This document shows, one piece after another, positions 1-64,000 of a stretch of DNA of 64,000 bases; the first letter of the stretch is position 1, and each line of letters begins with the position of its first letter. Position numbers and translations under genes: made by a program. The stretch lies in the NCBI GenBank assembly GCA_008087055.1, contig VIEA01000001.1:843346-907345 (forward strand). Direction: 5' to 3'. A model generated the notes under the pieces. That model did no database searches. It was not told the DNA's origin and was given only the letters and a program-made list of their open reading frames with translations. The DNA comes from Gammaproteobacteria bacterium LSUCC0096 (GTDB lineage: Bacteria; Pseudomonadota; Gammaproteobacteria; Pseudomonadales; Litorivicinaceae).

Positions 1-1316
1 AATTTCAGCCGATAGCAGCTGAAAAAATTGGCATGTATGTATGCGGGATGACTGTCTATGACCGCTGCCATCTTGGTCACGGGCGTGTCATGGTGGCATT
101 TGATGCGATCGTGCGATATCTCCGCTTTCGTGGATTTGATGTGAATTACGTCCGAAATATCACAGATGTTGATGACAAAATTTTCGCCCGAGCCGCAGAG
201 CGGGGAATCGATTTTTCTGAATTGACCGCTGAAATGATTGATGCCATGCATCAAGACGAAAAAAGATTGGGATGCCAATCCCCAAATGCAGAGCCTCGAG
301 CGACATCTAATATCGAATCGATGCTCAAATTAATCGAAACGTTGATTTCAAAAGGCGCCGCATACCAAGGTGCATCTGGTGATGTCTATTTTAGAGTGAG
401 TGCATTTTCCGATTACGGCAAACTGAATAATAGAAAGCTCGATGACATGATCGCAGGTGCTCGGGTTGCAGTGGCTGACGATAAAGAAAGTCCGGCGGAT
501 TTCGTTCTGTGGAAATCCGCAAAGGAGGGCGAGGAGTCCTGGCCTTCACAATTTGGTCCCGGCAGGCCTGGCTGGCATATCGAATGTTCAGCTATGAGTA
601 TGGATGCACTTGGCGAGACATTTGATATCCATGGCGGCGGCCCAGATCTCAAATTTCCGCATCATGAAAATGAAATAGCTCAATCTGAGGCTGCAACAGG
701 ATGTAAGTTTGCACGCTATTGGATGCATGCCGGTGCCGTTCGCGTTAATGAAGAAAAAATGTCGAAGTCACTTGGGAACTTTGTAACGCTCGATACGCTG
801 TTTAAAGAGTTTCATCCAGAAGTGATCCGTTTTTTCTTGCTGCAGAGTCATTATCGCAGTGCAATTTCGTTTTCAGACGACGCGCTAGTACAAGCAGAAG
901 CGGCCTATGGCCGACTCGTTCAGGCATTGCCCAATGAGTTGTCTGCACCGAGCTCAGACGCAATTTTCGAATTTCAAACACTGATGGATGACGACTTTAA
1001 TACTCCGCGAGCGATTGCGTTATTGTTCGAGTTAGCCTCAGAGGGATCAGCGGAGTCTGCATCCAGTATCATGGCGATCGGCAAAGTACTTGGTCTGTTT
1101 ACGAGTGGAAAAGAGGCATTTTTTGAGCAACAGCAGGCATTGAAGGCTGAGAAGAGCGGTCTGAGCGATGCGGCAATTGATGCCTTGATCACCGCACGGG
1201 AGCAGGCGCGCAAAGATCGCGATTTCGGAACTGCGGATAAGATTCGAGATGACTTGGTTGCTCAGGGTGTTGTACTTGAGGATGGCGCTGGCGGAACATC
1301 GTGGCATCGCAAATAA
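1..1316 (+). CDS. cysS: Cysteinyl-tRNA synthetase, 5' end missing
   Basis: Cytoplasmic class I enzyme that attaches cysteine to tRNA-Cys. The gene is cut by the left edge: the frame is open from base 3 and reads FQPIAAEKIG before the first ATG at 33. Family members have roughly 20 more residues there, so 33 is not the true start. Visible signatures are the HIGH-type CHLGHGR, zinc ligands in MYVCG, IECSAM and HHENEIAQ, and the KMSKS loop in EEKMSKSLGN. The C-terminal tRNA-binding helical part is intact and ends normally. The stop overlaps the next gene by 16 bp. Confidence 0.97.
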   Translation, partial: FQPIAAEKIGMYVCGMTVYDRCHLGHGRVMVAFDAIVRYLRFRGFDVNYVRNITDVDDKIFARAAERGIDFSELTAEMIDAMHQDEKRLGCQSPNAEPRATSNIESMLKLIETLISKGAAYQGASGDVYFRVSAFSDYGKLNNRKLDDMIAGARVAVADDKESPADFVLWKSAKEGEESWPSQFGPGRPGWHIECSAMSMDALGETFDIHGGGPDLKFPHHENEIAQSEAATGCKFARYWMHAGAVRVNEEKMSKSLGNFVTLDTLFKEFHPEVIRFFLLQSHYRSAISFSDDALVQAEAAYGRLVQALPNELSAPSSDAIFEFQTLMDDDFNTPRAIALLFELASEGSAESASSIMAIGKVLGLFTSGKEAFFEQQQALKAEKSGLSDAAIDALITAREQARKDRDFGTADKIRDDLVAQGVVLEDGAGGTSWHRK

Positions 1317-2215
1317 ATCGAGTCGATGCCGCACTTTTCGCGATTACTGTTCTAACCTGGGGTACCACATGGTTTGTTATTTTAGGGCAGCTGGGCGTGG
1401 TGCATCCGGTTGTGTCAGTTGGCTGGCGCTTCTTGATCGCATCATTGGTTCTCTTCGTGATTTGTATCGCGCGGTCTGAAAGGCTGGCGCTCACGGCATC
1501 TGAGCATGCGCTTTGTGTGCTTCTTGGTATGTTCTTGTTTTGTCTTAACTATGGCTTATTTTACACAGCAAGCTTATCCCTCACGACAGGCCTGGTTTCG
1601 GTTGTGTTTTCAACAATGGTTTTTTGGAACGCTCTGGGCGCCAGATTTTTTCTGGGCCAGCCATTAGAGACACGCTCTTTGGCCGGGGGTGTAATTGGTG
1701 TCTTTGGCCTACTTATATTGTTTCGTACTGAGCTTATCTCGTTTGATTGGGAAAGCGAGGGATCGTTCGCCTTATTCTTGTGTCTCCTTGGGACAATATC
1801 AGCGAGTTCAGGCAATTTAGTGTCAGCAACTTTGCAAAAGCGCGATATGACCGTATGGAATTCGACGGCATTTGGAATGTTGTATGGGACTGTGTTGACC
1901 TTTATTTTTGCGCTGTTTAACGATTTAGAGATCCGGTTTGAGTGGACTGCATTATATGTTGGGTCTCTGTTATATCTCGTTATATTTGGCTCTGTTATTG
2001 CGTTTGGGTCATACCTCACGCTGATTGGCCGAATAGGGCCGGGGAGAGCTGCGTACACCACTGTTGCCTTTCCAGTTGTTGCGATTTTGGTCAGCGTGCT
2101 TTTCGAGGGATATCAACTGACTTTGCTCGCCTTTGTTGCGGTAGCGCTTATCATCGCTGGAAACTGGCTCGCACTTTCGAAACCCAAAGTCCAAAAATCC
2201 CCTTGCAGAGCCTGA
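1301..2215 (+). CDS. EamA/DMT-superfamily transporter
   Basis: Inner-membrane protein of 304 residues with about ten hydrophobic segments arranged as two EamA repeats, the usual drug/metabolite transporter plan. The N-terminal half has the characteristic LTWGTTWFV opening and the second half ends in ALIIAGNWLAL. Substrate cannot be read from the sequence; relatives export amino acids or other metabolites. The start is a GTG at 1301 with a weak GGCGGA upstream, overlapping the end of cysS, so the two genes are probably cotranscribed. A tRNA promoter begins inside its last codons. Confidence 0.88.
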   Translation: MASQINRVDAALFAITVLTWGTTWFVILGQLGVVHPVVSVGWRFLIASLVLFVICIARSERLALTASEHALCVLLGMFLFCLNYGLFYTASLSLTTGLVSVVFSTMVFWNALGARFFLGQPLETRSLAGGVIGVFGLLILFRTELISFDWESEGSFALFLCLLGTISASSGNLVSATLQKRDMTVWNSTAFGMLYGTVLTFIFALFNDLEIRFEWTALYVGSLLYLVIFGSVIAFGSYLTLIGRIGPGRAAYTTVAFPVVAILVSVLFEGYQLTLLAFVAVALIIAGNWLALSKPKVQKSPCRA

Positions 2216-2231
2216 AGTCGATGACTATACT
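2203..2231 (+). promoter_or_regulatory. Sigma70 promoter of the tRNA Pro-Arg-His cluster
   Basis: A -35 box TTGCAG (2203-2208), exactly 17 bp, then -10 TATACT (2226-2231), followed by the GC-rich discriminator CCGCACCC. This form is typical of stable-RNA promoters under stringent control. Predicted start is near 2238, about 35 bp before tRNA-Pro. Seen by eye; no start-site data. Confidence 0.65.
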
Positions 2232-2272
2232 CCGCACCCACTGTTGGGCACCACTGTGCTCAGTCAGGCAGT

Positions 2273-2349
2273 CGGGGTATAGCGCAGTCTGGTAGCGCAT
2301 CTGCTTTGGGAGCAGAGGGTCGTTGGTTCGAATCCAGCTGCCCCGACCA
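2273..2349 (+). tRNA. tRNA-Pro(UGG)
   Basis: 77 nt cloverleaf with encoded CCA. Acceptor CGGGGTA pairs with TGCCCCG, the anticodon arm TCTGC/GCAGA has a seven-base loop with anticodon TGG, and the T loop is GGTTCGAATCC. First of three tandem tRNA genes. Confidence 0.97.
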
Positions 2350-2360
2350 CTACTGACCAT

Positions 2361-2437
2361 GCGCCTGTAGCTCAACCGGATAGAGCAACGGCCTTCTAAG
2401 CCGTAGGTTGCAGGTTCGATTCCTGCCAGGCGTGCCA
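2361..2437 (+). tRNA. tRNA-Arg(UCU)
   Basis: 77 nt cloverleaf with encoded CCA. Acceptor GCGCCTG pairs with CAGGCGT (first pair G-U), anticodon stem ACGGC/GCCGT holds the loop CTTCTAA with anticodon TCT, and the T loop is GGTTCGATTCC. It lies 11 bp after tRNA-Pro and shares its transcript. Confidence 0.97.
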
Positions 2438-2450
2438 GCCTGGCATCGAC

Positions 2451-2527
2451 GGTGGGTGTAGCTCAGTTGGTAGAGCCCCGGATTGTGATTCCGGTCGTCG
2501 TGGGTTCGAGTCCCATCATCCACCCCA
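2451..2527 (+). tRNA. tRNA-His(GUG)
   Basis: 77 nt with encoded CCA and the extra 5' G (G-1) typical of tRNA-His. Acceptor GGTGGGT pairs with ATCCACC, the anticodon loop carries GTG, and the T arm is TGGGTTCGAGTCCCA. Last of the cluster; no clear terminator follows it before the next gene. Confidence 0.97.
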
Positions 2528-2594
2528 CTTTCTGATCTACAAATCCTGAGCTGCTTTCGGTATTGTTGTTCTCAAATAACGATAGGTTCTTGTA

Positions 2595-2873
2595 ATGACT
2601 CGCTACGTAATCGCAATCCTTTGGGTCTTTTCGTCTGTTAGTGTCGCGGAAGAGCGTCCGATTCCCGACGACTGCGAGGTGCTAGAAGGCTGGGTCACCG
2701 TATGGATTGATCAAGTGCGCCAGGCGCGTGAAGAGATCATCAATCTAAAAATGGATGGTAAGGAGCCAGATCCTGAGCTTCAGCGCAAATTTGACTATGT
2801 CACGTATGAATCCGAACGATTTTCGACCGCGTTTGAAGAGCGTTGCAATAGCCAAGGCGCGGCTACGCGCTAG
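2595..2873 (+). CDS. Small exported protein of unknown function
   Basis: 92 residues that I do not assign to a family. The N-terminus (MTRYVIAILWVFSSVSVA) is a plausible Sec signal peptide cut before EERPIPDD. The mature part is about 74 residues, charged and helix-rich, with two cysteines (C27 and C84) that could form a disulfide bond in the periplasm. An AGG lies about 9 bp before the ATG. It follows the tRNA cluster with no obvious terminator and overlaps the end of the convergent MscS gene by 4 bp. The signal peptide and good spacing make it likely to be a real gene. Confidence 0.6.
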   Translation: MTRYVIAILWVFSSVSVAEERPIPDDCEVLEGWVTVWIDQVRQAREEIINLKMDGKEPDPELQRKFDYVTYESERFSTAFEERCNSQGAATR

Positions 2874-3670
2874 TTGGAGAGATTGGCGACCTCGTAGCGA
2901 GGGAAGGGAATCGTGATCTTTTCTCGATCAAAGGCCCTTTTGATTTCCCGCAAAAGCTGCATTCTACCAGTGACCACAAAATCGCTATTAACCCATACGC
3001 GAACCAAAATGTTCTGACCGAAGTCTCCGAGATTGTCAGCGCCGACAACTGCCTCCGGGTCAGTTAAACAAAAGGACTGCTCTGAGATGACCTGTCGAAT
3101 AATGGTTTCTGCCTGTTCGATATCATCGTCATAAGAGATTCCGACTAAGAACTCGATACGTCGCGATGGGTAGGCGCTGTAATTCACCACACTCGATTGC
3201 ATTAATGAGCCATTCGGTATGACAACCTTCTTTGCATCCGGTGTCTTGAGCTCGGTGGTTAATAGATCGATTTCCATGACCGTTCCGATGACAGAGTTGA
3301 CCTCGATCGTGTCGCCTTGGCGAAATGCTCCGTTAAAAGCCAAAATCAGACCGGCAGCCAGATTGCTAAGCGTATCCCGGAGCGCTAGACCAATCGCAAG
3401 ACCGGCGGCGCCAAGAGCAGCGATAAGGCTTGTTGTATCAACACCCAGAGTCCCAAGAGCTGAGACTAGTGCAATGACATAGATGCCAATCCGAGCGGCG
3501 CGCGCAATAAATGTTGCCGCTAGCCCTTGAAGTTTCGTGCGATTTAGGGCGAGCTTCACAGCGCGATTTGCCATCGATCCAAGAAACAGGCCTGCTGCGA
3601 CAATGAAAATCACCATTACAATCGACTCAAGGTTGGCGGGCAGAAGTGAATTTAGGGATTCGATTGACAT
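2870..3670 (-). CDS. mscS: Small-conductance mechanosensitive channel, MscS family
   Basis: Inner-membrane channel of 266 residues (E. coli MscS has 286) that opens under membrane tension to release solutes during osmotic downshock. Three transmembrane segments are visible. The pore helix TM3 is the Gly/Ala-rich GAAGLAIGLALRDTLSN run near residues 86-103. It is followed by the beta domain (GAFRQGDTIEV, VVIPNGSLMQS) and an alpha/beta C-terminal domain ending in ITIPFPR. A purine-rich GAGAGA precedes the ATG. It is monocistronic and reads leftwards into the small exported gene. Confidence 0.93.
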   Translation of the reverse strand: MSIESLNSLLPANLESIVMVIFIVAAGLFLGSMANRAVKLALNRTKLQGLAATFIARAARIGIYVIALVSALGTLGVDTTSLIAALGAAGLAIGLALRDTLSNLAAGLILAFNGAFRQGDTIEVNSVIGTVMEIDLLTTELKTPDAKKVVIPNGSLMQSSVVNYSAYPSRRIEFLVGISYDDDIEQAETIIRQVISEQSFCLTDPEAVVGADNLGDFGQNILVRVWVNSDFVVTGRMQLLREIKRAFDREKITIPFPRYEVANLSN

Positions 3671-3723
3671 AAAGGTCTCTCACGCAGTACGCGATGAGAT
3701 TACTGGGTTTTATTCAATATTGC

Positions 3724-3752
3724 TTGATATTTTAGGTTGAATGCTTCAGTAT
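3724..3752 (+). promoter_or_regulatory. Probable promoter of tRNA-Leu
   Basis: TTGATA (3724-3729), 17 bp, then CAGTAT (3747-3752), followed by the GC-rich discriminator CCGCCGCC. The -10 is a poor match, but spacing and discriminator resemble the other two tRNA promoters in the window. It probably also supplies read-through transcription of tig. Confidence 0.4.
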
Positions 3753-3784
3753 CCGCCGCCTCATAACGCGTTCTGCGTTCTGTT

Positions 3785-3869
<85 letters not shown>

Positions 3870-3945
3870 TCACTGTACGGCTACGACTGAAAGCAGTATC
3901 CTATCGCGTTTAATTTCAAAGAATTTGAATGACTGAGGTTAATCC

Positions 3946-5256
3946 ATGCAGGTTGTCCTGGAATCCCCGAGCGCACTAGAGCGCCAATTTACAATCACAA
4001 TCCCAACCGGGGATGTTGAAACTGAGTTCGAAGCCAAGTTGGCAGAAACCGCAAAGCGTGTGCGCATTGATGGTTTTCGTCCCGGCAAGGTCCCTGCAAG
4101 CGTAGTACGTCAGCGGTATGGCCAAGCAATTCGTCAGGAAATTGTCTCTGATTTGATGGAAAAGTCATTGGGCCAAGCGTTGAATGAGCACGACGTCAAG
4201 CCAATCGGCCAGCCAAAAATTGATGACGTTAAATTTGAAGAAGGTTCAGATTTCTCGTTTAAGGCAACGTTCGAAGTATTTCCTGAGCTCGACCCTGCTT
4301 TGATAAACGGTGATGAGATCGAGCAGACAAGCTGTAAAGTGAGTGCGGCCGATATCAAAGAAATGATCGCCACTCTCCGTGAGCAACGCAAGTCTTGGAA
4401 AGAGTCGGCGCGGGCCGCGTCGAAAGAAGGTGATCGCGCAACAATCAATTTTGAAGGCTTTATCGATGGCGAAGCTTTTGATGGCGGTAAAGGCGAAGAT
4501 CATGCGCTGGTCCTTGGTTCAGGCTCTATGATCCCAGGCTTCGAAGATGGAATCATTGGTATGAAGAAGGGTGACGCTAAAGAGATCGAAGTGACGTTCC
4601 CTGAGGATTATCACGCCGAGAATCTGAAAGGCAAAGCGGCAACGTTTAAAATTGAAGTAACGAAACTCGAGCGCGGGGAGCTTCCCGCAGTTGATGAAGA
4701 ATTTATCAAAGCATTCGGAGTTGAGTCCGGCGACGAGAAAGACTTCAAGGCCGAGCTCAAAGAGCAAATGGAGCGTGAGCTGTCGTTGACTCTAAAGAAC
4801 ATGAATAAAACAAAAGTGTTCGATGTGTTGCTTGAAAAGAATGCTGACACACCGGTCCCTGATGCGGCGATCAAATCTGAGATTCATGCATTGAAGCATC
4901 AGGCAGTCGAGCGTTTTGGTGGTGGGCAGCAATTCGATCCACATCAGCTTCCAGATGAATTGTTTACTGAGCAGGCTGAGCGTCGAGTACGTCTTGGGAT
5001 TTTGCTTGGTGCAACGGTCAAGAAGCTTGAGCTTCAGGCAGATACGGATCGCGTCCGAGCGCTGATTGACGAAATGGCTGCTGCATACGACGATCCAGAG
5101 CAGGTTGTGAACTTCTACTACTCAAATGACGAGAATCTGAAGCAGGTTGAAGCGCTTGCAGTTGAGGAACAGGTTGCTGAGAAGCTTCTTGAATCTGCAA
5201 AAGTAAAGACCATTGATATGTCATACGCTGACGTCATGAAGAGTCGTCAGGGGTAA
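3946..5256 (+). CDS. tig: Trigger factor, ribosome-associated chaperone
   Basis: Cytoplasmic chaperone that docks at the ribosome exit tunnel and shields nascent chains. 436 residues, the usual family length. Order of parts: N-terminal ribosome-binding domain with the signature GFRPGKVP (about residues 44-51), FKBP-type prolyl isomerase domain (about 163-245, [14 protein letters not shown] to FKIEV), and the long helical C-terminal arms. The start ATG has GAGG 8 bp upstream. It is the first gene of a tig-clpP-clpX-lon run, with 14 bp to clpP, and lies 76 bp after tRNA-Leu. Confidence 0.98.
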
Positions 5257-5270
5257 TTAGAGGTAAACGT

Positions 5271-5876
5271 ATGGCAGGCTTAGTCCCGATTGTTGTCGAA
5301 CAGAGTGCTCGTGGAGAGCGTTCATATGACATCTATTCACGACTTCTTAAAGAGCGCGTAATTTTTATGGTTGGTCAGGTTGAAGACCACATGGCTAACT
5401 TAATCGTCGCTCAACTATTGTTTTTGGAGTCGGAGAATCCGGACAAAGATATTCATCTGTATATCAATTCGCCTGGTGGTTCAGTAACTGCGGGGATGGC
5501 AATCTATGACACGATGCAGTTTATCAAGCCGGATGTTTCAACTTTGTGTATCGGGCAAGCTGCGAGTATGGGCGCTTTTCTTTTGGCAGGCGGTACCAAA
5601 GGCAAGCGGTTTGCACTACCTAATTCGCGTATGATGATTCATCAGCCGTTGGGTGGATATTCTGGGCAAGCATCCGATATTGATATTCATGCAAAGGAAA
5701 TCTTAAAGATTCGAGAGAAGCTGAATTCGAAACTAGCTCACCATACGGGCCAAACGATCAAGCAAATTGCTAAAGATACAGATCGTGATCGCTTCATGGA
5801 TGCTGAAGAGGCGAAGTCTTACGGGCTTATTGATGATGTGTTAGAGCATCGCGCTGATTCGACCAAAGGATCTTGA
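5271..5876 (+). CDS. clpP: ATP-dependent Clp protease proteolytic subunit
   Basis: Serine peptidase that forms the 14-mer degradation chamber used by ClpX. 201 residues. The catalytic triad is S99 (in GQAASMGAF), H124 (MMIHQPLGG) and D173 (DTDRDRF), matching the E. coli S97/H122/D171 spacing. The oxyanion-hole motif NSPGGSV is at 66-72. The N-terminus is short, with family-like [13 protein letters not shown], so any propeptide is only a few residues. AGAGG precedes the ATG. It is followed 49 bp later by clpX, its partner ATPase. No sigma32-like promoter is evident in the 14 bp before it. Confidence 0.98.
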
Positions 5877-5925
5877 TTTTCCGTTCGTGACAGCGCACTG
5901 TTGACGGCGCGGAATAGGTGAACAC

Positions 5926-7218
5926 ATGACAGATACAACAGATCAATCATCGGAAAATAACGGCAAGGTTTTGTATTGCTCGTTTTGCGGTAAGAGTCAG
6001 CATGAAGTACGCAAACTGATCGCTGGGCCGAGCGTATTTATCTGTGATGAATGCGTCGATCTTTGCAACGACATCATTCGTGAAGAAGTCCAAGAGTCAG
6101 ACGATGCTGAAGCATCGGATGGTCTCCCTGTGCCTCAGGTCATCAAAACAACTCTTGATGACTATGTGATTGGGCAGGATCGGGCGAAACGTGTACTCGC
6201 GGTAGCTGTCTATAATCACTACAAGCGTCTCCGGCATGGTGAGCGAAGCTCCCGCGAAGTTGAGCTAGGTAAATCAAATATTCTCCTCATTGGACCAACA
6301 GGATCCGGTAAGACGCTGTTGGCAGAGACGCTCGCACGGTTACTCAATGTGCCTTTTACAATGGCCGACGCCACGACGCTCACCGAAGCAGGGTACGTTG
6401 GAGAGGATGTCGAGAACATCATCCAAAAGTTGCTGCAGAAGTGTGATTATGATGTTGAAAAGGCCCAGCAAGGCATTGTTTATATTGATGAAATAGATAA
6501 GATTTCGAGAAAATCTGATAACCCTTCAATTACTCGAGACGTGTCTGGCGAGGGTGTTCAACAGGCGTTGCTCAAGCTGATTGAGGGCACTGTTGCATCA
6601 GTTCCACCGCAAGGTGGTCGCAAGCATCCTCAGCAGGAATTTCTGCAGGTCGATACATCGAACATTTTGTTCATTTGCGGCGGGGCTTTTGCTGGTCTCG
6701 ACAAAGTGATCCGGGATCGTAGTGAAAAGGGCGGCATTGGGTTTGGTGCCGAAGTACGCTCCAAGAATGAGTCAAAGTCAGTAGGCGAGGCATTTGCGGA
6801 GGTTGAACCCGAAGATCTTGTGAAGTACGGGTTGATTCCCGAGTTTGTCGGGCGACTCCCAGTGGTAGCAACGCTCGGTGAGCTGGATGAGGAAGCGCTG
6901 ATTCAGATCTTGTCTGAGCCAAAGAACGCCCTTGTAAAACAGTATAAAGAGCTGTTTGACATGGAAGGTGTTGAGCTGGATGTTCGTCCTGAGGCGTTGC
7001 GCGCAGTGGCGAAGAAGGCTATGGAGCGTAAAACCGGTGCTCGTGGATTACGCTCGATTCTTGAAAGTATCCTTTTGCACCCCATGTTTGATATTCCATC
7101 TGATAACGATGTATCTAAAATCGTAATCGATGAAGGTGTCGTTACAGGCGACAGTGAACCGCTGAAGATTTACGCGGGAACACCTGACGAAAAACGCTCG
7201 GCCAACGCAGCCGATTAA
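5926..7218 (+). CDS. clpX: ClpX unfoldase, ATPase subunit of ClpXP
   Basis: AAA+ unfoldase that selects substrates and threads them into ClpP. 430 residues. It has an N-terminal four-cysteine zinc-binding domain (CSFCGKSQ...CDECVDLC, about residues 20-47), Walker A GPTGSGKT, Walker [11 protein letters not shown], the pore-loop region and the ClpP-docking loop containing GIGFGAEV, and the arginine-finger region FVGRLPV. AGGTG precedes the start. It lies between clpP and lon, the standard arrangement, and is probably cotranscribed with both. Confidence 0.98.
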
Positions 7219-7233
7219 TTTAGGAAGCACGAA

Positions 7234-9651
7234 ATGAGTACCCAGCAGCTGGACCTCCCATTACTCCCGCTGAGGGATGTGGTCGTCTATCCCCACATGG
7301 TTCTTCCACTATTTGTAGGTCGTGAAAAATCGATCAAAGCGCTTCAGAGTGCTATGGATGGCGGTAAAGAAATCCTTTTAGTGGCACAAAAGGTGGCGAG
7401 TGAAGATGAGCCAAGGCCGGGCGAACTCTATGAGTTTGGTACGGTTGCTTCAATTCTTCAGTTACTCAAGCTGCCCGACGGCACTGTAAAAGTGCTTATC
7501 GAAGGTGGTCAGCGTGCAAAGGTCTCCAATTTCGACCTCGATGGTGATCATTATCGCGCAGCAGCTGAAGTGGTTGAATCGATTCCACTGAAAGAGCATC
7601 ACCAAGAAGCACTTTTGCGTGTCTTAATGGATCAGTTTGATAAGTACGTCAAAGCATCCAAAAAGATTCCCGCTGAAGTTCTTGCCTCGTTACAAAGCAT
7701 TGAAGAGCCAGGGCGTCTATGCGATACCATGGCGGCCCACCTCACTTTGCCATTAAAAGAGAAACAAGCGCTGCTCGCGCAAAGCGATGTGAAAGAGAGG
7801 CTTGAATACCTTGTCGCTTTGATGGAATCGGAGCTTGATCTCTTGCAGGTTGAGAAGCGTATCCGTGGCCGCGTTAAAGACCAGATGGAAAAAAGTCAGC
7901 GTGAGTACTATCTGAATGAGCAAATGAAAGCCATTCAGAAGGAAATGAATGACTTGGATGAAACTCCAAACGAAGTTGACGCTTTGCAGGCACGCATCGA
8001 GGAGTCTGGCCTTTCTAAGGAAGGTAAGGAAAAGGCTGAAGGCGAGCTACAGAAGCTCAAGATGATGTCACCGATGTCAGCAGAGGCGACAGTAGTTAGG
8101 GCATATTTGGACTGGTTACTCGGTTGCCCATGGACTAAGCGCTCACGTGTTCGCCATGATCTTTTAAAGGCACGAGATATTCTTGAGGCTGATCATTACG
8201 GTCTTGAAGAGGTTAAAGAACGCATCCTCGAATATCTCGCGGTCCAGATGCGCATGAAGAAGTCGAAGAGTCCTGTACTTTGCCTCGTGGGCCCGCCGGG
8301 GGTTGGTAAAACTTCGTTGGGCGAGTCGATTGCTCGTGCCACCAATCGAGAATTTGTGCGGATGGCACTCGGTGGTGTTCGTGATGAATCGGAGATTCGC
8401 GGCCATCGCAGGACCTATATTGGTTCAATGCCAGGGAAGATCATTCAAAAGCTCTCGAAGGTGGGGGTAAAGAATCCGCTCTTCTTGCTTGATGAGATCG
8501 ATAAAATGGGTATGGATCATCGAGGGGATCCCGCTTCTGCATTGCTGGAAGTTTTAGATCCCGAGCAAAATCATACATTTAACGATCATTACCTTGAGGT
8601 CGACTTCGATCTTTCAGAGGTCATGTTTGTCTGTACGTCCAACTCAATGAACATGCCCGCACCTTTGTTAGACCGGATGGAAATCATTCGTATCCCGGGA
8701 TACACAGAGGATGAAAAGCTTAATATTGCCAAAAAATATCTTGTGCCAAAGCAGATCAAGAATAATGGTCTTGGAAAGACAGAGATCGAAGTTCCTGATC
8801 AGACGTTAACGGATTTGATTCGTTATTACACGAAAGAGGCTGGTGTCCGTGGTCTCGATCGTGAAGTTTCGAAACTTGCGAGAAAGGTTGTCCGAAAGCG
8901 TATTGAAGAGGGCCACAAGAAGATCGGTGGAAATGATAACGAAACGGTTGTCATCACTCCTGATGCGCTTGAAAACTATTCAGGCGTTAGAAAATATACC
9001 TATGGGCTTAAAGAAACAGAAGATCGCATCGGCCAGGTAACAGGCCTGGCGTGGACCAGTGTTGGCGGTGAGCTTCTGACGATCGAAGCGGTTTCAATGC
9101 CAGGTAAAGGTAAGCAGATTCGTACTGGATCGCTTGGTGATGTCATGCAGGAATCCATTCAAGCGGCAATGACAGTCGCTCGTAGTCGAGCGATTGCTCT
9201 CGGGATTGATCCGAACTTCCATGAAAAGACAGATCTACACATACACGTACCTGAAGGAGCAACTCCGAAAGATGGTCCTAGTGCTGGTACTGGTATGTGT
9301 ACTGCTCTCGTATCAGTTTTGGCTAATGTTCCTGTAAAAGCCGACGTTGCGATGACAGGTGAGATTACGCTTCGAGGTCAAGTGCTGCAAATTGGTGGTT
9401 TGAAAGAAAAGCTGCTGGCAGCGCATCGTGGCGGTATTAAAACGGTGATCATTCCTGAAGAAAATGTGCCGGATCTGAAAGAGATTCCTGATAATGTGAA
9501 AGCGGATCTTGTGATCAAACCAGTATCGTGGATTGACCAAGTTCTTGATATTGCACTTGCGTATATTCCTGAGCCATTCGTGGTCCAAGATGGTGCAAAT
9601 AGTTCGGACTCAGAACAATCAAAGGAAAAAAACACGCAACGGGCGCATTAA
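7234..9651 (+). CDS. lon: ATP-dependent protease Lon
   Basis: Homo-oligomeric AAA+ serine protease that degrades misfolded and regulatory proteins. 805 residues, close to the family norm. Parts in order: N-terminal substrate-binding domain (LPLLPLRDVVVYP start), coiled-coil region with KRIRGRVKDQMEKSQREYYL, Walker A GPPGVGKT, Walker B LFLLDEIDKM, and a C-terminal protease domain with the Ser in PKDGPSAG and the Lys in GGLKEKLLAAHRGG. It starts 15 bp after clpX with an AGGAAG ribosome-binding site. The last 15 residues (SSDSEQSKEKNTQRAH) are a polar tail. Confidence 0.98.
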   Translation: MSTQQLDLPLLPLRDVVVYPHMVLPLFVGREKSIKALQSAMDGGKEILLVAQKVASEDEPRPGELYEFGTVASILQLLKLPDGTVKVLIEGGQRAKVSNFDLDGDHYRAAAEVVESIPLKEHHQEALLRVLMDQFDKYVKASKKIPAEVLASLQSIEEPGRLCDTMAAHLTLPLKEKQALLAQSDVKERLEYLVALMESELDLLQVEKRIRGRVKDQMEKSQREYYLNEQMKAIQKEMNDLDETPNEVDALQARIEESGLSKEGKEKAEGELQKLKMMSPMSAEATVVRAYLDWLLGCPWTKRSRVRHDLLKARDILEADHYGLEEVKERILEYLAVQMRMKKSKSPVLCLVGPPGVGKTSLGESIARATNREFVRMALGGVRDESEIRGHRRTYIGSMPGKIIQKLSKVGVKNPLFLLDEIDKMGMDHRGDPASALLEVLDPEQNHTFNDHYLEVDFDLSEVMFVCTSNSMNMPAPLLDRMEIIRIPGYTEDEKLNIAKKYLVPKQIKNNGLGKTEIEVPDQTLTDLIRYYTKEAGVRGLDREVSKLARKVVRKRIEEGHKKIGGNDNETVVITPDALENYSGVRKYTYGLKETEDRIGQVTGLAWTSVGGELLTIEAVSMPGKGKQIRTGSLGDVMQESIQAAMTVARSRAIALGIDPNFHEKTDLHIHVPEGATPKDGPSAGTGMCTALVSVLANVPVKADVAMTGEITLRGQVLQIGGLKEKLLAAHRGGIKTVIIPEENVPDLKEIPDNVKADLVIKPVSWIDQVLDIALAYIPEPFVVQDGANSSDSEQSKEKNTQRAH

Positions 9652-9655
9652 CGGG

Positions 9656-9684
9656 TTGTTTCAGTCTAAAACGCTTGGTATAAC
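9656..9684 (+). promoter_or_regulatory. Probable hupB promoter with extended -10
   Basis: TTGTTT (9656-9661), 17 bp, then TATAAC (9679-9684) preceded by TGG, which makes an extended -10. The leader to the GTG start at 9772 would be about 80 nt. It lies just after the lon stop, giving HU its own transcription start. Confidence 0.5.
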
Positions 9685-9771
9685 TACGAAGCGCTAGTTA
9701 AGAGGTTGCCTCAAAACGAGAATGTATAAGGCGCCGCTGTATTTACAAAAAAACCGATAGGGGTACTACGA

Positions 9772-10044
9772 GTGAATAAATCAGAATTGATCGATGCGAT
9801 TGCTGCTGATGCAGGTTTGTCTAAGGCTGACGCTGGTAAGGCGCTTGATGCGACTTTGGCAGCAGTTACAGGTGCTTTGAAAAAGGGTGACACAGTTTCT
9901 TTGGTTGGTTTCGGTACTTTCCAAGTGAAAGATCGTGCAGCGCGCACAGGTCGTAACCCTCAGACTGGTGCAACTATTCAGATTGCAGCCGCCAAAGTTC
10001 CTGGTTTCAAGGCAGGTAAGGCTCTGAAAGACGCTGTTAACTAA
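9772..10044 (+). CDS. hupB: DNA-binding protein HU-beta
   Basis: Histone-like nucleoid protein of 90 residues that binds and bends DNA as a dimer. The start [21 protein letters not shown] and the DNA-contact arm GRNPQTG with flanking basic residues ([11 protein letters not shown]) are standard HU features. It begins with GTG at 9772, with AGGGG about 8 bp upstream. It follows lon as in many gammaproteobacteria and ends in a strong terminator, so it forms a separate abundant transcript before ppiD. Confidence 0.98.
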
Positions 10045-10065
10045 GTTAATCGTTGTCTTTACTGT

Positions 10066-10089
10066 AAAGGGGCCATCGGCCCCTTTTTT
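10066..10089 (+). terminator. Rho-independent terminator after hupB
   Basis: Stem GGGGCC (10069-10074), loop ATC, stem GGCCCC (10078-10083), followed by six T residues. A-rich bases before the stem can extend the pairing. Separates hupB from ppiD. Confidence 0.92.
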
Positions 10090-10112
10090 GAATCTATAGG
10101 TTACAACTCAAC

Positions 10113-11957
10113 ATGCTTCAAAATATTCGTGATAACTCAAGCGGCATTATTGCAAAAATTATTGTCGGTCTGATTGCTGTGACATTTGTCATCACTGGTG
10201 TCAATTTTTTCAATGGAAGCGACGGTGACACTGTCATTGCTGAAGTGGATGGGGTCGAAATCACCGAGCGCCGTTTTCTCGAAAAACTCGAGCAGGAACG
10301 CCGTCAATTATTAAGCATTCTTGGAGATCCTGGCGCGATAAATGAAGATTTGTTGAGACAAAGCGTATTGAACGCGTTAATAGAAGAAGCATCGGTGACG
10401 CGGTATTCAGAAAAATTAGCATTCGGCGTTACTGATCAGTTGGTCGATCAAGTCATTGTTGAAATTCCACAGTTCCAAACAGACGGCCGGTTTGATCCGC
10501 GTTTATTTGATCAAGCGATTGGGCGTATGGGGATGTCTCGGCTTGGGTTCCGCGAAGAGTTAAAACGGAACCTAATTGAGTATCAGGTGAAAGGAGCGAT
10601 TGAGACCTCAATTATCGTGACACCATCGGAACTTGAACGCCTGCAAGTACTGCAAAATCATACGCGCTCGGGTGAACTCTTGGTGATTGATGTCGAACCT
10701 TTCATGGATCAGGTCTCTGTATCAAACGATGACATTAATTCTTACTACGAATCAAATAAGAATTCTTTTGTGACTGAGGAATCGGTTGCTTTGGACTATG
10801 TTGTTTTGAGTGCTACTGATTTTCAGGAGCAGGTGGCAATCACTGATGAAGACGTGCGAGCAGCATTTGAATCAGAGGTTGCGGCCGCTGCAAACGATAC
10901 AGAACGTCGCGCGCGGCATATTTTGATCGCGAGTTCGGATGATGCTCTATCAAAAGCCAGTGAAATCAAGCGGCAGTTAGATGATGGGGCCGATTTTTCC
11001 GATTTGGCGAAACAGTACTCTGACGATATCGCGAGCCGTGAAACAGGTGGTGACCTTGGATTTGCTCCAAAGGGTACGTTTGTTCCTGAATTCGAGGCCG
11101 CTCTTGAAGGATTATCTGTCAATACGGTTTCAGAGCCAGTCGAATCGCAGTATGGCTATCATATTATCGAACTGCTTGAAACGAGAGCTCGTCCTGTCGA
11201 TACATTCGATGCGCGTGCACCGCGCTTGCGCGTTGAGCTCGAGGAACGTGAAGCTAATCGTCTTCTGACCACATCACTTGAAGAGTTTTCAAATATTGCA
11301 TTTAGCGGAACGCTGGAAGAGCTTAATAGCATCTATGGGGTTCAAATCCAGTCAACAGAGTTATTCAATCGCTCAAGTGCTCAAGGGTTAATGGCCCAAG
11401 AGTCAGTACTTCGCCGCGCATTTAATGAATCGTTGTATAGCGGTGAGCTGAATGCTGATGTCTTCGAAGTGGAGCCTGGCCTTTGGATGACTTTCCGTGT
11501 AAAGAGTCATGAGCCACAAGCTGTTCGTCCTATCGAAGACGTAGAAGGCGAGATTGCTGATATTCTTAAGCAGCAAAAGGCAACTGAGGCCGCGAATGCC
11601 TTAGCTGAAAATGTAAAGAATCACTGGAAGGAAGGTAAAGATGGCTTGCCCTCCGATGCGTCAGGACTCAGTGCTCGGAAATTTAGCAATTTGAGTCGTA
11701 ATGGGGATGACTCAATGAGTCGTGACACTTTAGCGGTAGCATTTGCGGCATCTGCCCCTGGTGAAGGGCGTCCATCGACATTCGTGGCACCGGCGAATAA
11801 CTCGGTTGTAGTGGCCCGAGTTGATCAGATTAACTTCGACGTCAAGCCTGATAGCAATACGAATCTCTTGCCCGCACTGAGCCAGCTCCGTACGAGTCAG
11901 GAAGGAAGTGAGTTTTGGTCTGTTGTGACCGCTGCTGCAGAGTTGGTTAAGCGCTAA
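10113..11957 (+). CDS. ppiD: Periplasmic folding chaperone PpiD (parvulin type)
   Basis: Inner-membrane-anchored periplasmic protein that associates with the Sec translocon and assists emerging proteins. 614 residues. A single N-terminal transmembrane helix (about residues 15-35, IIAKIIVGLIAVTFVITGVN) is followed by a SurA-like chaperone region. A parvulin domain (about 265-355, ARHILIASS...GGDLGFAPKGTFVPEFE...YGYHIIELLE) comes next, then a long C-terminal chaperone part. It sits after hupB as in E. coli. The stop shares a base with the sohB start, so the two are translationally coupled. Confidence 0.95.
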   Translation: MLQNIRDNSSGIIAKIIVGLIAVTFVITGVNFFNGSDGDTVIAEVDGVEITERRFLEKLEQERRQLLSILGDPGAINEDLLRQSVLNALIEEASVTRYSEKLAFGVTDQLVDQVIVEIPQFQTDGRFDPRLFDQAIGRMGMSRLGFREELKRNLIEYQVKGAIETSIIVTPSELERLQVLQNHTRSGELLVIDVEPFMDQVSVSNDDINSYYESNKNSFVTEESVALDYVVLSATDFQEQVAITDEDVRAAFESEVAAAANDTERRARHILIASSDDALSKASEIKRQLDDGADFSDLAKQYSDDIASRETGGDLGFAPKGTFVPEFEAALEGLSVNTVSEPVESQYGYHIIELLETRARPVDTFDARAPRLRVELEEREANRLLTTSLEEFSNIAFSGTLEELNSIYGVQIQSTELFNRSSAQGLMAQESVLRRAFNESLYSGELNADVFEVEPGLWMTFRVKSHEPQAVRPIEDVEGEIADILKQQKATEAANALAENVKNHWKEGKDGLPSDASGLSARKFSNLSRNGDDSMSRDTLAVAFAASAPGEGRPSTFVAPANNSVVVARVDQINFDVKPDSNTNLLPALSQLRTSQEGSEFWSVVTAAAELVKR

Positions 11958-13000
11958 TGGAGTTTATTGCTGATTACGGGCTGTTTTTGTTAGAAACGCT
12001 AACGATCGTATTGGCAGTAATTTTCGTGATTGCTGCAAGCTCGAAGATTTCAGGTGGTAGTGATGACCCCAAAGGGGCAATCAAGATCACTGATCTCTCT
12101 AAAAAATTCGCTGATCAGACAAAACAAGTTTCGGTTGCAGTTGACGCAGCTTTGGCGGATGAGAAAAACTCATTGCTGGAACGCCTTAAAAAGCGCTTTC
12201 GCAAATCATCTCGAGACGACTCTCAAAAACTTTTGAAAAAAGATAAGCTCGCTGTCGTTATTGAATTCAAAGGTGATATGAAAGCGTCTCAAGTCGCAAA
12301 TCTTCGCGAAGAAGTTTCAGCGATTTTGGCAATGGAGCGAAAGCCAGATCAAGTTGTGCTCAAGTTGACTTCACCGGGTGGGCTAGTACATACCTATGGC
12401 CTCGCCAGTTCGCAATTGTCGCGCTTACGCGATGCAAATATTCCTTTGTGTGCCTGCGTCGATACAGTCGCTGCCAGTGGTGGATACATGATGGCCGTTT
12501 GCGCGGATCGTATCATTTCAGCGCCGTTTGCTGTTTTGGGGTCAATTGGCGTTGTCGCGCAAATCCCGAATATTCACCGCTTTTTAAAGAATCGCGATGT
12601 TGATGTAGAGCTTCATACGGCTGGTACGAATAAACGAACTCTCACGTTGTTGGGTGAAAATACGCCGGAAGGTCGCAAAAAATTTAAGGAAGACCTCGAA
12701 CAAACCCATGCTCTTTTTAAATCATGGATCGCTGAAAGACGTCCAGAACTCGATCTTGAAGCTGTTGCGGATGGATCGATTTTTTACGGTACAGACGCAT
12801 TGGCGAACGGGCTGTGTGATGAAATCGCGACTTCTGATGATGTACTTATGAACCTGAATGTCGACCATCATTTATTTGCGTTGAAGTGGGTGGAGAAGAA
12901 GACACTCGCCGCACGTCTTGGTCGCGATGCATCAGCTGCGGTAGTCGACCAAGTTGATAATTACATCAATCGGACCAATCAGGATTTCACCAGACTGTGA
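11957..13000 (+). CDS. sohB: Inner-membrane peptidase SohB, S49 family
   Basis: 347-residue membrane-bound serine peptidase of the SppA/SohB family. One N-terminal transmembrane helix (about residues 8-27) is followed by a linker rich in Lys and Asp and then the S49 domain. The presumed catalytic Ser lies in [14 protein letters not shown], and the region [18 protein letters not shown] follows. Substrates are not established, though E. coli SohB suppresses loss of DegP. The position right after ppiD, with a 1-bp overlap, suggests a shared role in envelope protein quality. The stop overlaps the rnhA GTG start. Confidence 0.93.
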
Positions 13001-13443
13001 CCAGTAAAGAGGTGACTCTGTATACCGATGGTGCCTGCAAGGGTAATCCTGGTCCCGGTGGATGGGGTGCTGTGCTTGAGTACGGGGAGCATCGTAAAGA
13101 GCTGTTTGGTGGTGAAGCCGACACGACGAATAACCGTATGGAGTTGATCGCCGCCATTCAGGGATTGTCAGCGTTGAAGAGTCGTTGCACCGTTAACCTG
13201 TACACAGACTCTGTCTATGTAAAAGATGGCATCACAAAATGGCTATCAAATTGGAAAGCAAATGGCTGGAAGACCGCGGCGAAGAAGCCAGTTTCTAACC
13301 AGGATCTTTGGCAACGATTGGATGATGTCGCGAATCAACATGATGTTCACTGGCATTGGGTTAAGGGTCATGCGGGCCATCCAGGCAACGAACGTGCTGA
13401 TGAGCTTGCCAATCAAGGAGTGGTTTCGGAATGCGGCAAATAA
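12997..13443 (+). CDS. rnhA: Ribonuclease HI
   Basis: Cuts the RNA strand of RNA-DNA hybrids. 148 residues, normal length. The four acidic catalytic residues are visible in [31 protein letters not shown] and NERADELAN, and the basic handle helix is [12 protein letters not shown]. The start is GTG at 12997, overlapping the sohB stop by 4 bp, and the stop lies inside dnaQ. In E. coli rnhA and dnaQ are divergent; here they run on the same strand and overlap by 13 bp. Confidence 0.97.
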
Positions 13444-14147
13444 TTCTCGACACAGAGACGACTGGCTTAGATCCAAATGATGGCCACAGGGTGATCGAGA
13501 TTGGCTGCATCGAAATGGTAAATCGTCGTCTCACTGATCGGACATTTCACGTCTACATCAATCCCGAAAGAGCCATTGATCAGGAAGCGATCGAAGTCCA
13601 CGGCATCACCAATGAGTTTTTGGCGGATAAGCCGAATTTTGCCGGTATTGCTGACGAGTTTATTGAGTTTGTTCGTGGCGCCGAACTGATCGCTCATAAT
13701 GCTATGTTTGACGTTAAATTCCTTGAATCTGAATTAAACCGCATACCGGGTGCGCCGAGCATGTTTTCGTTAATGCATGGCGGAGTAGCGGTCGATACGC
13801 TTGCCATGGCTAAAGAAAAAAGGCCTGGCAAAAGGAATTCCCTGGACGCGTTATGCCGCGACTACAAAATTGATGCCTCTGAACGAACACTTCACGGCGC
13901 TTTACTCGATGCCGAGCTGTTAACGCGCGTGTATCTCGCTATGACGCGAGAGCAAAGCCGTATGTTCGGTGGCTCAGAGAACCAGTCTCAAGGTTCTCGA
14001 TTTGAGTCGATCCAAAAATTAGACGGGATTCATCGAAATCAGGTGATCAGAACGCCTTCTGAGAGTGAGTCTGAGAACCATGATGCGTTTTTAACAACAT
14101 TGAGAAAGAGTAGCGATTCTTTGATATGGGATTCAAATAAGTCATGA
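13431..14147 (+). CDS. dnaQ: DNA polymerase III epsilon subunit (3'-5' proofreading exonuclease)
   Basis: Proofreading subunit of the replicative polymerase core. 238 residues. Exo I is [11 protein letters not shown] (D7 and E9), Exo II is [17 protein letters not shown], and Exo III is [11 protein letters not shown] with the catalytic His and Asp. The C-terminal 60 residues are a polar linker and tail, the part that in relatives contacts the alpha subunit. The start lies inside rnhA with AAGGAG about 10 bp upstream, and the stop overlaps the nudC start (ATGA). Confidence 0.97.
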
Positions 14148-14953
14148 ATTGGCTCGGCGACCATAGCAGCGATTGGCTCCCGGGTATCAATTCTGGATTA
14201 ACTAGTCGCGCTGTTTTAACGACATCTGAACGGACTGTAGCAGTCGGAAAAGATGGTGCTCCTTTGCTGCTCGCGATTGATGATCCTCTAATATTAGATT
14301 ATGAACCGCATCTAGCTGGCACACTGAATGGCGTGACCTATTACGGTGTTCGATGCCCAGAAATTGCGGGTTTGAACTATGAAGCTCTTAGGCCTGTCTT
14401 GGTGCAGCTTGATAGCGATGGATTCATTCCAGTCAGTGCCGCAATGCAGGTTCTCGATTTTATTGAAGAGCACCGATTTTGCGGTCGCTGTGGCAAGGAG
14501 ACAAGTGCTTCAGTATCCGATCGCGGACGGCACTGTGAGCCTTGTGGGTTGACACAATACCCGAGAATTTCACCCTGTGTAATTGTGTTGATTACACGCG
14601 GTGACGAAATACTTCTGGCGCGCGCTCCTCGATTTGTTGATGGCATGTATTCAACACTTGCTGGTTTTGTGGAGGCGGGTGAGTCTGCAGAACATGCCTG
14701 TCATCGAGAAATTCGAGAAGAAGTCGGCGTTCGCATCAAGAGCCCTGTGTATCAGGGAAGTCAGAGCTGGCCGTTTAAGCATTCGCTAATGCTCGGTTAT
14801 TGGGCTGAGTGGGATTCGGGTGAGATCGAAATTGATGGTGAGGAAATCGTCGACGCACAATGGTTTCACATTAAGAAACTTCCAAAGTTGCCTCCTCATG
14901 CATCGATCTCGCGCGGGATGATCGATGCGTATGTCAAATATCGGCTTAATTAA
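14144..14953 (+). CDS. nudC: NADH pyrophosphatase / NAD-capped RNA hydrolase NudC
   Basis: Nudix enzyme that splits NADH to NMNH and AMP and removes NAD caps from RNA. 269 residues. A four-cysteine zinc ribbon (CGRCGKETSASV...HCEPCG, about residues 112-130) is followed by the Nudix box GFVEAGESAEHACHREIREE and the NudC-specific motif SQSWPFKHSLMLG. It is translationally coupled to dnaQ by an ATGA overlap. The 3' end overlaps the convergent mltD gene by 8 bp, with no terminator visible on this strand. Confidence 0.95.
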   Translation: MNWLGDHSSDWLPGINSGLTSRAVLTTSERTVAVGKDGAPLLLAIDDPLILDYEPHLAGTLNGVTYYGVRCPEIAGLNYEALRPVLVQLDSDGFIPVSAAMQVLDFIEEHRFCGRCGKETSASVSDRGRHCEPCGLTQYPRISPCVIVLITRGDEILLARAPRFVDGMYSTLAGFVEAGESAEHACHREIREEVGVRIKSPVYQGSQSWPFKHSLMLGYWAEWDSGEIEIDGEEIVDAQWFHIKKLPKLPPHASISRGMIDAYVKYRLN

Positions 14954-16388
14954 CTGGAACTACTAACCACTCGCCAGGGCGAATTAGGTTTGACGTGGCG
15001 TTCAGTTTTCTCAAGTCCTTAACGCTTGTTCGGAATCTTTGCGCGATTTTCCATAGCGAATCGCCATTTCGCACCTTGTAGCGAATTGTTTCACCATAGG
15101 CGTTGCCTAACTCTAAATTAACAAGCTGTTTTGAGATATTTTCACTTGTGCTTGGCACCCGAATAGTTCGCCCGGCCACAATTCGAGAATTCGTCATGCC
15201 GTTGAGCATCCTAAGCTCAGGGACAGTTGCCCCAATTCTCGCGGCGATTTCACTCAATGTGTCACCTGGCTGTACTTTATAGGGGCGAGTTCTGACGTAA
15301 TCGCGAACTGAGACGCTAACTAGGCGGGTTGAAAACTCTTGAACTGCTGTGTTGGGCAGAACCAGCTGATATGGTTCTTGCGCAGGGGTGATCCATGAAC
15401 GGATGCAGGGGTTGTAGCGGCGGATCTCTTCGAGGGAGAGACCACTTAACTCCTGGACTAAGGACACTTCCATTGGAGCTTCCAGGCTCAGTGTTTTAAA
15501 TGGGATCTCAAGCTCGATATTGGGTAACTCAATCCCTTGCGCTTTTGCATCGAGAACCAAGTTTCGGGTGACAAGAAGGCGAGGTACATACCGTCGTGTT
15601 TCTCGAGGTAATTTGAGAGACCAAAAATCTATCGGCTTGCCTGCTCGTCTATTACGTTTTATCGCACGTTCAATGCGCCCTGGGCCGGCGTTATAGGCAG
15701 CAATTGCGAGTAGCCAGTCACCGAATTTGGCATGCATTTGCTCGAGATAATCGAGGGCGGCTCGAGTTGAGTGGATCACATCTCGTCGCTGATCACAGGT
15801 TTGTCCGAGTTTAAGATTCAGAACACGCGCAGTACCAGGCATGATCTGCCACATACCGACCGCGCCCATCCGTGAGACAGCCCAAGGGCTGTATGCAGAC
15901 TCGACATAAGGCAGTAATGCAAGCTCTGCCGGTAAACCGCGACGCTTGACCTCAGTCCAAACATAAGGAAGGTAAATATCAGCTTTGACGAGGAAGTCTG
16001 CGAAAAAACCTGGGCTATGCGTTAATCGACGGCGATGGAGATCCGCGTATTTTGTTTCTTTGAGGTCCTCGAGAGCGAATCCATTAATGATCTCTGCCCA
16101 AATCGTTCCTTCGATCGCAGCAAGATCTGTCTCTGATTGAATTCTGAGCCCATCATCATCGACGGCTTCAGTAACGTTGGGACTGTCCACAGCCTCACCG
16201 AGCTCGCGAACGATAGCTAGGGGATCGTACATCGCCTCATCAGTCATTCTCGGCTCTGTACTGCTTACTTGCCCACCGGCGACATCAGTTTCGCTAACAG
16301 AGACATTGTTGCTTGGAATCGTTTGACATCCAGCGATTGAGATGAGGAGGGCGATTAAGGCACCGTTAGAGAAATATTTAAGAGGCAT
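14946..16388 (-). CDS. mltD: Membrane-bound lytic murein transglycosylase D
   Basis: Outer-membrane lipoprotein that cleaves peptidoglycan glycan strands. 480 residues. Signal peptide with lipobox SIAGC and lipidated C21; an SLT domain with the catalytic Glu in LPYVESAYSPWAVS followed by GAVGMWQIMPGTAR and AIAAYNAGPGRI; then two LysM repeats at the C-terminus (YKVQPGDTLSEIAARIG and YKVRNGDSLWKIAQRF). It follows gloB with a 1-bp overlap, the same pairing as in E. coli. Confidence 0.97.
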   Translation of the reverse strand: MPLKYFSNGALIALLISIAGCQTIPSNNVSVSETDVAGGQVSSTEPRMTDEAMYDPLAIVRELGEAVDSPNVTEAVDDDGLRIQSETDLAAIEGTIWAEIINGFALEDLKETKYADLHRRRLTHSPGFFADFLVKADIYLPYVWTEVKRRGLPAELALLPYVESAYSPWAVSRMGAVGMWQIMPGTARVLNLKLGQTCDQRRDVIHSTRAALDYLEQMHAKFGDWLLAIAAYNAGPGRIERAIKRNRRAGKPIDFWSLKLPRETRRYVPRLLVTRNLVLDAKAQGIELPNIELEIPFKTLSLEAPMEVSLVQELSGLSLEEIRRYNPCIRSWITPAQEPYQLVLPNTAVQEFSTRLVSVSVRDYVRTRPYKVQPGDTLSEIAARIGATVPELRMLNGMTNSRIVAGRTIRVPSTSENISKQLVNLELGNAYGETIRYKVRNGDSLWKIAQRFRTSVKDLRKLNATSNLIRPGEWLVVPVN

Positions 16389-17110
16389 TAAAAATTGTCT
16401 TTTTGCGATCGACGTGCTGCGAGTTCAGATGAATCTCTCGCACGTAAAAATGGATTAGTCAGCCGTTCCATCAACAATGTGGTCGGCACCGTCGAGATGT
16501 CTTGAGACCGAAGTTTTTCAACCAAAGCTAAACGGCTTTGCACATCTGAATTATCTGGCTCTGCAAATGCAGCATATTTCAAATTAGCCAGAGTGTACTC
16601 ATGTGCACAGTAGATGGTCGTGTTTTCTGGAAGAGCGTTCAGTTTTTGAAGGCTCTCAAACATGTTGTCAGCAGTGCCCTCAAAGAGTCGTCCACAACCG
16701 GCGGCAAACAGCGTGTCGCCAGTAAAGGCGATAGGAGTCTCAAATAATGTCGAGTCTGAATAAAACGCAACATGATCAAGTGTATGCCCAGGCACTTCGA
16801 GGGCTTTAAAGGTGGCACCAAGAACATTTACCGACTCGCCCTCTGAAATAGGGTGAGAAGGCCCTTTCAGGGCTTTTTTTGATCCAATGACTTCGATGTC
16901 GTCATAATGTGAACAGAGCTCCTCGACGCCACCTTGATGATCACCATGCCAATGCGTCAGCAAAATCCCAGACAAAGTAAGCCTGTGTGTGTTGAGAAAA
17001 TCAATCACGGGTTTTGCATCACCTGGATCAACCACCCAACCAAAAACACCATCTGAGATGACCCAGATGTAGTTATCGTTAAACGCATGGACTCGATGGA
17101 TCTGCAACAC
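16388..17110 (-). CDS. gloB: Hydroxyacylglutathione hydrolase (glyoxalase II)
   Basis: Metallo-beta-lactamase-fold enzyme that hydrolyses S-lactoylglutathione to lactate and glutathione, the second step of methylglyoxal detoxification. 240 residues. The metal motif is THWHGDHQGG (H53, H55, D57, H58), with further ligands in VPGHTLDH, FTGDTLF and YCAHEYT. The start is GTG at 17110, sharing a base with the fabI stop. It forms a leftward fabI-gloB-mltD chain. Glutathione reductase is encoded further on in the window, consistent with glutathione metabolism. Confidence 0.96.
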   Translation of the reverse strand: MLQIHRVHAFNDNYIWVISDGVFGWVVDPGDAKPVIDFLNTHRLTLSGILLTHWHGDHQGGVEELCSHYDDIEVIGSKKALKGPSHPISEGESVNVLGATFKALEVPGHTLDHVAFYSDSTLFETPIAFTGDTLFAAGCGRLFEGTADNMFESLQKLNALPENTTIYCAHEYTLANLKYAAFAEPDNSDVQSRLALVEKLRSQDISTVPTTLLMERLTNPFLRARDSSELAARRSQKDNF

Positions 17111-17907
17111 TATCCGTTATCCGAATCAGCCATCGCTGTTATGTTAAAGCCGTTATCGACGTAGATTGTCTGGCCGGTGATACCTGCGGCCAAGTCCGAG
17201 GCTAAGAATGCGGCTGTGTTGCCGACTTCTTCGATCGTTGTATTGCGACGCAATGGTGTACGGGACGCGTTGTAGTTAAGCATCGAGCGAAAATCCTTAA
17301 TTCCGCTCGCGGCGAGTGTTCGAATTGGCCCAGCTGATATCGCATTAACTCGGTGACCCTTAGGGCCCATGGAAGTCGCGAGGAAGCGAACGCCGGCCTC
17401 TAGAGACGCTTTCGCGAGCCCCATGACGTTGTAGTTCGGCATCGTTTGAACAGCGCCAAGGTAAGAGAGTGTGATAATACTGCCATTACGTCCTTCGAGC
17501 ATTGGTTGAGCAGCTTTTGCCAAAGCAACCAAGCTATAGGCAGAAATGTCATGTGCAATTCGGAAACCTTCACGAGTTGTTACATCAACAAAACTACCGC
17601 TGAGCTGGTCACCGGGAGCGAAGCCAACGGCATGAACAACAATATCTATTCCATCCCACTGTTTACTTAGGCCTTCGAAAACAGCATCTATTTCTTCATC
17701 GCTCGCAACATCACAAGGAAAACACAAGTCAGCAGAAGTACCCCAGCCATCAGCGAAGCCCAAAACACGGTCTTTGAGCTTGTCATTTTGGTAGGTAAAT
17801 GCCAATTCAGCACCTTCGCGATGCATTGCCTCTGCAATGCCATATGCGATTGATAGTTTACTGGCGACACCAACAATTAGTGCGCGTTTGCCGGAGAGCA
17901 TTCCCAT
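17110..17907 (-). CDS. fabI: Enoyl-[acyl-carrier-protein] reductase FabI
   Basis: Last step of each fatty-acid elongation cycle, NADH-dependent. 265 residues of the SDR fold. The N-terminus [20 protein letters not shown] is the FabI nucleotide-binding signature. The catalytic residues Y149, Y159 and K166 lie in [19 protein letters not shown], and the C-terminal part has [11 protein letters not shown] and [12 protein letters not shown]. In E. coli gloB lies next to yafS; here fabI is inserted between them. Confidence 0.97.
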
Positions 17908-17961
17908 TGCATATCCTTTTTCTAGTATTGAAGCCTAAGGGGGTAATGTTACCATGAACTC

Positions 17962-18798
17962 ATGGCAGTTCAGAGCGTGTTTCGACTCGGGTTACAAGAA
18001 AAGCAGCGTGCGTGGGATCGCTGGATCTCTGGTCGCCTTGGGCACAGAATTCAGGTGGAAGAGCGCCGAGTTGCAAGGCGTGAATTGCGGAGGTTATTTG
18101 GACAAGTCGTTGTCCAAGTCGGCGGCACTGCTGGATTTCCTCTAATTGCGGATTCGCTGGCGCCTGTTCGATTCCATGTCGTTTTTGGGGGTGATCTGCC
18201 TCGAGTTTCTCACTGCCCCATCATTATCGCAGAGGATAACTTACTTCCTTTTCCGACAGATTCAATCGACATCCTAGTCCTTCAGCATTGTTTGGACATA
18301 AGCGCACACCCTCATCAAGTTTTGCGTGAAGCAGAGCGGGTGCTCCGACCTGGTGGTCGGCTGCTACTGTTCGGTTTCAACCCCGCATCAAGTTGGGGTA
18401 TACGGCGTATGCTGACCACGCCCTTAGACAGTTTGCTACCATGGCATGCGCGCTTCATGCGCCGATCACAGATTGAGGATTGGTGTCGATTATTAAACCT
18501 GGTGCCTGAGCTCTCGAGACACGCCGTCTATAGTCTACCAATTGCTAAGAAAAGTATTCGCAAGCTTTTTAAAAACCTTGAGCACCGGATGGCCCGGAAC
18601 GAATGGCCTGTTGGCGCCATCTATTGTTTGCGAGCAAAGAAAGAGCGGAACGCGTATATCCCGGGTAAGCCAAGCCCACTCGGGCGCTTTGCTTCAGTTG
18701 GAAAAACGCTTAAGCCTGCTGTGGGGATGCGACGGAAGCCAGTATTGCGCGTAGTGCCGAAACAGGATGGCGAACCGACCGATCTGACAAGCGTTTGA
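17962..18798 (+). CDS. yafS: SAM-dependent methyltransferase, YafS-like
   Basis: 278-residue class I methyltransferase. The N-terminal SAM-binding part is divergent (FGQVVVQVGGTAGFPLI), but the core LPFPTDSIDILVLQHCLDI, HPHQVLREAERVLRPGGRLLLFGFNP and WGIRRM match the YafS group. The location near gloB, mltD and rnhA also matches YafS. Substrate is unknown. The C-terminus is basic (RRKPVLRVVPKQ) and overlaps the convergent YdiJ-type gene by 89 bp. No good ribosome-binding site precedes the ATG. Confidence 0.82.
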   Translation: MAVQSVFRLGLQEKQRAWDRWISGRLGHRIQVEERRVARRELRRLFGQVVVQVGGTAGFPLIADSLAPVRFHVVFGGDLPRVSHCPIIIAEDNLLPFPTDSIDILVLQHCLDISAHPHQVLREAERVLRPGGRLLLFGFNPASSWGIRRMLTTPLDSLLPWHARFMRRSQIEDWCRLLNLVPELSRHAVYSLPIAKKSIRKLFKNLEHRMARNEWPVGAIYCLRAKKERNAYIPGKPSPLGRFASVGKTLKPAVGMRRKPVLRVVPKQDGEPTDLTSV

Positions 18799-21760
18799 CC
18801 TGGGAGCGACACGAGTATCCAGTCGCTAAAATCTCTACACCTGGCTCCGCCGAGTCTTCGACTTTTGGTTTCCAGCTTTGTGCATAAATCGTTTTTGACG
18901 TTTCTAGATTTGTCTTTTCATGCCCATACGTACCAGCCATTCCGCAACATCCGACGGACTCAATCTCAAGCGATTGCCCAGCCATAGCGAAAATTGGCTT
19001 CCATAGACCCAAGGATTCTTTCGCATTAGTCGCTTCTGTGCAGTGAGCAAATAGGCGGAAACGCTTAACTGGTAATGCTGTTGCGACTGCGCCTTCAACC
19101 AAGTGCTTGGCAATGAATTCCTGAACCAGTTCAACTTGCGGAACTGCAATGTCAGCTTCTTTATATTCAGAGCGATACGTCATAGTCATCGACGGATCGA
19201 GTCCGATCATCGGCAAACCGAGTGCTTCTACTTGCCTTAATTTGCGTGCATTCGATTCGCCAAGACGTTTGAACCAGCCTAGAAATCCGTGTACGTGAAG
19301 TGGTTTTCCATTTGGATGAAATGGCATGAGTGACGGCTCAAATTCCAGTAACTTGAGCAATTCAAACAAGTCGACAACCACAGATGTCTCGAAGTAACTC
19401 GTAAAGGCATCTTGAACGATCACTACCTGTCGACTGAATCGTCCAGGATCGGTGGATTTCATTTCTGTAAGCTTTACGAGATTAGTCATTTGGAAGCCGG
19501 CCTCGGCGATTGCTCGATGCGGATCTATCCCTGAAATAGAAGGGGAGTCAACCAATCCGAATCGAGCGAAAAGCCATTTACCAATCCTAGATTCCACTAA
19601 TGTGTTGTAAACCTTAGGAAGTTGGGCTGCGATAGGGAGTGCGTATTCCAGAGTGCCAACAATCCAGTCTTTTACGGGGCGTGAATAGCGCGTGTAGTAG
19701 GCACTTAAGAAATGACTTCTAAAAGTTGGAACGCTGACCTTGATCGGACATTGGCCTGTGCAAGACTTACACGCTAAGCACGTTGACATCGCCTCAAAGA
19801 CTTCATGATTGAAGTCATAGTTTGATTGCGAACGATTGAGTGTCCGCATGACACGGGCTGGCATCCCCATGATCTGCTGGCCGACTGTTAATGAGGGGAT
19901 CGATTGCAATCCATGATCTGACAGACGGGTTACCCACTCGCGCATCAGGCCGGCACGACCTTTCGGTGTATATCGCCTGTCTCGAGTTGCCTTCCAGCTT
20001 GGACACATTCGGTCGTCAAGGTCGTAATTATGGCAAGCACCGTTGCCATTGCAAAGCAAGGCTGTGCTGGCTGTTGACTGTAAAGCGGGAGTGATACGCC
20101 GATCATTTGCTCCTCGGGTTGGCACTTCATCAATTTTGAGAAGGGCTGACTCTGGATGTGGTCCAGCGATTTTTCCTGGGTTTAAGCGGTTGAGTGGGTC
20201 AAACAGTGCTTTGACTTGGCAGATGGCAGGATAAAGATTGCCAAAGAATAGCGGAGCATATTCAGAGCGCACACCTTTGCCATGTTCTCCCCATAGAAGA
20301 CCATGGTATTTCTTTGTTAAAGCAACGACCTCGTCCGTAATTTTTCGAACCATCTCCATGCTTTCTGGAGTCTTCAGATCCAAAAGTGGACGCACGTGCA
20401 GAACGCCGGCGTCGACGTGACCAAACATTCCATAATCAAGATCGTGGTCGTCTAAAAGATCGCGAAATTCGCCGATGTAAGGGGCTAAGTTTTCCGGCGG
20501 GACGCACGTATCTTCGACAAATGCGACTGGCTTTTTAGCGCCTTCAATACCGCCAAGCAATCCAACAGCGCGTTTTCGCATCGCCCAAACTTGCGATACT
20601 TGGCTTCTGCCGCGTGCAATTGCGTGCGCAAATGAACGTCCGCCGCCTTGCGCAACGGTCTCGAGATGCCTGCTAAACTGATCGACTTTGTCGTTTAGAA
20701 CGCCTGCGTCAAAATCTGTGAACTCAACAAGGTTTATCCCTTGGAGTGTCTTACTGGTTTGCGGAAAAAACTCAGCGACGCTGTCCCAAATGAAATCATT
20801 CATCGCCAGGTTCAGCACCTTGGAATCAACTGTCTCGATAGACGTTGCCCCATGCGTCATGAGTTCTTGAGCATCCAGTAGAGCATCCATAAACGACTCA
20901 TACTGAACAGCAACGAGAGCGACTTCTGTTGGTAGTGGTTCTAAATTGATTACTGCTTCACTAATGAAAGCCAATGTTCCCTCTGAACCACAAAGAACTG
21001 CATTGAGATCAAGTTGACCATCGTTGGTTCTAAGGTGTTTTAAGTCGTAACCCGTGAGGCAACGATTTAATTCCGGAAAACCGGCTGCAATATCGTTTTT
21101 ATTGGAGTCATGAAGATTACGCAGGGAATTACCAATCCGAAATTCCGCTGAATTCTTGGGAAGTGCATCCAGCTCGGCATCACTCATGACTCGCGTATTC
21201 AGTTCTTCACCGGTTAAAAGCACTGCCTTGAGGCTTATGACATGGTCGCGGGTTTTGCCGTACTTAACGGATCCTTGGCCGCTGGCATCAGTGTTAATCA
21301 TTCCACCAATCGTTGCGCGATTTGATGTTGATAGATCCGGCGCAAAAAAGAGCCCATGCTGGCGAATCTCTGCGTTGAGATGGTCTTTCACTGCACCACA
21401 TTGCACGCGGGCCCAGCGCTCTTCAACGTTGATCTCAAGAATTGCGTTCATGTGCTTACTGGTATCGACAACGACACCAGCCCCCAAGCTCTGTGCATTG
21501 GTACCGGTGCCGCCGCCGCGAGGGTAGAGGGTGACATCGTGTTCGTGCGCTGCTCGAGCGATGCGAACTAAATCTTCGTGATTTTTAGGAAATGCAACGA
21601 CTTGAGGGTAGACCTGATAAATGCTGTTATCTGTCGACAGAACGGTTCGAGTCGCGTCATCGCACTGGATTTCACCCTCAAACCCGAGTGAATGCAGCGC
21701 GCGCGCATAGCTCTGCGCGGTCTCAGCAACAGGCTCACGGTGGTCAAGACGCGGAATCAT
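18710..21760 (-). CDS. ydiJ: FAD-linked oxidase with Fe-S domain, YdiJ type (D-2-hydroxyglutarate dehydrogenase-like)
   Basis: Large oxidoreductase of about 1016 residues. Order: FAD-binding type 4 domain with PRGGGTGTNAQSLGAG, FAD-oxidase C-terminal domain (EDTCVPPENLA, GMFGHVDAGVLHVRP, GEHGKG, NRLNPGKI), then a glycolate-oxidase-like Fe-S part with CNGNGACHNYDLDDRMCPS and CLACKSCTGQCPIKV, and a CCG-type domain with GCCGMAGTYGHEK. The E. coli counterpart YdiJ oxidises D-2-hydroxyglutarate; the donor here is inferred. I start at ATG 21760 (MIPRLDHRE), matching the YdiJ N-terminus, rather than the TTG at 21787. It overlaps the yafS-like gene tail to tail. Confidence 0.93.
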   Translation of the reverse strand: MIPRLDHREPVAETAQSYARALHSLGFEGEIQCDDATRTVLSTDNSIYQVYPQVVAFPKNHEDLVRIARAAHEHDVTLYPRGGGTGTNAQSLGAGVVVDTSKHMNAILEINVEERWARVQCGAVKDHLNAEIRQHGLFFAPDLSTSNRATIGGMINTDASGQGSVKYGKTRDHVISLKAVLLTGEELNTRVMSDAELDALPKNSAEFRIGNSLRNLHDSNKNDIAAGFPELNRCLTGYDLKHLRTNDGQLDLNAVLCGSEGTLAFISEAVINLEPLPTEVALVAVQYESFMDALLDAQELMTHGATSIETVDSKVLNLAMNDFIWDSVAEFFPQTSKTLQGINLVEFTDFDAGVLNDKVDQFSRHLETVAQGGGRSFAHAIARGRSQVSQVWAMRKRAVGLLGGIEGAKKPVAFVEDTCVPPENLAPYIGEFRDLLDDHDLDYGMFGHVDAGVLHVRPLLDLKTPESMEMVRKITDEVVALTKKYHGLLWGEHGKGVRSEYAPLFFGNLYPAICQVKALFDPLNRLNPGKIAGPHPESALLKIDEVPTRGANDRRITPALQSTASTALLCNGNGACHNYDLDDRMCPSWKATRDRRYTPKGRAGLMREWVTRLSDHGLQSIPSLTVGQQIMGMPARVMRTLNRSQSNYDFNHEVFEAMSTCLACKSCTGQCPIKVSVPTFRSHFLSAYYTRYSRPVKDWIVGTLEYALPIAAQLPKVYNTLVESRIGKWLFARFGLVDSPSISGIDPHRAIAEAGFQMTNLVKLTEMKSTDPGRFSRQVVIVQDAFTSYFETSVVVDLFELLKLLEFEPSLMPFHPNGKPLHVHGFLGWFKRLGESNARKLRQVEALGLPMIGLDPSMTMTYRSEYKEADIAVPQVELVQEFIAKHLVEGAVATALPVKRFRLFAHCTEATNAKESLGLWKPIFAMAGQSLEIESVGCCGMAGTYGHEKTNLETSKTIYAQSWKPKVEDSAEPGVEILATGYSCRSQVKRLSDRSVRHPVSALRAILASVASPQQA

Positions 21761-21845
21761 CGCAGGACGCTCTCCAGAGATCGACAATCAAAGCGGAATT
21801 GTGTCATAAAAGGTCTGTAGAAACTACGTTGAGACCCCGTCTGTT

Positions 21846-22280
21846 ATGGCTTTTTGGGAAGAAAAGACGCTTGTTGAGATGACTGATTCCGAATGGGAGT
21901 CATTGTGTGACGGCTGTGGCTTATGTTGCCTGCATAAACTTGAGGACGTTGAGACCTTGCAGGTCGAGTTTACTTGCGTGAAATGTCGTTATTTAAATAC
22001 CGCTCGCCAGTGTGAGGTCTACGAGAAACGTACTGATATGGTTGAAGACTGTCTCAATGTCCGCGATCTGGACCCAGAATATTATCGGTGGCTACCGGAA
22101 AGCTGCGCTTATCGAAGAATTCATGAAGGAAAATCGCTGCCCGAGTGGCACCCTTTAATCGCAGGTAGCAGGCGAGCGATGGAGGAAGGGGGCTATGCCG
22201 TCGGAGATTGGGCGATTTCGGACAGTCTGGCCACCCCAGATGCTGATTTTATCGTACGCATCAAGGCAAGCGATAGTTAG
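21846..22280 (+). CDS. ycgN: YcgN family cysteine-cluster protein (UPF0260)
   Basis: 144-residue cytoplasmic protein of the YkgJ/YcgN group. The conserved cluster CDGCGLCCLHKL is at about residues 20-31, with further cysteines in CVKCRYLNTARQCEVYEKR and ESCAYR. The pattern suggests a metal or Fe-S site, but the function of the family is not established. Length and the FWEEKTLVEMTDSEWESLC start match E. coli YcgN. It is divergent from the YdiJ-type gene and ends 5 bp before a convergent hydrolase gene. Confidence 0.92.
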   Translation: MAFWEEKTLVEMTDSEWESLCDGCGLCCLHKLEDVETLQVEFTCVKCRYLNTARQCEVYEKRTDMVEDCLNVRDLDPEYYRWLPESCAYRRIHEGKSLPEWHPLIAGSRRAMEEGGYAVGDWAISDSLATPDADFIVRIKASDS

Positions 22281-22285
22281 TCTGA

Positions 22286-23218
22286 CTAATCGTCCAAAAA
22301 CGAGCGTATTTCAGAAACTTGCTCTGGAGTATTCAAAAAGGGCGCGTGTCCGGTATCCGGGATATCGAGTCTCTCCACTCTTAGCGCACTGTTGACCATA
22401 CGGTCGGCGATTGAGGCCGGCAAAATATCCGAATCCATGCCCCGTATCAGTAGCATCCTGGAAGTAATCGATGAAAACATCGTCCAGGCGAGTGTTGGAT
22501 TTTGGGCGCCACCAAATTGCTTCAATATCTGAGGGTCATAATGTTGCGTTAGCATCCCGTTATCGAGCCGTCGGACAGAGTGCGTTATAAGCAAATCCCA
22601 CTCTTCATCAGAAAGATAACCGAAGGGCGCGTATATCTGCTCAAAATAGGAGCGAGCCTCGCTAAGACTCGAGAAATATTGAGATTCTGACGCATAGTCG
22701 CGAATACGCTGAATAGCATCTTCAGGGACTTCAGGACCGATATCATTGATGACCAGTCGATCGATTAAACGGCGTGTTTTTGGGTTTGACGCCATCATCA
22801 TACCCAGTGCGCCACCCATGCTAGTGCCGACCCAGTGCGCGCGACCTGACACGTTAAATTTCTTTAGCAAATCAACGGCAAGTGACTGATAAAAAGAGAA
22901 ATTATATCGATCAGGGTCAACCCAGTCACTGTAACCTCGGCCCGGCGTATCAGGACAAATAACGAAGTGTGATGAAGACAGTGCGCGCGCAAGCGAAAGG
23001 AAGTCAGACCCATTCCTAGCGAAACCATGCCAACAAATGACAGCTTTATTTGACGGTTCGCCAAGAGTTCGAACGAATAACTGAATTCCTCGTATCTCTA
23101 CGAGATGCTCACAGAATCCTTGGTTGGCTGATGGGGAAGAGGGGCTGTTAACTGTACTCGCAGAGATAGGCCGTTGGCTCAGTAACCTCGACGCTAAAAC
23201 TTTGATCTTTTGGTACAT
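22286..23218 (-). CDS. Alpha/beta hydrolase
   Basis: About 310 residues of the alpha/beta-hydrolase fold. The oxyanion region is CWHGFARNGSDF, the nucleophile elbow is GTSMGGALG, the acid is probably the Asp in LIRGMDSDILP, and the His lies in DTGHAPFLN. Substrate is not recognisable. The ATG at 23218 is preferred over 23233 because GAGAGGAG stands 5 bp before it. Either start lies inside the end of ppnP (about 71 bp overlap), so translation is probably coupled. No signal peptide; the first 35 residues are a Ser/Pro-rich extension. Confidence 0.85.
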   Translation of the reverse strand: MYQKIKVLASRLLSQRPISASTVNSPSSPSANQGFCEHLVEIRGIQLFVRTLGEPSNKAVICWHGFARNGSDFLSLARALSSSHFVICPDTPGRGYSDWVDPDRYNFSFYQSLAVDLLKKFNVSGRAHWVGTSMGGALGMMMASNPKTRRLIDRLVINDIGPEVPEDAIQRIRDYASESQYFSSLSEARSYFEQIYAPFGYLSDEEWDLLITHSVRRLDNGMLTQHYDPQILKQFGGAQNPTLAWTMFSSITSRMLLIRGMDSDILPASIADRMVNSALRVERLDIPDTGHAPFLNTPEQVSEIRSFLDD

Positions 23219-23426
23219 TGAACTCCTCTCCATCGGAATACAGAACAGGCTCTGGGTCTGATTGACGTTGTACTACAAGAGCACCACTGATCACCACCAT
23301 TCGCTCATCTTGAGAAGTTGAAAATTCATACGATCCCGGTGCCATCACACCAACAGAGCTTTTTCCATTGGAGTTATCAAACCCCAGTGATAGCACCTGA
23401 TCATCAAAATAACGATTTACTTGCAT
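23148..23426 (-). CDS. ppnP: Pyrimidine/purine nucleoside phosphorylase PpnP
   Basis: Small beta-barrel (cupin-like) enzyme of 92 residues that phosphorolyses several nucleosides to base and ribose-1-phosphate. Motifs match the family: NRYFDDQVLSLGF, SVGVMAPGSYEFST, MVVISGAL and FNVPKDQSFSVEVTEPTAYLCEY. An AGGGAG ribosome-binding site 9 bp before the ATG is part of a short perfect palindrome. It is followed by, and overlaps, the hydrolase gene. Confidence 0.93.
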   Translation of the reverse strand: MQVNRYFDDQVLSLGFDNSNGKSSVGVMAPGSYEFSTSQDERMVVISGALVVQRQSDPEPVLYSDGEEFNVPKDQSFSVEVTEPTAYLCEYS

Positions 23427-23429
23427 GAG

Positions 23430-23442
23430 AAGGGACTCCCTT
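23430..23442 (-). repeat. Palindrome covering the ppnP ribosome-binding site
   Basis: Perfect inverted repeat AAGGGA-C-TCCCTT. In the ppnP mRNA it can fold as a 5-bp stem with a 3-nt loop that would sequester the GGGAG ribosome-binding site. It could also be a small protein-binding site. No function is proven. Confidence 0.4.
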
Positions 23443-23479
23443 TTTAAGGCTCCTAAACAGAACCAAAACTACTATTTAA

Positions 23480-23495
23480 CATAATAATGATTATG
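23480..23495. repeat. AT-rich palindrome between ppnP and the DUF1330 gene
   Basis: CATAAT-AATG-ATTATG, a perfect inverted repeat of 6-bp arms spanning the stop codon of the DUF1330 gene and lying 54-69 bp before ppnP. It resembles part of a Fur-type or other dimeric-regulator site, but matches no consensus fully. Confidence 0.3.
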
Positions 23496-23796
23496 CGCAA
23501 TTTGAGTCAGGATCAACACCAATAATTGTGAAGTTACCAGCACTCGCTCTTAACTCAAGCAAATCGTGATATGCATCTGACTCATACCAGTCTGTCATTG
23601 CATCAGCCGTTGGAAACCAAAACAGCGCGACTTGTGAAAAATCACCAAGACCATTCTCATCATCGAGTGTCATTGGCTTTTCAGCCCGAAATCGAATCTC
23701 TCCACCGTACGGCTCCAAGGTCACAGGAACTTTCTCTCGATAAGTATTAAAGTCAGACAGATTCTTCACTCGAATTAATGCGATCATGCGAACCAT
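23491..23796 (-). CDS. DUF1330-like small dimeric alpha/beta-barrel protein
   Basis: 101 residues with the features of the DUF1330 / ferredoxin-like barrel group: a first strand MIALIRVKNLSDFNTYREKVP, a central GGEIRFRAEKP, then FSQVALFWFPTADAMTDWYESDAYHDLLELR. Members are usually small cytoplasmic proteins of unknown role. The ATG at 23796 has AAGGA about 9 bp upstream; an inner ATG at 23787 is possible. It is divergent from and nearly abutting the AlkA-type gene, and is followed by ppnP 64 bp on. Confidence 0.8.
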   Translation of the reverse strand: MVRMIALIRVKNLSDFNTYREKVPVTLEPYGGEIRFRAEKPMTLDDENGLGDFSQVALFWFPTADAMTDWYESDAYHDLLELRASAGNFTIIGVDPDSNCA

Positions 23797-23818
23797 TATT
23801 GGGATTCCTTTTTTCTTT

Positions 23819-24424
23819 ATGATTTTTTCTGAATCAGCGCAAAGCGCATATCGTCATCTAACCAAGCTCGGATCGAAAAAGCTATTGGAATTTGTTGAAT
23901 CGACCGGCCCAATTGAGATTCCGAGTCGTTATGGCGACGATTACTTGATTGGCTTGGCCCGGATCGTTGTTGGTCAACAATTGTCAAATCAAGCCGCAAA
24001 GTCTATCTGGGAGCGTTTAGTACTGCGGTTTCAGGATCGATCAGCCCTCATAGGTGCACTCAGGAATCTAGAAACCAGCGATACCGGTCTTTCCGCATCA
24101 AAACGGCGAACGCTCAGCGAGTTGATGCATCTCGGGGATGCTTGGATGGCGGAGATTGCTACAAACCCTGAGCCCAAGCGCCGTGATGCATTGCTCGCAA
24201 TATGGGGGCTCGGCCCGTGGTCAGTTGCGATGTGGGAGTTATTTGTCTTGCAAAGCGCTGATCAGTGGAGCGATAACGACCTGATTCTTAAGCGAATAAG
24301 TGAGCTTCTTGCAGCTGATGCGGGCATGAGCCGAACTGAGTTCGTTCAGAAATCCGCGCCATTTCGATCGTATTTTGCCCTGTATTGCTGGCGATTTAAC
24401 GATGCTCAACGAGCGAAGCCATAG
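23819..24424 (+). CDS. DNA-3-methyladenine glycosylase II, AlkA-type (HhH-GPD)
   Basis: Base-excision repair enzyme that removes alkylated purines. About 201 residues. Helix-hairpin-helix plus GPD loop: LLAIWGLGPWSVAMWELFVL followed by the catalytic Asp in SDNDLIL. The N-terminal region carries the family motif GLARIVVGQQLSNQAA. I take ATG 23819 (MIFSESAQSAY) because the longer form from 23786 reads into the divergent gene's start and adds a hydrophobic stretch; neither start has a good ribosome-binding site. The 3' end overlaps convergent cbbR by 29 bp. Confidence 0.87.
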   Translation: MIFSESAQSAYRHLTKLGSKKLLEFVESTGPIEIPSRYGDDYLIGLARIVVGQQLSNQAAKSIWERLVLRFQDRSALIGALRNLETSDTGLSASKRRTLSELMHLGDAWMAEIATNPEPKRRDALLAIWGLGPWSVAMWELFVLQSADQWSDNDLILKRISELLAADAGMSRTEFVQKSAPFRSYFALYCWRFNDAQRAKP

Positions 24425-25325
24425 AGTTTTCTCTTGTCTCGTGCAGGAATTCAAGAAACTGCTCTGCAACCAAGGAGAGATGCTTTGCTTTGTGATGCAT
24501 CGCATACCATCGCCGTTTGAGCGGGAAACCATCAACATTTAAGATCACCAGCTCTCGCGCAGACAACTCAAGGCGCATCGAATGCAATGGTAAATAGGCA
24601 ATACCAAGACCTGATAGTGCTGCAAGCTTGATAGCCTCACTATCTTCGAATTCCATGTGAGGGTTGAGTTTGAGTCCCTCCTCGGCTAGACGTCTTTCAA
24701 TTGCTTGCCGAGTTCCCGAGCCTGGTTCACGACTTATCACGTCAGCCTCAACGAGTTGTTTGAGCGTGATTGACGAAACTCCCGCGAGCGGATGATAAGG
24801 ATTCGCCACAAAAACAATTTCATTGTCCGAAATCGGTGTATGAGTCAGTGCCTGCTGCTCTGGCGGCGTTCCCATAATGTAAACATCATCCAGATTTTGA
24901 GCCATTCGCTGCATGATCTGCTCACGGTTACCCATGACTACTCGGGGTTCAACACCAGGAAATCGGCGTTTAAACTCGCCGACGCGCTGAGGAAGGAAAT
25001 ACTTGGTTGTGGTGACGACTCCAAGGCTCAGAGGACCAGAGATGTCTTCGTGAACACTGCTCAAGTTGCTTTTCATTGCCTCCAGTCGATCAAGGATGTC
25101 ACGAGACGCTGCAGCAACCTCCTCGCCGGCCTGTGTGAGATAGAGACTTTTCCCAATTTGATCAATTAAAGGTATTCCTATCTTTTCTTCGAGCGCCTTG
25201 ATTTGCATCGATACGGATGGCTGGGTGAGACTCACTTCTTTTGCTGCTTGAGTAATCGAGCCAAGTCTTGACACTGCTTCAAACAACTTCATTTGCTGAA
25301 TTGTTGGCAAATAGATTTTATGCAT
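24396..25325 (-). CDS. cbbR: LysR-type regulator CbbR of the RuBisCO operon
   Basis: 309-residue LysR-family regulator. The N-terminal winged helix-turn-helix is at about residues 8-65 (LFEAVSRLGSITQAAKEVSLTQPSVSMQIKALEEKIG). It is followed by the periplasmic-binding-protein-like effector domain (LGVVTTTKYFLPQ, NREQIMQRMAQNLDDVYIMG). Members that stand divergent to cbbL sense Calvin-cycle metabolites or NADPH and activate cbb transcription. Its ATG overlaps a candidate half-site, suggesting autoregulation. GAGG lies 7 bp before the start. Confidence 0.94.
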   Translation of the reverse strand: MHKIYLPTIQQMKLFEAVSRLGSITQAAKEVSLTQPSVSMQIKALEEKIGIPLIDQIGKSLYLTQAGEEVAAASRDILDRLEAMKSNLSSVHEDISGPLSLGVVTTTKYFLPQRVGEFKRRFPGVEPRVVMGNREQIMQRMAQNLDDVYIMGTPPEQQALTHTPISDNEIVFVANPYHPLAGVSSITLKQLVEADVISREPGSGTRQAIERRLAEEGLKLNPHMEFEDSEAIKLAALSGLGIAYLPLHSMRLELSARELVILNVDGFPLKRRWYAMHHKAKHLSLVAEQFLEFLHETRENSMASLVEHR

Positions 25326-25371
25326 AAGTAAACCTCTATGTCATGCATATAAATAATCTATTTTTACTTAT
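25324..25371. promoter_or_regulatory. Candidate CbbR operator between cbbR and cbbL
   Basis: Three copies of one half-site: ATAAGTAA at 25324-25331, ATAAATAA at 25349-25356, and its inverted form TTACTTAT at 25364-25371. The last two form a dyad with 7 bp between arms, which fits the TNA-N7-TNA layout reported for CbbR sites. The first copy overlaps the cbbR start codon; the last overlaps the predicted cbbL -35. Function is inferred. Confidence 0.55.
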
Positions 25372-25390
25372 ATCTCAACTACCCTAATCT
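25363..25390 (+). promoter_or_regulatory. Possible cbbL promoter
   Basis: TTTACT (25363-25368), 16 bp, TAATCT (25385-25390), with a leader of about 30 nt to the cbbL ATG. The -35 is weak and overlaps the inverted ATAARTAA element, as expected for a LysR-activated promoter. Confidence 0.35.
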
Positions 25391-25426
25391 CACTTTCATT
25401 CTTTCAGCCACGGAAAAGGATAAGAA

Positions 25427-26857
25427 ATGTCTAAAGAACAGGGAAAGAGTTACAGCGCGGGCGTTAAAGAATACCGCGAAACCTATTGGATGCCGGAATA
25501 CGTGCCAAAAGACACAGATTTCCTGGCGTGTTTCAAAATCATTCCTCAGGAAGGCGTGCCGCGCGAAGAAGCCGCTGCTGCTGTTGCAGCTGAGAGCTCG
25601 ACCGGTACCTGGACCACAGTATGGACAGATTTGCTTACCGATCTGGATCACTACAAAGGGCGTGCCTACGCGATCGAAGATGTACCAGGAAGCGATGATG
25701 CTTATTACGCGTTTATCGCCTATCCAATCGACCTTTTCGAAGAGGGATCTGTCGTTAACGTTCTGACTTCGTTGGTCGGTAACGTATTTGGATTTAAAGC
25801 AGTCCGTTCATTGCGCCTCGAAGATGTAAGGATTCCAATTGCATATGTCATGACATGTGGAGGACCACCACACGGTATTCAGGTTGAGCGTGATTTGATG
25901 AATAAATACGGTCGCCCAATGCTTGGCTGTACGATCAAGCCGAAGCTCGGTCTGTCAGGCAAGAACTACGGTCGAGCTGTGTATGAGTGCCTACGCGGTG
26001 GCCTTGATTTCACGAAAGATGATGAAAACGTGAATTCACAGCCATTTATGCGCTGGCGCCAGCGATTCGATTTTGTCATGGAGGCGATTAACAAAGCGGA
26101 AGCTGAGACAGGTGAGCGCAAAGGCCACTATCTCAACGTGACCGCCCCTACTCCAGAAGAAATGTACAAGCGGGCCGAATACGCAAAAGAAATCGGCGCA
26201 CCAATTATCATGCATGACTATCTCACCGGCGGATTTACGGCGAATACCGGTCTTGCAAACTGGTGTCGCGACAACGGAATGCTTTTGCACATTCACCGCG
26301 CGATGCACGCTGTTCTCGACAGAAACCCAAATCATGGCATTCACTTCCGGGTGCTAACTAAAATGCTTCGGTTGTCTGGTGGCGACCATCTGCATACGGG
26401 TACCGTGGTTGGGAAGCTTGAGGGTGATCGTGCTTCGACCCTTGGCTGGATCGATCTGTTACGTGAAAGCTACGTAAAAGAAGATCGCTCACGGGGAATC
26501 TTCTTTGATCAAGACTGGGGATCAATGCCTGGAGGCTTTGCTGTTGCATCTGGTGGTATTCACGTCTGGCACATGCCGGCTTTGGTCACCATTTTCGGTG
26601 ATGATGCAGTACTTCAGTTTGGTGGCGGTACGCTAGGCCACCCATGGGGTAACGCAGCTGGCGCTGCAGCAAACCGAGTCGCTTTGGAAGCCTGTGTTGA
26701 AGCGCGCAACCAAGGTCGTGAACTCGAAAAAGAAGGCAAGGAAATCCTTCAAGCTGCGGCAAAATCGAGCCCAGAGCTCGCGACAGCGATGGAAACATGG
26801 AAAGAGATCAAGTTCGAATTCGATACAGTCGACAAACTTGATGTTCAACACCGCTAA
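25427..26857 (+). CDS. cbbL: RuBisCO large subunit, form IA
   Basis: Catalytic subunit of ribulose-1,5-bisphosphate carboxylase, the CO2-fixing step of the Calvin cycle. 476 residues. The active site is complete: K171 in KPKLGLS, carbamylated K197 with D199 and E200 in [11 protein letters not shown]290 in LHIHRAMHA, and loop-6 K330 in GKLEGDR. Sequence style ([41 protein letters not shown]) is of the proteobacterial green-like IA type. AAGGA precedes the ATG. It is followed by cbbS after 20 bp and then cbbQO, marking the non-carboxysomal subgroup. No carboxysome genes are present here. Confidence 0.98.
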
Positions 26858-26877
26858 TCAATAAGAAGGAAAGAACA

Positions 26878-27234
26878 ATGAGCGCTATTCAAGATTATAA
26901 ATCGTCGCTTTCAGACGTTACCAGCCGCAAGTTTGAGACCTTCTCTTATTTGCCTGAAATGGATAAGGATAGAATTCGGAGACAAGTCGAATATATCGTG
27001 TCGCAAGGTTGGAACCCGGCTGTCGAGCATACCGAGCCGGAAAATGCGATGGATCACTACTGGTACATGTGGAAGCTTCCAATGTTCGGCGAATCTGACG
27101 TGGATCGTATTCTAGGTGAGGCGGAAGCATGTCATAAAGCCCACCCACATAACCATGTTCGCTTGGTCGGATATGACAACTATAAACAGTCCAAAGGTGC
27201 TGAAATGGTTGTCTATCGTGGCAATCCGGTCTAA
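26878..27234 (+). CDS. cbbS: RuBisCO small subunit
   Basis: 118-residue subunit that caps the L8 core of form I RuBisCO. Family motifs are [50 protein letters not shown] and [15 protein letters not shown]. The N-terminus lacks the extension of plant small subunits. AAGGA lies 7 bp before the ATG. A strong hairpin follows the stop and separates cbbLS from cbbQO. Confidence 0.98.
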
Positions 27235-27240
27235 CGCGAA

Positions 27241-27266
27241 AATGACCCCGGGCGACCGGGGTCATT
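27241..27266 (+). terminator. Strong hairpin between cbbS and cbbQ (attenuator or mRNA stabiliser)
   Basis: Perfect 11-bp stem AATGACCCCGG (27241-27251) and CCGGGGTCATT (27256-27266) closed by the GNRA-type tetraloop GCGA. A short GCTTTT follows. With so weak a T run it may only partly terminate, giving more cbbLS than cbbQO message, or protect the 3' end of cbbLS. Confidence 0.75.
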
Positions 27267-27286
27267 GCTTTTGACGGAGCATGAAT

Positions 27287-28096
27287 ATGAATCAAGATAC
27301 AATCGATCAATACCGGATCACCAAAGAACCCTTCTACCAAGTGACCGCTGGCGAAGACACTCTTTATGAAGCAGCTTATGCGCGCCGTATGCCAATCATG
27401 CTGAAGGGTCCAACAGGCTGCGGTAAGTCACGTTTTGTTGAATATATGGCTTGGAAGCTAGGTAGGCCATTAATCACAGTTGCGTGTAATGAAGACATGA
27501 CTGCCTCAGACCTGGTCGGACGATTCCTCCTCGATAAGGATGGTACACACTGGCACGACGGCCCACTCACGGTTGCAGCGCGGATTGGAGCAATTTGCTA
27601 TCTCGATGAAATCGTTGAAGCACGACAAGATACGACGGTTGTAATTCACCCTTTAACGGATCATCGTCGCCAGTTGCCCCTCGATAAAAAGGGTGAGTTA
27701 GTTGAAGCGCATCCTGACTTTCAATTGGTCATCTCTTATAACCCGGGATACCAATCACTCATGAAAGATCTCAAGCAGTCGACAAAGCAACGATTTGCAG
27801 CCATGGACTTCGATTATCCAACTGAAGACTTAGAGGCTGATATTGTGGCCAAAGAGACTGGCATCGATTCGGATGTTTCAATGAAGCTTGTGCAAATTGC
27901 GCATCGAACTCGCAACCTCAAGGGACATGGATTGGACGAGGGTATCTCAACGCGTTTGCTAGTGTATGCAGCTCAGATGATTGCTGAAGGTGTTGATGCC
28001 AAGCTCGCATGTAATATGACCCTTGTCACACCACTCACCGACGACCCCGACATGCGCCAGACGCTAGAGGCTGCGGTGGAGACTTTCTTCACCTAA
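27287..28096 (+). CDS. cbbQ: CbbQ, MoxR-type AAA+ ATPase of RuBisCO activase
   Basis: 269-residue ATPase that with CbbO removes inhibitory sugar phosphates from form I RuBisCO. Walker A GPTGCGKS at 41-48, Walker B AICYLDEI at 102-109, sensor and arginine region in [26 protein letters not shown]. It is homologous to NorQ/NirQ, but the cbbLS location settles the role. Two in-frame ATGs exist; 27287 is preferred because GGAG lies 7 bp before it, while 27281 almost touches the site. It starts 20 bp after the cbbS hairpin. Confidence 0.95.
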
Positions 28097-28105
28097 GGCC
28101 AAACC

Positions 28106-30448
28106 ATGAGCATCAACCTTGATGACTATCGCGAAGCCTTTGCAGGCGGACCTGAAGGATTTGAATCCACTTTAGAGACCTGCTTTCATGAAGCGGCACG
28201 CACGCTTTCTTCCCAAGGACTCTCGGACTATATGGAGGGAGCAAGGGGGCTAGCTCAACTCGGGCGCGGATACGATCTCGTCTCGGCATGGCTTGAGAAT
28301 ATCCCTGAGGTCGTCAAAGAATGTGGCGAAGATGTAATCCGTGATTGCCTCGGTTCCGCAATGAAACTCTCATCAATGACTAGTGGCGAGGTCATCGCCC
28401 TGCTCTTTACGTCATTGCCGACGGCTGCCAGACGGCTGGGTGATCCCGAGTTACTCAAAGGGTACTTATCATTAATCCACCAACTCTCAGCCAAAGCAGC
28501 CCGTGGGTTACGACCCATGCTGACGCATATCGATGAACTATTGAGCAAGCTGACCTTGTCAGGCCTCAAGCGCTGGGCAAACTTTGGAGCCGAGGCATAC
28601 CGTAAGGATCTACAAAATCTTACACGCTACTTCGCACTAGAAAGCGCTGATTCTCAAAAAGTATTGCAGCAAGAACGTCGCGGTACCCTCTTCATTGATT
28701 CGCAACGTAAAATCAACTTTTATTTGCGCGCGCTATGGGGACGTGATTTCTTCTTGCGCCCAACTGCCGCTGATTACGAAGGTTTTCGGCCATATCTCGA
28801 GCACTATGTAATGCATCTCCCCGATGCTGTCGATGCGATTGGAGGCATCTCTGGGTACGATGTCTATCGTGCAATGGCTGCGCATCAAGCCGCTCATATC
28901 GCATACACCTCAGAGCCCTTATCTGCAGAGCAACTCTCTCAAGCTCATTTGTTTTTTATCGGATTGATTGAAGATGCGCGTGTTGAGTGGAATGCGGTTC
29001 GCGCCTTTCCAGGACTTCAGAAATTATGGGGATCGCTCTTGACGCTCACTCATGAGATGAAGCTCGAGCATCCAACTGTCGAGATATTGGAGCGTGTCGC
29101 AGTTGGTCTCATTGATTCCTCTGTAAAACTTGAGGACCCAAAACTCGATCAATTCATTGAATCTTTTCACCAAAGGGTTTCGGAAACACCTTTAAGTAAT
29201 TCAATTTCATGGGATTTAGGTCTTGAGCTTTATCACTACTTCGCTAAAACCCAAGATGTTCCGAGCCTGCGAATATTGAATACGATTCGGATTCCTTATC
29301 GCGACGACAATCGATTCATTTGGGAATTTGAGGAGTTTAATTGGGATGCGCACGGCGCCCAATATATCCCCGCTTCTCAAAGACAGGTACGGAAATATGT
29401 CTCAGTTCTTGAAATGGCGCATGAAGTAGATTGCGAATTAGCAGGTGACGACGCACAAGAAATCTGGGTATGTCGTGATGAATTTATGCCCTATGAAGAT
29501 GCGGGTGAAGCGACTGTCAGCTTTAATGCAATGTGGGGAAAAGAACCGATTTCCGCCCCTTATCATTATCAAGAATGGGATTACCAAGTTCAGTTGTTTC
29601 GACCAGACTGGGCAACTGTCTATGAGCGACGAGCGACCAAAGGTGATCCCTCTGTCATTGATGATATCTTATTGAAATATAAACCGGTTGCTACTCAAAT
29701 TCGGAAGATCATCGATATGTTAAGTCCGACGGGTGTTCAGAGAATCCGGGGCTTGGAAGATGGCGATGAGGTCGACCTAAACGCCGCCGTTGACGCGCTA
29801 GTTTCGATTCGAATGGGATCGCAACCTGACCCGCGGATTACGATGCGCAACCAGATTAAATCTCGTGACCTCGCGGTCACTGTGTTACTCGATCTCTCCG
29901 AGAGTACAAATGATCAGGTTGATGGCGCTGATCACACGGTATTGGATCTTACCAAAGAAGCGGCCACACTCGTTGCAACGGCAATCGAAGGCATTGGCGA
30001 TCCGTTCTCAATCGCTGGATTCGCATCAGACGGGCGACACGATGTCCACTACTACACGTTTAAACAGTTTAGTCAGCGTTTTAATAATGAGTCAAAAGCG
30101 CGGCTTGACGGGATGCATGGAGGACTGTCAACCCGAATGGGTGCTGCACTTCGACATGCGGGATCTGGCCTCTTGAAACAGCCCGAAAGTCGCAAACTCA
30201 TCTTGCTGGTGACAGATGGATCCCCTGCTGATGTTGATGAGAGAGATCCACAGCATTTAAGACACGATACAAAAAAAGCAGTTGAAGAATTATCAAGTAA
30301 AGGCATCTTTACCTACTGCCTGACGCTGGATCCGCAGGCAGATCATTACGTGAAACGTATCTTTGGCCAAAATAACTATATGATTCTGGACCACGTCAAT
30401 AGACTACCCGAGAAACTACCCACGCTCTTTGCGAGTTTGACAAGTTAG
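28106..30448 (+). CDS. cbbO: CbbO, VWA-domain partner of CbbQ
   Basis: 780-residue adaptor subunit of the CbbQO RuBisCO activase, related to NorD. The N-terminal helical region is followed by a C-terminal von Willebrand factor A domain. The MIDAS motif is DLSES near residue 595, with GLSTRMGAALRHAG and VTDGSPADVDE supplying the remaining metal contacts. In characterised systems this domain contacts an acidic residue on the RuBisCO large subunit. AAGG stands 7 bp upstream of the ATG, 9 bp after the cbbQ stop. Confidence 0.95.
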   Translation: MSINLDDYREAFAGGPEGFESTLETCFHEAARTLSSQGLSDYMEGARGLAQLGRGYDLVSAWLENIPEVVKECGEDVIRDCLGSAMKLSSMTSGEVIALLFTSLPTAARRLGDPELLKGYLSLIHQLSAKAARGLRPMLTHIDELLSKLTLSGLKRWANFGAEAYRKDLQNLTRYFALESADSQKVLQQERRGTLFIDSQRKINFYLRALWGRDFFLRPTAADYEGFRPYLEHYVMHLPDAVDAIGGISGYDVYRAMAAHQAAHIAYTSEPLSAEQLSQAHLFFIGLIEDARVEWNAVRAFPGLQKLWGSLLTLTHEMKLEHPTVEILERVAVGLIDSSVKLEDPKLDQFIESFHQRVSETPLSNSISWDLGLELYHYFAKTQDVPSLRILNTIRIPYRDDNRFIWEFEEFNWDAHGAQYIPASQRQVRKYVSVLEMAHEVDCELAGDDAQEIWVCRDEFMPYEDAGEATVSFNAMWGKEPISAPYHYQEWDYQVQLFRPDWATVYERRATKGDPSVIDDILLKYKPVATQIRKIIDMLSPTGVQRIRGLEDGDEVDLNAAVDALVSIRMGSQPDPRITMRNQIKSRDLAVTVLLDLSESTNDQVDGADHTVLDLTKEAATLVATAIEGIGDPFSIAGFASDGRHDVHYYTFKQFSQRFNNESKARLDGMHGGLSTRMGAALRHAGSGLLKQPESRKLILLVTDGSPADVDERDPQHLRHDTKKAVEELSSKGIFTYCLTLDPQADHYVKRIFGQNNYMILDHVNRLPEKLPTLFASLTS

Positions 30449-30456
30449 GAGACGGC

Positions 30457-30762
30457 ATGACTGAGCGACGCTACGTTGGCATCCAGAACGATATGAATGG
30501 CGGAATGACAGCAACTGGCAAAATTATTCGAGATGCGCAGGTGTTCGGCATCATTGAAGAAACTGAGACATGCGAAGGATGGCTTCCCCAGGGTATTGAG
30601 CAGCTCTGGGAAAAAACAGAAAAAGCATGGCAACCGTATGGATTTAGCGTCAGTGCCTTACCTGCTGACTTGAAGGAAAAATTTCTCCGTATTCATGGCG
30701 CCGCTATCGAGAAAGCGAAGGCAGCCGGATGGAGCGGCGAGGATGAGCTTAAAAGCGACTAA
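30457..30762 (+). CDS. Uncharacterised 101-aa protein at the end of the cbb operon
   Basis: Not recognised. 101 residues, soluble, no signal peptide. The sequence has aromatic and Gly-rich stretches (RRYVGIQNDMNGGMTATGKIIRD, GWLPQGIEQLW) and a helical, Lys-rich C-terminal half ending AKAAGWSGEDEL. GGAG lies 4-5 bp before the ATG and the start is 8 bp after cbbO, so it is the fifth gene of cbbLSQO. That position suggests a role with RuBisCO or its activase, but nothing in the sequence proves it. The stop overlaps the end of convergent ogt by 4 bp. Confidence 0.8.
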   Translation: MTERRYVGIQNDMNGGMTATGKIIRDAQVFGIIEETETCEGWLPQGIEQLWEKTEKAWQPYGFSVSALPADLKEKFLRIHGAAIEKAKAAGWSGEDELKSD

Positions 30763-31226
30763 ACAATATAGCCGTCGTGGCTGATATTCACCCCCTCTCG
30801 CTTCAATAACATCCGTTTGATATCAAGACCCCAAAAGAACCCTCCGAGACCTCGGTCACGACGGACAATTCGGTGACAAGGAACAATAATGGCACATGGG
30901 TTTTGTCCACATGCCGATGCCGCAGCACGCGTCGCTCGCATATTCCCCGCGCGCTTTGCGAGCTCTGAATAGCTGATCACTTCACCTGGAGGTACATGAC
31001 GCATGGCTTCCCAGACTTTGATTTGAAAATCCGATCCCTCAAGCTTTACAGGGATCCCCAAGCCATCACGACGCCCCTCAAGACAGTCAATCACAGGTTG
31101 CAACACGTCTTGAGAGATTTGGTCACCCTGTTCAATCGAGCGAGCTTGCTCAACTCGAATCAGATAAGGCCCGTCAAACTCAAGTCTGATATGACCTAGA
31201 CTCGTTTTAACTAGGGCTTGGGTCAT
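30759..31226 (-). CDS. ogt: Methylated-DNA-[protein]-cysteine S-methyltransferase
   Basis: Suicide repair protein that transfers alkyl groups from O6-alkylguanine to its own cysteine. 155 residues. The acceptor is C117 in VPCHRIV; upstream are the helix-turn-helix (VPPGEVISYSELAKRAG), the Arg-finger region (MRATRAAASACGQNP) and after it GLGGFFWGLDIKRMLLKREG. It starts inside the stop of a 58-aa gene (ATGA), so it is the last gene of a rhodanese-permease-small protein-ogt chain. Confidence 0.95.
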   Translation of the reverse strand: MTQALVKTSLGHIRLEFDGPYLIRVEQARSIEQGDQISQDVLQPVIDCLEGRRDGLGIPVKLEGSDFQIKVWEAMRHVPPGEVISYSELAKRAGNMRATRAAASACGQNPCAIIVPCHRIVRRDRGLGGFFWGLDIKRMLLKREGVNISHDGYIV

Positions 31227-31399
31227 TGTTCAGCGCCCGGAGCAAATGTACATATCGCACCAGATGCACCAGATTTTGAGCCATACGCCATGGGGTCTGG
31301 GGAGCGATAAGGGTCTGGGGCAACACCTAAGGACCAATCCAGACCAACGACTGAAAACGCAAAGACTAAAGCCATCACAATTCCTGATCGGCGACTCAT
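31223..31399 (-). CDS. 58-aa single-span membrane or secreted protein
   Basis: Unrecognised small protein, MSRRSGIVMALVFAFSVVGL and onwards, with one hydrophobic segment (about residues 6-25) that could be a signal anchor or a signal peptide, and a short polar C-terminus with one Cys (AICTF). Its ATG overlaps the stop of the YeeE gene (ATGA) and its stop overlaps the ogt start (ATGA). GAGGG stands 6-7 bp before the start. Coupling on both sides supports a real gene. A longer reading from 31426 would extend into YeeE and lacks this ribosome-binding site. Confidence 0.65.
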   Translation of the reverse strand: MSRRSGIVMALVFAFSVVGLDWSLGVAPDPYRSPDPMAYGSKSGASGAICTFAPGAEQ

Positions 31400-32487
31400 G
31401 ATAGTCCCTCGCTTGCTCGGCGCCACAGTTGATCACGCCATTTCACACCGACGATACTCCCAGCGAATCCTGCGATCAACCAGAGCCATCCATGCAGTGA
31501 TCCAGAGGCAATTCCGCTGAATAACGCCCCAACATTACAACCAAAGGCAAGGCGAGATGAAATTCCAAGCAATAAACCAAATAATGCCGCAACCGCAAAA
31601 TACCAGGCGGCGATAGGCTGTTTAAATGGTTGAACACTCGAATCCTTCCAAGCAGCGAGCGCAGCGCCACCGATGAGCCCGAGACTCGTTAGCGATGTTG
31701 TATCTGTCAGTATCGATGACTGGAGCGCTTGCGCATTGATTGGATGAATCCAGAATTGAGCGGACGCTGCATCCCAACCAAATCCCTGAGCGGCTTTGGC
31801 TACCCATAGGCCGAGTCCGTAAACAACCCCCCATGGCTGGCCCGCGACCAATACGTGAAGAATAGCGAGCGCAGAGAGGATTACCCCGGCGATTAGTAGC
31901 TTTTTATTCCAAAGTGAGCCCGCGCTGTACCAGGATGCTAGAAATCCAACCCCAACCAACCCGAACAAGGTCACAGTGACACCTCCTCCGACGCCAAAAG
32001 ACTCAGTGAGACTGATCGGTATGTGCGGCGTGGCTTCAATTGCAAACGGCACAAGAAGTGTTCCGAGAAAGCTCCCAATACAAAACAGGGGTAATGCTGT
32101 GAGGGCAATCGCATTGCCCGAACCTGCATTGACCAAGGTGCCAGATCCGCATCCTAGGATCATCTGCATCGACAATCCGAAAACAAAGGCGGCAGCAACC
32201 ATGGTCAGAGAGACTGGGGCGATGGCGCCGATCAGTGTGCCGGGTGCGAAAGCGATAATTGGCTGAATGGCAACCGCTGTGAGTCCAATTGCCACAAGTT
32301 GAGCGACAAACCCCTGCGCATTGCGCTCTCGAATGAGGCGTCGCCATGGTCCCGCGAATCCGAAACCGAATCGCTCCAGGCTAAATCCGATCAGGAGACC
32401 TAGCGCTAAGAGTAGTGAAAAACGAACGCCCGCTGAAACAGCGAGCGTTAATAGCAGTCCAGTAATAAGGAGTGTTCGTATGACCAA
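31396..32487 (-). CDS. YeeE/YedE family permease (thiosulfate-uptake type)
   Basis: 363-residue inner-membrane protein with about nine to ten hydrophobic helices. The two family signatures are present with their cysteines: GLSMQMILGCGSGTLVNAG (C113) and RLAFGCNVGALFSGIASGS (C317). TsuA, a characterised member, passes thiosulfate between such cysteines. The start appears to be TTG at 32487, 3 bp after the rhodanese stop, since no ATG occurs before the first helices. Gene order rhodanese-YeeE supports import of a reduced sulfur compound. Confidence 0.88.
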   Translation of the reverse strand: MVIRTLLITGLLLTLAVSAGVRFSLLLALGLLIGFSLERFGFGFAGPWRRLIRERNAQGFVAQLVAIGLTAVAIQPIIAFAPGTLIGAIAPVSLTMVAAAFVFGLSMQMILGCGSGTLVNAGSGNAIALTALPLFCIGSFLGTLLVPFAIEATPHIPISLTESFGVGGGVTVTLFGLVGVGFLASWYSAGSLWNKKLLIAGVILSALAILHVLVAGQPWGVVYGLGLWVAKAAQGFGWDAASAQFWIHPINAQALQSSILTDTTSLTSLGLIGGAALAAWKDSSVQPFKQPIAAWYFAVAALFGLLLGISSRLAFGCNVGALFSGIASGSLHGWLWLIAGFAGSIVGVKWRDQLWRRASEGLS

Positions 32488-32490
32488 GAG

Positions 32491-33441
32491 TTAATTCACC
32501 AGGTTGTTAAACCATTTTTTGGTTTTCAAGATGGCAAATTGCACCGACGTTGGTACGTTTTCCATCGGCTTTTTCAGCGCCGACCACTCAACCATCGACT
32601 CAGCGTACAGCTTAACTCCATCAACTTGAGCGACCTCACTTAAAACGAACCAATTGGTTGCAGCCCAGTGGCCTGTGTTGCAATAAGAAATCGTGCCTGA
32701 TTGGTCAAGCTCGTTATCGGCAACAATCGATTGCACTTCGTCAGCGTGCTTCAGTAACGGCGTGTTCTTATCGAAAAACGCCTCAAAAGCAAATTGATCA
32801 GCACCTGGAAGAATACCTGGGCGTGCAGCTGCGTCATGCCAAGCCTTTCCTGCATAGAAATCATCAAGACGCGCATCTAAAAGGCGCGCACTACCTTCGC
32901 CTGCCACCTGTTTTTCAACTTCGGCAGTATCCGCGTACCACGCTGAATTGAACGCCAGTTGTGGGGCGACTGGAGATACTTCCGTTTGGCCTGAGGCGAG
33001 TTCAAAACCGTCTTTTTGATATGCCCTGAAACCGCCGTTTAAAATTGCTAGCGAATCAAAGCCAACACTTTTGAGTGTCCAATAAACTCGTGCTGCCGCA
33101 CCGAAATCTGTCGTTGTCACACCATCATGAACAATTACGACGGAATCAGTGGTATCGATTCCTTGCGACCCCAGTGCTTTGGCGAGTTTATTGAGCTCGG
33201 GCAATTGTCCTGGATTCTGTTTTGGACCTCTAAACTCACTGTAAGGAATATAAACTGAACTAGGAATATGTTGCTTTAAATACTCCTTCTCATCACTACG
33301 AATCTCTAGAACTTTGACCTCGTTATTATCGAGCAAGTCAGTCAATGTAAAGCTGTCAATCACTGGTGTCAGCGTGGTCGCTTGAGTCGAAACAGAGAAA
33401 ACGAGAGCCGCTGTCCCTGTAAACCTTTTCCATGCGTTCAT
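32491..33441 (-). CDS. Secreted tandem rhodanese (thiosulfate sulfurtransferase)
   Basis: 316 residues with a Sec signal peptide (MNAWKRFTGTAALVFSVSTQA) and two rhodanese domains. The first lacks the catalytic cysteine (VHDGVTTTDFGAAARVY). The second carries C254 in the active loop CNTGHWA, preceded by the structural motifs RLLDARLDDFYAG and GILPGADQ. It probably moves sulfane sulfur from thiosulfate in the periplasm. It is first in the operon with YeeE; GAGGG lies 7 bp before the ATG. Confidence 0.9.
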   Translation of the reverse strand: MNAWKRFTGTAALVFSVSTQATTLTPVIDSFTLTDLLDNNEVKVLEIRSDEKEYLKQHIPSSVYIPYSEFRGPKQNPGQLPELNKLAKALGSQGIDTTDSVVIVHDGVTTTDFGAAARVYWTLKSVGFDSLAILNGGFRAYQKDGFELASGQTEVSPVAPQLAFNSAWYADTAEVEKQVAGEGSARLLDARLDDFYAGKAWHDAAARPGILPGADQFAFEAFFDKNTPLLKHADEVQSIVADNELDQSGTISYCNTGHWAATNWFVLSEVAQVDGVKLYAESMVEWSALKKPMENVPTSVQFAILKTKKWFNNLVN

Positions 33442-33502
33442 GCGAATACCCTCTCAAATCAATGAGTGGATATTAGGTTGAATTCGATAGACCTCAAAAG
33501 AA

Positions 33503-33522
33503 TAAGTTTTTAAATACTTATA
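33503..33522. promoter_or_regulatory. Inverted repeat ATAAGT-N8-ACTTAT before the rhodanese operon
   Basis: Perfect 6-bp arms at 33503-33508 and 33517-33522, 62-81 bp before the rhodanese ATG. The arms share their bases with the ATAARTAA half-sites in the cbbR-cbbL gap but with a shorter spacer. On the minus strand a TTCTTTT follows, so a weak terminator for the preceding gene is the alternative. Confidence 0.35.
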
Positions 33523-33532
33523 ACTTTTAGTT

Positions 33533-33796
33533 CTATCTAGTGCGCTGCGTCGGACACACATGGCGGCCAAAACTGAAACCTCGTCGCTGAACGTGCTTGG
33601 TCTTACGCCCCGAAACGCGCTCACGCCACATCTTAAAGCTCGAGAGCTTCATTTCGCGACGCATGAGCTCAATCACATCGGACTCTTTTAAGCCAAATGA
33701 TGCCTCAATCGCCTCAAAGGGTGTTCTATCTTCCCAGGCCATTTCAATCACTCGACTAATCTCGTCTGAACTCAATGAGTGTTTTGCAGAAGCCAT
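33533..33796 (-). CDS. TIGR03643/DUF2805 family protein
   Basis: 87-residue basic protein. The core SSDEISRVIEMAWEDRTPFEAIEASFGLKESDVIELMRREMKLSSFKMWRERVSGRKTKH is characteristic of the family and looks like a helix-turn-helix or winged-helix fold; its function is not established. A longer frame runs up to 33922 but only as an overlap with pgi, so I start at ATG 33796 (MASAKHSL). That still overlaps the pgi end by 25 bp. The C-terminal tail (VQRRGFSFGRHVCPTQRTR) is Arg-rich. Confidence 0.82.
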   Translation of the reverse strand: MASAKHSLSSDEISRVIEMAWEDRTPFEAIEASFGLKESDVIELMRREMKLSSFKMWRERVSGRKTKHVQRRGFSFGRHVCPTQRTR

Positions 33797-35379
33797 CGAA
33801 GCATCTCTTGGGTTGACGATGAAAATGTACTTGCATCTCCAGAGATGAAGCTTGGACGAAGTGCGTTGCATTGTGCCTTGCCGAGCTCTACTCCCCATTG
33901 ATCGTATGAGTTGATATTCCAAATCACGCCTTGTGTGAATACCTTATGCTCGTATGCCGCTATCAGTGAGCCGAGTGATTCAGGTGTTAACTGCTGCATC
34001 ATAATTGTTGAGCTTGGACGATTACCCGGAAATGTCCGATGCGGCACTAACCGTTTGGCCTCGGCTTCAGAAACGTTCTGATCCATCATGTCCTGGTAAA
34101 CCTGGTCTGACGATTTACCAAACGCGAGCGATTCGGATTGCGCGAGACAATTCGCGTTCAACAACATATGCGATTCGCTATCAGTATTCACGGGTCTTGC
34201 ACTCATAATGAAGTCGATCGGGCAAATGAGCGTTCCCTGATGCAGCAACTGGAAAAATGCATGCTGCCCATTGGTTCCTGGCTCTCCCCAAATCACAGGG
34301 CAGGTCTCGTAATCAATCGATTGACCTTCGCGATCAACGCGCTTGCCATTGGATTCCATCTCCATTTGTTGGAGATACGCGGAAAAACGATGTAACCGTT
34401 GCTCGTATGGCAGAACCGCTAGGGTTTCCAAACCAAACCCATTCCGATACCAGACCCCAAGCAATGCCATGAGAACCGGGATATTCCTTGCGGGCGACGC
34501 GTCTCTGAAATGCTGATCCATCTCGCGCGCACCGCTGAGCAATCGATCGAATACATCAGGCCCTAATGAAATCATCAGCGATAACCCAATATTGGACCAC
34601 ACTGAATAACGACCTCCAACCCAATCCCAAAATCCAAACATCCGGTCTTCACTAATACCGAACGCTTTGACCGCATCCGAGTTGGTCGAAAGTGCTGCGA
34701 AATGATGAGCGACTGCCTGTTGGCCTAAGGAATCTGCAATCCACCGCTGCGCCTTTTTTGCGTTGTGCATGGTTTCTTGGGTTGTGAACGTCTTTGATGC
34801 GATCAAAACCAGCGTCGTTTCTGGATCCAGATCCGTTAAGACATCATGTAAATGCGCGCCATCAACATTAGATACGTAATGTGGCTTAGGACCATCGATA
34901 TAAGGCTTTAATGCCTCGCTTACCATCAAAGGACCCAGATCGGACCCGCCGATGCCAATATTGACAACATCGGTGATTGGCTTGCCTGTAGCGCCTGTCG
35001 CGACACCGTTACGCACATCTTCCGCGAACGCATAAGCGTGCCCGCGCGCGCTCAAGACATCCGCTACGATAGAAACACCATCAATCAAAAACTCATCACT
35101 TGACTTGGCTCGCAACGCTGGGTGAAGCACCGCTCGCCCCTCGGTACAGTTGATCTTCTCCCCCTCGAACAATTGTTGGCGCATGCTGTCAAAGTCACAC
35201 TCAGCCAGCATTGTGATTAAAGCATCAAGAACTGATTGGTCGACCCAATGCTTCGAGTAATCAAGACGCAACCCAGCGCCTTCGACGACATAACGAACAC
35301 CGCGACCAGGATCATTTTTAAAGAGCGTCGTAAGTGATTGATTCCATTGACTAGATAGGATACTTAGCTGATCTTTCAC
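33772..35379 (-). CDS. pgi: Glucose-6-phosphate isomerase
   Basis: Interconverts glucose-6-phosphate and fructose-6-phosphate in glycolysis, gluconeogenesis and sugar recycling. 535 residues. Signatures are VVNIGIGGSDLGP, the phosphate site SKTFTTQET, GGRYSVWSNIGL, GTNGQHAFFQLLHQGT with the catalytic base region, and the C-terminal Lys in SYDQWGVELGKAQC. The start is GTG at 35379 with GAGG about 6 bp upstream. It lies 8 bp after an acidic gene and overlaps the DUF2805 gene, forming a three-gene leftward unit. Confidence 0.97.
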   Translation of the reverse strand: MKDQLSILSSQWNQSLTTLFKNDPGRGVRYVVEGAGLRLDYSKHWVDQSVLDALITMLAECDFDSMRQQLFEGEKINCTEGRAVLHPALRAKSSDEFLIDGVSIVADVLSARGHAYAFAEDVRNGVATGATGKPITDVVNIGIGGSDLGPLMVSEALKPYIDGPKPHYVSNVDGAHLHDVLTDLDPETTLVLIASKTFTTQETMHNAKKAQRWIADSLGQQAVAHHFAALSTNSDAVKAFGISEDRMFGFWDWVGGRYSVWSNIGLSLMISLGPDVFDRLLSGAREMDQHFRDASPARNIPVLMALLGVWYRNGFGLETLAVLPYEQRLHRFSAYLQQMEMESNGKRVDREGQSIDYETCPVIWGEPGTNGQHAFFQLLHQGTLICPIDFIMSARPVNTDSESHMLLNANCLAQSESLAFGKSSDQVYQDMMDQNVSEAEAKRLVPHRTFPGNRPSSTIMMQQLTPESLGSLIAAYEHKVFTQGVIWNINSYDQWGVELGKAQCNALRPSFISGDASTFSSSTQEMLRWLLQNTH

Positions 35380-35387
35380 GATCTACC

Positions 35388-36098
35388 TCAGTGAATAATT
35401 GGAGCGCCTGACTCCGACGAACCATCGTCATCATCGGCCTCTTCCAATTCATCTTCATAATCTTCATCAAACATCCCGGCCTGCTCTAGATTCGCGACAA
35501 GACCTTCTGGCATTTGCTGATTAAATTCCTCAATTAAATCCCGTACCACAGTTTGTAATGCTTCGACCGCAATTTGATGGTTCTCACGGATTGCATCATC
35601 TTCGATATCCATTTGACCATGCCAATAGAGGCAAGCAGCCATCGCGTCATGCGCTTCATTGGCCACCTGGTCATAGAAACCCTGATGCACACCATCTTGT
35701 GATTCTGCTCGATAAATGGTGATACTTAGATCCGCATCTTCACTCCACGGCTCAAGTGTGGCCTGGCGTAGAATCATTCGAACCAAATACAACTTTTGCC
35801 GGTTTTCCAAAATACAAATTGCGTCATCAAGCCGGACTGGCACTCCATCCTCGCGCTCTGCGAGAGACACATAAGCTGCCATCACTGGCGCACTCAGCCA
35901 TGGAGTTTCATCGTCCTCACCAACGAGTTGGTCGGCTAGAAGGCAGTGTAGGCATTCTAAATCCGGGGACTTTAGCGCGTATTCGGCTTGGTAGATGGTC
36001 AACTCATCAGTTTGGCCTGCGTGACGAAAGTCCTGATTAAACAGGGTCACCGCATGCTCAGTGTGGGGAGCATCATCAAAGAGTTCGAGCGCTTGCAA
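35388..36098 (-). CDS. Uncharacterised acidic protein upstream of pgi
   Basis: Not recognised. 236 residues, strongly acidic, no signal peptide or transmembrane helix. It is mainly helical, with a tail of nearly pure Asp/Glu (DEDYEDELEEADDDDGSSES) before the end. The two cysteines of LECLHCLLADQ might bind a metal. The start is TTG at 36098 with AAGGA 7 bp upstream; no ATG in frame precedes it. The 8-bp gap to pgi suggests cotranscription. Its codon use and tight placement look native. Confidence 0.75.
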   Translation of the reverse strand: MQALELFDDAPHTEHAVTLFNQDFRHAGQTDELTIYQAEYALKSPDLECLHCLLADQLVGEDDETPWLSAPVMAAYVSLAEREDGVPVRLDDAICILENRQKLYLVRMILRQATLEPWSEDADLSITIYRAESQDGVHQGFYDQVANEAHDAMAACLYWHGQMDIEDDAIRENHQIAVEALQTVVRDLIEEFNQQMPEGLVANLEQAGMFDEDYEDELEEADDDDGSSESGAPIIH

Positions 36099-36254
36099 TC
36101 TTGCATCCTTCTAGACGTGACGCCATAGTCTTGCAAACATTAGAACAAGAACAAAGGGCATCGTAAAAAAAACCCAAACGGATTTATCATTCCGGCATAC
36201 ACTGCAGGCTCATGAGTCGCTCTCACGGACATTACAAGAATTAGGATGTAAGGC

Positions 36255-37250
36255 ATGTTCAGATTTTTCTACGATCGTAAATGGTGGCCTTGGAGCATTG
36301 GCGGCACGATTACAATCGTGTTGGCGGTTTGGTACAGCGTGCAACTCGATGTTCAGATCAATGAATGGTTTGGTCGCTTCTATGACGCGCTGCAACTGGC
36401 ATTGTCTAAACCTGGTGCTCTCACGATCGAAGAATTTAACGGTTATATGTTTGAGTTCTTTAGTATTGCTGGGATCTACATCGTTGTTAACGTGATTTTT
36501 AACGGCTTCCTAGTGAATCACTGGACCTTTAGATGGCGTCGCAGTATCGCAGAGTACTATCAGGAACATTGGGACAAGGCTCGGCTGATCGAGGGCGCTA
36601 GCCAGCGAGTTCAGGAAGATACATTGAAATTTGCCCGAATTACCGAAGATCTCGGTGTCGGACTCCTTGAAACGATTTTGATGCTATTCGCGTTCATTCC
36701 AATTTTATATGGCCTTTCCAAGAATGTGACTGAACTCCCGATTATCGGCCCAGTCGATCATGGTCTTGTTTGGGTAGTCATACTTACCGCAATTGGTGGA
36801 ACTGCTGTTCTGGGATTGGTTGGTTCCAGGCTTCCTGGGATCGAATATGACATACAAAAGAACGAAGCCGCGTACCGAAAAGAACTCGTCTTGGGTGAGG
36901 ATGACTCCGCGCGAGCGCAGACAGATCAAGTCAACTTTCTTTTCGACGACGTTCGAAAAATTCATTTCAAGGCGTACTTACACTATTTCTACTTCAATAT
37001 GGCGAAGTGGAGTTACCTCCAAGGAATGGTCATTGTCCCCTACTTTGCTCTAGGACCAACCATCATTACTGGAGCAATAACCCTTGGAGTGGTTAGTCAG
37101 ACAGTTCGCGCGATGGGCAAGGTCGCCGAAAGTCTCCAGTACATTATTCGCAGCTGGCTTAAAATCGTTGAATTGATCTCGGTGTACAAGCGCTTACGCG
37201 AGTTCGAAAAGCGCATTCATGAAGCTGAGATCGGTGCGTTACGGACGTAA
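36255..37250 (+). CDS. SbmA/BacA-like peptide transporter
   Basis: 331-residue inner-membrane protein of the SbmA/BacA group, which imports peptides and modified peptides using the proton gradient. Shared stretches include FRWRRSIAEYYQEHWDKARLIEGASQRVQEDT, PELPIIG-like TELPIIG, RLPGIEYDIQKNEAAYRKELVLGEDD and SIYKRLR-like SVYKRLREFEKR. It is about 75-85 residues shorter than E. coli SbmA at the N-terminus and lacks the first helices. The ATG has AGGA 8 bp upstream, so the shorter form looks genuine. Monocistronic. Confidence 0.88.
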   Translation: MFRFFYDRKWWPWSIGGTITIVLAVWYSVQLDVQINEWFGRFYDALQLALSKPGALTIEEFNGYMFEFFSIAGIYIVVNVIFNGFLVNHWTFRWRRSIAEYYQEHWDKARLIEGASQRVQEDTLKFARITEDLGVGLLETILMLFAFIPILYGLSKNVTELPIIGPVDHGLVWVVILTAIGGTAVLGLVGSRLPGIEYDIQKNEAAYRKELVLGEDDSARAQTDQVNFLFDDVRKIHFKAYLHYFYFNMAKWSYLQGMVIVPYFALGPTIITGAITLGVVSQTVRAMGKVAESLQYIIRSWLKIVELISVYKRLREFEKRIHEAEIGALRT

Positions 37251-37270
37251 TCATTGGAATACTTGAAATG

Positions 37271-37301
37271 TCATGCGTTTGACACAAATACAAGCGCATG
37301 A
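37271..37301. repeat. Inverted repeat TCATGCG-N17-CGCATGA before bdhA
   Basis: Perfect 7-bp arms at 37271-37277 and 37295-37301. A TTGACA (37279-37284) lies inside the spacer but no good -10 follows at the right distance. Possibly an operator for bdhA; unproven. Confidence 0.35.
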
Positions 37302-37328
37302 TGTGGGCGTTGTTCGCTAAGGATAAAA

Positions 37329-38105
37329 ATGACACAACTGGCACTCGTTACCGGAAGTACTAGCGGAATAGGCTTAGGGATCGCAAAATCATTAGCAGAA
37401 GCCGGTTATCGGCTCATTATCAACGGATTTGGTGAGCCCGAAGTGATCGATCAAGCACTCGCGAACGTTGATGCCGCAGGTCCAGAATCTCCTATATATA
37501 TCGGCACTGATCTCACTCAACCACAAGCAATCGACATGGCGCTGTCTGAACTCATTGAATCAGATGGCCCAATCAGCGTATTGGTCAATAATGCAGGCAT
37601 GCAGTTCACAGCTCCTGTTGACGAATTTCCTGTCGACAAATGGGATCAAATAATCGCGCTCAATTTGAGTGCCGCATTCCATACGACGCGGTTATGCCTT
37701 CCTGCAATGAAGGCACAGAATTTTGGCCGCATTATTAACATTGCGAGTGTTCATGGCTTAGTTGCTTCGGTAAACAAACCCGCTTATGTCGCCGCAAAGC
37801 ATGGGCTTGTCGGGCTAACGAAGGCGACAGCGCTCGAAACAGCAGAAATTAATGTGACGTGTAATGCGATCTGTCCAGGTTGGACGCATACGCCACTGAT
37901 TCAAACGCAGATCGAAAGACGAGCTGAAGAGTTGAATACCACCATTGAAGAAGGTGGCCGCGCACTACTCGCTGAGAAGCAGCCATCAAAAGAGTTTGTA
38001 ACAACGGATCAGTTAGGAGCGCTGACCCGTTTTCTTTGCACGGATGCAGCTTCCCAGATCACTGGCGCCAGTTTGCCGGTCGATGGGGGTTGGACAGCAC
38101 AATAA
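37329..38105 (+). CDS. bdhA: 3-hydroxybutyrate dehydrogenase
   Basis: SDR enzyme that oxidises D-3-hydroxybutyrate to acetoacetate with NAD, used when polyhydroxybutyrate or ketone bodies are broken down. 258 residues. Glycine motif TGSTSGIGLGIA, NNAG, active-site Ser-His region IASVHGLVAS, YxxxK in PAYVAAKHG, and substrate-specific residues around KQPSKEFVT, as in known BDHs. AAGGA precedes the ATG. It is followed by a dienelactone-hydrolase-like gene 18 bp on. Together with the phasin-like gene it points to PHB metabolism. Confidence 0.94.
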   Translation: MTQLALVTGSTSGIGLGIAKSLAEAGYRLIINGFGEPEVIDQALANVDAAGPESPIYIGTDLTQPQAIDMALSELIESDGPISVLVNNAGMQFTAPVDEFPVDKWDQIIALNLSAAFHTTRLCLPAMKAQNFGRIINIASVHGLVASVNKPAYVAAKHGLVGLTKATALETAEINVTCNAICPGWTHTPLIQTQIERRAEELNTTIEEGGRALLAEKQPSKEFVTTDQLGALTRFLCTDAASQITGASLPVDGGWTAQ

Positions 38106-38123
38106 CTTGAGGAATACATACCC

Positions 38124-38942
38124 ATGTGTAATGAAATTAGTTGCTATGAATCAAATAAGCCTGCACTGACGGTCGACCCTGAAAGTCGTCGTCTGTTTTT
38201 AAAGGGCGTTGCGTCGCTTCCATTAGCTTATGTTCTCGCGGACATCGAATTAGCGAAGGCTGCTGCGCATGGTGGCGAAACAGTCACAATTAAAACTGAC
38301 TTGGCGGGTGAAGTAACCGGATATCTTGCGGAGCCTGAAGACAAAAACGCACCCACAGTGATTTTGATTCACGAATGGTGGGGTCTTAATGATCACATCA
38401 AGGCGGTCGCCCAAGAGTTTAAAGACAAAGGATTCCGTGCACTGGCTGTGGATCTATTCAAAGGATCTGTCGCAACAGATCGTGACGGAGCTATGGCTCA
38501 GATTAAAGCACTGAATCCAGACGAAGCGACAGACACGATGAATGCCTGGGTTGAGTGGGCTAGAAAGCAAGGTAATGGCAAAGTCGGAACCTGTGGATGG
38601 TGTTTCGGCGGTGGTTGGAGTTTACAAACTGCCTTGTCAGCAAGCCCTGACGCGAGCGTTATTTATTACGGCCGCGTCGGCGGATCTGCTGATGAGCTGA
38701 AGGCTTTAAGCACGCCGCTTCTTGGTCATTTTGGAACGCTTGATAAGAGCATTAATCCAAAGATGGTTGGCGCCTTCCAGCAAACACTCCGTGACGCAGG
38801 TAAGGACGAATTGCTAACCACTCATTGGTACACAGCTAATCATGCGTTTGCAAATCCAACCGGTGGCCGGTATGACGAAGATGACGCTGCGTTAGCGCTT
38901 GCGCGTACGCTCACCTTCCTTGAGTCGCATCTCCGCGGCTAG
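38124..38942 (+). CDS. Dienelactone hydrolase family protein with Tat-like signal
   Basis: 272 residues. Near the N-terminus is a twin-arginine motif (SRRLFLKG, about residues 22-29) followed by a hydrophobic stretch ending AKAAAHG, so it is probably exported folded. The hydrolase domain has the nucleophile Cys in GWCFGGGW, the acid region GTLDKSIN and the His in ANHAFANP. Members hydrolyse lactones or esters; the substrate is unknown. It is cotranscribed with bdhA and ends in a stable hairpin. Confidence 0.88.
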   Translation: MCNEISCYESNKPALTVDPESRRLFLKGVASLPLAYVLADIELAKAAAHGGETVTIKTDLAGEVTGYLAEPEDKNAPTVILIHEWWGLNDHIKAVAQEFKDKGFRALAVDLFKGSVATDRDGAMAQIKALNPDEATDTMNAWVEWARKQGNGKVGTCGWCFGGGWSLQTALSASPDASVIYYGRVGGSADELKALSTPLLGHFGTLDKSINPKMVGAFQQTLRDAGKDELLTTHWYTANHAFANPTGGRYDEDDAALALARTLTFLESHLRG

Positions 38943-38950
38943 TCATGAGC

Positions 38951-38972
38951 GCTCTGCCCTTCGGGGCAGAGC
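38951..38972 (+). terminator. UUCG-capped hairpin between convergent genes
   Basis: GCTCTGCCC (38951-38959), loop TTCG, GGGCAGAGC (38964-38972): a 9-bp perfect stem with the very stable C(UUCG)G cap. It lies between the stops of the dienelactone-hydrolase gene and the convergent MAPEG gene. No T run follows on either strand, so it may act as an RNA 3'-end stabiliser rather than a classical terminator. Confidence 0.6.
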
Positions 38973-39382
38973 TATATGAGACTCCAAATAACCCAAATAA
39001 CACCGCTGATTGCACTTGCTATCAGGCTGCCGAGGGTCAACATCATTCCAGTCACGCGTTGTTGATAACGTCCAGTTTGGACTTCTGTCACCAAGATTGA
39101 TCTTGCGTGAAGAATTCGTCCGACGATAAATACGACACCCAATATCCCAACCCACCACAGGTAACTATCAACGAGTTCAAGCAGTAGCAGACTGATTAAG
39201 AATATTGGCGTTACTTCTGTGAAATTACCGTGCGCACGGACAGCCCGTTCAAGCTCGGGCATCCCATCGGAACCGACGGCTACTTGGTTCTTGCGGCGCG
39301 CTTTAATCACAATTGCAGTAAGGGTTAGCTGCATTAGTATTAACGTGCTGGTAATCAGTAAAGTAAGCACTGGAATTGCCAT
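38972..39382 (-). CDS. MAPEG family membrane protein
   Basis: 136-residue inner-membrane protein with four hydrophobic helices and the MAPEG signature ERAVRAHGNFTEVTPIFL (about residues 45-62). Eukaryotic relatives are glutathione transferases or peroxidases; the role of bacterial members is mostly unknown. The ATG directly follows the chrA stop (TAAATG), with GGAG about 9 bp upstream, so translation is coupled to chrA. Confidence 0.9.
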   Translation of the reverse strand: MAIPVLTLLITSTLILMQLTLTAIVIKARRKNQVAVGSDGMPELERAVRAHGNFTEVTPIFLISLLLLELVDSYLWWVGILGVVFIVGRILHARSILVTEVQTGRYQQRVTGMMLTLGSLIASAISGVIWVIWSLI

Positions 39383-40558
39383 TTAAATCCACTCCAATAC
39401 ATGAAATAAATAGGTCGCTCCGGCCATTACAACGACAAGCTCAAGAGGAGATCGCTTCAAACCAATACACATCACGAGACTCAGGACAGCCAAACCAGTC
39501 GTTGCTTCGGAATACACGGCTTCTGTAAAGACCGGATTGACTAAAATTGCGAATAAAAGACCAACAACCACGGCATTGACATAAACCAGTCGCTCTTTCC
39601 ATCGACCTAGTGCGTCACCAAAACACAAAGCGACCATCAATAGAATCGCACCAGGCAAAAAGATCGCAATGATGCCTAACCCGGCACCAAGTAATACTGA
39701 TTCTGGAGCCATAACGGCCCCTATGTAGGATGCGATGGTGAACAATGGCCCTGGCATTGCTTGTGCGAACCCATAGCCAGTGAGAAAGACATCTTTTTCC
39801 AGCGGAGGAACAAATTCTGCCTCCAGTAACGGAAGTACGACGTGCCCACCACCAAAAACAAGAGCGCCACTGAAATAATGACCGGCAAAAATGTCAGTCC
39901 AAAGTGATCCATCGCCCAAGGTAATGGCGGCCAAGGTCCCAAGACCCCAGATGACGAGACCAGATATGGCCGCATTCAGCTTCCAAGGGCTCATTTGATC
40001 CTGTGGCGTTAAGCTTGATCCGGCGCCTGATACAAATAGATGCCCGCCAAGGAGAGCCAATCCAATGAGTGCAACTTGTGTAAAAGCCGTCGGTGCTGAA
40101 TAAAAAGCGATGGCCGCGATGAGCGCAATAATCTTCGTTTCCCGATCGATACACAGTTGCTTCCACATGCCGAGAACGGCTTGCGTAACCACGCCAACTG
40201 CAACGATTTTCATTGCGACAACGAACCAAGCACCCTCTGAAGAACCACCGCCATCGATGATCCATAGCGCAGCACAGAGCATTAAGCCTGCACTTGGAAG
40301 CGTAAAGCCAAGCCAAGCAGCTAAAGCTCCCGGCCATCCAGCGAATCGATACCCAAGACCCATGCCCACTTGAGACGATGCAGGCCCAGGAATCATCTGA
40401 CATAGCGCCACCAATGATGCATAATCGCTATCAGTTAATCGCTGTTCTTTCTCAACAAACTGCCGCCGAAAAATTCCAATGTGTGCAACAGGACCACCGA
40501 ACGATGTGCAGCCGAGCCATAAGAATTGAATAAACACAGAAAATGGATTGGATGCCAT
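39383..40558 (-). CDS. chrA: Chromate transporter family protein (ChrA)
   Basis: 391-residue inner-membrane protein with two CHR domains. The first begins FIQFLWLGCTSFGGPVAHIGIFRR and has CQMIPGPASSQVGMGLGY. The second has the matching motifs HYFSGALVFGGGHVVLPLLE and GFAQAMPGPLFTIASYIG. Characterised members export chromate, probably in exchange for sulfate. GAGG stands 5 bp before the ATG. It lies 49 bp after the acyl-CoA synthetase gene and before MAPEG. A sulfate/chromate role would fit the sulfur genes nearby, but that is inference. Confidence 0.92.
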   Translation of the reverse strand: MASNPFSVFIQFLWLGCTSFGGPVAHIGIFRRQFVEKEQRLTDSDYASLVALCQMIPGPASSQVGMGLGYRFAGWPGALAAWLGFTLPSAGLMLCAALWIIDGGGSSEGAWFVVAMKIVAVGVVTQAVLGMWKQLCIDRETKIIALIAAIAFYSAPTAFTQVALIGLALLGGHLFVSGAGSSLTPQDQMSPWKLNAAISGLVIWGLGTLAAITLGDGSLWTDIFAGHYFSGALVFGGGHVVLPLLEAEFVPPLEKDVFLTGYGFAQAMPGPLFTIASYIGAVMAPESVLLGAGLGIIAIFLPGAILLMVALCFGDALGRWKERLVYVNAVVVGLLFAILVNPVFTEAVYSEATTGLAVLSLVMCIGLKRSPLELVVVMAGATYLFHVLEWI

Positions 40559-40607
40559 TACGACCTCTTAATTGAAGAAGCATCTAGAAAAACAAAAAAG
40601 CATGTCA

Positions 40608-42269
40608 CTATGATGACTTCGTCGAATACAGCTTGTCGATTTGTGGCTGATGCAAAGCGATGACTTGTGCTCGCTTAATTTTATGTGTGGGGGTCAGCAT
40701 TCCATTCTCAATCGAACAAGGCTCGGTCATTGGGATCGCTTTTCGAATATGCATCATGGGGGTCTTGTCCTGGTTGTAGCGCTTCAAGATAGTTTGAATC
40801 ACTTGTTTAGGCTCTTGTGCTTCGATCCCTTCAGCAAGGCAAATAATGGCGGACAACCAAGGGCGCCCATCCCCGACCACAACAACTTGCTCCACTTCAG
40901 GATACAAACCTATCTCTTGCTCAATCGGCGCCGGCGCAATGTTTTCACCACCTGAATTAACGATCAAATCTTTAAGCCTACCCACAATTCGAATATGTCC
41001 ATCGGGGTCGATTTCGGCGAGATCACCTGTATGCAACCAACCATTAATTAAGGCCTTCGCCGTTGCTTCTGGATCATTCCAGTAGCCAGTCATCACATTG
41101 TCACCACGCACAAGCAACTCAGCGTCTTCGCTGAGGCGAACTTCGACGCCAGGCAATTGAGGGCCGACAGTGTCAGCGCGCTCAGATCCTGGTCGATTAA
41201 CACTGATCACAGGCGATGCTTCCGTTTGACCATAACCCTGTAAGATTCCAACGCCAAGACCCTGAAAGAATTGAGATATTTTTGGATTGAGCGCCGCCCC
41301 GCCCGACACAAAATAGCGAAGTTGACCTCCGAATCGTTGGCGTACCTTATGCCGAACAAGTCGCTCGCATAAGCCGTTAAGAATTCGCTCACCAACAGTA
41401 AGTTGATCTTTTTGACCTAAGCGAATGGTCGTCTCGAAGAGACGCTGTTTGAGCGAACTTTCTTTTTGCATCTGAAGCGTGATGCGACTGTATAAAAGCT
41501 CATAGAGCCGCGGTACAGCTGTCATGAGCGTGGGGCTTACCTCGGCCATCATTGCGGAGAGCTTGTCGATCTTATCGCAATAGAAGATCTCGCCACCGAG
41601 ATATAAAGGTAAATACAAACCTGCCATGTGCTCATATGCATGGGCAAGTGGCAGAAATGAGAGAAATCGATGCGGCTGAACAAGATTCGCCTCTCTCAGA
41701 ACCTCGAGAATACTCGATACATTCGCCTCTAGATTTCTCTGAGTGAGCGCCACTAATTTCGGTAAACCATTGGTCCCAGATGTTGCAATTAACGCATAAA
41801 GAACATCTTTGCCAAGGTCATCGTCAGGCGCGTATTCACTCTCGGCAAGATCAGGAAACAACTGTTGATCCGTGTCTGACACGACATACATCGTGAAGTG
41901 GGCACTTGTCGTGATTGTTTCCAGTCGATTGCGCAGCATCCCATCTGATACAACCGCTGCAGAAGCGCCTGCTTTCTCGATTAAATACTGGATTTCATCG
42001 GCTGTATGGGTGGTGTATGCAGGTACCAAAACAACGCCGTATAGACAGGCTGCTATTGCGGTAACAGCCCATTCTGCTCGGTTTTCCATGAGAATAAGCA
42101 ACCGATCACCAGCGCTTAGACCATCCACCTTCCACTGGGCACACAATCGCCTTGCTGAGCCAACGACCTCCCCCCGTGAATACGAGACCCACTTATCGTC
42201 TGTCTGTCGGTAAAGACAGGGTGCGTTGGGCGCGGCTTTCGCAAGCTCTAAGAATGGACTAACTAACAC
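40608..42269 (-). CDS. Long-chain acyl-CoA synthetase-like AMP-binding protein
   Basis: 553-residue ANL-superfamily enzyme, expected to activate a fatty acid with ATP and CoA. Motifs: the P-loop ATSGTNGLPKLVALT, GYGQTEASPVIS, TGDLAEIDPDGHIRIVGRLKDLIVNSGGENIAP and the C-terminal catalytic Lys region MLTPTHKIKR. The P-loop departs from TSGTTGxPKG by T to N and G to L. The N-terminal architecture is of the FACL/FadD15 type. The start is GTG at 42269. It is followed 49 bp on by chrA and preceded by a 49-aa lipoprotein gene. Confidence 0.88.
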   Translation of the reverse strand: MLVSPFLELAKAAPNAPCLYRQTDDKWVSYSRGEVVGSARRLCAQWKVDGLSAGDRLLILMENRAEWAVTAIAACLYGVVLVPAYTTHTADEIQYLIEKAGASAAVVSDGMLRNRLETITTSAHFTMYVVSDTDQQLFPDLAESEYAPDDDLGKDVLYALIATSGTNGLPKLVALTQRNLEANVSSILEVLREANLVQPHRFLSFLPLAHAYEHMAGLYLPLYLGGEIFYCDKIDKLSAMMAEVSPTLMTAVPRLYELLYSRITLQMQKESSLKQRLFETTIRLGQKDQLTVGERILNGLCERLVRHKVRQRFGGQLRYFVSGGAALNPKISQFFQGLGVGILQGYGQTEASPVISVNRPGSERADTVGPQLPGVEVRLSEDAELLVRGDNVMTGYWNDPEATAKALINGWLHTGDLAEIDPDGHIRIVGRLKDLIVNSGGENIAPAPIEQEIGLYPEVEQVVVVGDGRPWLSAIICLAEGIEAQEPKQVIQTILKRYNQDKTPMMHIRKAIPMTEPCSIENGMLTPTHKIKRAQVIALHQPQIDKLYSTKSS

Positions 42270-42297
42270 TCAAAGGTTCCGATTATTGTTATTTCGT

Positions 42298-42447
42298 TTA
42301 AGTTTGGATCATGCCTGAAACCTCTCTCGCTGTGGAGCGCTTCCAGTTTTCACCAGCATCATCCCAACGCCCTTTGTCACAAGCAGAAAGCAACGCAACG
42401 ATCGAAAGAAGAGCACCATAGCGTTGGATTAACGCCGATAAATTCAT
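42298..42447 (-). CDS. 49-aa predicted lipoprotein
   Basis: A short gene found by reading the 270-bp gap between the acyl-CoA synthetase gene and tRNA-Thr. It encodes a charged-then-hydrophobic signal (MNLSALIQRYGALLSIVALLSAC) with lipobox LSAC and lipidated C23, followed by DKGRWDDAGENW and a short helix. Asp directly after the Cys would favour inner-membrane retention by the Lol rule. AAGG stands 6 bp before the ATG. The stop is 28 bp before the acyl-CoA synthetase start. No family assigned. Confidence 0.6.
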   Translation of the reverse strand: MNLSALIQRYGALLSIVALLSACDKGRWDDAGENWKRSTAREVSGMIQT

Positions 42448-42540
42448 AGCTACCTTCATACCGATGCATTAATAAAGGTGTGGAGGTGATGACGAAGTAG
42501 TTCAAGTAGATATGGTAATATGAACGCACCCGCCGAAAGG

Positions 42541-42616
<76 letters not shown>

Positions 42617-42627
42617 ATGGGTGCGGG

Positions 42628-42656
42628 ATTATTAAGGTCTGAACGCATCAAGTCAA
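42628..42656 (-). promoter_or_regulatory. Promoter of tRNA-Thr
   Basis: Reading leftwards: TTGACT (42656-42651), 17 bp, AATAAT (42633-42628), then the GC-rich discriminator CCCGCACCC shortly before the tRNA. The -35 abuts the divergent mnmH start codon at 42658, so the two genes share this short control region. Confidence 0.6.
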
Positions 42657-42657
42657 C

Positions 42658-43701
42658 ATGCAACGCAAGATTCAAGTCACCGATATTTCTGATTTTCTCG
42701 CATCAAGAGACTCCTATGATTGCGTCATTGATGTCCGTTCGCCGTCTGAATTTTCTGATGACCACATAACCGGCGCAATTAATCTACCAGTACTCGATAA
42801 CGAAGAGCGTGCTGAGGTTGGCACGATCTACAAACAAGTAGATCCTTTTACTGCACGAAAGCGTGGAGCGACGCTTACGAGTCGAAATATTGCGAAACAT
42901 ATCGAAACACTGAGTGATTATCCTAAAGACTGGCGACCAGCCGTCTACTGTTGGCGCGGTGGTCAACGTTCGGGCTCAATGGCTTTAGTCATGCATGAAA
43001 TCGGCTGGCCGGTGACGCTTTTACAAGGCGGCTACAAGTCATATCGACGTCATGTTCAGGAAGAGCTCAATCGCTTGTTACCAAAAATTCATTTTGTTGT
43101 TCTTGCTGGACCGACAGGCTGCGGCAAAACTGACTTACTCAGCCAACTGCGAAAACGAGGGCATCAAGTGATCGACCTCGAGGCGCTTGCAAGTCATCGA
43201 GGCTCTATTCTCGGGCAAGAACCTGGTCGTCCTCAGCCGTCACAAAAACTCTTCGACTCTCAGTTATTCGATGCGCTGACGCGTCTTGATTTAAATAAAC
43301 CTATATTTGTGGAATCTGAGTCCTCAAAAATTGGTGAAATCCACTTACCCAAAGCACTTTCTGAAAATCTCATTTCCTCGAAATCAATCGCGCTAACTTG
43401 CGACAGATCAAAACGGGCGCGCTATTTAGTGGCGCAATACGAACACCTAACACAAGCTTCAGAAGACACGCTCGCCCTCATCCACCGACTGGAGTTTCGG
43501 CATAGCAAGAAACAAATGGCGCAATGGTCTGAAATGGTTCATGACCAACGGTGGTTGGAGCTCGCCGACAGCCTTCTCGAATTTCACTATGACCCTGCTT
43601 ACGAACAGTCACAAAAAAGACTTAAAGAGAGTGTTCAATGTGAATTGGAACAACCTGGGCGTCCTTCATCAATGGCACTATTCGACGAATTAGCTGGATG
43701 A
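42658..43701 (+). CDS. mnmH: tRNA 2-selenouridine synthase
   Basis: Replaces the 2-thio group of wobble uridine in tRNAs for Lys, Glu and Gln with selenium, by geranylation then selenation from selenophosphate. 347 residues. An N-terminal rhodanese domain has the catalytic C98 in YCWRGGQRSGS. A C-terminal P-loop domain has the Walker A GPTGCGKT at 151-158. SelD, encoded 4.3 kb further on, supplies selenophosphate. No clear ribosome-binding site precedes the ATG. The stop overlaps the next gene start (ATGA). Confidence 0.96.
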   Translation: MQRKIQVTDISDFLASRDSYDCVIDVRSPSEFSDDHITGAINLPVLDNEERAEVGTIYKQVDPFTARKRGATLTSRNIAKHIETLSDYPKDWRPAVYCWRGGQRSGSMALVMHEIGWPVTLLQGGYKSYRRHVQEELNRLLPKIHFVVLAGPTGCGKTDLLSQLRKRGHQVIDLEALASHRGSILGQEPGRPQPSQKLFDSQLFDALTRLDLNKPIFVESESSKIGEIHLPKALSENLISSKSIALTCDRSKRARYLVAQYEHLTQASEDTLALIHRLEFRHSKKQMAQWSEMVHDQRWLELADSLLEFHYDPAYEQSQKRLKESVQCELEQPGRPSSMALFDELAG

Positions 43702-46088
43702 GCACACGGTATCTTCAACAACTGCTCCGATTGAAACATCTCGTTGTGTGGAGCCCCGACAAATCGGAGCATCTGACCCAACGCCGTTGGAGCGATTGGT
43801 TCGCTGCGCACCCGCCCAAAGCGACTGTCACAGTGCTAAACAGTCATTGCTTAAGTGAAATCGATGTACCTAAGGACCAGGCGCTTTTGATCCTGTTAAC
43901 AACATCGAATTCTCTCCCGCGTTATGTTCAGATGGCTGCTGATCAAAACTGGCCGCTCATCTTGCTTCCAAAAATTGAACTGCTACGCGCATCAAAAGAA
44001 GTCCGTAACGCCTTGGTCGAGATAGGGAAACAAACCAAGACCAGAATCATAGGACCTGATAGCGCAGCCTGCTTACTGCCCTACCAAGCCTTTTCAACAC
44101 CGACAACAATGGGTTCGTTGGATCTCGTGCCAAATGTAGCTGCCGGAAACATAGCTATATTGGCGCAATCACCTTCAATTACCGCGTGCATACGAGACTG
44201 GGTGACTGGACGGAATATCGGTCTCTCTCATTTGATCAATGTCGGTGGTTCGTCTGATGTGAATATCGCAGACCTTGTCGACACCCTTATTCAAGACCCG
44301 CATTGCCATGCTCTCGCGATTCAAATCGATCGATTACGCATTCCGTCACGATTTATTAGTGCGATTCGAAGTTGCTCGCGCCACAAACCTGTCATGGTTT
44401 TGCATACAGGGAGGGTTCGAGACTTTCAAACTGAGCAGGATCCAGAAATAGATACATTCCTCGATCGGGAACTGCTGTATCAGGCCGCGATTGAGCGCGC
44501 CGGCGCATCGGGCCTTGACACACTCGATGACTTATTTCAGGCGCTTGAGAGCCTCACAAAACGGCGTATGCACGAGGGGAGTCGGTTGACGATTCTTGGA
44601 GGCGGCGATGGACTCGAGGCTCTTGCAGCCGATCATCTGTATGCAGCAAATGAAGGAAGTATCGATTTTCAGGTGTTAAAAAAGCCTGAATGGTTTGTAA
44701 ATCCAGGCGCGTTTCCTATTGATGACGCGATACTGTCTGATCTTAAACAAAATGCCGACGGGCTCTTGATTCCTCTTGTTGCGGAAAATCTGATTCTAGA
44801 CGGTCCAGACGATGCCACTGCATGGGCTCAACGATTCATTGCATTTGAAAAACGTTTGAACCGCCCCCTTTACTTTGCAATTCCTGGAATGGTGTTCGGG
44901 AGAGTGTTGAGAGAGGCTATGGATGATGCAGGACTTGCTACCTATGCAACGCCCGAGCAAGCCCTCAATGGATTCCTAAGCCTCGCTCGGCACGATCATG
45001 CGACACGCTTAGTCGATGCACGAGTTGAGGATGCGGACTTTGATGAATTAAAGCCCGCTGAGGATTTTCTTAAAGACCTCAGCGCAAACGATATCGCGAT
45101 CACAGCCGACATCAAGCGCCACCTTGTCACACTGATCCCCGGAATCCAGCACAGTGCAACCAATCAACTACCACTCATTCGAATTGCAGCGGGTGTAGCG
45201 AGGGATCCCGTCTTTGGGCCAGTCATTTATTTGCATGAACCACCAGGACATTTTCCAAAGCTTGCAGTCACGCTGCCGCCAATCAATCAGGCTCTTGGCG
45301 AAGACCTTCTACACCGGTCTGCGACAGGCCGAACTCTTGAAGATACTGACCCTGAAGGATTTGCAATTGCTGCCAAAGCGCTTGTGCAGTTTTCACGTTT
45401 ACTCGCGCGAGTCCCTGAAATCGCGAGTCTCAAAATTCAATTAAGCGTCACTCGTGGGGTGGTTGACACCACAATTAATGATCTCGGCTTTGGACCGCGG
45501 GTTGAACAGGCGATCACTCCCTATCCTGAAGCGCTCGACCGAGCCGTCGTGCTCAAAGATGGTCGTCACGCGCGTTTACGGCCCTTACGTCCTGAAGATG
45601 AGAATGCCCATCGTACGTTTATCTCAAAGCTCTCCCGGGCCACCCTTCGATTCCGCTATTTTTCTGACAAGCAAAGTTTCAGTGCGCGAGAGCTTGCCGC
45701 AATGACGCATGTTGATTACTCAAGAGAGGTCGCCTTAATTGTGAGTATCAATGAGGCTGAGGGTGCTGAGACGCTTGGAGTCATTCGTGTGATTTTTGAC
45801 GCCGATGCACTTGCAGCTGAATTCGCTATGGTCGTGCGCGACGATCTCCAACGAAGCGGTGTCGGAAAACTTCTGTTACAAGCAGCTGTCGATCTCGCCA
45901 AAGAACGTGGCGCGCGAATTATTTATGGTGAAACCATGATAGAAAACAAAGGGATGCAAGGACTATCACGAAGCCTTGGATTCAAAGTGAAAACCGACTT
46001 TGACGCAGAATGCGTCTGGATGACTCTCGAGCTCGAGAAGCCACAAGACGAATGGGAGGCCAGTCGTCTTGCTCTGATTACCGCTTAA
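43698..46088 (+). CDS. patZ: Pat/PatZ-type protein lysine acetyltransferase
   Basis: 796 residues: a degenerate NDP-forming acyl-CoA synthetase part (CoA-binding-like and ATP-grasp-like regions, about 1-610) followed by a C-terminal GNAT domain (about 620-780). The GNAT acetyl-CoA loop is QRSGVGKLLLQAA. In enterics the enzyme acetylates and shuts down acetyl- and propionyl-CoA synthetases at a C-terminal Lys. It faces exactly such a gene: its stop is at 46088 and the synthetase stop at 46089. It is shorter at the N-terminus than E. coli PatZ (886). Coupled to mnmH by ATGA. Confidence 0.9.
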   Translation: MSTRYLQQLLRLKHLVVWSPDKSEHLTQRRWSDWFAAHPPKATVTVLNSHCLSEIDVPKDQALLILLTTSNSLPRYVQMAADQNWPLILLPKIELLRASKEVRNALVEIGKQTKTRIIGPDSAACLLPYQAFSTPTTMGSLDLVPNVAAGNIAILAQSPSITACIRDWVTGRNIGLSHLINVGGSSDVNIADLVDTLIQDPHCHALAIQIDRLRIPSRFISAIRSCSRHKPVMVLHTGRVRDFQTEQDPEIDTFLDRELLYQAAIERAGASGLDTLDDLFQALESLTKRRMHEGSRLTILGGGDGLEALAADHLYAANEGSIDFQVLKKPEWFVNPGAFPIDDAILSDLKQNADGLLIPLVAENLILDGPDDATAWAQRFIAFEKRLNRPLYFAIPGMVFGRVLREAMDDAGLATYATPEQALNGFLSLARHDHATRLVDARVEDADFDELKPAEDFLKDLSANDIAITADIKRHLVTLIPGIQHSATNQLPLIRIAAGVARDPVFGPVIYLHEPPGHFPKLAVTLPPINQALGEDLLHRSATGRTLEDTDPEGFAIAAKALVQFSRLLARVPEIASLKIQLSVTRGVVDTTINDLGFGPRVEQAITPYPEALDRAVVLKDGRHARLRPLRPEDENAHRTFISKLSRATLRFRYFSDKQSFSARELAAMTHVDYSREVALIVSINEAEGAETLGVIRVIFDADALAAEFAMVVRDDLQRSGVGKLLLQAAVDLAKERGARIIYGETMIENKGMQGLSRSLGFKVKTDFDAECVWMTLELEKPQDEWEASRLALITA

Positions 46089-47957
46089 TTAAAACCGGTT
46101 TTCAATCTCAGTCAGTACTGTTGGATCTTCAATTGTTGACGGTGCTGTGTATGACTCGCCATCAGCAATTTTCCGCAGTGTCGCACGTAGGATTTTACCT
46201 GACCGTGTTTTCGGCAACCGGTCGACAATCAATGCTTTATTAAAGCATGCAACTGCACCGATTGACGCGCGAACAGAGGAGATCAATTCTTTTTCCACCT
46301 CATCATGCGATTGAGTCACGCCATCCTTGAGTACCACAAGACCGAGTGGTAACTGACCCTTCAACTCATCAGCCACTCCAATCACAGCACATTCGGCTAC
46401 TGCAGGATGTGCCGCAACAATTTCTTCCATTTCGCCAGTCGATAGCCGGTGGCCGGCGACATTAATTACGTCATCCGTGCGGCCCATAATGAACACATAG
46501 CCTTCATGATCAATAAACCCGCCATCACCAGTCAGGTAGTACCCTGGATATGGATTGAGATAACTCTCTTCAAACCGCGTGTGATTTCCCCACACAGTTG
46601 GCAAACAACTCGGTGGAAGTGGACGTTTAATTACGACACTTCCCTGCTCGCCCGCCTCCACTTGATTTCCAGAGGGATCGAGAATCTCAACCTTAAACCC
46701 AGGCGTTGGCTTCGTCGCAGAGCCCGCCTTTGGCGTAAAGGAGTCAAGCCCTCTTGGATTACATGCGATCGCCCAACCCGTCTCAGTCTGCCACCAGTGA
46801 TCAACCACCGGTAACCCTGAGATTTCATCAAGCCAATGGTAAGTTGGTGGATCCAAGCGCTCCCCTGCTAAATACAGTGCTTTCAATGAGCTTAAATCGT
46901 ATTTTTTATAGAACTCGGCATGCGGGTCCTCTTTGCGAATTGCCCGGAATGCTGTCGGAGCTGAGAACAGCACTTTGACTTTATACTCTTCAACCACGCG
47001 CCAAAATGCACCAGCATCTGGAGTTCGAACAGGCTTACCTTCATAAAGAATGGTCGAGCAACCGAATAACAGTGGTGCGTAGACAATATATGAATGTCCA
47101 ACGACCCAACCCACATCACTGGCTGCCCAGAAAACTTCGCCCGGCTTCATGTCATAGACAGCACCCATTGAGTAGGTCATTGCAACTGCATGGCCACCGT
47201 TGTCACGAACAACGCCCTTAGGCTTACCTGTCGTACCAGAGGTGTACAGAATATAAAGTGGATGAGTCGCACTCACTGGAACGCAATCAATGGGTTGAGC
47301 AGTTGCCATGAGATCAGACCAAGTCACATCTCGCCCATCAACGGGCGTGAAATCTGCCTGTGGACGTTCCAAGACAATCACAGACGTTGGTTTTTTATCG
47401 GATATCTCAACCGCCTCATTGACGATCGGCATATATTCGATGACTTTACTGACTTCGATGCCGCATGTTGACGTCACAATCACCTTCGGAGCAGCATCTG
47501 AGAGTCGGACCGCCAATTCATTCGCCGCAAATCCGCCAAAAACAACAGAGTGAATCGCACCGATACGAGCACAAGCAAGCATCGCGATCAACGCCTCAGG
47601 AACCATCGGCATATAAATCACAACCCGATCCCCGGTCGTCACGCCTAAAGACGCAAGCCCGCCTGCAAAGCGCTCAACTTCATCTTTTAATTCCGCATAC
47701 GTGATAGCGCGTTTTGTGTCTGTGACAGGCGAATCATAATACACAGCAACTAGATCACCCCGTCCAGCCTCGACATGCCGATCGATTGCGTTGTAACAAG
47801 TGTTGAGAGTGCCATCGGGATACCAGCGCTCGATACCATTCATATCATTCGCTAAGCCGACTTGCGGCTTTTGAACCCAATCGATGAGATCGGCTTTGTC
47901 TAGCCAAAAACCCTGAGGGTCTTGAATGGATTGATCGTATTCACTTTGATAGCTCAT
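46089..47957 (-). CDS. prpE: Propionyl-CoA synthetase (PrpE-type acyl-CoA synthetase)
   Basis: 622-residue AMP-forming enzyme that activates propionate, and probably acetate, to the CoA thioester. Motifs: YTSGTTGKPKGVVRD, DVGWVVGHSYIVYAPLL, WWQTETGW, TGDGGFIDHEGYVFIMGRTDDVINVAGHR, and the C-terminal PKTRSGKILR with catalytic and acetylatable K588. Length and the LPPSCLPTVWGN and ALYLAGERLD stretches are closer to PrpE than to Acs. Preferred substrate needs assay. AAAGGA precedes the ATG. It ends one base from the convergent acetyltransferase gene. Confidence 0.9.
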   Translation of the reverse strand: MSYQSEYDQSIQDPQGFWLDKADLIDWVQKPQVGLANDMNGIERWYPDGTLNTCYNAIDRHVEAGRGDLVAVYYDSPVTDTKRAITYAELKDEVERFAGGLASLGVTTGDRVVIYMPMVPEALIAMLACARIGAIHSVVFGGFAANELAVRLSDAAPKVIVTSTCGIEVSKVIEYMPIVNEAVEISDKKPTSVIVLERPQADFTPVDGRDVTWSDLMATAQPIDCVPVSATHPLYILYTSGTTGKPKGVVRDNGGHAVAMTYSMGAVYDMKPGEVFWAASDVGWVVGHSYIVYAPLLFGCSTILYEGKPVRTPDAGAFWRVVEEYKVKVLFSAPTAFRAIRKEDPHAEFYKKYDLSSLKALYLAGERLDPPTYHWLDEISGLPVVDHWWQTETGWAIACNPRGLDSFTPKAGSATKPTPGFKVEILDPSGNQVEAGEQGSVVIKRPLPPSCLPTVWGNHTRFEESYLNPYPGYYLTGDGGFIDHEGYVFIMGRTDDVINVAGHRLSTGEMEEIVAAHPAVAECAVIGVADELKGQLPLGLVVLKDGVTQSHDEVEKELISSVRASIGAVACFNKALIVDRLPKTRSGKILRATLRKIADGESYTAPSTIEDPTVLTEIENRF

Positions 47958-48025
47958 GAAAGATCCTTTTGACGTGCTTCGAATTCATAATCGAGTGAAT
48001 GTGAACGAATTTTGCGAAAAAGTCT

Positions 48026-50110
48026 TTACGACGTTTCGGTGGTAACCACTGCAACCTGTTGCGGCGACAAACCCTTTAGTTTCCACTGCTCAACCACCAA
48101 TTTTGCTACGCCAGGAGGCGCTGCGATCATCAAGGGACCACACGTTTGGGGATCAAACACAACCGGGCTCGGTGCTTTCGAACCAATATGTTGTGCGTAT
48201 TGAACATTGTCTGCATGAGCTGTCGAGCGAATCCCAAAAGCGATACTCTCATCAACACCTTGAAATGTTGCGATCCGGTCTGCCCATTCAATGTTCAGAC
48301 GACTCCCCTGCAGCATTTCTTTTAGATGCCCTGCTAACCCAAAACCTGTGACGTCTGTCATGGCATGAACGCCTGCTTTGACGGCTATTTGGCTCGCATC
48401 AAATAATGACTTCAGCGCATCCGATATCCACCGATCAATAAATGCACCAACGGCACAGCCCGACGCGAGAGCAGCAAACAAAACTCCAGAACCCAAAGGA
48501 CCGGTCAGCCAGATTTCATCACCAAGCGCTACTCTTGCCTTGGGGACCGATTTATTGGTTGCGCCCTCAACCATCACCGCGACCATCGGTTGCTGTAGTG
48601 CAAGGCTATGCCCTCCCAGAATCTCAACCTGATACGCTTCCGAAGCATCTCGAAGAGCGCTTTGAATCTGCGCAAACTCTGCCGCTTCAAGATGTTTTGA
48701 GAGCGCTCGCTCAACTGCAATCAGTGTCAAAGCTGATGAAGGGATGGCGCCCATTGCCCATACATCGCTCACAGCATGGCGCATTGCGAGCACACCCACT
48801 AAATAAGGATCGTCGATAAGATAACTTAGTGCATCGATCGATTGGACCCGGGAGACACCTTCGCTCGTTGTTATTGCCCCATCTTCGAATTGAGCATCAA
48901 ACACGGAAGCCAATGTGTCGCCAGGAAGCTTGGCCGCGCAACCTTCGCAACGCATCTCCGCCCCAATAGACATTATTTGAGGCTTGAAGCGGGACATGAA
49001 TTTTTTATCGATTCGATCCTTGAGCCTAAAAAGAGCTCGCGCTTGGTAAGCGAACGCACCCTTGACTCCAATGGCTTGACCATCACCAAGATTTAGCAAC
49101 TGTAGCCAGTGCTTTTGAGGTCGAAACGGCGATACGCTCTGCCCTCTAAGTTTTCGCCACAGAGCACTCGCCAGGTACTGGCCAGCCCTCACTGCCATTA
49201 CACCCGATCGCTCCCGAGATGACGGAAGGTTAGCAATATCTCCTGCTCCATACAGGCCATCACACCCATCAACTTGCAGCTCATCGTTAACCGTTAAAAA
49301 TCCTGAAGAGCCAGAAAGACCAGATAAATCAATCCAAGACGGCGGCTTGACTGGAGTAGCTACGCAAACTACATGCGCTTTGAGCGATGAGCCATCAGAA
49401 AGCATTACTTCACTATCGATCGCTTCGGTCACTTCAACAGATTCAAATAACGCGATCTGCTTACAACTCAGAGCCCTTCGAATCAGTGATGCGCCCGCAC
49501 TTAAACCCCTATCCTTGCTGATTGAACGCTTCGCCACCAGACTGATTGCTGCGTCAAACCCATACCGAGCTCTAAAAGCAAATGCGAGCTCAATCCCAGC
49601 AGCACCTCCGCCGACGATGACCATTGATCGGTTATTGTCACGCATCTTTTCATCGATAAGCGGAAGATCTCTCAGCAAATGGCCGATTGGCTTAACGTAG
49701 TGACAAGCGGGATGAGTCGATGGAAAGCTTTCAGCTGGTGCAGCTCCAGTGTTTAGAACGGCATAGTCGTAAGGAATACGCAGTTGTCGAGAATTTGAAA
49801 GCGCTCGATGCTTCACACTCAGGATTTTTGCGCTGGCGTCGATTTGTTCGAGTGACCCACGAATAAAACGCGCGCCGGCTTGTTTGCACAACGCGGCGAC
49901 ATCGATGAATAACTCATCGGCAGCATACTGTCCCGCTAAAAACCCTGGCAGCATCCCTGAATAGGGTGCTGTTGATTCTGGATTAATGACAACCAGCTGT
50001 ACGCTATCCAACGGTTCCATGGCAAACCGTCGAATCAGTGAAATATTCGAGTGGCCTGCACCGACTAAAACTAGGCTATAAAGCGCAGTCGATGATTCGC
50101 TACGCACCAA
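48026..50110 (-). CDS. selD: Selenide, water dikinase fused to an FAD/NAD(P)-dependent oxidoreductase
   Basis: 694 residues in two parts. Residues 1-375 form an NDH-2/COG1252-like oxidoreductase with FAD site VLVGAGHSN (16-24), NAD site IVGGGAAGIE (165-174) and second FAD motif YGAGDIA. Residues 380-694 form SelD, which makes selenophosphate from selenide and ATP, with C391 and K394 in CEGCAAK, DDPYLVG, GGHSL, MTDVTGFGLAGH and DPQTCGPL. The usual GCGCK loop is GCAAK here. The start is TTG 50110 or GTG 50107, overlapping gor by 8-11 bp. It supplies MnmH. Confidence 0.92.
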   Translation of the reverse strand: MVRSESSTALYSLVLVGAGHSNISLIRRFAMEPLDSVQLVVINPESTAPYSGMLPGFLAGQYAADELFIDVAALCKQAGARFIRGSLEQIDASAKILSVKHRALSNSRQLRIPYDYAVLNTGAAPAESFPSTHPACHYVKPIGHLLRDLPLIDEKMRDNNRSMVIVGGGAAGIELAFAFRARYGFDAAISLVAKRSISKDRGLSAGASLIRRALSCKQIALFESVEVTEAIDSEVMLSDGSSLKAHVVCVATPVKPPSWIDLSGLSGSSGFLTVNDELQVDGCDGLYGAGDIANLPSSRERSGVMAVRAGQYLASALWRKLRGQSVSPFRPQKHWLQLLNLGDGQAIGVKGAFAYQARALFRLKDRIDKKFMSRFKPQIMSIGAEMRCEGCAAKLPGDTLASVFDAQFEDGAITTSEGVSRVQSIDALSYLIDDPYLVGVLAMRHAVSDVWAMGAIPSSALTLIAVERALSKHLEAAEFAQIQSALRDASEAYQVEILGGHSLALQQPMVAVMVEGATNKSVPKARVALGDEIWLTGPLGSGVLFAALASGCAVGAFIDRWISDALKSLFDASQIAVKAGVHAMTDVTGFGLAGHLKEMLQGSRLNIEWADRIATFQGVDESIAFGIRSTAHADNVQYAQHIGSKAPSPVVFDPQTCGPLMIAAPPGVAKLVVEQWKLKGLSPQQVAVVTTETS

Positions 50111-51467
50111 TCACCCGAGTCGGCTCGCGCATGGTTACAAACTCTTCAGCAGCTGTGGGATGAATTCCGATCGTTCGATCAAAATCGGCTTTAGTAGCAC
50201 CAGCTTTCAGAGCCACTGCAAAACCTTGAAGGATCTCACCGGCGTCTGGGGCGAGCATATGCAATCCAAGAATCTTGTTGCTCTCGGCATCCACAATCAG
50301 CTTAAAGATGCTTTGTTCTTGTCGACCACTTAACGCATGTTTCATCGGTTTAAACCGACTGACAAAAACCTGAGCATGCAAACCACGCGCGACGACTTCG
50401 TCTTCGGAAAGACCTAATGTTCCGATATTTGGTTGGCTAAAAATTGTTGTTGGAATCAAATCATAATCCACGCTTGCCGACTCCGCTCCATCAAATAAAT
50501 GCTTTGCAAGCGCCATGCCTTCAGCCAATGCGACAGGGGTTAATGCAACACTTCCGGTGACATCTCCAACCGCGTAAATCGACGAATCACTCGTTTGAAA
50601 GTTTTCGAATACTTCAATCGTTCCATCGTCACGCGTTGTCACTTGAGTATTCTCAAGTCCTAGACCGAACGTATTCGGGACGCGTCCAACGGCCATCAAT
50701 ACTTCATCAACAATCAGTTCATCATCCTCATGCCCGGAATGATCAACGCGGATTCCATCATTGATCCGTTCGAACCCGAATAGCCGATGATCAAGGCGAA
50801 CATCGATACCTTTCTGTTTCATTTCCTCGATGAGCTGGTTCACAATTTCACGGTCGAATTCTTTAAGCAGATTTGGCCCTCGGTACGATAAAGTGGTTTC
50901 AACACCGAGACCTGCAAAAATCCCGGCGAACTCGACCGCGATATAGCCACCACCAACCACCAAAATGCGTTTGGGTAAAGTGTCTAAGTCAAAAATCTCA
51001 TTGCTCGTCTTCGTCAACTCAATACCTGGCATCTCTGGCTGCCGCGGCCATCCTCCTGTCGCAATCAAGATGCGTTTTGTCGATAAAAGACGATCTCCAA
51101 CCTTGACTGTATTTGAATCAATTATAGAGCCTCGACCATTGACCAACTCAGCCCCGGAACCTTCGAGTAATCGATCATATACACCATTCAATCGACTGAT
51201 TTCATTGATTTTATTGTCTCGAAGTCGACTCCAGTCAAAACCCTTAATCGAGGCATTCCAACCATAGCCCGCAGCATCCGTAATCGCTTCTGAAAAACTC
51301 GAGCCATAGACGTATAGCTTTTTAGGCACACAGCCTACGTTGACGCAAGTACCGCCAAGATATCGATCTTCAACAACAGCAACTCGAGCCCCAAAGCTTG
51401 CGGCCATCCTCGCTGCACGCACCCCACCACTTCCGGCTCCAATCACGACCAAATCGTATTGACTCAT
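50100..51467 (-). CDS. gor: Glutathione reductase
   Basis: Flavoprotein disulfide reductase that keeps glutathione reduced with NADPH. 455 residues. FAD site VVIGAGSGG, redox pair C41/C46 in GGTCVNVGCVPKK, NADP site VVGGGYIAVEFAG, second FAD motif YAVGDVTG, and the C-terminal catalytic base His in GIHPTAAEEF. GAGG precedes the ATG. It overlaps the selD fusion and lies 7 bp after the quinone oxidoreductase gene, so three redox genes form one leftward unit. Reduced glutathione is also the natural reductant of selenite. Confidence 0.96.
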   Translation of the reverse strand: MSQYDLVVIGAGSGGVRAARMAASFGARVAVVEDRYLGGTCVNVGCVPKKLYVYGSSFSEAITDAAGYGWNASIKGFDWSRLRDNKINEISRLNGVYDRLLEGSGAELVNGRGSIIDSNTVKVGDRLLSTKRILIATGGWPRQPEMPGIELTKTSNEIFDLDTLPKRILVVGGGYIAVEFAGIFAGLGVETTLSYRGPNLLKEFDREIVNQLIEEMKQKGIDVRLDHRLFGFERINDGIRVDHSGHEDDELIVDEVLMAVGRVPNTFGLGLENTQVTTRDDGTIEVFENFQTSDSSIYAVGDVTGSVALTPVALAEGMALAKHLFDGAESASVDYDLIPTTIFSQPNIGTLGLSEDEVVARGLHAQVFVSRFKPMKHALSGRQEQSIFKLIVDAESNKILGLHMLAPDAGEILQGFAVALKAGATKADFDRTIGIHPTAAEEFVTMREPTRVIGA

Positions 51468-51474
51468 AGTGTCC

Positions 51475-52437
51475 TCATTTCATAACGATGATCGTTTTAC
51501 CCAACTGATCACCCTGTTGCATATTCTGATACGCCTCAATCACTTCATCTGGCATCACAATCTGCTCGACCCCATGATGTACTTTGCCGCGTTGTACAGC
51601 AGGCCAGACGATCGTTTCTAATTCCGCCAATAGGCGTCTCTTAACAGGATCCGTTTGCGTACGAAGCGTGCGACCGAACAAAGTGATATTTTTAGAGAGA
51701 AAATCCACCAAATTGCAATCAGTAGACGTCCCGCCCAAAAGTCCAAAAACAGCGATTCGCGCGGCACTTGCCGCAACACTGAAATCCTTATTTAGATAAC
51801 CCGCGCCCACTGGATCTAAAATCACGTCAAACTGGAGCCCAAGACCTCGGAAATAAGCAGCCCAATCCTGCGATCTCAATACGCCGGCTTCAGCGCCTCT
51901 TGCAACGCAATAATCGAGCTTTGCTTGTGAGCCGCAGGTAATGTATGGCACAGCCCCCAGCAAACGTGCTAACTGAATCGCTGCGACCCCAACACCCGAT
52001 GCTCCAGCATGAATTAATACCTTTTCTTTGGGAATCACTTTAGCTTGGTCCCACAGATTGAACAGCGCGGTACACCAGGTTTCACATAACCCAGCAGCCA
52101 ATGAGAGTTCCAGACCTTCTGGAGCCGAAACGACGACTGAGGGTGAACACACCACATACTCAGCAATGCCGCCACCTCGAAGTAATGCGCATACCTTTCT
52201 ACCGAGCCAGGCTTCATCAACCCCCTCGCCAACCTGATCGATAATGCCGGAGCATTCGAGACCAAGGGTTGGTTCTTCAACCTTTCCAGGATACAAACCC
52301 TTGATCTGAAGTAGGTCCGCTCGGTTCAGTCCGGCCGCCTCAACTTGGATCCGAATTTGACCTTTTTCGACTTTTGGCGAAGGCAACTCTTGCCATTGGG
52401 CTTCGGCCTTCGCATTATTGACACCTAAGACGCGCAT
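51475..52437 (-). CDS. NAD(P)H:quinone oxidoreductase, MDR/zeta-crystallin type
   Basis: 320-residue medium-chain dehydrogenase/reductase without the zinc-binding cysteines of alcohol dehydrogenases. The QOR-type opening KGQIRIQVEAAGLNRADLLQIKGLYPG, GLECSGIIDQVGEGV and the nucleotide-binding HAGASGVGVAAIQLARLLGA are seen. It most resembles the PIG3/quinone oxidoreductase subgroup. Substrate unknown. First gene of the qor-gor-selD unit; ATG at 52437. Confidence 0.9.
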   Translation of the reverse strand: MRVLGVNNAKAEAQWQELPSPKVEKGQIRIQVEAAGLNRADLLQIKGLYPGKVEEPTLGLECSGIIDQVGEGVDEAWLGRKVCALLRGGGIAEYVVCSPSVVVSAPEGLELSLAAGLCETWCTALFNLWDQAKVIPKEKVLIHAGASGVGVAAIQLARLLGAVPYITCGSQAKLDYCVARGAEAGVLRSQDWAAYFRGLGLQFDVILDPVGAGYLNKDFSVAASAARIAVFGLLGGTSTDCNLVDFLSKNITLFGRTLRTQTDPVKRRLLAELETIVWPAVQRGKVHHGVEQIVMPDEVIEAYQNMQQGDQLGKTIIVMK

Positions 52438-52483
52438 AAAATTTGTGCACCTATAACTAAAAGTTTGCGTTTATAAGGAGACA

Positions 52484-53719
52484 TTGACGCACATGAACTC
52501 TCCAAATCAAAGTTTAGGTCCTCTGAAACAGATCAAAGCTGTTCTCCACTCAGAAGTCGGACCCGGGATTCTACTCGTCATTATGGCAGTTTTAGCCATG
52601 ACGATCATGAACTCACCCTTGGCATCCTATTATGAAGACATCTTCAGAACGAAAGTTGTATTTGGTGTTGGCCCGATCGTTATTGATAAGCCCTTTTTAC
52701 TTTGGGTTAACGATGGATTAATGGCTATTTTCTTCTTCCTAATCGGCCTTGAAATTAAGCGTGAGCTCATGGTCGGCCACCTTTCTGATATCCGCCAAGC
52801 GTTATTACCACTCGGCGCAGCCGTCGGTGGGATGGCTGCACCAGCGATTGTTTATCTCATCGTCACACAGGGTGTGGAAGGCGCCGCTCATGGTTGGGCT
52901 ATTCCTGCAGCGACTGATATCGCATTTGCTGTCGGCGTCCTCGCACTATTGGGCCCAAGGGTACCGGTGCCATTGAAAGTATTTTTATTGACGCTCGCTG
53001 TTGCCGACGATTTAGGAGCCATTGTCATCATCGCCCTGTTCTACACCGAACATTTGAGTATTGGATCGCTCGCTATCGCCTTTGCAGCGCTCGGCGTACT
53101 GATCTTGATGAACTACTCAAATGTAGGCAATAAGTCCGCCTACCTCTTCGTTGGTTTTATCATGTGGGTTGCTGTTTTGAAGTCAGGAGTTCACGCAACG
53201 TTAGCAGGTGTTGCTCTCGGTTTCTGTATCCCATACACGTTGCCAAAACAAGAATCATCGCCTGTTGTTCGACTGGAGCATGAACTCCACGGTTTTTCGA
53301 GCTACATCGTTTTGCCATTGTTCGCGTTTGCAAATGCCGGAGTGGCTATCGGTGAGCAAGGATTAGCTATTCTCGGCCATCAAGTTCCAATGGGAATTGC
53401 GGCAGGTCTGTTCTTGGGTAAGCCGATCGGCGTGATGCTCTTTTCCTTCCTGATTCTAAAATTGGGTATCGCCCAAATGCCAAGACACGTCAATTGGGGT
53501 CAGTTATTCGGAGTTTCGCTGCTTTGTGGTATCGGTTTCACGATGTCGCTCTTTATCGGCTCACTCGCGTTCGGTGGAATGGGTAATCCACTCGCAGGTC
53601 TTGATCGCCTCGGAATTCTGACTGGATCGATTCTATCGGCTATCGTTGGATTCATCGTTCTCAAAAGAGCACTGCCAGAACGATCATTCTGTGTGCTCGG
53701 TGCAAAGCCATTGCACTAA
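52484..53719 (+). CDS. nhaA: Na+/H+ antiporter NhaA
   Basis: Inner-membrane antiporter that expels Na+ in exchange for protons. 411 residues with about twelve helices. Essential Asp residues are in IPAATDIAFAVGVLALLG and AVADDLGAIVIIALFY, and TM10-11 carry PLFAFANAGVAI and LGKPIGVMLF. The ribosome-binding site AAGGAG sits only 3 bp before the TTG at 52484 and 12 bp before an ATG at 52493, so the start is uncertain by three codons. It is divergent from qor. Presence fits a saline or marine habitat. Confidence 0.96.
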   Translation: MTHMNSPNQSLGPLKQIKAVLHSEVGPGILLVIMAVLAMTIMNSPLASYYEDIFRTKVVFGVGPIVIDKPFLLWVNDGLMAIFFFLIGLEIKRELMVGHLSDIRQALLPLGAAVGGMAAPAIVYLIVTQGVEGAAHGWAIPAATDIAFAVGVLALLGPRVPVPLKVFLLTLAVADDLGAIVIIALFYTEHLSIGSLAIAFAALGVLILMNYSNVGNKSAYLFVGFIMWVAVLKSGVHATLAGVALGFCIPYTLPKQESSPVVRLEHELHGFSSYIVLPLFAFANAGVAIGEQGLAILGHQVPMGIAAGLFLGKPIGVMLFSFLILKLGIAQMPRHVNWGQLFGVSLLCGIGFTMSLFIGSLAFGGMGNPLAGLDRLGILTGSILSAIVGFIVLKRALPERSFCVLGAKPLH

Positions 53720-53725
53720 AAAAAA

Positions 53726-53743
53726 GCCGGGCGTAAGCCCGGC
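53726..53743. terminator. Bidirectional terminator between nhaA and the phasin-like gene
   Basis: Stem GCCGGGC (53726-53732), loop GTAA, GCCCGGC (53737-53743). On the minus strand nine T residues follow, so it is a strong terminator for the phasin-like gene. On the plus strand only AAGATTTT follows, giving weaker termination of nhaA. Confidence 0.9.
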
Positions 53744-53774
53744 AAGATTTTACTACTTAGGGTGGTTAAGCGTA

Positions 53775-54242
53775 TTACGCGCCCATCAACTGTTGCGCTT
53801 GACCAATCCAGTCATCACGCTTGATTCGACCAGCAAACTTAACAACATTCGCTTCAAGGTCTTTAATCTCGGCATCAGTCAATGCCGCAATCTGTGCATA
53901 TGAGGTGATTCCCGCATCCTGCAGTTTCTTCTCAAGGCCAGGGCCTACACCTGAAATTTGCTTTAAGTCGTCCTGACGAACCGGCGCCTGTGCAATCGCT
54001 TTGGTCTCCGATGCACGCTTTGGCTTAGCTGATTTTTTTTTCGCGTCACTTGAAGTAACGGAGGGAAACATCAGTTCGATGGTCTCTGCCGGAGTCATCT
54101 CGACAAAACTAAACTCCATCATTGCTCGATTGAGCGCAAGAGAATCATCAATCATTTTGCTAAACATCGCATTCGATTGTGCGATGACTGCTTCTGCCTG
54201 CTTTAACGTATACATCGTTAAAGACGTATCAATTTGGTACAT
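53775..54242 (-). CDS. Phasin-like protein with C-terminal helix-hairpin-helix
   Basis: 155 residues from ATG 54242, which has GGAGG 5 bp upstream; the longer frame to 54341 lacks this. The N-terminal about 75 residues are an amphipathic helix region (YTLKQAEAVIAQSNAMFSKM, TPAETIELMFPS) like phasins that coat polyhydroxyalkanoate granules. A Lys/Ala-rich linker (KKKSAKPKRASETK) follows, then a helix-hairpin-helix module DLKQISGVGPGLEKKLQDAGI. The last is a DNA- or protein-binding fold. A phasin that can bridge granules and DNA is plausible but inferred. Confidence 0.78.
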   Translation of the reverse strand: MYQIDTSLTMYTLKQAEAVIAQSNAMFSKMIDDSLALNRAMMEFSFVEMTPAETIELMFPSVTSSDAKKKSAKPKRASETKAIAQAPVRQDDLKQISGVGPGLEKKLQDAGITSYAQIAALTDAEIKDLEANVVKFAGRIKRDDWIGQAQQLMGA

Positions 54243-54265
54243 AGTTGCCTCCACGTAGTGTGTTA

Positions 54266-54313
54266 GTGCACTGCACAATAATGCAAATATACCTCTATTT
54301 TTTTGCAATGCAA
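54266..54313 (-). promoter_or_regulatory. Phasin promoter with two TGCA-N-TGCA operators (PhaR-type candidates)
   Basis: Perfect palindromes TTGCA-A-TGCAA (54303-54313) and GTGCA-C-TGCAC (54266-54276). Reading leftwards, -35 TTGCAT (54313-54308) lies inside the first, -10 TATATT (54291-54286) follows after 16 bp, and the second covers about +4 to +14. This arrangement suits a repressor. The motif resembles those of PhaR, which releases DNA when PHA granules form. Confidence 0.6.
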
Positions 54314-54385
54314 CAAAAATCATTCTGTTGACCTCAGACAAAAGTCGGTCACAATGACGCTAGAAACCAAGCATCAGGATGGCTT

Positions 54386-55117
54386 ATGGGATCAGAACAG
54401 CAGTTCAAGCAGATCGAGTCAACGGAATCGGCTCGTTGCAACCAGTGTGCTCTTCACGCACTTTGTCTTCCCGGAATCGTGGGTTGTTTCAACTCAGCAC
54501 TCGGACCAATCGTTGCTGATGATGTGACTATCGCAAAGGGCCAGGCTCTTTATAATCACGGCGAAAGAGCTGACAACTTATATGTTGTGAAAAGCGGTGC
54601 ATTTAAAATTATGACTCCGCTCTGTGGTCATGACTCACATGTTTCTGGGTTTAGAATGCCAGGCGATCTTGTGGGTGCTTGCGGCCTCACGTGTGGTCAG
54701 TATGCATTTACAGCACAAGCGCTGGATCGCTCTACTGTCTGCCGACTTCCATTGGATCGATTGCGCGAAGCACAACTTAGGCAGCCTATGCTGACCCAAG
54801 GCCTCTTACAGGCACTTTCAAACCAAGCAGCCCAATCACAGCGTCAAGTGACGCGGACCAATCTTCCAGCGCTTGCTCGTTTTGCATTGTTCATCAAAGA
54901 CATCAGCTCACATCATCAAAGGCGACATCTATCAGCGACGGAGTTCGACTTGCCGATGCCGCGAACAGATATTGCTGATTTCCTTGCCCTAGCGCCAGAA
55001 ACAATCAGTCGTTTGATTGCTTCCTTAACAAAGCAGGAGGTCTTGGTCTTTGAGGGTAAGACAGTTCGTGTCTTAAATCGCCAGGCACTGGAGAATGCGT
55101 GCGAGGCGCTCAACTGA
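54386..55117 (+). CDS. fnr: Oxygen-sensing Crp/Fnr-family regulator
   Basis: 243 residues with all FNR features. N-terminal cysteines C18, C21 and C27 in CNQCALHALC (C-x2-C-x5-C) plus central C119 (STVC) can hold a [4Fe-4S] cluster. A cyclic-nucleotide-type beta barrel and dimer helix follow, then the recognition helix with ETISR, which predicts the TTGAT-N4-ATCAA box. AGGA precedes the ATG at 6 bp. It probably controls the shift to low-oxygen metabolism. The 3' end overlaps the next gene by 19 bp. I saw no obvious FNR box in front of it. Confidence 0.95.
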   Translation: MGSEQQFKQIESTESARCNQCALHALCLPGIVGCFNSALGPIVADDVTIAKGQALYNHGERADNLYVVKSGAFKIMTPLCGHDSHVSGFRMPGDLVGACGLTCGQYAFTAQALDRSTVCRLPLDRLREAQLRQPMLTQGLLQALSNQAAQSQRQVTRTNLPALARFALFIKDISSHHQRRHLSATEFDLPMPRTDIADFLALAPETISRLIASLTKQEVLVFEGKTVRVLNRQALENACEALN

Positions 55118-56283
55118 TCCGAGATAAAGGATTCATTGGGCTTCTCGTGACCATGTTTGCGGGAGCTGCCAATGACAATCTCGTCAAAACAGCGTTTGTT
55201 GTCGCAATTACCGCGCTCTCATGGGATGTTTTTGCGCTCAACTCGGTCATTCTCGCAAACGCAGCAGCCCTGTGCTTCATTCTCCCTTTTATTGTTCTAG
55301 CAGGATTCTCTGCACATCAAGCCAATGTCCAACCGCCGAAACGCTGGCTGATGGCTCTCAAAACAATAGAGCTCGGACTAGCAATCGCTTCAGGACTAGC
55401 CATATATTTTGAACTTGGTTGGCTCTTACTTCTGTGCATAGCAGGATTCGGTGTTCAGTCAGCCCTGATTGGACCCTTGAAATACTCTCTAATTCCACGG
55501 CTAACTCAAGATTCAGAGCTATTGAATAAGAATGCATGGATGGAATCCGCCACATTTGTCGCCATTCTCATCGGTACATTGGTAGCTTCTGACTGGATTG
55601 TTGACTCTTCCATGGAACTCATTGCGCTGATCCTGCTGATTGCGTGTATCGGCATTGCGGGCATTTCCCCTCTACCTCAGTTTGATGGCCGATCAGACTA
55701 TGAGCAGCAATCAATTAAGGAGTTAGTACATCAACAACGAAAAGACGTACGCTCAATGTCTGCCATTTGGTGTATTAGCGGTTTCTGGGGTGTGGGTTCT
55801 GTTTGGCTGACCCACCTTCCTGTCCTTGCCGTCGAGACTTGGAAGCTCTCCCCTCAATCGGTTGGCACCCTACTCAGCTACTTTGTTCTCGGCATCACAC
55901 TTGGTGCATTCCTTGGCGTTTTATTAAAAGACCGACAGATCATTGCGAGAATCCTCGGAGGATCGAGCATCATGGTGGCAGGCTCTTTAATTTTGCAGGG
56001 AGGCCAATACGAAATAGCTGCGTTAGGGCTCATCCTAACGAGTGCTGGCGGAGGATTTCTTGCGCTCCCCTTATACACACTGCTCCAAGACGATCAGTTA
56101 GCGGTTGCTGATCGTATCGCCGTGAATAACATTGCTAATGCGATGATGATTGTAGGGACAGCCATTGCTTCGTTGGTGGTGGTTGGCTTACTCGGATTCG
56201 ATCTATTACTTTGGCTCCTGCTTTTGAGCTTCGGACAATTGCTCCTCTGCTTGTACCATCGCCGCAATTTGAGCCTCAGCTAG
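55099..56283 (+). CDS. lplT: MFS transporter, LplT-like (lysophospholipid transporter)
   Basis: 394-residue inner-membrane protein of about twelve helices. It has the LplT features: an early FAGAANDNLVKTA motif and GPLKYSLIPRLTQDSELLNKNAWMES after TM4. LplT flips lysophospholipids inwards for re-acylation; no acyltransferase partner (Aas) is next to it here. The start is GTG at 55099 inside fnr, with GGAG about 6 bp upstream. The 3' end overlaps convergent ycgL by 78 bp, and no terminator is visible. Confidence 0.85.
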   Translation: MRGAQLIRDKGFIGLLVTMFAGAANDNLVKTAFVVAITALSWDVFALNSVILANAAALCFILPFIVLAGFSAHQANVQPPKRWLMALKTIELGLAIASGLAIYFELGWLLLLCIAGFGVQSALIGPLKYSLIPRLTQDSELLNKNAWMESATFVAILIGTLVASDWIVDSSMELIALILLIACIGIAGISPLPQFDGRSDYEQQSIKELVHQQRKDVRSMSAIWCISGFWGVGSVWLTHLPVLAVETWKLSPQSVGTLLSYFVLGITLGAFLGVLLKDRQIIARILGGSSIMVAGSLILQGGQYEIAALGLILTSAGGGFLALPLYTLLQDDQLAVADRIAVNNIANAMMIVGTAIASLVVVGLLGFDLLLWLLLLSFGQLLLCLYHRRNLSLS

Positions 56284-56523
56284 GGCCTCAGGCGGAGGTG
56301 GCATTTGCAGGAAATAGCCTTTTTGTTCAATACCTTCAAGAACATCAGATGCTTTAACGCGAGCCAATTTCTTCTCTTTGGTTAATGGCAAAATCATCAC
56401 AGATTCTGTACGACCGAGGGTTCCAAGCAGATCTTCAGGTACTTTTTTCAGCCCATCTTTTTGATCGACGTAGAGATACATCTCTTCTTTTTTATTGCCT
56501 TTAAAAATCTCAACTATACGCAA
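56206..56523 (-). CDS. ycgL: YcgL family protein (UPF0745)
   Basis: 105 residues. Family core MYLYVDQKDGLKKVPEDLLGTLGR, VMILPLTKEKKLARV and GYFLQMPPPPE. Function unknown; found next to rnd across gammaproteobacteria. I take a TTG start at 56523 (reading MRIVEIFKG) because AAGGGA lies 6 bp upstream and the length matches the family; ATGs at 56553 and 56568 would add residues without a ribosome-binding site. It overlaps the rnd stop by 10 bp and the convergent lplT gene by 78 bp. Confidence 0.88.
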   Translation of the reverse strand: MRIVEIFKGNKKEEMYLYVDQKDGLKKVPEDLLGTLGRTESVMILPLTKEKKLARVKASDVLEGIEQKGYFLQMPPPPEALAEAQIAAMVQAEEQLSEAQKQEPK

Positions 56524-57596
56524 AATACATCCCTTAGTAATTCTTGGCGCCATCCGGTGGGCACCCATTGCCTGCCATCAAGAGAAGCAACGAGATGACG
56601 TTTTTTGACAAGCATCTCAGGCGCAATCCCAAGATCCTTAGCAATGGCCTCAACTTTGCCTTGCCGATCTTTCAAAGCGTCCTTCAAACGCTTTGAAAGC
56701 GGCGGCGGCGGCGGCGAAATAGTTCCAGCTTCGAGAGCTTCATCAATGACGACCTTCAACTGTCCACCAAAACGATCCGCTTGTTTATCTGTTAACCCAT
56801 GCTGACTGACTAATTGATGATGACGACCGACGTTGCCAGCCGCTGCTAATGAAAAGAGGGACTGATCACTCAGAACTTGCTTGCGCGGACGATCAACCCG
56901 ACGCGCAGCATCTTCACGCCACTGAACTAGATGCACAAGTCGAGACATACCTTCTGGACTCAAACGCCACGCGTTCCCAAATTTGTGTACCTGTGTCTCA
57001 ATGTCACCATCCAACAAAATGATTGAATTCCGCTCTTGGATCGACTGCATTTCTTCATCCATCCAATGCAACCTCCCTGCTTTTTCGAGCTGACTGTACA
57101 GAATCTCGTGTATTGGACCCAAGACTAAAACATCTTCTTTTGCGTACTGACACTGCGCATCAGACAAGGGACGCTTTGTCCAGTCAGATCTGGTTTCTTC
57201 TTTTGAGAGCTCCTTGCCCAAGAGCTCTGACACCAGCGCAGACAAGCTGAGAGATATTTTGTCATTCAGTAATGCATAAGCGACCTGCGTATCAAATACA
57301 GGTGATGGAATGGACCCAGTTAATCGAAACAGCACTTCATAATCTTCTTGCGCCGCATGCAAGATGGAGGTGGTTGTTCCTCTAAGGGCGCCACCCAATC
57401 CACTTAAATCAAGATTCGCTAGCGGATCAATCAGATACGCATCCCCATCCATCGCCACCTGAATGAGGCCCGGCCTAGGGTGAAATGTCGAAACACGGAC
57501 AAACTCCGTATCGAGTCCAATTGTTGATGCGCCATGAATCGCACTCACTAGCGTATCAAGCTGCGCCTGTTGATCGATCCAACCGGAAACGCTCAA
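56514..57596 (-). CDS. rnd: Ribonuclease D
   Basis: 3'-5' exoribonuclease that trims tRNA and other stable RNA ends. 360 residues. The DEDD exonuclease motifs are GLDTEFVRVSTFHPRPGLIQ, HAAQEDYEVL and QYAKEDVLVL, followed by two HRDC-type helical domains (WREDAARRVDRPRKQVLSD; SKRLKDALKDRQGKVEAIA). The start is TTG at 57596, overlapping the recR stop (TTGA). It sits in the dnaX-ybaB-recR-rnd-ycgL leftward run, in which each gene overlaps the next. Confidence 0.96.
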   Translation of the reverse strand: MSVSGWIDQQAQLDTLVSAIHGASTIGLDTEFVRVSTFHPRPGLIQVAMDGDAYLIDPLANLDLSGLGGALRGTTTSILHAAQEDYEVLFRLTGSIPSPVFDTQVAYALLNDKISLSLSALVSELLGKELSKEETRSDWTKRPLSDAQCQYAKEDVLVLGPIHEILYSQLEKAGRLHWMDEEMQSIQERNSIILLDGDIETQVHKFGNAWRLSPEGMSRLVHLVQWREDAARRVDRPRKQVLSDQSLFSLAAAGNVGRHHQLVSQHGLTDKQADRFGGQLKVVIDEALEAGTISPPPPPLSKRLKDALKDRQGKVEAIAKDLGIAPEMLVKKRHLVASLDGRQWVPTGWRQELLRDVFCV

Positions 57597-58192
57597 AACT
57601 TAATCTCTGTGCGTGATGCAAGCGCCTGTGAAAGCGTCGAGACATCAATATGATCCAACTCACCTCCAACGGGCACACCTTGCGCCAAGCGAGTCACACG
57701 TGTTTGCCCACTGAGACTCGATACGATTTGATGGGTGGTTACCTCGCCCTCTACAGTTGATGCTAAAGCGACCAGACACTCAGACGGCTTCTCATCATGC
57801 ACGCGCTGTATTAACCGCGACAATCCAATTTCCTCGGGTCCAAGCCCTTCAAGTGGACTCAGAAGTCCAGAGAGGCAGTGATAGTGACCTTTAAATAAAC
57901 CAGACTGCTCAATTGCCAAAATATCGCTAGGGGATGAGACAACACAAAGAAGTGTTCGATCACGCGAGGAGTCCTGGCAAATTCGACACGGTTGGATTTC
58001 CGTGAGATTACTGCAGATCTCACAATGCTCAATCATTTCGAGCGCCTGCGCCAAAACATCTGCAAGATGCAGTCCTCTTTCACGATCCCTCTCAAGTAAA
58101 TGCAAGGCCATGCGCGAAGCCGATCGCGGTCCAACACCAGGCAGACACCGGAGCGCTTTTTCGAGGCTGGTTAATAGCGGAGAAACACTCAT
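57593..58192 (-). CDS. recR: Recombination protein RecR
   Basis: Zinc-finger and Toprim protein that with RecO and RecF loads RecA at gaps. 199 residues. Helix-hairpin-helix LRCLPGVGPRSASRMALHLL, zinc finger CEICSNLTEIQPCRIC, Toprim domain with LCVVSSPSDILAIEQSG and HCLSGLLSPLEG. The ATG overlaps the ybaB stop (ATGA), the standard dnaX-ybaB-recR order. Confidence 0.97.
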   Translation of the reverse strand: MSVSPLLTSLEKALRCLPGVGPRSASRMALHLLERDRERGLHLADVLAQALEMIEHCEICSNLTEIQPCRICQDSSRDRTLLCVVSSPSDILAIEQSGLFKGHYHCLSGLLSPLEGLGPEEIGLSRLIQRVHDEKPSECLVALASTVEGEVTTHQIVSSLSGQTRVTRLAQGVPVGGELDHIDVSTLSQALASRTEIKF

Positions 58193-58518
58193 GAGAACGG
58201 GAATTTAAACCCTGGTGGTAAGTTCAAGCCTTGAGTTAATGACCCCATCGACTCTTGTTTCAATGCCTCAAGCTTCCGATTTGCATCGTTAATTGCAGAC
58301 GCAACGAGCTCGCCAACAATCTCCGGATCATCTGCCAAAACATTTGGATTGATCACGACAGACTTACAATCGCCCTGACCATTCAAGGTCACAGTTACAA
58401 GGCCAGCTCCAGACTCGCCCACCACTTCTTTCTCAGAGAGCTGAGCTTGAGCTTCTTTCATCTGCTCAGCCACCTTCTGAGCCTGCTTCATCATTTCTTG
58501 AAGCGGACCATCAAACAT
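58189..58518 (-). CDS. ybaB: Nucleoid-associated protein YbaB/EbfC
   Basis: 109-residue small dimeric DNA-binding protein, the same length as in E. coli. Sequence starts MFDGPLQEMMKQAQKVAEQM and has the beta-strand part VTVTLNGQGDCKSVVINP. ATG 58518 is chosen because GGAGG stands 5 bp before it; a longer frame to 58587 only overlaps dnaX. It overlaps dnaX by 8 bp and recR by 4 bp. Confidence 0.96.
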   Translation of the reverse strand: MFDGPLQEMMKQAQKVAEQMKEAQAQLSEKEVVGESGAGLVTVTLNGQGDCKSVVINPNVLADDPEIVGELVASAINDANRKLEALKQESMGSLTQGLNLPPGFKFPFS

Positions 58519-60424
58519 GTGTTCCTCCATCTCTTGGCTCAATCGACTCTGTACGTATTGTTGCATCGAAACGCTCCGTAAGTGCACTCACAAAGGGATC
58601 CTCAGCAAATTGACTCTTTGCTAGAGCGAGTCGCTCTTCTTGCAATCGCATGCGGTACCCTTCCGGCGTTTCAGGTAGATCAGTGCGAGTTTCAACAACG
58701 ATTGATGGCGCCTGCCCGAACTGTAACGCAAAAGCCTCAGCGACCCGACGTCGATGCATGTCATTCAACAAACTTTCTGTATGAGAGTTCGTAGCCAACA
58801 CGACAGCATCTCTGTCTGCCGAAACTAAAACGGTTTGGGCGATCAATGATGCAGTCATTCCATGGAGATCGAGTAAACGACTCTCGAATACCCAAGCATC
58901 GGGAGACAACGACAATTCTAACGGAGGGGGTTCGTTTCCATCATCTCCGTTATCAAGATCCCCACTCTCGCTGTATTGGTTCGCATCTGACAGTAATTGC
59001 GATCCGATTTCTGCGCTCACGAGCGTTGGAGCAGGTTGAGGCTGGGTTGGAATTGTTGGTCTGTCAGCCTGTGAGTCTTGAATTCCCAGGTCAGATTTGT
59101 CGCCAACCGATGGCTCTTCCGCGACAGTCTGCATCACTTCGGTCTTGGGTACTGGGATTGCCTCTGAATCTGACTTTGATTCGACTACTGGAACTTGCAT
59201 CTCCACCGAAGCAACTGACTCAGCTGGTTGCTGTTCGGTTGTACTGTCAACGCTTGGGGCGGGCTCTGGGTCCGACTGTGAGTCTGATTCGGTTGTTGCC
59301 TTAGAGGAGGCAGAGGCCGATACCACCTCGCCAGCCCGAGCTGGCCGAAACGCGATCATACGCAACACCAACATCTCAAATGCAGATCGAGCATCGGATG
59401 CGAGCGGTAAGTCACGATATCCAGTTAGCGCAAACTGATAGGCCAACTGCAAAAATTCTGGAGACATCTGCGTTGCCAGTTCTCGTACTGCTTTTTGCTC
59501 GCTTGGTGACAGATGGCTGATCCCTTGATCATTGATCTGAGCAATAGCAACCTGATGCAGCATCGACTGCACCCCACTCACTAGCGCCATCCAGTCTGGG
59601 GTTTCTCGGGAGAGCTGCTCAATACGCTGCAACGCATCAGCCGCCTGCCCATTTGCAATATCCCCGAGTAATGCAGGAATTTCGGATACTCCTTGAGTCC
59701 CGAGCATTTCAATCACGTTGGCTGTTGTGACTGAGCCTTCGCCATGCGCGATTGCTTGATCAAGAAGAGTCATCGCATCACGAACAGACCCTCGACCCGC
59801 TTTTGCAAGATGCCAAAGTGCGTCTTTATCGAATGAGACCTGTTCTGCGGTTAATACGTGCTCCAAATGAGATTCAACTAAATCAGGACTCAAGTCCCTG
59901 AGATGAAACTGTAAGCATCGTGATAAAACGGTCGGCAGCAGTTTTTGAGGATCTGTTGTTGCGAGTAAGAAAACAACGTGTCCAGGTGGTTCCTCTAGGG
60001 TTTTCAGCAACGCATTAAATGAATGCGTTGTAAGCATGTGCACCTCATCGATGAGATAAACCTTATAACGGCCTTGGCTCGGCGCATAGCTCACATTTTC
60101 TAGGAGTTCACGCGTGTCATCCACTTTCGTCCGACTGGCTGCATCGACTTCCAATAGATCAACAAACCGATTTTCAGAGATTGCCCGACAATTCGAACAT
60201 TCACCACAGGGTGTTGATGAGACGCCCTTCTCGCAATTTAAACAACGAGCCAAGATACGTGCGATGGTCGTTTTACCAACGCCACGAGTACCCGTAAAGA
60301 GATACGCATGATGCAAACGGCCAGAATCGAGAGCATGCGTTAACGCCTTGCGCACGTGCTCTTGACCGATCAACTGCTCAAATGTGGTCGGGCGCCATTT
60401 TCTGGCTAAGACCTGCTGACTCAT
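58511..60424 (-). CDS. dnaX: DNA polymerase III subunits gamma/tau
   Basis: Clamp-loader ATPase and replisome organiser. 637 residues. AAA+ part with Walker A GTRGVGKTT, a zinc module CLNCEKGVSSTPCGECSNC, Walker B YLIDEVHML and sensor LATTDPQKLLPTVLSRC. A long Ser/Glu/Pro-rich linker (about residues 365-500) precedes the tau C-terminal domain. I find no A-AAA-AAG slippery run like that producing gamma in E. coli, so only tau may be made. GAGG lies 5 bp before the ATG. The 4.5S RNA gene is just upstream. Confidence 0.97.
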   Translation of the reverse strand: MSQQVLARKWRPTTFEQLIGQEHVRKALTHALDSGRLHHAYLFTGTRGVGKTTIARILARCLNCEKGVSSTPCGECSNCRAISENRFVDLLEVDAASRTKVDDTRELLENVSYAPSQGRYKVYLIDEVHMLTTHSFNALLKTLEEPPGHVVFLLATTDPQKLLPTVLSRCLQFHLRDLSPDLVESHLEHVLTAEQVSFDKDALWHLAKAGRGSVRDAMTLLDQAIAHGEGSVTTANVIEMLGTQGVSEIPALLGDIANGQAADALQRIEQLSRETPDWMALVSGVQSMLHQVAIAQINDQGISHLSPSEQKAVRELATQMSPEFLQLAYQFALTGYRDLPLASDARSAFEMLVLRMIAFRPARAGEVVSASASSKATTESDSQSDPEPAPSVDSTTEQQPAESVASVEMQVPVVESKSDSEAIPVPKTEVMQTVAEEPSVGDKSDLGIQDSQADRPTIPTQPQPAPTLVSAEIGSQLLSDANQYSESGDLDNGDDGNEPPPLELSLSPDAWVFESRLLDLHGMTASLIAQTVLVSADRDAVVLATNSHTESLLNDMHRRRVAEAFALQFGQAPSIVVETRTDLPETPEGYRMRLQEERLALAKSQFAEDPFVSALTERFDATIRTESIEPRDGGTHV

Positions 60425-60445
60425 GCATGCCTCTTATGACTGGAA

Positions 60446-60556
60446 GCAACTCCTGCCAGCCGCACCCCGGCACACCAAATATCCGCTGCCGCTGCTCCCT
60501 TCCGGGCCTGACGGGGTTCACAAATATCCAATTGCGAGGGGACCGACAAGAGTCAC
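60446..60556 (-). ncRNA. ffs: 4.5S signal recognition particle RNA
   Basis: About 111 nt; ends approximate. The Ffh-binding domain is clear at 60491-60512, reading leftwards GTCAGGCCCGGAAGGGAGCA and GC, with the GGAA tetraloop, internal-loop bases and the opposite strand AGCAGC. Distal arms pair as ACTC-TTG with CAGGAGT, and GCCGGGGTGCGGCTGGCAGG resembles the 3' arm of E. coli ffs. It lies 22 bp before dnaX. With Ffh it targets membrane proteins to SecYEG. Confidence 0.9.
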
Positions 60557-60563
60557 CATTGAA

Positions 60564-60579
60564 TCCCGATCGCTCGGGA
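60564..60579 (-). terminator. GCGA-capped hairpin between the TSUP gene and ffs
   Basis: Reading leftwards: TCCCGA, loop GCGA, TCGGGA: a 6-bp stem with a GNRA-type loop, 12 bp after the TSUP gene stop. Only TTC follows, so termination would be weak. It separates the dapA-bamC-purC-side operon from ffs. Confidence 0.4.
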
Positions 60580-60590
60580 GAGGTCTATTG

Positions 60591-61352
60591 TCACGGTAAC
60601 CATGCCTCCGATGCAAGTTTGATTGCCATCAGACTACACATCAAAACAACAAGTGGCCGAATCAACACGATTCCACGACCTAGCATGACCCGTGTTCCTA
60701 GCAAAGCGCCAAAGATTTGAGCCGGTATCATGACCATAACGGCAGACCACATAACCAAATCACTGGTCGCGAACATCAAAAATGCAGCCATATTGGTCAT
60801 GGCGTTGAAGAGTTTTGCATGAATTGTGGCTTCGCGTAGCCCAAGCCCGAGAACTGAAATCATCAATAACGCAAAGAGAGAGCCAGTTCCGGGGCCAAAA
60901 AAACCGTCATAGAAGCCAATGAAAGCGACTCCTGCCAGCGCGAGCATCCCAAAAGTTGGCGTTTGCTCAAGCGCAGTTTGTGGTAGTCGAACGAGACCGA
61001 AATACGCCGCAGCCGCCAACAATAAAATGGGAACAACACGATCCAGCCAATTCGCCTCAGACACTTCCCGTAAGCTCCATGCACCAGCAAGCGCCATCGC
61101 GAATGCGAGCAAAGCGTAAGGCCACAAAGCGCGTATTTTGAGGTGCCCTGAAGTCATGAGGCGTACTGAGGCAGTTAAGGTGCCGGCAAAAGCCTGGCAC
61201 TTATTTGTGGCTAATGCCTGAGCGGGGGTAAATCCCGCAAACAAAAAAGCTGGAATTGTGATGAGGCCACCACCGCCAGCCAGCGTATCAACAAACCCAG
61301 CGATAAAAGCAACAGCGGCTAAGAGAACCAGCCACTCAGCATCAATGATCAA
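60591..61352 (-). CDS. TSUP family transporter (TauE/SafE type)
   Basis: 253-residue inner-membrane protein with about eight helices and the two TSUP signatures [18 protein letters not shown] and [20 protein letters not shown]. Relatives move sulfite, sulfonates or other organic anions; the substrate is not readable. The start appears to be TTG at 61352 inside the end of purC (11-bp overlap), as no ATG precedes the first helix. Last gene of the dapA-bamC-hydrolase-purC run. Confidence 0.88.
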
Positions 61353-62058
61353 ATACGATTCCTAATCGCTCTGCCACTTCGCGATAGGCTTCTAATACGC
61401 CACCTAATTTCTGCCGAAAACGATCTTTATCTTTTTTCTCGCCAGTGACCTTGTCCCACAAACGGCAGCCATCAGGGCTGAATTCATCACCCAAAACAAT
61501 GTCACCATGGAAGCGACCGAATTCAAGCTTGAAGTCGACTAACTGAAGCCCGGCCTCTTCGAACATCGACTTGAGAACGCTATTGGTTTGAAGTGTCAGC
61601 TCATGCATACGAGCCATCTCTTCCCGAGTCGCCCATCCAAACGCTTCAACATGATGTTCTGTGATCATCGGGTCGTGTAACGCGTCATTTTTTAAAAACA
61701 ATTCGAAAAGTGGTGGATCGAAATTCAGTCCCTCTTCGACTCCAAGTCTGCGAACGAGAGACCCGGCTGCCTTATTTCGAACCACACACTCGACAGGAAT
61801 CATATCGAGCCGCTTCACGAGCGCATCGGTCGCACTGAGTCGCTCTACGAAATGGGTTGGAATCCCGGCATCAGCAAGCTGTGTCATGATGAACGCGTTG
61901 AACTGGTTGTTAATCGCCCCTTTTTCAGACAATTGCTCAATAATTTCGCCGTCGAACGCGGACGTGTCATCACGAAATTGCAGAACCAATAAATCTGGAT
62001 CTTCTGTCAAATATGCTGATTTCGCCTTTCCTTGGTATAACAAATCCAATGCGTTCAT
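61342..62058 (-). CDS. purC: Phosphoribosylaminoimidazole-succinocarboxamide synthase
   Basis: Purine biosynthesis: joins CAIR and aspartate with ATP to SAICAR. 238 residues, as in E. coli. Motifs [46 protein letters not shown] and the C-terminal [33 protein letters not shown] 62058 is chosen over 62079 because AGGA stands 5 bp before it and it overlaps the preceding stop as ATGA. It follows bamC with one hydrolase gene between, unlike E. coli where bamC and purC are adjacent. Confidence 0.97.
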
Positions 62059-62816
62059 GATGTTCCTATCTCTATCCAATTAAACCCATCTGATTGCGTT
62101 GCAACCAAACGCTGAATATTCTGATTTTCCAAGACACGATCGAGTCCCTCTTGAACACGTGTCGAGTCATTATTGGTCTCGCTAATATGGCACGCTACAA
62201 CAGTTTTGAGTCGATCACTAACGATTCGCTGCAAAAGTGCGCAAGCCTGTTCGTTGTTCAGATGCCCAAAATCACCACCAACTCGTGATTTTAAAAACGC
62301 TGGATACGGACCTTGATTTAGTAATTCGACATCATGGTTGAATTCAATCGAGATGGCATCCAAATCCTGGAAACCCTCGATGACGCGGTGCGACACGCTG
62401 CCCAAATCACTCAGTATTCCGAGCCGGATACCGTTACAGCTAAACACAAATTGCAGGGGCTCACGCGCGTCGTGAGGAACTGTTATTGGGCTGACTTCAA
62501 TGTCACCAATTGAAAATAAATCATTGATATATATTGGATTCGAATAACTTTCTTCGCCAACTTCGATCCAAGTGCCGCGCGACGCGTACACAGGAATCGA
62601 ATGTTTATTGGAAAGAGCCTCAACGCCACCCACATGATCGCTATGCTCATGGGTAACAACGATTGCAGACAAGTCATCCGGTCCAAGCCCCAACCGTTTT
62701 AAGCGCAATACGGCCTCTTTATAACTAAATCCACAATCTACGAGTACTATCGTGGTTTGGGATGCGACGACTGAACCATTGCCTCGACTACCGCTGCCGA
62801 GAGATGCGAATCGCAC
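62055..62816 (-). CDS. Metallo-beta-lactamase-fold hydrolase, YycJ/WalJ-like
   Basis: 253 residues. Starts [18 protein letters not shown] and carries the metal motif [10 protein letters not shown] (about residues 55-64), then [15 protein letters not shown] and a C-terminal VACHIS. It resembles the YycJ/WalJ group, proposed to act as DNA exonucleases, but the activity is unproven here. GTG start at 62816 shares a base with the bamC stop (TAGTG), and the stop overlaps purC. Confidence 0.9.
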
Positions 62817-63859
62817 TAGTACAAACGCTCCCTGAATTCGCGTATCAGCTCGTTTGCACCGCCGATGGATGCAGCGGCACCTGTTGGGACAATTTTGACA
62901 ACGAGCCCTTCATCAGTTTTTTCCATCTGAACCTGATAAGACCCCACGGGGTCCTCGATCGTCGTAGCAATCGCCCGGTTTAACGCACTCATTGTTGCTA
63001 AGCGGCGTTCCGTTGCTTTCCGCACGTACCGAATATTCAACAAACCTTTTTCGAGGTCACCGCCATCAATTGCGGCTCCCAAATCGCGAACAGCATCCAC
63101 CGTTACACCGAATACACGCGGAATCTCTGCTTGGATGATCAACTCATCCATCCCTTCGACACGACGTGACGACATCCGATTACCGACTTCAAGCAAAGAA
63201 AGCGCGCGAGACACCGCCTTGCCCTCGTCCTCCCGTCTTTCGAGATGATATTTGAATTCATCGAGGATGCGACCAACCAACACATCATCTACTCGACCAC
63301 TCGTCAATTGCAGGCCGACTTCACTTGTACCGGGCCTTAACCCAGATTGAAGTGAGAATCGCAAGGCAACCGCCCCAACCTCTGGCGCAAAATGACGAAT
63401 AATTCGGCTACCCGAATGTGTATTAACACCCCTGAATACACCAGACTCCATCATCCATGAACCTTTGGCCTGATCAGCGAAGGTCACAGTCAGCTTATTT
63501 TCAGTAATAAAACGCTCTAGCTCAGGCCAGACGGCAGAGGTTGCTTCTGGTATCGAAAGCCAATGAAGGCCCCCTAACTGATACCGACGAATTGTCGGCA
63601 ACGTCAATGTGCGAAGGGCAGCTTCCGCTCGGGGCGCCTCGAAAGAGCCTCCATACAATCCAGCGGTTGGCTCATCGACCCCTGGTATGCTCAAAGATTC
63701 ATTAACTCGATCGTCAGAAAGCCCTTCTGGCACCTTAAGCTTTGGCTCTACATAAGCAGCCTGATAGTCCAATTGGCGGTCACGAATAGCGGCTTGCTGA
63801 TTTGAGCCAGAACAACCAACTAACGAACTAATAACAACAAGCGAAAGAACTCGTTTCAC
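62816..63859 (-). CDS. bamC: Outer-membrane assembly lipoprotein BamC
   Basis: Accessory lipoprotein of the BAM complex that inserts outer-membrane beta barrels. 347 residues. Signal peptide with lipobox LVGC (C16), then an extended N-terminal region with KVPEGLSDDRVNESLSIP, the part that in E. coli binds BamD. Two helix-grip domains follow (IPEATSAVWPELERFITEN; KTDEGLVVKIVPTGAAA). The start is GTG at 63859 overlapping the dapA stop (GTGA). The order dapA-bamC is conserved in gammaproteobacteria. Confidence 0.94.
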   Translation of the reverse strand: MKRVLSLVVISSLVGCSGSNQQAAIRDRQLDYQAAYVEPKLKVPEGLSDDRVNESLSIPGVDEPTAGLYGGSFEAPRAEAALRTLTLPTIRRYQLGGLHWLSIPEATSAVWPELERFITENKLTVTFADQAKGSWMMESGVFRGVNTHSGSRIIRHFAPEVGAVALRFSLQSGLRPGTSEVGLQLTSGRVDDVLVGRILDEFKYHLERREDEGKAVSRALSLLEVGNRMSSRRVEGMDELIIQAEIPRVFGVTVDAVRDLGAAIDGGDLEKGLLNIRYVRKATERRLATMSALNRAIATTIEDPVGSYQVQMEKTDEGLVVKIVPTGAAASIGGANELIREFRERLY

Positions 63860-64000
63860 AGGCTGATTCCCGCTTGTTCACAGGCTTCGCGAACAGCGAC
63901 TTTTCCTTCATCGGTCAATGGCACAAGCGGCAAGCGGCAGTCTGCTCTCATCATCCCCATTTCAGATAATGCCCATTTACTCGGAATCGGGTTTGGCTCA
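63856..64000 (-). CDS. dapA: 4-hydroxy-tetrahydrodipicolinate synthase, C-terminal part only
   Basis: Truncated by the right edge of the window. Reading leftwards from 63999 the frame gives EPNPIPSKWALSEMGMM, then RADCRLPLVPLTDEGKVAV, REACEQAGISL and a TGA at 63856-63858. This matches the DapA C-terminus (ESNPIPVKWA and RLPMTPITDSG in E. coli). The full enzyme condenses pyruvate with aspartate semialdehyde for lysine and peptidoglycan synthesis. It overlaps bamC by 4 bp (GTGA). Confidence 0.93.
   Translation of the reverse strand, partial: EPNPIPSKWALSEMGMMRADCRLPLVPLTDEGKVAVREACEQAGISL

Follow-up and report, generated by a model that had tools for sequence, protein, structure and literature searches.

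Upstream of a phasin-like gene in the window (the whole 64,000-nucleotide stretch of DNA analysed here, C1:843346-907345 of the genome) lie two short palindromes, and the locus raises the question as to which regulator binds them and which gene they control. The original prediction took them for operators of PhaR that bracket the promoter of a phasin gene. Our analysis suggests that the two palindromes are very probably PhaR operators, which would keep a granule-protein gene closed at its promoter as long as the cell has no PHB. The features of the locus are as follows.

53775-54242, minus strand: phasin-like, PhaH-like gene of 155 aa, with an N-terminal helix (6-45), a disordered linker and a C-terminal helix-hairpin-helix (HhH)
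54248-54252, minus strand: GGAGG as the likely ribosome-binding site, 5 bases from the ATG at 54242, read from the sequence
54266-54276, no strand assigned: operator 2, GTGCACTGCAC, falling at roughly +4 to +14 from the predicted start; genomes that have both sites (12) carry it at -35 to -31
54286-54291, minus strand: predicted -10, TATATT, 5/6 to consensus, read from the sequence
54303-54313, no strand assigned: operator 1, TTGCAATGCAA, which shares bases with the predicted -35 of the phasin-like gene; genomes that have both sites (12) carry it at -73 to -68
54308-54313, minus strand: predicted -35, TTGCAT, 3/6 to consensus, read from the sequence, inside operator 1
54328-54355, plus strand: predicted promoter of the Fnr-like gene, TTGACC-16-CACAAT, from a consensus scan; one of 2 promoter-like sites, where shuffles give 1.5
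54386-55117, plus strand: divergent gene of a Crp/Fnr-family regulator, with a Cys-x2-Cys-x5-Cys motif in the N-terminal part; dispensable for the operators

Direct reading of the sequence confirmed both palindromes, at a promoter that is itself predicted: GTGCACTGCAC and TTGCAATGCAA are each perfect, consisting of two 5-bp arms about a single central base, and the distance between their centres is 37 bp. An inverted-repeat search for arms of at least 9 bases, a limit above the 5-base arms of the operators, returned none in 54243-54385. The predicted core promoter of the phasin-like gene reads TTGCAT-16-TATATT on the minus strand, with a gap of 16 bp between the -35 and the -10. Its -35 is weak, its start at about 54279 follows from the prediction, and it is absent from the output of a consensus promoter scan; an alignment of 17 genus sequences, judged by eye, shows TATATT as the -10 in 7 of them and TATNTT in 11. 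Operator placement matches the core promoter as predicted, and the claim that one site covers the -35 while the other lies just past the start agrees with a start near 54279, relative to which the second site occupies about +4 to +14. With one operator lying over the predicted -35 and the other over the beginning of the predicted transcript, PhaR would be expected to block RNA polymerase from either site or from both. On the opposite strand, the TTGACC of the Fnr-like gene promoter is kept in 15 of the 17 aligned genus sequences.

Within the 64-kb window, TGCANTGCA has two matches, which are operators 1 and 2 only, with 2.2 expected by chance; because the pattern is as common in shuffles, its count by itself is no proof, and we dropped it as evidence. 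The unusual feature is that both matches fall within one promoter. The wider pattern KTGCRNYGCAM has five matches in the window compared with 2.03 expected, a number reached in 6 of 100 shuffles; its matches apart from the operators are at 17243, 51900 (inside a dehydrogenase frame, 51475-52437) and 62094. The PhaR consensus of R. eutropha, YTKNTGCRNYGCANMAR, has a single window match at 54300-54316 (0.02 expected), and that of Bradyrhizobium, TGCRNYGCASMA, also has a single one, at 54267-54278 (1.15 expected). Both operators contain TGC-RNY-GCA, the published PhaR core, which in the available excerpts of the reports equals the PhaR consensus of Bradyrhizobium (PMC6201568), Sinorhizobium (PMC12542648) and Ralstonia (PMC12849132). 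The Bradyrhizobium diazoefficiens consensus was drawn from footprints at two phasin promoters (PMC6201568, in excerpt).

The genome, of 1.94 Mb, belongs to the Litorivicinus/Litoricola group (Litoricola is now named Litorivicinus, Gammaproteobacteria) and encodes one PhaR, along with two PhaC and two ordinary phasins; none of these genes lies in the window. That phaR and phaC are missing from the window had been noted in the original prediction, and these genes were located at C1:1416665, C1:1415921 and C1:494829, the last of which is a phaC. The search for a phaR homologue yielded one above curated cut-offs (TIGR01848, 137.2 bits against 109.45; also PF07879 and PF05233), which supports the assignment of the putative operators to PhaR. 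The ordinary phasin gene phaP1 follows phaR, and phaP2 is located beside a phaC and a phaB. When the regions before phaC and phaP genes were scanned for the motif, it was found before both ordinary phasin genes, and a single copy at C1:495628 lies 38 bp before the class I phaC at C1:494829. Placement of the listed sites against open frames gave no strict operator before phaR itself.

Genome-wide, KTGCRNYGCAM has 52 sites versus 23 for the reversed control, so that many of the single sites are expected by chance. Fifty of the 52 sites are listed, 45 of them placed against open frames in addition to the 5 in the window. Among these 50, five neighbour pairs lie within 60 bp of each other, in four clusters only, i.e., at the window gene, phaP1, phaP2 and a FabG-like reductase; uniform placement of 52 sites gives a mean of 0.08 such pairs, and five were never reached in 20,000 trials. 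Upstream of phaP1, three sites (GTGCAACGCAC, TTGCACTGCAA and GTGCATCGCAC) are arranged around a TTGACG-16-TATCTT promoter identified by eye, and phaP2 has two sites, GTGCACTGCAA and TTGCAACGCAC, directly before its start. The fourth cluster consists of TTGCAATGCAA and TTGCACTGCAA (L004:1501-1511 and 1532-1542), placed between the gene of the FabG-like short-chain reductase (L004:691-1452; NF006072 match above cut-off) and a divergent gene, which we take to be fxsA-like. Since it is located between the two divergent genes, this pair could serve either one; the reductase is a probable PhaR target, though the fxsA-like gene may own the pair. The genome contains six TTGCANTGCAA sites, four in the clusters and two inside coding regions, presumably those of OmpA-like and ilvE-like genes.

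We compared the locus across the genus, defined here as the grouping given by the genome search tool, with 22 genomes including that of the window. The phasin-like gene, whole or partial, is present in 18 of the 22; it was not found in G003, G005, G010 and G014 (60-87% complete), where the search gave either nothing or an unrelated longer HhH protein, and where phaR is present. For 17 of the 18 genomes with the gene, the window's own included, the sequence upstream of it was read, G006 being left out because only a C-terminal piece of the gene is available there. Both operators are kept in 12 of these 17 regions, which amounts to 12 of the 14 with an open frame (two such frames, in L064 and L065, end at a contig end) and none of the three with stops in frame. 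Their spacing is 37 bp in 11 of the 12 genomes and 38 bp in one. A single full site remains in L048, in which the second site lacks the T of one TGC, and in L054, both with an open frame. The frames with stop codons, L052, L056 and L059, keep one, none and none of the sites, respectively, with unread bases at this place in L056. It is suggestive that the phasin-like gene and the putative operators decayed together in these three relatives; because the three may be sister lineages, their joint loss does not count as independent evidence. The middle three bases differ among relatives, yet none of the 24 sites at the window gene in the 12 genomes departs from R-N-Y, and variation limited in this manner is as would be expected of a dimer's operator. 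The motif had originally been written as TGCA-N-TGCA, a form that both window sites satisfy but that does not hold in general; TGC-RNY-GCA fits the relatives, e.g., TTGCATCGCAA and TTGCGATGCAA.

All four arrangements of clustered putative operators recur across the genus. phaP1 is present in 16 of 18 phaR loci, with two or three sites in 14 of the 16 and one site in two; the FabG-like reductase loci have two sites in 16 of 18 cases and one in two; and the phaP2 upstream regions, available in 12 of 13 loci, have two sites in eight and one in four. phaR was detected in 18 of the 22 genus genomes, and in 10 of the 12 genomes with both operators at the window gene. The four genomes in which it was not found are all 61-90% complete, and two of them (G013 and G018) keep both operators.

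The Crp/Fnr-family regulator, which scores 136.7 bits with the Fnr model (cut-off 228), has its gene in the divergent position in 11 of the 17 genomes, and only a fragment of it was matched in L045. It was not found in the sequence pieces of L050, L052, L056, L059 and L065, which have a frame like the window's MFS gene there instead. Two of these five relatives, the two with an open phasin-like frame, keep both operators, which shows that the operators go with the phasin-like gene.

These observations bear on the rival explanations. PhaR could bind the two sites but mainly activate, or it could act on the divergent Fnr-like gene, operator 1 being located about 54 bp upstream of the predicted start of that gene. 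Activation of phaP3 by PhaR is described for R. eutropha in the excerpted text of PMC12849132, and the predicted -35 of the Fnr-like gene lies about 15 bp downstream of operator 1. Nevertheless, we consider this explanation unlikely, given that both sites lie over the core promoter predicted for the phasin-like gene and the beginning of its transcript, a position suited to repression, and that both persist in two relatives with no detected Fnr-like gene. Less probable still is that the operators belong to another dimeric regulator of the same granule genes, for example the divergent Fnr-like protein or one encoded at an unlinked locus. Palindrome binding is common to several regulators; in most relatives read, the Fnr-like gene borders the same intergenic region, and the conservation of both sites in two genomes with no phaR detected favours a different regulator. 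However, the five relatives in which the Fnr-like gene was not found, two of them with both sites, speak against that protein, the motif clusters beside phaR-phaP1, and the sites fit the PhaR consensus sequences and not the Fnr box, which is TTGAT-N4-ATCAA. Chance palindromes in an AT-rich promoter have a negligible probability and are refuted in practice by the conservation of the sites: TGCANTGCA is indeed as frequent in the window as in shuffles, but the spacing and positions are nearly fixed in 12 genus genomes while flanking bases change, and clusters occur at four promoters only among the 50 of 52 sites listed.

For the phasin-like protein (155 aa), the closest named record, at 99%, is that of an uncultured Oceanospirillales bacterium; the record of HIMB30 matches at 81% and those titled Litoricola at 42-86%. 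It had been called a phasin, and this designation could not be upheld: the canonical phasin models PF09361 and TIGR01841 gave no match at E values up to 1, and profile comparison with the two ordinary phasins detected no similarity (probability 0.4%), so a canonical phasin identity was rejected. Instead, it resembles a helix-hairpin-helix, PhaH-like protein. PF14520 (helix-hairpin-helix) matches its C-terminus with an E value of 2.2e-5 and 25.3 bits, just under the cut-off of 27. A low-confidence structural model (mean pLDDT 65.6, pTM 0.32) has a helix at 6-45, a low-confidence segment at 62-90 and HhH-like helices at 101-154; a fold search with this model gave no match at E ≤ 0.001, and many of the matches were HhH domains, all with E > 0.4. 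The amphipathic moment of helix 6-45 was 0.238 compared with 0.131 in shuffles, which is not significant (P 0.07). The NCBIfam PhaH model NF045508, of 234 positions against the 155 aa of the window protein, gave 59.1 bits in contrast to its curated cut-off of 250, and membership in PhaH was rejected at that cut-off. The L21 and NuoE models outscore the PhaH model on the HhH region because the HhH part is common to all of them. The predicted architecture is PhaH-like, with a score far below the curated cut-off of the family; we are less sure that the protein would coat granules through its N-terminal helix and hold DNA through its HhH domain.

We infer binding by PhaR, repression and relief by PHB from the sites themselves, the consensus match, the presence of PhaR, the clustering and the conservation within the genus. 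In the absence of PHB, PhaR would sit on the operators of the phasin-like gene and keep its promoter shut. Once PHA synthase starts a granule, PhaR would move to the polymer surface and leave the operators empty, and the phasin-like protein would then be produced along with PhaP1 and PhaP2, and probably with the FabG-like reductase too. A broader proposal, which we regard as possible at somewhat less than even chances, is that PhaR silences an HhH granule protein until polymer exists, and that the first granule titrates PhaR, whereupon a tether to the chromosome is made and granules are shared between daughter cells. One circuit would then combine the coat (PhaP1, PhaP2), the tether (the window gene), monomer supply (the FabG-like reductase) and carbon overflow (the MaoC-Pta gene described below).

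The proposed regulation resembles that of PhaR and phaP1 in R. eutropha, for which the available text of PMC12849132 describes a TGC-RNY-GCA core, sites near the -35 and the start of a phasin gene, and repression that is relieved once PhaR moves to the granule, the last of which we propose here. In contrast, the target in the window is an HhH protein with no match to phasin models. The layout is close to that of Ralstonia phaP1, except that operator 1 overlaps the predicted -35, whereas PhaR of Ralstonia binds directly ahead of the -35 in addition to the start region (PMC12849132). The regulons of S. meliloti and B. diazoefficiens likewise involve a palindromic motif, YGCRNYGCR or TGCRNYGCASMA, and two copies at some phasin promoters, as far as the excerpts of PMC12542648 and PMC6201568 extend. 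In the same excerpts, two copies flank the -35 of S. meliloti phaP1 and phaP2, either of which is enough for binding in vitro, the PhaR of this species binds the sdhC promoter in vitro (PMC12542648), and B. diazoefficiens phaP4 has one site overlapping the -35, as operator 1 does (PMC6201568). Both of these regulons are described as broad (PMC12542648, PMC6201568), in contrast to the four clustered promoters and the conserved single MaoC-Pta site found here among the 50 of 52 sites listed. Furthermore, the window protein shares with Caulobacter crescentus PhaH a phasin-like character and, as predicted, a C-terminal HhH domain; PhaH is described as a granule protein that contacts the nucleoid through this domain (Salinas 2023, via an excerpt of the review PMC13052382).

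PhaR control of granule genes is already known, and what seems new is the apparent target, an unusual phasin-like HhH protein with a possible role in fastening granules to the chromosome. Among the papers listed, titles and abstract openings contained no report of PhaR control of PhaH or HhH phasins, and the titles listed contained nothing on Litoricola with polyhydroxybutyrate. A link between PhaR and a PhaH-like protein would couple the sensing of granules to their positioning on the nucleoid. In addition, sequence conservation alone defines a well-bounded set of candidate PhaR targets in a marine genus of gammaproteobacteria with small genomes.

Within the order, the paired pattern, searched on both strands, gave 5-9 hits in 6 genus genomes, a mean of 1.13 in 15 other phaR-bearing genomes and a mean of 1.27, the largest being 10, in 124 phaR-less genomes. 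Outside the genus the pattern did not split the 15 phaR-bearing from the 124 phaR-less genomes, and because of this it is no general phaR marker. TGCRNYGCA before HhH proteins outside the genus is only a hint, as many of the 66 loci look as though they encode ribosomal proteins or NuoE, each carrying an HhH tail; it was present in 4 of the 66 (L152, L155, L157 and L160, from uncultured Gammaproteobacteria), and its reversed control in 0 of the 77 loci scanned out of 80, three at a contig end being left out.

Two less expected candidate PhaR targets can be named, the FabG-like reductase and a bifunctional enoyl-CoA hydratase/phosphate acetyltransferase (MaoC-Pta) gene. A lone GTGCAATGCAA (L267:1482-1492) lies 40 bp before the MaoC-Pta gene, which begins at 1522. 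Orthologues of this gene are present in 7 of the 22 genus genomes, and GTGCAATGCA(A/G) precedes all seven of them but none of the four paralogues read (the paralogue piece L280 was left out). Its distance to the MaoC-Pta start is 35-40 bp in six orthologues, and in L275 it is measured from a later ATG. Based on this conservation, the MaoC-Pta gene is a probable fifth target of PhaR. Single motif copies were also observed at C1:800507, 175 bp before a gene that looks to us like sdhC, and at C1:1345753, 228 bp before a gene that we take to encode isocitrate lyase.
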